A stretch of 14,980 nt of DNA from Candidatus Atribacteria bacterium. GTDB taxonomy: Bacteria; Atribacterota; JALVIU01. Positions 1 through 14,980 of this stretch are shown piece after piece. The DNA is taken from NCBI GenBank assembly GCA_027028665.1, contig JALVIU010000111.1:1-14980 (forward strand). The letters run 5' to 3'. The notes below the pieces were generated by a model. The model was not told where the DNA came from, searched no databases, and worked only from the letters and a program-made list of their open reading frames with translations. Position numbers and translations under genes: made by a program. How positions within the stretch are numbered: position 1 is the first letter of the stretch; every line of letters begins with the position of its first letter.

Positions 1-30
1 TGGGTTATGGAGATTGAAAAAGAAATATAA
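1..30 (+). CDS. C-terminal end of an unidentified upstream gene (partial)
   Basis: The frame starting at base 1 reads WVMEIEKEI and then a TAA at 28-30. It overlaps the proposed ftsQ start at 14 by 17 bases, the coupling expected inside a division and cell-wall cluster. In such clusters the gene before ftsQ is often murB or ddl, but nine residues cannot identify it. It is listed only as a probable gene end. Confidence 0.3.
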   Translation, partial: WVMEIEKEI

Positions 31-748
31 AAGAGATAGGGTAAATTGGAAAAGAATCATATTCTTTTATATATTATTTGGTTTTTTGCTTTATAGAGGG
101 GCCTTATTTTTATTTACAACGGATTACCTTTCCTTACAAAAAGTAAAGATAGATGGATTTAAGGTGCTTACACCATCATATATAGTGGAGATTTCAGGTC
201 TTAAGGCAGGTACCAATTTATTACTTATAAATACAAAGAAGATAAAAGAAAACTTGTTAAGTGATCCGTGGATAAAAAGTGCAATAATAAAAAAGAGATT
301 TCCCCATGGCTTATATATATATATAGAGGAACGGATACCTTTTTGTATTGTAACAGATGAAAAAAAAGGCGTTGTATTAAGCAGTGACTGCATCGCTCTT
401 ACGCAAAATATAAAGCCTTTTTATTTTTTAAGAAAGATTTTTTGGAAAAAAATAGACTTTTCTAGTATTTTTATAGGAAAACCTATTGAAAATAAACAGT
501 TATGTGATAGTATATATATTATTAAACTATTTGACCAAAAATTTCCAGGATATTTAAAAGGAATAGAGATTAAAAATGGTGTGTACATAAAGATATATAT
601 AAAGGGTAATCTTACTGTTATAGTTGGCAGTAAAGAAGATATAAAGAAGAGGGAAAAATTTATTTTGTTGAAAAAAATTCTTGAAAGAAGACCTAAGGGA
701 TTAAGAGTATTAGATTTAAGGTATAAAAAAGGTATTATAGGAAAATAG
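14..748 (+). CDS. ftsQ: Cell division protein FtsQ/DivIB (POTRA domain)
   Basis: Bitopic membrane protein of the divisome that scaffolds FtsB/FtsL and septal wall synthesis outside the cytoplasmic membrane. The 244 residues show a basic cytoplasmic tail (1-14), one membrane helix at about 15-35, then a POTRA domain at about 40-107. The POTRA domain carries the family pattern of a V-x-I-x-G segment, LLLIN, PWI followed by a basic RFP turn (residues 85-97), and an EERIP strand. A C-terminal beta domain follows. The best start in the window is TTG at 14. The frame is open back to base 2, so the true start could lie just outside, and no well-spaced ribosome site is visible for the TTG. ftsA starts 17 bases after the stop. 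Identity rests on POTRA architecture and position before ftsA-ftsZ, since FtsQ sequences diverge strongly. Confidence 0.88.
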   Translation: MKKKYKRDRVNWKRIIFFYILFGFLLYRGALFLFTTDYLSLQKVKIDGFKVLTPSYIVEISGLKAGTNLLLINTKKIKENLLSDPWIKSAIIKKRFPHGLYIYIEERIPFCIVTDEKKGVVLSSDCIALTQNIKPFYFLRKIFWKKIDFSSIFIGKPIENKQLCDSIYIIKLFDQKFPGYLKGIEIKNGVYIKIYIKGNLTVIVGSKEDIKKREKFILLKKILERRPKGLRVLDLRYKKGIIGK

Positions 749-752
749 ATCT

Positions 753-759
753 GGGGGAG
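753..759 (+). promoter_or_regulatory. Ribosome binding site setting the ftsA start
   Basis: GGGGGAG lies six bases before the ATG at 766. The in-frame TTG at 760 directly abuts it with no spacer, so the site supports ATG 766 as the start. Confidence 0.75.
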
Positions 760-765
760 TTGCAA

Positions 766-2001
766 ATGAGTAGATATGACAATATAGTAGGTATTGATCT
801 TGGAACATCAAAGACGTGTGTGGCTATTGCTGAGGTGGTAGATGAACATAGTTTTGAACTTATAGGTACAGGAACATCTGATTCAAAAGGGGTAAATTCT
901 GGCATCATTGTAAATATAGATGAAGCTACTGATACCATAGTAGATGCACTTGATAAGGCAATAGATATGGCAGGAAGAGTAAAGGTGAGGGATGTTATTA
1001 TAAATATCTCTGGAAAGCATATAAGATCATTTGATAGTAATGCAACTGTCAATATTGCAAGAGGAAAGGGTGCAATTATTACCGAGGCAGATGTGAAAAG
1101 AGTGATAGATGCTGCAAGGGTGAATGCATCTTCAGGTGATGAAGGAGAAATAATACATGTCCTTCCTCGCAATTTTATAGTAGATAGTGAAAGTGGTATT
1201 CAAAATCCTGTTAATATGTCAGGTTCAAAACTTGAAGTGGATGCGCTCATTGTAACCAGTAACCCTATAACTGTTAGGAATTTGAGAACAGCATTTGATA
1301 ATGCAGATCTATATGTTTCTGATATGGTAGTAAGTGCACTTGCATCAGGTGAGACTGTATTATCTCTTGCAGAAAAAGAGCAGGGAACAGCAATAATAGA
1401 TATAGGAAGTGGCACTATAGATATTGGCGTGTTTAGTGATGGAAATCTTGTATATACGCGTGTTATTCCAGGAGGAGCGAGATATATAACAAGTGATATA
1501 TCCATAGGTTTTAAGATACCCTTTGAAGATGCAGAAAAATTAAAAATTACACATGGGAATGCCCTGCCAGAATTTATAGATAAAAATTCTACAGTAAAGG
1601 TGGATATAAGTGGTGTGCATGAGAGAGAGATAAGTGTATATGAGCTAAGTAAAGTGATAGAGGCAAGGGCAATAGAGCTTTTATCTCTTGCAAAGAAGGC
1701 CCTTGATGTTTCAGGATATATGAGGTATGTAAGAAATGGAGGTATAGTGCTTACAGGCGGTTTCTCTTTGTTAAAAGGTGTAGATAAGGTAGCAGAGCGG
1801 ATATTCGAAACAGGTGTAAGAGTAGGATTCCCAAACTATACAGGACCACTGTTTGAAATGGTAAATAGTCCAATTCACTCCACTGTGATGGGACTTCTTT
1901 CTTACGGGGTCAAAAATGAAAGAGACAGGGAGTCAGGTTATGGAGGTCCTCTTGATAGGATATTAGAATTTGTGAGGAAAATTTTTGGAGATATATTCTG
2001 A
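766..2001 (+). CDS. ftsA: Cell division protein FtsA
   Basis: Actin-like ATPase that tethers FtsZ filaments to the inner face of the membrane and recruits later divisome proteins. From ATG 766 it has 411 residues, the usual family length. The phosphate-1 motif GIDLGTSKT is at 9-17, the phosphate-2 motif IDIGSGTIDIGVF at 211-223, and the adenosine motif GGIVLTGGFSLLKG at 325-338. The SHS2-type 1C insertion region falls at about 85-165. The last residues (about 394-411, with hydrophobic I, L, F, V and I alternating with R, K and D) form the expected amphipathic membrane-targeting helix after a short Gly-rich linker. The gene lies between ftsQ and ftsZ, 25 bases before ftsZ, as in the classical division cluster. 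Confidence 0.97.
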   Translation: MSRYDNIVGIDLGTSKTCVAIAEVVDEHSFELIGTGTSDSKGVNSGIIVNIDEATDTIVDALDKAIDMAGRVKVRDVIINISGKHIRSFDSNATVNIARGKGAIITEADVKRVIDAARVNASSGDEGEIIHVLPRNFIVDSESGIQNPVNMSGSKLEVDALIVTSNPITVRNLRTAFDNADLYVSDMVVSALASGETVLSLAEKEQGTAIIDIGSGTIDIGVFSDGNLVYTRVIPGGARYITSDISIGFKIPFEDAEKLKITHGNALPEFIDKNSTVKVDISGVHEREISVYELSKVIEARAIELLSLAKKALDVSGYMRYVRNGGIVLTGGFSLLKGVDKVAERIFETGVRVGFPNYTGPLFEMVNSPIHSTVMGLLSYGVKNERDRESGYGGPLDRILEFVRKIFGDIF

Positions 2002-2026
2002 AGTTTGAGGGTAAGGAGGGATATCA

Positions 2027-3163
2027 ATGTATAGAAATATGTCTGAAGAACTGGATATCCATGCAGATATCAGGGTAATAGGGGTTGGTGGCGGTGGCTG
2101 CAATGCTGTAAATAGGATGATTGAGGCAGGGCTTAGAGGAGTTAGATTTATTGCTGTAAACACAGACGCTCAGGCCTTACTGGAATCCAATGCAGAGGAT
2201 AAATTGCAGATCGGAAATAAGCTTACAAAGGGGCTTGGAGCAGGTTCTGATCCAGAGATTGGCAAAAAGGCCGCAGAAGAGGATAGGGAGAAATTAAGAA
2301 AACTTGTCGAAGGAGCAGATATGGTATTTATTACAGCAGGTATGGGTGGTGGTACAGGTACAGGTGCCGCACCTGTTATCGCAGAGATAGCAAAAGAAGC
2401 TGAAGCACTAACCATAGCTGTTGTTACAAGGCCTTTTCTTTTTGAAGGGGTAAAGAGGGCAGAGATTGCAGAAAAAGGCATAAGGGAATTAAGAAGTAAA
2501 GTAGATGCGCTTATAGTAGTTCCAAATCAGAGACTTATTGAAATAAATGAGAATAGGCTTGCACTGGATGAGGCATTTAAACTTGCAGATGAAGTTCTCT
2601 TAAATGGGGTTCAGGGCATATCTGATCTCATTACACTTAAGGGAGTTATAAACCTTGATTTTGCAGATGTAAAGACCATAATGAGGAATGCAGGAACAGC
2701 TCTTATGGGTATAGGTACTGGTAATGGAGAAGACAGGGCTGTTAAGGCAGCTGCCAATGCTATAAGCTCCAAGCTTCTTGAGACATCTATAAAAGGTGCG
2801 AAGAGGGTACTTATGAATTTTGTAGCATCAAGAGACCTCCGTATGGATGAGGTGAACGAAGCTGCAGAGTATGTAAGAAAGGAGACCGCTCCAGATTCCC
2901 ATATTATTTGGGGATTTAGATATGATGATAATTTAAAGGATGAGGTAAGAATTACCGTTATTGCAACAGGTTTTGAAGATTCAGATTATACAGAAGAGTT
3001 ACCAGAAATAGAAGATACAGGTATAATGGATGTATCAGAGGGTAATAATGGCTCCTCTCCCCGTCGTAAAGTGAGAAGAGATGTGGGGTCAAGGGAAGAC
3101 GATTTTGATGATCTTAAACCATCAGAACAACCTCTGTATATTCCTGGTGGTATAAGGAGATAA
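2027..3163 (+). CDS. ftsZ: Cell division GTPase FtsZ
   Basis: Tubulin-like GTPase forming the cytokinetic ring. The start at ATG 2027 is supported by AAGGAGGG at 2013-2020 with six bases spacing; ATG 2039 is a weaker alternative. The N-terminal nucleotide site [13 protein letters not shown] is at 19-31, the tubulin signature GGGTGTG at 107-113, and the T7 synergy loop NLDFAD, with both catalytic Asp residues, at 209-214. The globular core runs to about residue 320. A variable acidic-basic linker follows, and the chain ends in the partner-binding tail LYIPGGIRR. The tail keeps the IP and terminal RR of the usual motif but has GG where most FtsZ have an Ala/Thr-Phe-Leu core. The 378-residue length is normal. 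Confidence 0.98.
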
Positions 3164-3171
3164 AAAGGATA

Positions 3172-3177
3172 GGTGAT
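3172..3177 (+). promoter_or_regulatory. Ribosome binding site for the gene after ftsZ
   Basis: GGTGAT lies five bases before the GTG at 3183. The nearby ATG at 3178 leads directly to a stop (ATG GGG TGA), so GTG is the usable start. Confidence 0.55.
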
Positions 3178-3182
3178 ATGGG

Positions 3183-3794
3183 GTGATTAAAAATATCTCC
3201 CTATCTGATCCATACATGTATTATAGACTTGATCCAGGTGAGGTGGGGCCCACCTTACCTGTTCGGGCAAAAGAAAGTATTATGCATGTAGCATCTCATG
3301 AGGCGGCAAATCTTGCCCGTATGAAGTATGATGCCTGGAGTAGAGGTGGAATTGTGGTGTATGAACATCTCCACCTTGATTATACTAAACGGGGCAATTT
3401 TATTGCTGCATCATCTGGGTATTCAGAGGTGAGAGTAATTTATCCAAACAGAAAAGGAAATACATCTTCTATATATCCGGAACATTGTGATCAAGATGCA
3501 GCTTCTCCAGGGGATAAAGATACTCTTTTAGATCCTTTTAAAAATAAGAAAGCCCTTCTTAAATATATAGAAGACATAAAGGTAAATAAGGAGATAGAGG
3601 AAGCAGAGGAGAAGGTGGATACACTTCTTGCAAAGGTAAATAACATAGCTACACCTAACAAGGTAAAAGAGGCAATAAAGGCTTATAAGATGATGATTGC
3701 TCTCGCAAAATCCTTTGCAAAGAGTAATCATGGGAAAAAACTTGCAGAGAGTATGGTAGCATCTATAAAAAATAAGGTTAATCTGTTGACATAG
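3183..3794 (+). CDS. Uncharacterised protein with HExxN motif and coiled-coil tail
   Basis: I do not recognise this 203-residue protein with confidence. It has no signal peptide or membrane helix, so it looks cytosolic. Residues 27-90 form a compact domain with a His-Glu pair in a helix (SHEAANLARMKYDAW, H39, E40, N43), then G-rich and strand-like segments ending near SSGYSEVRVIY. This layout loosely recalls the HExxH-containing SprA-related/CJM1_0395-type putative metalloprotease domain, but the third ligand position is Asn, not His, so protease activity is doubtful. Residues about 118-160 are Lys/Glu-rich and likely coiled coil, followed by another basic helix to the end. Its GTG start lies 19 bases after the ftsZ stop with a GGTGAT ribosome site, so it is probably co-transcribed with ftsA-ftsZ. 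A link to division is only positional inference. Confidence 0.8.
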   Translation: MIKNISLSDPYMYYRLDPGEVGPTLPVRAKESIMHVASHEAANLARMKYDAWSRGGIVVYEHLHLDYTKRGNFIAASSGYSEVRVIYPNRKGNTSSIYPEHCDQDAASPGDKDTLLDPFKNKKALLKYIEDIKVNKEIEEAEEKVDTLLAKVNNIATPNKVKEAIKAYKMMIALAKSFAKSNHGKKLAESMVASIKNKVNLLT

Positions 3795-3814
3795 ACAGGT
3801 TGTTTATATAAAAT
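3786..3814 (+). promoter_or_regulatory. Predicted sigma-70-type promoter upstream of valS
   Basis: A perfect -35 box TTGACA (3786-3791) is followed after exactly 17 bases by TAAAAT (3809-3814), a five-of-six match to the -10 consensus. It overlaps the end of the preceding gene, with its stop at 3792-3794. Transcription would begin near 3821 and give a leader of about 60 bases before valS that contains the palindrome at 3840-3857. This is a pattern match only. Confidence 0.55.
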
Positions 3815-3839
3815 AAATAAGATAAAAAGATAAATTTGT

Positions 3840-3870
3840 CCACCGCATATGCGGTGGTTATTTTTATAAA
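3840..3870 (+). terminator. Hairpin with T-rich tail before valS (terminator or leader attenuator)
   Basis: CCACCGCATATGCGGTGG (3840-3857) is a perfect palindrome. As RNA it folds into a seven-pair GC-rich stem with an AUAU loop, followed by TTATTTTTAT. That is the form of an intrinsic terminator for the ftsQAZ transcript reading rightwards. The tail is broken by A, so termination may be partial. Because it lies between the predicted promoter and valS it could also act in the valS leader, or be bound by a dimeric protein as DNA. Confidence 0.6.
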
Positions 3871-3881
3871 GGGGGTTTAAC

Positions 3882-6539
3882 ATGGCAGAATCTACTATGG
3901 ATAAGGTTTACAACCCTAAGGATGTAGAAGATAAGTGGTATAAATATTGGGAAGAAAATAAGTTGTTTAAAGCAGAAGTAAGAAGGGATAAAGAGCCCTT
4001 TTCTATAGTTATCCCTCCTCCAAATGTAACTGGTTCCCTTCACATTGGACATGCCCTTGTAAACACTCTTCAAGATGTAATAGTGAGGTTTAAGAGGATG
4101 CAGGGGTATGAAACTTTATGGCTTCCAGGAACTGATCATGCAGGAATTGCTACACAAAATGTGGTAGAGAGAGAAATTGCAAAAGAGGGTCTTACAAGAC
4201 ATGATCTGGGTAGAGAAGAATTTATAAAGCGGGTGTGGGAGTGGAAAGAAAAGTATGGAAGCAACATTATAAATCAGCTTAAGAAACTTGGTGCATCTTG
4301 TGATTGGTCACGAGAAAGGTTTACTCTTGATGAAAAACTTTCTCGTGCTGTGCGTGAAGTATTTGTTACCCTGTATAATGAGGGACTTATATATAAGGAT
4401 GACTATATTATCAACTGGTGCCCAAGATGTCAGACAGCACTTTCTGATCTTGAAGTAGAGCATAAAGAGGTAGATGGAAAGCTATATTATATAAAATACC
4501 CTGTAAAAGGGGAGGATGATTATATAGTAATTGCTACAACAAGACCTGAGACAATGCTTGGTGATGTGGCAGTTGCAATAAACCCCCATGATGAACGGTA
4601 TGAAAAATATAGAGGGAAAAAGGTAATATTGCCCATTATGGAAAGAGAGATTCCTATTATAGAAGATGAATATGTTGATATGGAATTTGGTACAGGTGCA
4701 CTGAAGATTACCCCATATCATGACCCAAATGACTATGAAGTGGCAAAAAGACATAATTTAGAGGGTATAAATATATTTAACATAGATGCAACTATAAATG
4801 AAAATGGGGGAAAGTATAAAGGCCTAACAAGGGAAGAGGCAAGGGAGAAGATAGTAGAGGAGTTAAAGGAAAAAGGGCTCCTTGTGAAAATAGAGGAGTA
4901 TGTACATAGTGTGGGACATTGTTACAGATGTCATACAGCCATAGAGCCATATCTTTCCTCTCAGTGGTTTGTAAAGATAAAACCTCTTGCAGAACCTGCT
5001 ATATCTAAGGTAAAAGAGAAAGAGATAACATTTACACCAAAGAGATGGGAAAAGGTCTATTTTGACTGGATGGAAAATATAAGGGATTGGTGTATATCTC
5101 GTCAGATCTGGTGGGGACACAGGATTCCTGTGTGGTATTGTAAAGATTGTGGCACATATTCTGCAAGTGTAGAGGATCTAAAGGTATGTCCTAAATGTGG
5201 AAGCACAAATATTGCTCAAGAAGAGGATGTACTGGATACATGGTTTAGCTCTGCACTCTGGCCATTTTCTACCTTAGGATGGCCTGATAAGACAGAGGAC
5301 CTTGACTATTTCTATCCAACATCACTGCTTGTTACAGGATTTGATATTATCTTTTTCTGGGTAGCCAGAATGATTATGATGGGACTTAAATTTATGGGTG
5401 ATGTCCCCTTCAGGAAGGTTTTTGTAAATCCCCTTGTAGGAGATGAAGAGGGGAAGAAGATGAGTAAAACAAAGGGGAATGTGGTTGACCCCCTTATCAT
5501 AATAGATAAATATGGTGCAGATGCATTAAGATTTACCCTTGCATCCCTTACCACAGATGTAAATTATATTAAACTCTCTGAGACAAAGATAGAAGGGGCA
5601 AGGAATTTTGCCAATAAGATCTGGAATGCATCAAGGTTTATATTGAGTAATTTTGAAGATTTCTCACCCTATGAATATGAACTTTCAGATTTTGATTTGA
5701 CTATTGCAGATAGGTGGATTTTAAGCAGGATAAATAAGGTATCTAAAGAGGTAACAGAGGAGCTTGAGAGGTTTTCTTACTCAGAGGCGGCACTTACCCT
5801 ATACGACTTTTTCTGGAGGGAATTTTGTGACTGGTATATAGAGATTTCCAAGGTGGATCTATACGGAGATGATGATAAGGCAAGGAATAAGACAAGGAAG
5901 ATACTCCATCTGGTACTTGAGGCATCTCTTAAGCTTCTACATCCATTTATGCCATTTATTACAGAAGAGATATGGCAGAGGATGCCCCATAAGGGAACAA
6001 GTATTATGATATCTGAATGGCCAGTGGTTGATGAGTCACTATTTGATGAGATCGCAGAGGGCTCTATGACAAAGGTTCAGGATATAATAAGGGTAATACG
6101 TAATCTTAAGGCAGAGATGAATATCTCTATCCAGAAAAGAACAGATATTATCATAAATGTAATTTCAGACAAAGAGGCAGTTAAGCTAATAAGTGATGCA
6201 CTTCCATATCTTGAACTTGCAAAAGTAGGAAAGGTAGATATAGTATACAAGAAGGGAGAAAGACCTAAACTTTCATCTATTGGTGTAACACAGGATGCAG
6301 AGATCTATATGCCTCTTGAGGGACTTATCGATATAGAAAAGGAGAGGGCTCGTCTTTCTAAAGACCTTGCAAAGGTAGAAAAAGAGCTTGAACGCACCAG
6401 GAGGAAGCTTGATAATCCTAATTTTATAAACAAGGCAAAGAAAGAGGTAGTAGAGAAGGAAAAGAGGATCTATGAAGAGCTTTCGGATAAAAAGAAGAGG
6501 ATAGAGGAGATCCTTGAGTTTTTGAAGGACGGAAAATAA
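3882..6539 (+). CDS. valS: Valyl-tRNA synthetase
   Basis: Class I aminoacyl-tRNA synthetase that charges tRNA-Val in the cytosol and edits mischarged Thr. The 885 residues are typical in length. The HIGH motif is at 54-57 within PPNVTGSLHIGHAL, and KMSK is near 526-530 in GKKMSKTKGNVVDP. Between them lies the CP1 editing domain, with the TTRPETMLGDVAVA stretch. Cysteine pairs (CPRC near residue 180, CYRC near 348, CKDC plus CPKC near 420-440) suggest bound zinc. An anticodon-binding helical domain follows, and the last 70 or so residues are a Lys/Glu/Arg-rich coiled coil, the tRNA-binding arm characteristic of ValS and absent from IleRS. ATG 3882 is preceded by AAGGGGG with good spacing. folC follows with no gap. 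Confidence 0.98.
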   Translation: MAESTMDKVYNPKDVEDKWYKYWEENKLFKAEVRRDKEPFSIVIPPPNVTGSLHIGHALVNTLQDVIVRFKRMQGYETLWLPGTDHAGIATQNVVEREIAKEGLTRHDLGREEFIKRVWEWKEKYGSNIINQLKKLGASCDWSRERFTLDEKLSRAVREVFVTLYNEGLIYKDDYIINWCPRCQTALSDLEVEHKEVDGKLYYIKYPVKGEDDYIVIATTRPETMLGDVAVAINPHDERYEKYRGKKVILPIMEREIPIIEDEYVDMEFGTGALKITPYHDPNDYEVAKRHNLEGINIFNIDATINENGGKYKGLTREEAREKIVEELKEKGLLVKIEEYVHSVGHCYRCHTAIEPYLSSQWFVKIKPLAEPAISKVKEKEITFTPKRWEKVYFDWMENIRDWCISRQIWWGHRIPVWYCKDCGTYSASVEDLKVCPKCGSTNIAQEEDVLDTWFSSALWPFSTLGWPDKTEDLDYFYPTSLLVTGFDIIFFWVARMIMMGLKFMGDVPFRKVFVNPLVGDEEGKKMSKTKGNVVDPLIIIDKYGADALRFTLASLTTDVNYIKLSETKIEGARNFANKIWNASRFILSNFEDFSPYEYELSDFDLTIADRWILSRINKVSKEVTEELERFSYSEAALTLYDFFWREFCDWYIEISKVDLYGDDDKARNKTRKILHLVLEASLKLLHPFMPFITEEIWQRMPHKGTSIMISEWPVVDESLFDEIAEGSMTKVQDIIRVIRNLKAEMNISIQKRTDIIINVISDKEAVKLISDALPYLELAKVGKVDIVYKKGERPKLSSIGVTQDAEIYMPLEGLIDIEKERARLSKDLAKVEKELERTRRKLDNPNFINKAKKEVVEKEKRIYEELSDKKKRIEEILEFLKDGK

Positions 6540-7844
6540 GTGGACTATAAAGAATCCCTTTCTTATCTTGATGGCCTTTCCCGATTTGGGTCAAGGCCAG
6601 GGCTTACAACTATTCAATATCTGTTGTACCTTATTGGGAATCCGGAGAGAAGGCTAAAAATAATACATATAGCAGGGACAAATGGTAAAGGCTCTACCTC
6701 TTCTATGTTATCCCGGGGACTTAAAGAGGTGGGGTATCGGGTAGGTACATATACATCACCCCATCTCTTTAGTATAAGGGAGAGAATAAAGATAGATGGA
6801 GAAGATGTAGAAGAGAAAGAGTTCGCCCACCTTATTACATTTTTGCATCCTTATATAGAAAGGGTAGCAAATAAAGAAGGCTGTTTCCATCCTACATTCT
6901 TTGAAACCCTTACGGCAGCTGCTTTTTATTATTTTGCTCAAAAAGATGTCGATATAGTAGTACTTGAAACAGGTATGGGAGGGAGATTTGACGCAACAAA
7001 TGTGGCATATCCCCTTATCTCTGTAATCACACATGTTGCCAGGGATCATACCAATTTTTTGGGATATAAACTGGAAAAGATTGCAGAGGAGAAGTGTGGG
7101 ATCATAAAAGGGGGAATACCTGTTGTAAGTGCCAGACAGGAGGGGAGTGTAAAAAAGGTTATAGAAGAAAATGCCTTATATAAAGGCTCTCCTGCCTATT
7201 TCGCAGAAGGAAAGGCAGATATTCTAAAGGTAAATATAGATGGTACCACTTTTATTTATAAAGATCTCTATGGAGGGAAACATAATGTAGAGATATCACT
7301 TATTGGTCCTCATCAGATGGATAATGCCGCACTTTCCCTGTATACTGCAGAAATCCTAAAGTACCATTGGGATTATGATATAACTCTTGATATATTTATA
7401 AGAGGAATAAAAAAGGTTTGGTGGCCTGGGAGATTTCAAGTTTTAAGAAGAAATCCTTATATAATTCTGGATGGTGCGCATAATGTAGATGGGGTGAAGA
7501 GGCTTGTTGAAACCTTAAAACTGGTATTTCCAGATAAGAAAGTTGTCCTGCTTATGGGTGTTCTAAGAGATAAAGAATATAGAAAGATGGCATCACTACT
7601 TTCCCCTTTTGTAAAAAAGGTTATACTTACTACTCCAGAGAGTGATAGGGCCCTTTCTCCATATATATTAAAGGAGGAATTTGAAAAATTTACAGATATA
7701 GATGTAGATGTTATACCTTCACCTATAGATGCGATAAAATATACAGAGAAACTCCTTGGTAGAGATGAAATACTATTGATCACGGGTTCCTTGTATCTTA
7801 TAGGATTAATCGGTAGATATATTATGAGATATGAAAAAACATGA
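6540..7844 (+). CDS. folC: Folylpolyglutamate synthase / dihydrofolate synthase
   Basis: ATP-dependent Mur-ligase-family enzyme that adds glutamate to dihydropteroate and to folates, keeping them in the cell. The 434 residues carry the P-loop HIAGTNGKGST at 43-53, TYTSPHLFSIRERI at 70-83, the LETGMGGRFDATNV segment at 142-155, ARDHTNFLG at 167-175, the carbamoyl-lysine region EEKCGIIK at 183-190, and the C-terminal-domain motif DGAHNVDG at 311-318. Translation starts at GTG 6540, immediately after the valS TAA, with AAGGA at 6525-6529 as the likely ribosome site. The valS-folC pair is a known arrangement in several phyla. Whether it has both synthase activities cannot be read from sequence. 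Confidence 0.95.
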   Translation: MDYKESLSYLDGLSRFGSRPGLTTIQYLLYLIGNPERRLKIIHIAGTNGKGSTSSMLSRGLKEVGYRVGTYTSPHLFSIRERIKIDGEDVEEKEFAHLITFLHPYIERVANKEGCFHPTFFETLTAAAFYYFAQKDVDIVVLETGMGGRFDATNVAYPLISVITHVARDHTNFLGYKLEKIAEEKCGIIKGGIPVVSARQEGSVKKVIEENALYKGSPAYFAEGKADILKVNIDGTTFIYKDLYGGKHNVEISLIGPHQMDNAALSLYTAEILKYHWDYDITLDIFIRGIKKVWWPGRFQVLRRNPYIILDGAHNVDGVKRLVETLKLVFPDKKVVLLMGVLRDKEYRKMASLLSPFVKKVILTTPESDRALSPYILKEEFEKFTDIDVDVIPSPIDAIKYTEKLLGRDEILLITGSLYLIGLIGRYIMRYEKT

Positions 7845-8379
7845 ACAATATATACTCTTTGGTATTATAGTTTTAATTATAGGAATAGGTATCTTCTCTT
7901 TTTTGTACATAGAGAAGAGGTTTTCCTTTACTAAGATAGTAATAGAAGAGGCAACACCTACAACTACTTCCTATATTATCATTCATGTAGCAGGAGAGGT
8001 GAAAAACCCAGGGGTGTATAAGCTTCCTGGGGGTAGTAGGGTATATGAGGCCATAGAGGCAGCAGGGGGTGCATTGAAAGATGCCATACTGGATAAGTTA
8101 AATCTTGCTCGAGTATTGAAAGATGGCGAAAAGGTCAATGTACCAAAAAATTATAATACTGGCCAGGTCCTTTCAGGTAGAAAGAAAAGGATTGATATAA
8201 ATGAAATGGATAAAGAGGAGCTTAAGAGATTACCTGGTGTAGGGGAAAAACTTGCAGAGAGGATAATAAAATATAGAGAAACATATGGACCATTTAAAAG
8301 TATAGATGATCTAAAACAGGTATCCGGGATCGGTGATAAGAAATTAGAAGATATAAAGAACTATCTAAATTCACAATAG
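7831..8379 (+). CDS. comEA: ComEA-type DNA-uptake receptor (SLBB + helix-hairpin-helix)
   Basis: Membrane-anchored DNA-binding protein of natural transformation that holds incoming duplex DNA and delivers it to ComEC. The 182 residues show one N-terminal membrane anchor (about 7-27), a short Thr-rich linker, an SLBB domain (about 48-106, with HVAGEVKNPGVYKLPGGSRVYEAIEAAGG-like core residues), and a C-terminal double helix-hairpin-helix (119-182) with the two hairpins LPGVGEKLAERI and VSGIGDKKLEDI. This long form, anchor plus SLBB plus HhH, matches the Firmicutes-type receptor more than the short periplasmic proteobacterial ComEA. It overlaps folC by 14 bases. Its last codons overlap the open frame of comEC, giving translational coupling. 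Without comEC next door it could be called a generic HhH protein. Confidence 0.9.
   Translation: MKKHEQYILFGIIVLIIGIGIFSFLYIEKRFSFTKIVIEEATPTTTSYIIIHVAGEVKNPGVYKLPGGSRVYEAIEAAGGALKDAILDKLNLARVLKDGEKVNVPKNYNTGQVLSGRKKRIDINEMDKEELKRLPGVGEKLAERIIKYRETYGPFKSIDDLKQVSGIGDKKLEDIKNYLNSQ
8332..8337 (+). promoter_or_regulatory. Possible ribosome binding site for comEC inside comEA
   Basis: GGTGAT lies five bases before the in-frame ATT at 8343, the same motif and spacing as before the GTG gene at 3183. It also encodes Gly-Asp of the ComEA hairpin, so it may be coincidental. Confidence 0.35.
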
Positions 8380-10631
8380 AGCTCTATAAAAGACCTCTTT
8401 TATTCTTTGCCCTCTTTTATCTTTTAGGAATTTTATATGCAATTATCTATTGGTCACATTTATTTTTCTTATTTACAATTCTTCTTTTCATCCTTTTTGT
8501 TACATTATTTATCCTAATAAAGTCGAAAAAATCGGTACTATTAGCCCTCCTTCTACTTGGAATAGGATTTCTAAACTTCTCCTTTCATGGTTATTTTTTA
8601 CCCTCTAAGATTACATATTTCAATTATAAAGTACTTACCCTTGAAGGTAAGGTATTGGCCCTTAAAAAGAGTGAATCCTTTTCTTCCTTTATACTAAAAG
8701 GTTTTCCCTCTATCCATGTATACACAAAGGGTCCTATTAACATAAATGAGGGGGATAGTGTAAAGGTCTTATATATTAAAGTCCATCCCATATCTGAGAA
8801 GAACTATCCCCAATATCTGAGAAACTATTATAAGAGGATGGGGGTCTATCTTTATGGATGGGTGGATGGAGGGAATATAAAAGTCCTTGGGTATAAACAC
8901 CCATTTTCTCTATATATCCACCGTTTGAGAAGAAGGATAAAAGGTGTATTTACCAGTGTCCCTATAATAGGGGCATTTGTATTGGGTAAGGAGATGGATA
9001 TTTCACAGGACATACGGGACTTGTTTGCCCGATTAGGCATTGTTCATCTCTTTGCCGTATCCGGTCTTCACTTTGGCCTTATATTTTTGTTTCTTGTCTT
9101 TTTAGGAGGCCTTTTCTGGGATAGAAGGAGGTCATCTATTATATCTTTTGTTATTCTTACATTTTATCTTTTTATTGTAGGAACACACCCTTCTGTAGTA
9201 AGAGCATATATAATGATAAGTACATATGTATTTGCTATATTTTTCTATAGGAGATATGATTTTTTACAGGCCCTCTCCCTGGCCTTGATTATTATACTCC
9301 TTATTAACCCATTGGAGATTGAAGACCCGGGATTTTTACTTTCATTTTCCTCTGTTTTGGCAATATATCTATTTGATAAAGTAGTGGATAGGGAGTTGAT
9401 TATATACCCCTTTTATTTATTGTTTCTTACTCTTTGGCTCTGGATCTTTAATTTTCCTATAGTTGTGAATTTCTTTCATAGGGTACCCCTTTTCTCTATA
9501 CTATTTTCTCCTCTCCTTACACTCCTTGCATCCCTTTTTGTGATATATGCATTTTTCATCTCTCTGGTATCCCTTGTACACCCTATTACTGCCATTTCCC
9601 TTTTATCCCTTATAAAACCCTTCATAGGATACTATAAACAGATCATGTACTTTATAGACCGTATTCCCCTTTCTTCTTATATATTCCCCCATATTCCCTT
9701 TTTCCTTATATTCATATGGTATGCCTTGATTTTTCTTATTCTTTATCTTTTGAAAAAGGGTTCCTGGCAAAAGATTCTTTTTGTCTCCTTATCTCTTGTC
9801 TTTCTTATACTTTTGTATAATCTATTTCCCCATCCATTAAATATGGATTTTATATATGTAGGTGAAGGTGATAGCATATTTATTCACCCTCCTGGAGGGG
9901 CGAACATCCTTGTGGATGTAGGCTCACAAAAGGGTGGAGATTATGTGGCATCTTTTCTTAAAAGAAGAGGTGTGAATAGGATCGATTTTCTGTTTTTGAC
10001 ACACCCTGATATTGACCACTGGGGTGGGGTGGAAGACCTATTGGATACATTTGATATAGGAGAGGTATTTATAAATGGCCAAAAAACAGATGATGAGGGA
10101 TACAATCTACTTCTTCTTAATCTTAGAGAAATAGGTGTTCCGGTAAGGTCTGTCTCTGTTGGGGATAAAATATACATAGGAGATAGCCTGATATTTTCCA
10201 TATTAAACCCCCCTTCTTATAGGTATTTTGAAAAGGATAACAATAATTCCATTGTTATTGGCCTAAGATACGGCAACTCTTCTGCTGTCTTGACAGGGGA
10301 TCTTGAGGCAAAAGGGGAGAGGTATCTAATTGACCATCACCTTCTTTCTCACTATGATATACTTAAGGTGGCACACCATGGGAGTAAAAGCTCTACTACC
10401 CCCTCTTTTTTAGATGCTATAACACCATATTGTGCAGTTATATCTGTTGGGAAAAATAGATATAGACATCCATCAAAAAAGGTTGTAAAATTAATACCAC
10501 AAAAGGGCGTTGATCTTTACAGAACAGACATAGATGGGGATATAGAGTGTCTTACATATGGGCATAGATGGAAGATATTTACAAAAAGAACAAAAAAGAG
10601 GAGGATTTATGGATTATCAGAGGGCTATTAG
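8343..10631 (+). CDS. comEC: ComEC/Rec2 DNA-uptake channel, non-canonical start
   Basis: Multi-pass inner-membrane channel that passes single-stranded DNA into the cytosol. The first ATG/GTG/TTG in frame is TTG 8655, but the same frame is open without a stop from 8340. There it encodes ELYKRPLLFFALFYLLGI and further hydrophobic segments, the typical ComEC N-terminal helices (DUF4131 region). I therefore extend the gene to ATT 8343 (762 residues, with GGTGAT upstream). ATA 8376, overlapping the comEA stop, would give 751. The competence domain contains LFAVSGLHFGLIF and many membrane helices. A metallo-beta-lactamase-like domain follows, with GDS, LLVDVG-like, LTHPDIDHWGG and VAHHGSKSST motifs. 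Its metal-binding residues are largely kept, consistent with a possible nuclease role proposed for the family. It overlaps holA by 23 bases. Confidence 0.92.
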   Translation: MRRYKELSKFTIELYKRPLLFFALFYLLGILYAIIYWSHLFFLFTILLFILFVTLFILIKSKKSVLLALLLLGIGFLNFSFHGYFLPSKITYFNYKVLTLEGKVLALKKSESFSSFILKGFPSIHVYTKGPININEGDSVKVLYIKVHPISEKNYPQYLRNYYKRMGVYLYGWVDGGNIKVLGYKHPFSLYIHRLRRRIKGVFTSVPIIGAFVLGKEMDISQDIRDLFARLGIVHLFAVSGLHFGLIFLFLVFLGGLFWDRRRSSIISFVILTFYLFIVGTHPSVVRAYIMISTYVFAIFFYRRYDFLQALSLALIIILLINPLEIEDPGFLLSFSSVLAIYLFDKVVDRELIIYPFYLLFLTLWLWIFNFPIVVNFFHRVPLFSILFSPLLTLLASLFVIYAFFISLVSLVHPITAISLLSLIKPFIGYYKQIMYFIDRIPLSSYIFPHIPFFLIFIWYALIFLILYLLKKGSWQKILFVSLSLVFLILLYNLFPHPLNMDFIYVGEGDSIFIHPPGGANILVDVGSQKGGDYVASFLKRRGVNRIDFLFLTHPDIDHWGGVEDLLDTFDIGEVFINGQKTDDEGYNLLLLNLREIGVPVRSVSVGDKIYIGDSLIFSILNPPSYRYFEKDNNNSIVIGLRYGNSSAVLTGDLEAKGERYLIDHHLLSHYDILKVAHHGSKSSTTPSFLDAITPYCAVISVGKNRYRHPSKKVVKLIPQKGVDLYRTDIDGDIECLTYGHRWKIFTKRTKKRRIYGLSEGY
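10598..10605 (+). promoter_or_regulatory. Ribosome binding site deciding the holA start
   Basis: GAGGAGGA lies just before ATG 10609. An upstream in-frame ATG at 10558 would add 17 residues of unrelated, highly charged sequence and has no such site, so 10609 is preferred. Confidence 0.7.
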
Positions 10632-11607
10632 TTACTTGAGAAAGGGGAAGATCCTTCCCTTATATATCTTAATAGGTAATGAGTTTTTACTCAAGGAACA
10701 TTTTATAGATATCCTTTCTAAGGTGATACTTAAAGATAATATATCACCTCTGAACTATAAAGTGGTGTATGGTTCTGATTTTGAGCCATCTTTGTTTTCT
10801 ATGTTTTTAAAGACAGGTTCTTTATTTGGTGGAAAAAAGCTCTTTGTACTTAAAAATTACTCAGAGATGAAGCCAGCTCATAGAAAGGTATTTTTGAAAT
10901 TTTTAGAAGAATTTATAAATAAGAATGTAAAGAATATACTTGTTATTACAGATACAGAAATGAGTAAGGGCCCTATTTTAGATATAGGTAAGAAAAAAGG
11001 ACTTGTTATAGAGTTTGATATACCTAACTTTGAAACCCTTGTAAGTTGGGTGAGAAGTGGCATAGAGACAAAGGGAAAGAGGATAGATGAGGATGCTATC
11101 TACCTTCTTCTTGCACACAGGAATAATGAGCTTTTGAGTATAAAAAATGAGATAGACAAGCTCATTATTTATGCAGGTGATGAAGATGTAATAACTGTTG
11201 GGATGGTGAAGGCTCTATTAGGGCTTAGAAAAGGGGTAACCATTTTCGATCTTATATCTGCCATAAGAGAAAGAGATGGCATAGGCGCACTCTTTATCCT
11301 TCGAGAGCTTATGTATGAGGAGCCTATACAAAAGATAGTATACTCTATAGAAAATGAGATAAAAAAGATGATAACAATAAAAATACTTATGGGAAAAGGA
11401 GCAGACTATAATACTATAAAACAAAAGATGGGGCTATCTACTCATGTACTAAACGAGATAATAGCCCATCTTCCACAGTTTTCTAAAGAAGAGCTTATAT
11501 ATTTTTTAAAATTAATATATAAAACCCATTTATCCTCGAGAGAAAATTATACATTAAGTACAGTAATTGCTGAAAATTTAATAAAAGAGATTACGCAGTC
11601 TCAGTAG
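10609..11607 (+). CDS. holA: DNA polymerase III delta subunit
   Basis: Clamp-loader subunit that opens the sliding clamp during chromosome replication. From ATG 10609 it has 332 residues, normal for HolA. Visible family features are the N-terminal PLYILIGNEFLLKEHF (residues 17-32), the FGGKKLFVLKNYSEM strand and turn, and a central Lys/Arg-rich AAA-like region without a functional Walker A motif, as expected for delta. The C-terminal collar helices contain VTIFDLISAIRERDG and a conserved-looking FSKEELIYFLKLIYKTH stretch. Its start overlaps the end of comEC by 23 bases and its last 17 bases overlap the end of rpsT on the other strand. The comEC-holA-rpsT order is the one seen in Bacillus, where holA was yqeN. 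Confidence 0.9.
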   Translation: MDYQRAISYLRKGKILPLYILIGNEFLLKEHFIDILSKVILKDNISPLNYKVVYGSDFEPSLFSMFLKTGSLFGGKKLFVLKNYSEMKPAHRKVFLKFLEEFINKNVKNILVITDTEMSKGPILDIGKKKGLVIEFDIPNFETLVSWVRSGIETKGKRIDEDAIYLLLAHRNNELLSIKNEIDKLIIYAGDEDVITVGMVKALLGLRKGVTIFDLISAIRERDGIGALFILRELMYEEPIQKIVYSIENEIKKMITIKILMGKGADYNTIKQKMGLSTHVLNEIIAHLPQFSKEELIYFLKLIYKTHLSSRENYTLSTVIAENLIKEITQSQ

Positions 11608-11911
11608 CTACCTGAACCTCTTTGGAGGCATTGGCTTCTTTAGATTCTTTAAATGCCGCATTGAACCTCTTCATAAGTCTTGACTTCTTTCTTGCTGCCT
11701 CATTTCTATGCCATATACCCTTAGTTACTGCTTTATCCATTTCCTTTAATGTAATAAGTAAATTTTTTTCTGCCCTTTCTTTGTCTTTTTCTTCGATTGC
11801 TATCCATACTTTTTTTCTAAATGTCTTTATTCTACTTTCTACAGATTTATTTCTAACCCTTCTTTTAGCCGCCTGCTTTATTGCCTTAATTACCGATCTT
11901 TTATTAGCCAA
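11591..11911 (-). CDS. rpsT: 30S ribosomal protein S20
   Basis: Primary 16S rRNA-binding protein of the small subunit. The N-terminus MANKRSVIKAIKQAAKRRVRN, the central Lys/Arg-rich helices and WHRNEAARKKSRLMKRFN are classical S20. The start codon is TTG (bases 11911-11909 read on the minus strand); no ATG fits the conserved N-terminus. AGGAAAGGGG at 11921-11930 is the likely ribosome site. At 106 residues it is about 20 longer than the 87-residue E. coli protein. The extra part is an acidic, Ala/Glu-rich tail whose last codons overlap the end of holA. It lies 47 bases downstream of the tRNA-Leu on the same strand with no clear promoter between them, so co-transcription is likely. Confidence 0.96.
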   Translation of the reverse strand: MANKRSVIKAIKQAAKRRVRNKSVESRIKTFRKKVWIAIEEKDKERAEKNLLITLKEMDKAVTKGIWHRNEAARKKSRLMKRFNAAFKESKEANASKEVQVATETA

Positions 11912-11958
11912 TTTCTTCTACCCCTTTCCTTTATGTTTTTTGTTTATATAAATAAAAA

Positions 11959-12043
11959 TGCCGAAGGCCGGAGTCGAACCGGCACGGGCTCAACGCCCGC
12001 TGGATTTTGAGTCCAGTGCGTCTGCCAATTTCGCCACTTCGGC
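11959..12043 (-). tRNA. tRNA-Leu, anticodon CAA
   Basis: Read on the minus strand, GCCGAAG pairs with CTTCGGC to form the acceptor stem, with discriminator A at 11959. A GCG/CGC D stem with a GG-containing loop is present. The anticodon stem CTGGA/TCCAG encloses the loop CTCAAAA with anticodon CAA. A long variable arm (GGGC-GCCC stem), the hallmark of class II tRNAs, comes next, and the T arm is GCCGG-TTCGACT-CCGGC. Together these fit tRNA-Leu reading UUG. The 3' CCA is not encoded; TTT follows the discriminator base. Confidence 0.96.
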
Positions 12044-12061
12044 ATTAATTTTAGCATATAA

Positions 12062-12090
12062 ATTATACGCAATTTATTATATTTTGTCAA
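12062..12090 (-). promoter_or_regulatory. Consensus promoter for tRNA-Leu (and probably rpsT)
   Basis: On the minus strand TTGACA (12090-12085) and TATAAT (12067-12062) are both perfect consensus boxes separated by exactly 17 bases. The expected start near 12055 leaves a leader of about a dozen bases before the tRNA. This is the strongest promoter-like match I found in the window and it sits just downstream of the cyclase gene stop. Confidence 0.85.
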
Positions 12091-12108
12091 TAGGTATATC
12101 AAGCATTT

Positions 12109-13221
12109 TTAAATCCCTTTTAGGAAAGTTTCTTTTTCTTCTTTATGGTATGCAACTACACAGTTCTTTCCCATATTTTTCCCCTTATATAATGCGATAT
12201 CAGCCATTTTAATATAATCTTCAATGTCAAGAGACGAATCTGTATACTCTACTACCCCTAACGTAATAGTATAATATATTTCTTTTTGTTCGCAAAAGGC
12301 AGGATTTTGTATAATATTTTCTCTCAATCTCTCTGCAATTATTGTAGCTTCTTTTAGACGTGTTTTCGGGAGGAGTATAAGAAACTCTTCCCCACCCCAC
12401 CTTGCAGCTATGTCATATTTTCTTAATACAAATTGCATAATGGCTGAAATTCTTTTAAGTACAATATCTCCACACTTATGTCCATAGGTGTCATTTATTT
12501 TTTTAAAGTTATCTATATCGCCTAATATAAGGGAAAAGGGTTCACTATTTCTTCTTGCTCTTTCTATCTCTGATTCTATTTTTTCAAATATATCTCTTCT
12601 ATTGGAAAGGCCTGTAAGAGAATCCTTTCTTGATAGATATTCCAGTTTTTTATTTACTTTTGAGAGTTCTTTATTATATAACTCAAGCTCCCTCTTTATT
12701 TTACTGTGACTTGAAAGAAGGGATGAAAGTAGAAATACAGTAAATAATCCTAATGTCATTGCTCCAAATACATTGTTTGAGAGGGCCCGATATGAATCGC
12801 CAGAATTTGCAATTTCTGGATAGTGGAGCTCCAGCATAAAAAATACCATTAACGTAAGAAAAGATATCGTAATTAATATAGTTTTTACCCATTTGTCAAG
12901 CAAAATTGTAGTAAGTGTTATATACCCCAAGAAATAAAATGTCACGGTTTCTCGTATGCCTCCATCATATTTCCAAAATATAGGCATAAATAATAAAAGT
13001 GATCCAAAAGCTATAAACTTAGATATATTATATAGGTCTTTTTTGAAGTAGATGAAGAGAGAAAGTAATAAAATTATTGTTAAAATTAGAGAAGATATGG
13101 TGATTATAGACTCTGCTTTAATAAGTATATTAATTATGGTACTTATTGAGAATACCCCTGTACTTATTATAATGCTCGCTCCATATATACTTTTTTTAAT
13201 CTCTTTATTATTTTTATTCAT
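12109..13221 (-). CDS. Membrane-bound diguanylate cyclase (GGDEF domain)
   Basis: Makes the second messenger cyclic di-GMP from two GTP. The first 170 of 370 residues contain about six membrane helices with short loops. I cannot assign them to a named sensor domain. A charged coiled coil (about 171-197) leads into the GGDEF domain, beginning at SRKDSLTGLSNRR (198-209). The domain carries DIDNFKKINDTYGH (235-248) and the active-site signature RWGGEEF, with GGEEF at 276-280. The inhibitory site RxxD is intact as RKYD (267-270), exactly five residues before GGEEF, so product feedback inhibition is expected. No EAL domain is present. The start ATG overlaps the end of sfsA by eight bases, so it is the last gene of a coupled four-gene operon. 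Confidence 0.95.
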   Translation of the reverse strand: MNKNNKEIKKSIYGASIIISTGVFSISTIINILIKAESIITISSLILTIILLLSLFIYFKKDLYNISKFIAFGSLLLFMPIFWKYDGGIRETVTFYFLGYITLTTILLDKWVKTILITISFLTLMVFFMLELHYPEIANSGDSYRALSNNVFGAMTLGLFTVFLLSSLLSSHSKIKRELELYNKELSKVNKKLEYLSRKDSLTGLSNRRDIFEKIESEIERARRNSEPFSLILGDIDNFKKINDTYGHKCGDIVLKRISAIMQFVLRKYDIAARWGGEEFLILLPKTRLKEATIIAERLRENIIQNPAFCEQKEIYYTITLGVVEYTDSSLDIEDYIKMADIALYKGKNMGKNCVVAYHKEEKETFLKGI

Positions 13222-13933
13222 CGATACAAATATCTAACACTCCTTTAAAATATAGATGCTCATTTTTTAAAAAAAGTAAAATAGGATATGTTTCTACTCC
13301 AAATTTTATTGATTCAAGAAATAATGCGTAAAATTCAGGATCCAGATCTTTATTTATAGAGAAGCATCTACTATTTGGCCTTAAAACCAAAAATAGAAGG
13401 ATTCCTCTTTTTCCTGTTTTCTTCAGATTTGTAAGATTTTTAAGGTGTTTTTGTCCCCTTTTAGTAGGAGCATCTGGAAATAAAGCAATACCATTTTTTT
13501 CTAAAGTACACCCTTTTACCTCTACCCAAATCTCTTCTTTTTTTGTCTGGATTAGAAAATCTAATCTATCTTTTCCTATTCTTGGTTCAGGTTTTATAGT
13601 CTTTAAGTTTTTAATATTATCTATAAGACTCTTTTTAAAGAGTATCTTTGCTATCTTATTATGATATCCTGAATTTGTAAGGACTTCTTCCCCTTTATAT
13701 ACTGTACTTACTATATCCCATTTTGTTTTTCTATGCGGATCGTCCTTTTTCGTAAGAAATACTTTATTTCCAGGGTAAAGTAGATCTTTTAATCTTCCTG
13801 AATCATGAATATGTACGAAGACATTTTTTTCTTTATATGGAGATACTATATCTACTATACCAAGGAATCTATTTTCCCTTTTTACGAAGATACCTTCTGC
13901 ATCTTTTGGAATTTGAAGGATGAGGGGGTTCAT
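13214..13933 (-). CDS. sfsA: SfsA family protein (sugar fermentation stimulation protein)
   Basis: SfsA was named for stimulating maltose use in E. coli. The family binds DNA and has an OB-fold N-terminus followed by a PD-(D/E)xK nuclease-like C-terminus; its physiological role is not settled. The 239 residues show FVKRENRFLGIVDI (16-29), HIHDSGRLKDLLYPG (41-55, a variant of the usual Asn-Thr-Gly-Arg motif), DRLDF (122-126), EVKGCTL (138-144) and FPDAPTKRGQKHL (152-164). D125, E138 and K140 are the likely nuclease-type triad and are all kept. Its ATG shares ATGA with the pxpA stop (four-base overlap), so translation is probably coupled. Confidence 0.95.
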   Translation of the reverse strand: MNPLILQIPKDAEGIFVKRENRFLGIVDIVSPYKEKNVFVHIHDSGRLKDLLYPGNKVFLTKKDDPHRKTKWDIVSTVYKGEEVLTNSGYHNKIAKILFKKSLIDNIKNLKTIKPEPRIGKDRLDFLIQTKKEEIWVEVKGCTLEKNGIALFPDAPTKRGQKHLKNLTNLKKTGKRGILLFLVLRPNSRCFSINKDLDPEFYALFLESIKFGVETYPILLFLKNEHLYFKGVLDICIDE

Positions 13934-14667
13934 ATATTTAATTTTTCTTTTATTTTCTTTGCAGAGGCCACCGCATTTTTTGTATCACCATGTATACATA
14001 TAGTATCAAATGAAATGGGAATAACCTTACCTGTAATAGTCCTTATCTTTTTTTCTCTTGCCATAAATGCTACTCTTTCTGCGATTATATTAGGGTCATC
14101 TATTACTGCATTTTCCTTTTTTCTTGGGATAAGTGTACCATCATCTTTGTAATTTCTGTCTGCAAATATCTCTTCTTTTACATTAAGCCCCATTTTTCTC
14201 CATATTTCTATGGCATTACTTTTGGCAAGACCAAAGAGGGGTAGGTCTTTATCGAATAAAAGTATTGCTTCACCTACTGCCTCTGCCACCTCTCTATTCT
14301 TTACAGCATCATTGTAAAGTGCGCCATGGGGTTTTACATGGGAAAGATGCATGTTTTCTACTTTAAGAAAACCTGAGAGTGCTCCGAGCTGGTATATTAT
14401 AAAGTTTATAAGTTCTTCTTTTTTCATTTTTATACTTCTTCTACCAAAACCCTGAAGGTCAGGATAAGAGGGGTGTGCTCCTACCTTTACACCATATTTT
14501 TTAGCATATATTATCGTTTTTCTTATTACATTTGGATCCCCTGCGTGAAGTCCACATGCCACATTTATGGATGTAACATATTTTATAAGTTCTTCATCAT
14601 TACCTAACTTATAATTTCCAAAACTCTCACCCATATCAGCATTTATATCTATTTTATGCATTTTCAT
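13930..14667 (-). CDS. pxpA: 5-oxoprolinase subunit A (LamB/YcsF family)
   Basis: Subunit A of the bacterial three-part 5-oxoprolinase, which with PxpB and PxpC converts 5-oxoproline to glutamate using ATP. The 245 residues match the usual length and show the family motifs in order: DINADMGESFGNY (7-19), ACGLHAGDP (37-45), GAHPSYPDLQGFGRR (62-76), HVKPHGALYN (109-118), FADRNYKDDGTLIPR (about 168-182) and ICIHGDT near the C-terminus. ATG 14667 has AGAGGAAG a few bases upstream; ATG 14661 is a possible alternative. It overlaps the upstream regulator gene by 14 bases. No pxpB or pxpC lies in the window, so complete oxoprolinase activity cannot be inferred here. Confidence 0.95.
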   Translation of the reverse strand: MKMHKIDINADMGESFGNYKLGNDEELIKYVTSINVACGLHAGDPNVIRKTIIYAKKYGVKVGAHPSYPDLQGFGRRSIKMKKEELINFIIYQLGALSGFLKVENMHLSHVKPHGALYNDAVKNREVAEAVGEAILLFDKDLPLFGLAKSNAIEIWRKMGLNVKEEIFADRNYKDDGTLIPRKKENAVIDDPNIIAERVAFMAREKKIRTITGKVIPISFDTICIHGDTKNAVASAKKIKEKLNI

Positions 14668-14980
14668 AATTTTCTTCCTCTTTGAGCTCTTTTTTGAGGT
14701 CCTCTATCTCTCTTTGAAGCCTTTCATACTCTTCCATCTTTCTTTTTAAGAAATAGTAGGTAAGTTTTAGCTTTTCTTCAACACCTTTAGGGGTAAGGAG
14801 ATATCTATAGGAAAGTTTGTTTTTGCTTTTTTTGAAGTTTTCTACCTTTACAAGACCCTTTTTTGTAAGTTCTTTTATGAGATAGTTTATCATGCCAAGA
14901 CTTATGTTAAGCTTCTTTGAGAGCTTTCTCTGAGAAATCTCTGGCTCTTCCTCGAGGATTTTTAATACTTTGTATCCAAG
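14654..14980 (-). CDS. Winged-helix regulator, EPS-associated MarR type (5' end outside window)
   Basis: The frame stays open to the window edge. It continues upstream of the internal ATG at 14893, encoding YKVLKILEEEPEISQRKLSK and a recognition-helix segment (LNISLGMINYLIKELTKKG), so that ATG lies inside the helix-turn-helix and is not the start. The wing region reads VENFKKSKNKLSYRYLLTPKG, followed by a C-terminal Lys/Glu coiled coil (KRKMEEYERLQREIEDLKKEL) that probably dimerises. This pattern closely recalls the MarR-family EPS-associated regulators found near exopolysaccharide loci. About 108 residues are visible and probably only a few are missing. The polysaccharide link comes from the family name; no polysaccharide gene is visible in the window. 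Confidence 0.85.
   Translation of the reverse strand, partial: LGYKVLKILEEEPEISQRKLSKKLNISLGMINYLIKELTKKGLVKVENFKKSKNKLSYRYLLTPKGVEEKLKLTYYFLKRKMEEYERLQREIEDLKKELKEEENYENA

Follow-up and report, generated by a model that had tools for sequence, protein, structure and literature searches.

The window analyzed here, a stretch of 14,980 nucleotides, is a single contig of a metagenome-assembled genome (1.79 Mb, 413 contigs, approximately 90% complete) from an uncultured Atribacterota bacterium. On its forward strand, folC, comEA and comEC look like a chain of overlapping genes. comEA runs from an ATG to a TAG (7831-8379, with the stop codon at 8377-8379) and encodes an SLBB domain and a helix-hairpin-helix (HhH) region (Pfam SLBB, 2e-15; HHH_3, 8.5e-23). 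Its start sits in the 3' end of folC, with a 14-base overlap (7831-7844) and little Shine-Dalgarno pairing (-1.7 kcal/mol), and at its 3' end it overlaps with the beginning of comEC. The comEC frame is open from 8340 to 10628, directly after a TAA at 8337-8339, the last in-frame stop 5' of the gene. Counted from the ATT discussed below and including the stop codon, the CDS of the ComEC/Rec2 DNA-uptake channel covers 8343-10631 and encodes membrane helices, a Competence domain (PF03772, 6.5e-46) and then a metallo-beta-lactamase-like domain (Lactamase_B, PF00753, 1.9e-15). The Pfam domain DUF4131, covering the N-terminal helices and OB-like region, was reported for ComEC of another Atribacterota family, f2, and not for the window ComEC; both align from approximately residue 18. 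The best matches of the window ComEC are 30-35% identical, and the nearest genomes compared have the phylum Atribacterota in common with the window genome and nothing closer.

The comEC frame lacks a conventional start codon where one would be needed. From 8340 onward, it contains no ATG, GTG or TTG until a TTG at 8655-8657, which is codon 106 of the open frame, and CTG is also absent from the stretch that leads from the in-frame stop to the conserved comEC N-terminus. This gap of 105 codons between the stop and the first canonical start was the longest in a sample of 154 ORFs from the same genome, each 130 aa or longer. In an alignment of the window ComEC with 12 Atribacterota sequences, which are aligned from approximately residue 18, P19, L20, Y27, G30, G76 and N79 (numbered from 8340) are invariant in all 13. 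Because the invariant residues start at P19, translation of comEC must begin no later than about codon 18, which confines the start to the stretch from 8340 to approximately 8393. The TTG at 8655, which would delete the invariant residues from P19 to N79, was ruled out as the comEC start. The first-pass annotation had described a frame open from 8340 with TTG 8655 as its first conventional start, and a conserved N-terminus lying 5' of that codon; the sequence and translation bear out the former, and the alignment with relatives, in which the protein is conserved by about codon 18, confirms the latter.

Between 8340 and approximately 8393, codons that differ from ATG in the third base occur only twice, as ATT at 8343-8345 and as ATA at 8376-8378. 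Both had been put forward as candidates in the first-pass annotation, the ATT with GGTGAT five bases upstream and the ATA overlapping the comEA TAG as ATAG, and both are correctly placed; what stands after our comparison is a non-canonical start inside comEA at ATT 8343, while ATA 8376 fell to second choice. GGTGAT (8332-8337), a Shine-Dalgarno-like site, lies within the GIGD of the second ComEA HhH motif. The predicted duplex with the 16S tail reaches -9.0 kcal/mol for ATT 8343 versus -0.6 kcal/mol for ATA 8376, which leaves ATT as the sole near-cognate codon here with a Shine-Dalgarno match; a canonical tail was assumed because the 16S end was not recovered from this genome, and the tail is canonical in another Atribacterota family. 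In a sample of this genome, 6 of 176 start regions contain GGTGAT versus none of 176 coding interiors, and a GTG at 3183 in the window likewise uses it. The motif at comEC is partly dictated by the ComEA coding for GIGD. The arrangement GGTGAT-N5-ATT is no rarity, with 8 occurrences in 274 kb, and was therefore weighed at the comEC site only. The positive control, the infC gene of this genome, starts at ATT, and its start region is almost identical, with GGTGATAAAGA-ATT in infC and GGTGATAAGAA-ATT in comEC (the infC start region of this genome is also given as GGGGTGATAAAGA-ATT).

Based on our findings, a comEC start other than ATG, GTG or TTG inside comEA is well supported, and ATT 8343 is clearly preferred over ATA 8376. 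We propose that the comEC gene is intact and that its translation begins at a non-canonical AUU at 8343, within the last 37 bases of comEA, a reading that we hold with a probability of about two in three; that the AUU is actually used, that output is low and that it is sensitive to IF3 is what we infer. GGUGAU, which also encodes Gly-Asp of the ComEA HhH motif, would place the ribosome for comEC, and the initiator tRNA would pair with the first and second bases of AUU 8343, as in infC. The organism would tolerate the AUU, and a normal start would be blocked by the overlap with the ComEA HhH coding. In the phase of the window, each comEC codon takes its first base from the last position of a comEA codon and its other two from the opening bases of the codon after it. 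An NTG start for comEC inside comEA thus needs Cys, Trp or a stop in ComEA, since TG must open a comEA codon. At 8343, NTG would change a ComEA leucine codon from TTA to TGA; because the overlap falls on the conserved ComEA HhH motif, a normal start at 8343 appears to be excluded. Family f5 has the same phase as the window; its comEC has TTG, and in all genomes read a Cys codon, TGT, is present in the ComEA tail. At the f5 loci (L003-L009, L011 and L013), this conserved ComEA C-terminal Cys supplies the comEC TTG, as the phase demands.

A canonical comEC start is likewise missing in f2 and in a clade of Bacilli, but both the phase and the site there differ from those of the window. In f2, comEC could be read in 8 genomes, and in 6 of them (L010, L014, L015, L016, L019 and L020, three of which have a TTG inside the first helix) no ATG, GTG or TTG follows the in-frame stop ahead of the first membrane helix; L036, L038, L039 and L045 are GenBank copies of four of these six and add no independent data. 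The loci L017 and G031 have an ATG, but 22-27 codons further up within comEA. The f2 comEA ends in TAT-TAA, TAT-TAG or CAT-TAG, so that an ATT overlaps the stop in 6 of 8 genomes, and two genomes have ACT instead. A CTG is also present in 6 of 8, mostly seven bases after AAGGAG, and either the CTG or the ATT may serve as the f2 comEC start.

Outside Atribacterota, only one of approximately 60 ComEC loci, L105 of Bacilli bacterium RGIG2062, was without a canonical start. Among its relatives, a clade of small-genome gut Bacilli, all 14 genomes carry ATT at a fixed site 32 nt ahead of the comEA end, and sister genomes have TTG (10), ATG (2), ACG (1) or ATC (1) at the same site. The ACG and ATC belong to L254 and L255, and in L255 a TTG follows seven codons further on. 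No canonical codon lies upstream of the ATT in 8 of the 14; the remaining 6 have ATG or GTG within nine codons upstream and, together with L255, were excluded from the count of loci lacking a start. GGAGA of the ComEA GIGE motif lies approximately nine bases upstream of the ATT, and the infC start codon of this clade appears to be ATC or ATA. TAT, AAT, TTT and ATT codons elsewhere in the comEA tail are equally invariant, so the invariance of the ATT cannot be used as proof of start-codon selection. Canonical starts are also present in all of 28 additional ComEC loci drawn from Bacillota and one other phylum, giving approximately 88 loci with normal starts in total. Since these 28 and the approximately 60 other loci are canonical, L105 excepted, the missing comEC start is lineage-specific and not general. 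Judged from these loci, the pattern appears to recur independently in f2 and in the Bacilli clade.

Within these Atribacterota, comEC is not unique, since hisIE, birA, infC, tatD, thpR and ftsY also appear to have AUU or AUA starts. In the window genome, hisIE (L124, 1848-2492, minus strand) has an ATT after AAGGAGTTGAGGTAAG, and its family profile matches upstream of any canonical start; its probable start is GAAAGGAGTTGAGGTAAG-ATT, and the first canonical codon is 18 codons in, within the HisIE match. birA (L124, 1201-1875, minus strand) probably starts at an ATA after AGGAGG (AGGAGGAAGGAGAG), and this ATA overlaps the hisIE TAG as ATAG. Its profile match precedes any canonical start, since the first ATG, GTG or TTG comes 39 codons into the frame, where the profile already matches. 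In G001, an f2 genome, the profile match also lies upstream of any canonical start for infC, and likewise for tatD (L177, 1704-2474, minus strand; first canonical start after 73 codons), thpR (L116, 4577-5161, minus strand; 42 codons) and cvpA (L185, 5566-6093, plus strand; 30 codons), the last three with an apparent ATN start. ftsY of G001 (L114, 4753-5688, plus strand; 31 codons) looks alike, judged by its N-terminal sequence, with an apparent ATT that overlaps the TAG of the preceding gene (ATTAG). By a rough estimate, such genes make up approximately 1-2% of the ORFs sampled in two lineages, the window genome and f2; the samples of f3 and f6 contained no clear gene with a non-canonical start. 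A blind count of Shine-Dalgarno-anchored ATA and ATT codons in five genomes gave 7 observed versus approximately 3.6 expected, which is not significant, so the wider claim for AUU and AUA starts rests on the individual conserved genes.

These genes bear on what the unusual comEC codon means. In a lineage that tolerates AUU and AUA and in which the comEA overlap bars a normal start, such a codon could have arisen by neutral drift and carry no regulatory meaning, and we give this explanation even odds. It draws on the phase argument, which comes from the sequence, and on hisIE, birA, tatD, thpR, ftsY and cvpA of these Atribacterota, which are also without canonical starts; the Bacilli clade, which keeps ATT in 14 of 14 genomes, speaks against it, but weakly, as neighboring comEA codons are equally invariant. 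Drift concerns the meaning of the start and not its position, and it is compatible with initiation at AUU 8343. A neutral origin from the overlap and tolerance of AUU fits the data equally as well as regulation does.

With respect to position, the main rival is ATA 8376, at which comEC would start by termination-reinitiation, with ribosomes that finish comEA at the TAG stepping back onto the AUA. The geometry of this overlap resembles ATGA junctions, the birA ATA of the same genome overlaps a TAG in the same manner with a strong AGGAGG, an ATT overlaps the comEA stop in most f2 genomes, and the short N-terminus would be compatible with the ComEC alignment. However, ATA 8376 itself is without Shine-Dalgarno pairing, and the corresponding f2 codon is ACT in two genomes, so we consider this start unlikely. 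Less probable still, by a good distance, is a sequencing or assembly error that hides a normal start, the dull alternative of the first-pass annotation. The window is one contig of a 413-contig metagenome assembly, and the analysis had one assembly of the species, but no single substitution yields NTG at 8343 without creating TGA in comEA, and the error reading is weakened because the start loss recurs in many independent assemblies. We reject as barely credible the earlier suggestion that a -1 ribosomal slip near 8355-8358, where A-AAG would let a single lysine tRNA re-pair and the comEC frame is open from 8340, fuses ComEA to ComEC: there is no X-XXY-YYZ slippery heptamer between 8338 and 8379, the predicted folding of 8300-8440 is no stronger than that of shuffled sequences (z 0.44), the shift would have to be -1 in the window and f5 but +1 in the Bacilli clade and f2, and the fusion would run the extracellular HhH domain into the first helix of ComEC, whose N-terminus is expected to be cytoplasmic.

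If comEC starts at AUU 8343, the codon may also have consequences for regulation. An IF3 gene is present in the window genome (205 bits). By comparison with infC and ccpN, it is plausible that DNA uptake is throttled via the AUU, and control of comEC by IF3 or by growth state may be envisaged by analogy. Should comEC belong with the infC-type genes in several lineages, synthesis of the uptake channel may be set at the start codon. Taking all lineages together, at least three of them may have independently evolved an AUU or near-cognate comEC start with its Shine-Dalgarno site hidden in the comEA 3' end, keeping channel synthesis low and tied to IF3 and ribosome supply, with AUU and AUA in some Atribacterota starting approximately 1-2% of genes, far above model bacteria; we offer this joint reading tentatively, at odds clearly against it. 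On the practical side, gene callers that admit only ATG, GTG and TTG would begin comEC as much as 104 codons too far downstream, with loss of the first membrane helices, and would likewise misplace hisIE, birA, tatD and others in these Atribacterota.

Few bacterial genes with non-canonical starts are known to us, namely infC, pcnB, ccpN and cvfC1, and comEC is, on sequence grounds, a probable addition to them. Elsewhere, infC is known to start at AUU or AUA, and such infC starts feed back on IF3 and are found in many bacteria. comEC resembles it in having a near-cognate codon that differs in the third base only, together with a Shine-Dalgarno site; in contrast to the IF3 feedback of infC, comEC encodes a membrane channel and starts inside the preceding gene. 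pcnB of E. coli has an AUU start and is a gene outside the translation machinery, as comEC is, but the gene and its context are different. Our literature search, which most subscription papers lay outside, found no link between comEC and AUU or other non-canonical starts. In Staphylococcus aureus, ribosome profiling maps non-canonical starts at infC (AUA), cvfC1 (AUU) and ccpN (AUA), those of ccpN and cvfC1 being conserved and giving a reporter output of about a tenth of that from AUG in poor medium; this study makes no mention of comEC (PMC13009471). The ccpN and cvfC1 starts are non-canonical as in comEC, but they have extended Shine-Dalgarno motifs and were mapped by ribosome profiling. Finally, comEA and comEC resemble coupled pairs of the ATGA type in that adjacent genes overlap and the comEC start precedes the comEA stop; unlike in those pairs, the comEC start is not ATG, and the favored codon lies 37 nt before the comEA end, not at its stop.
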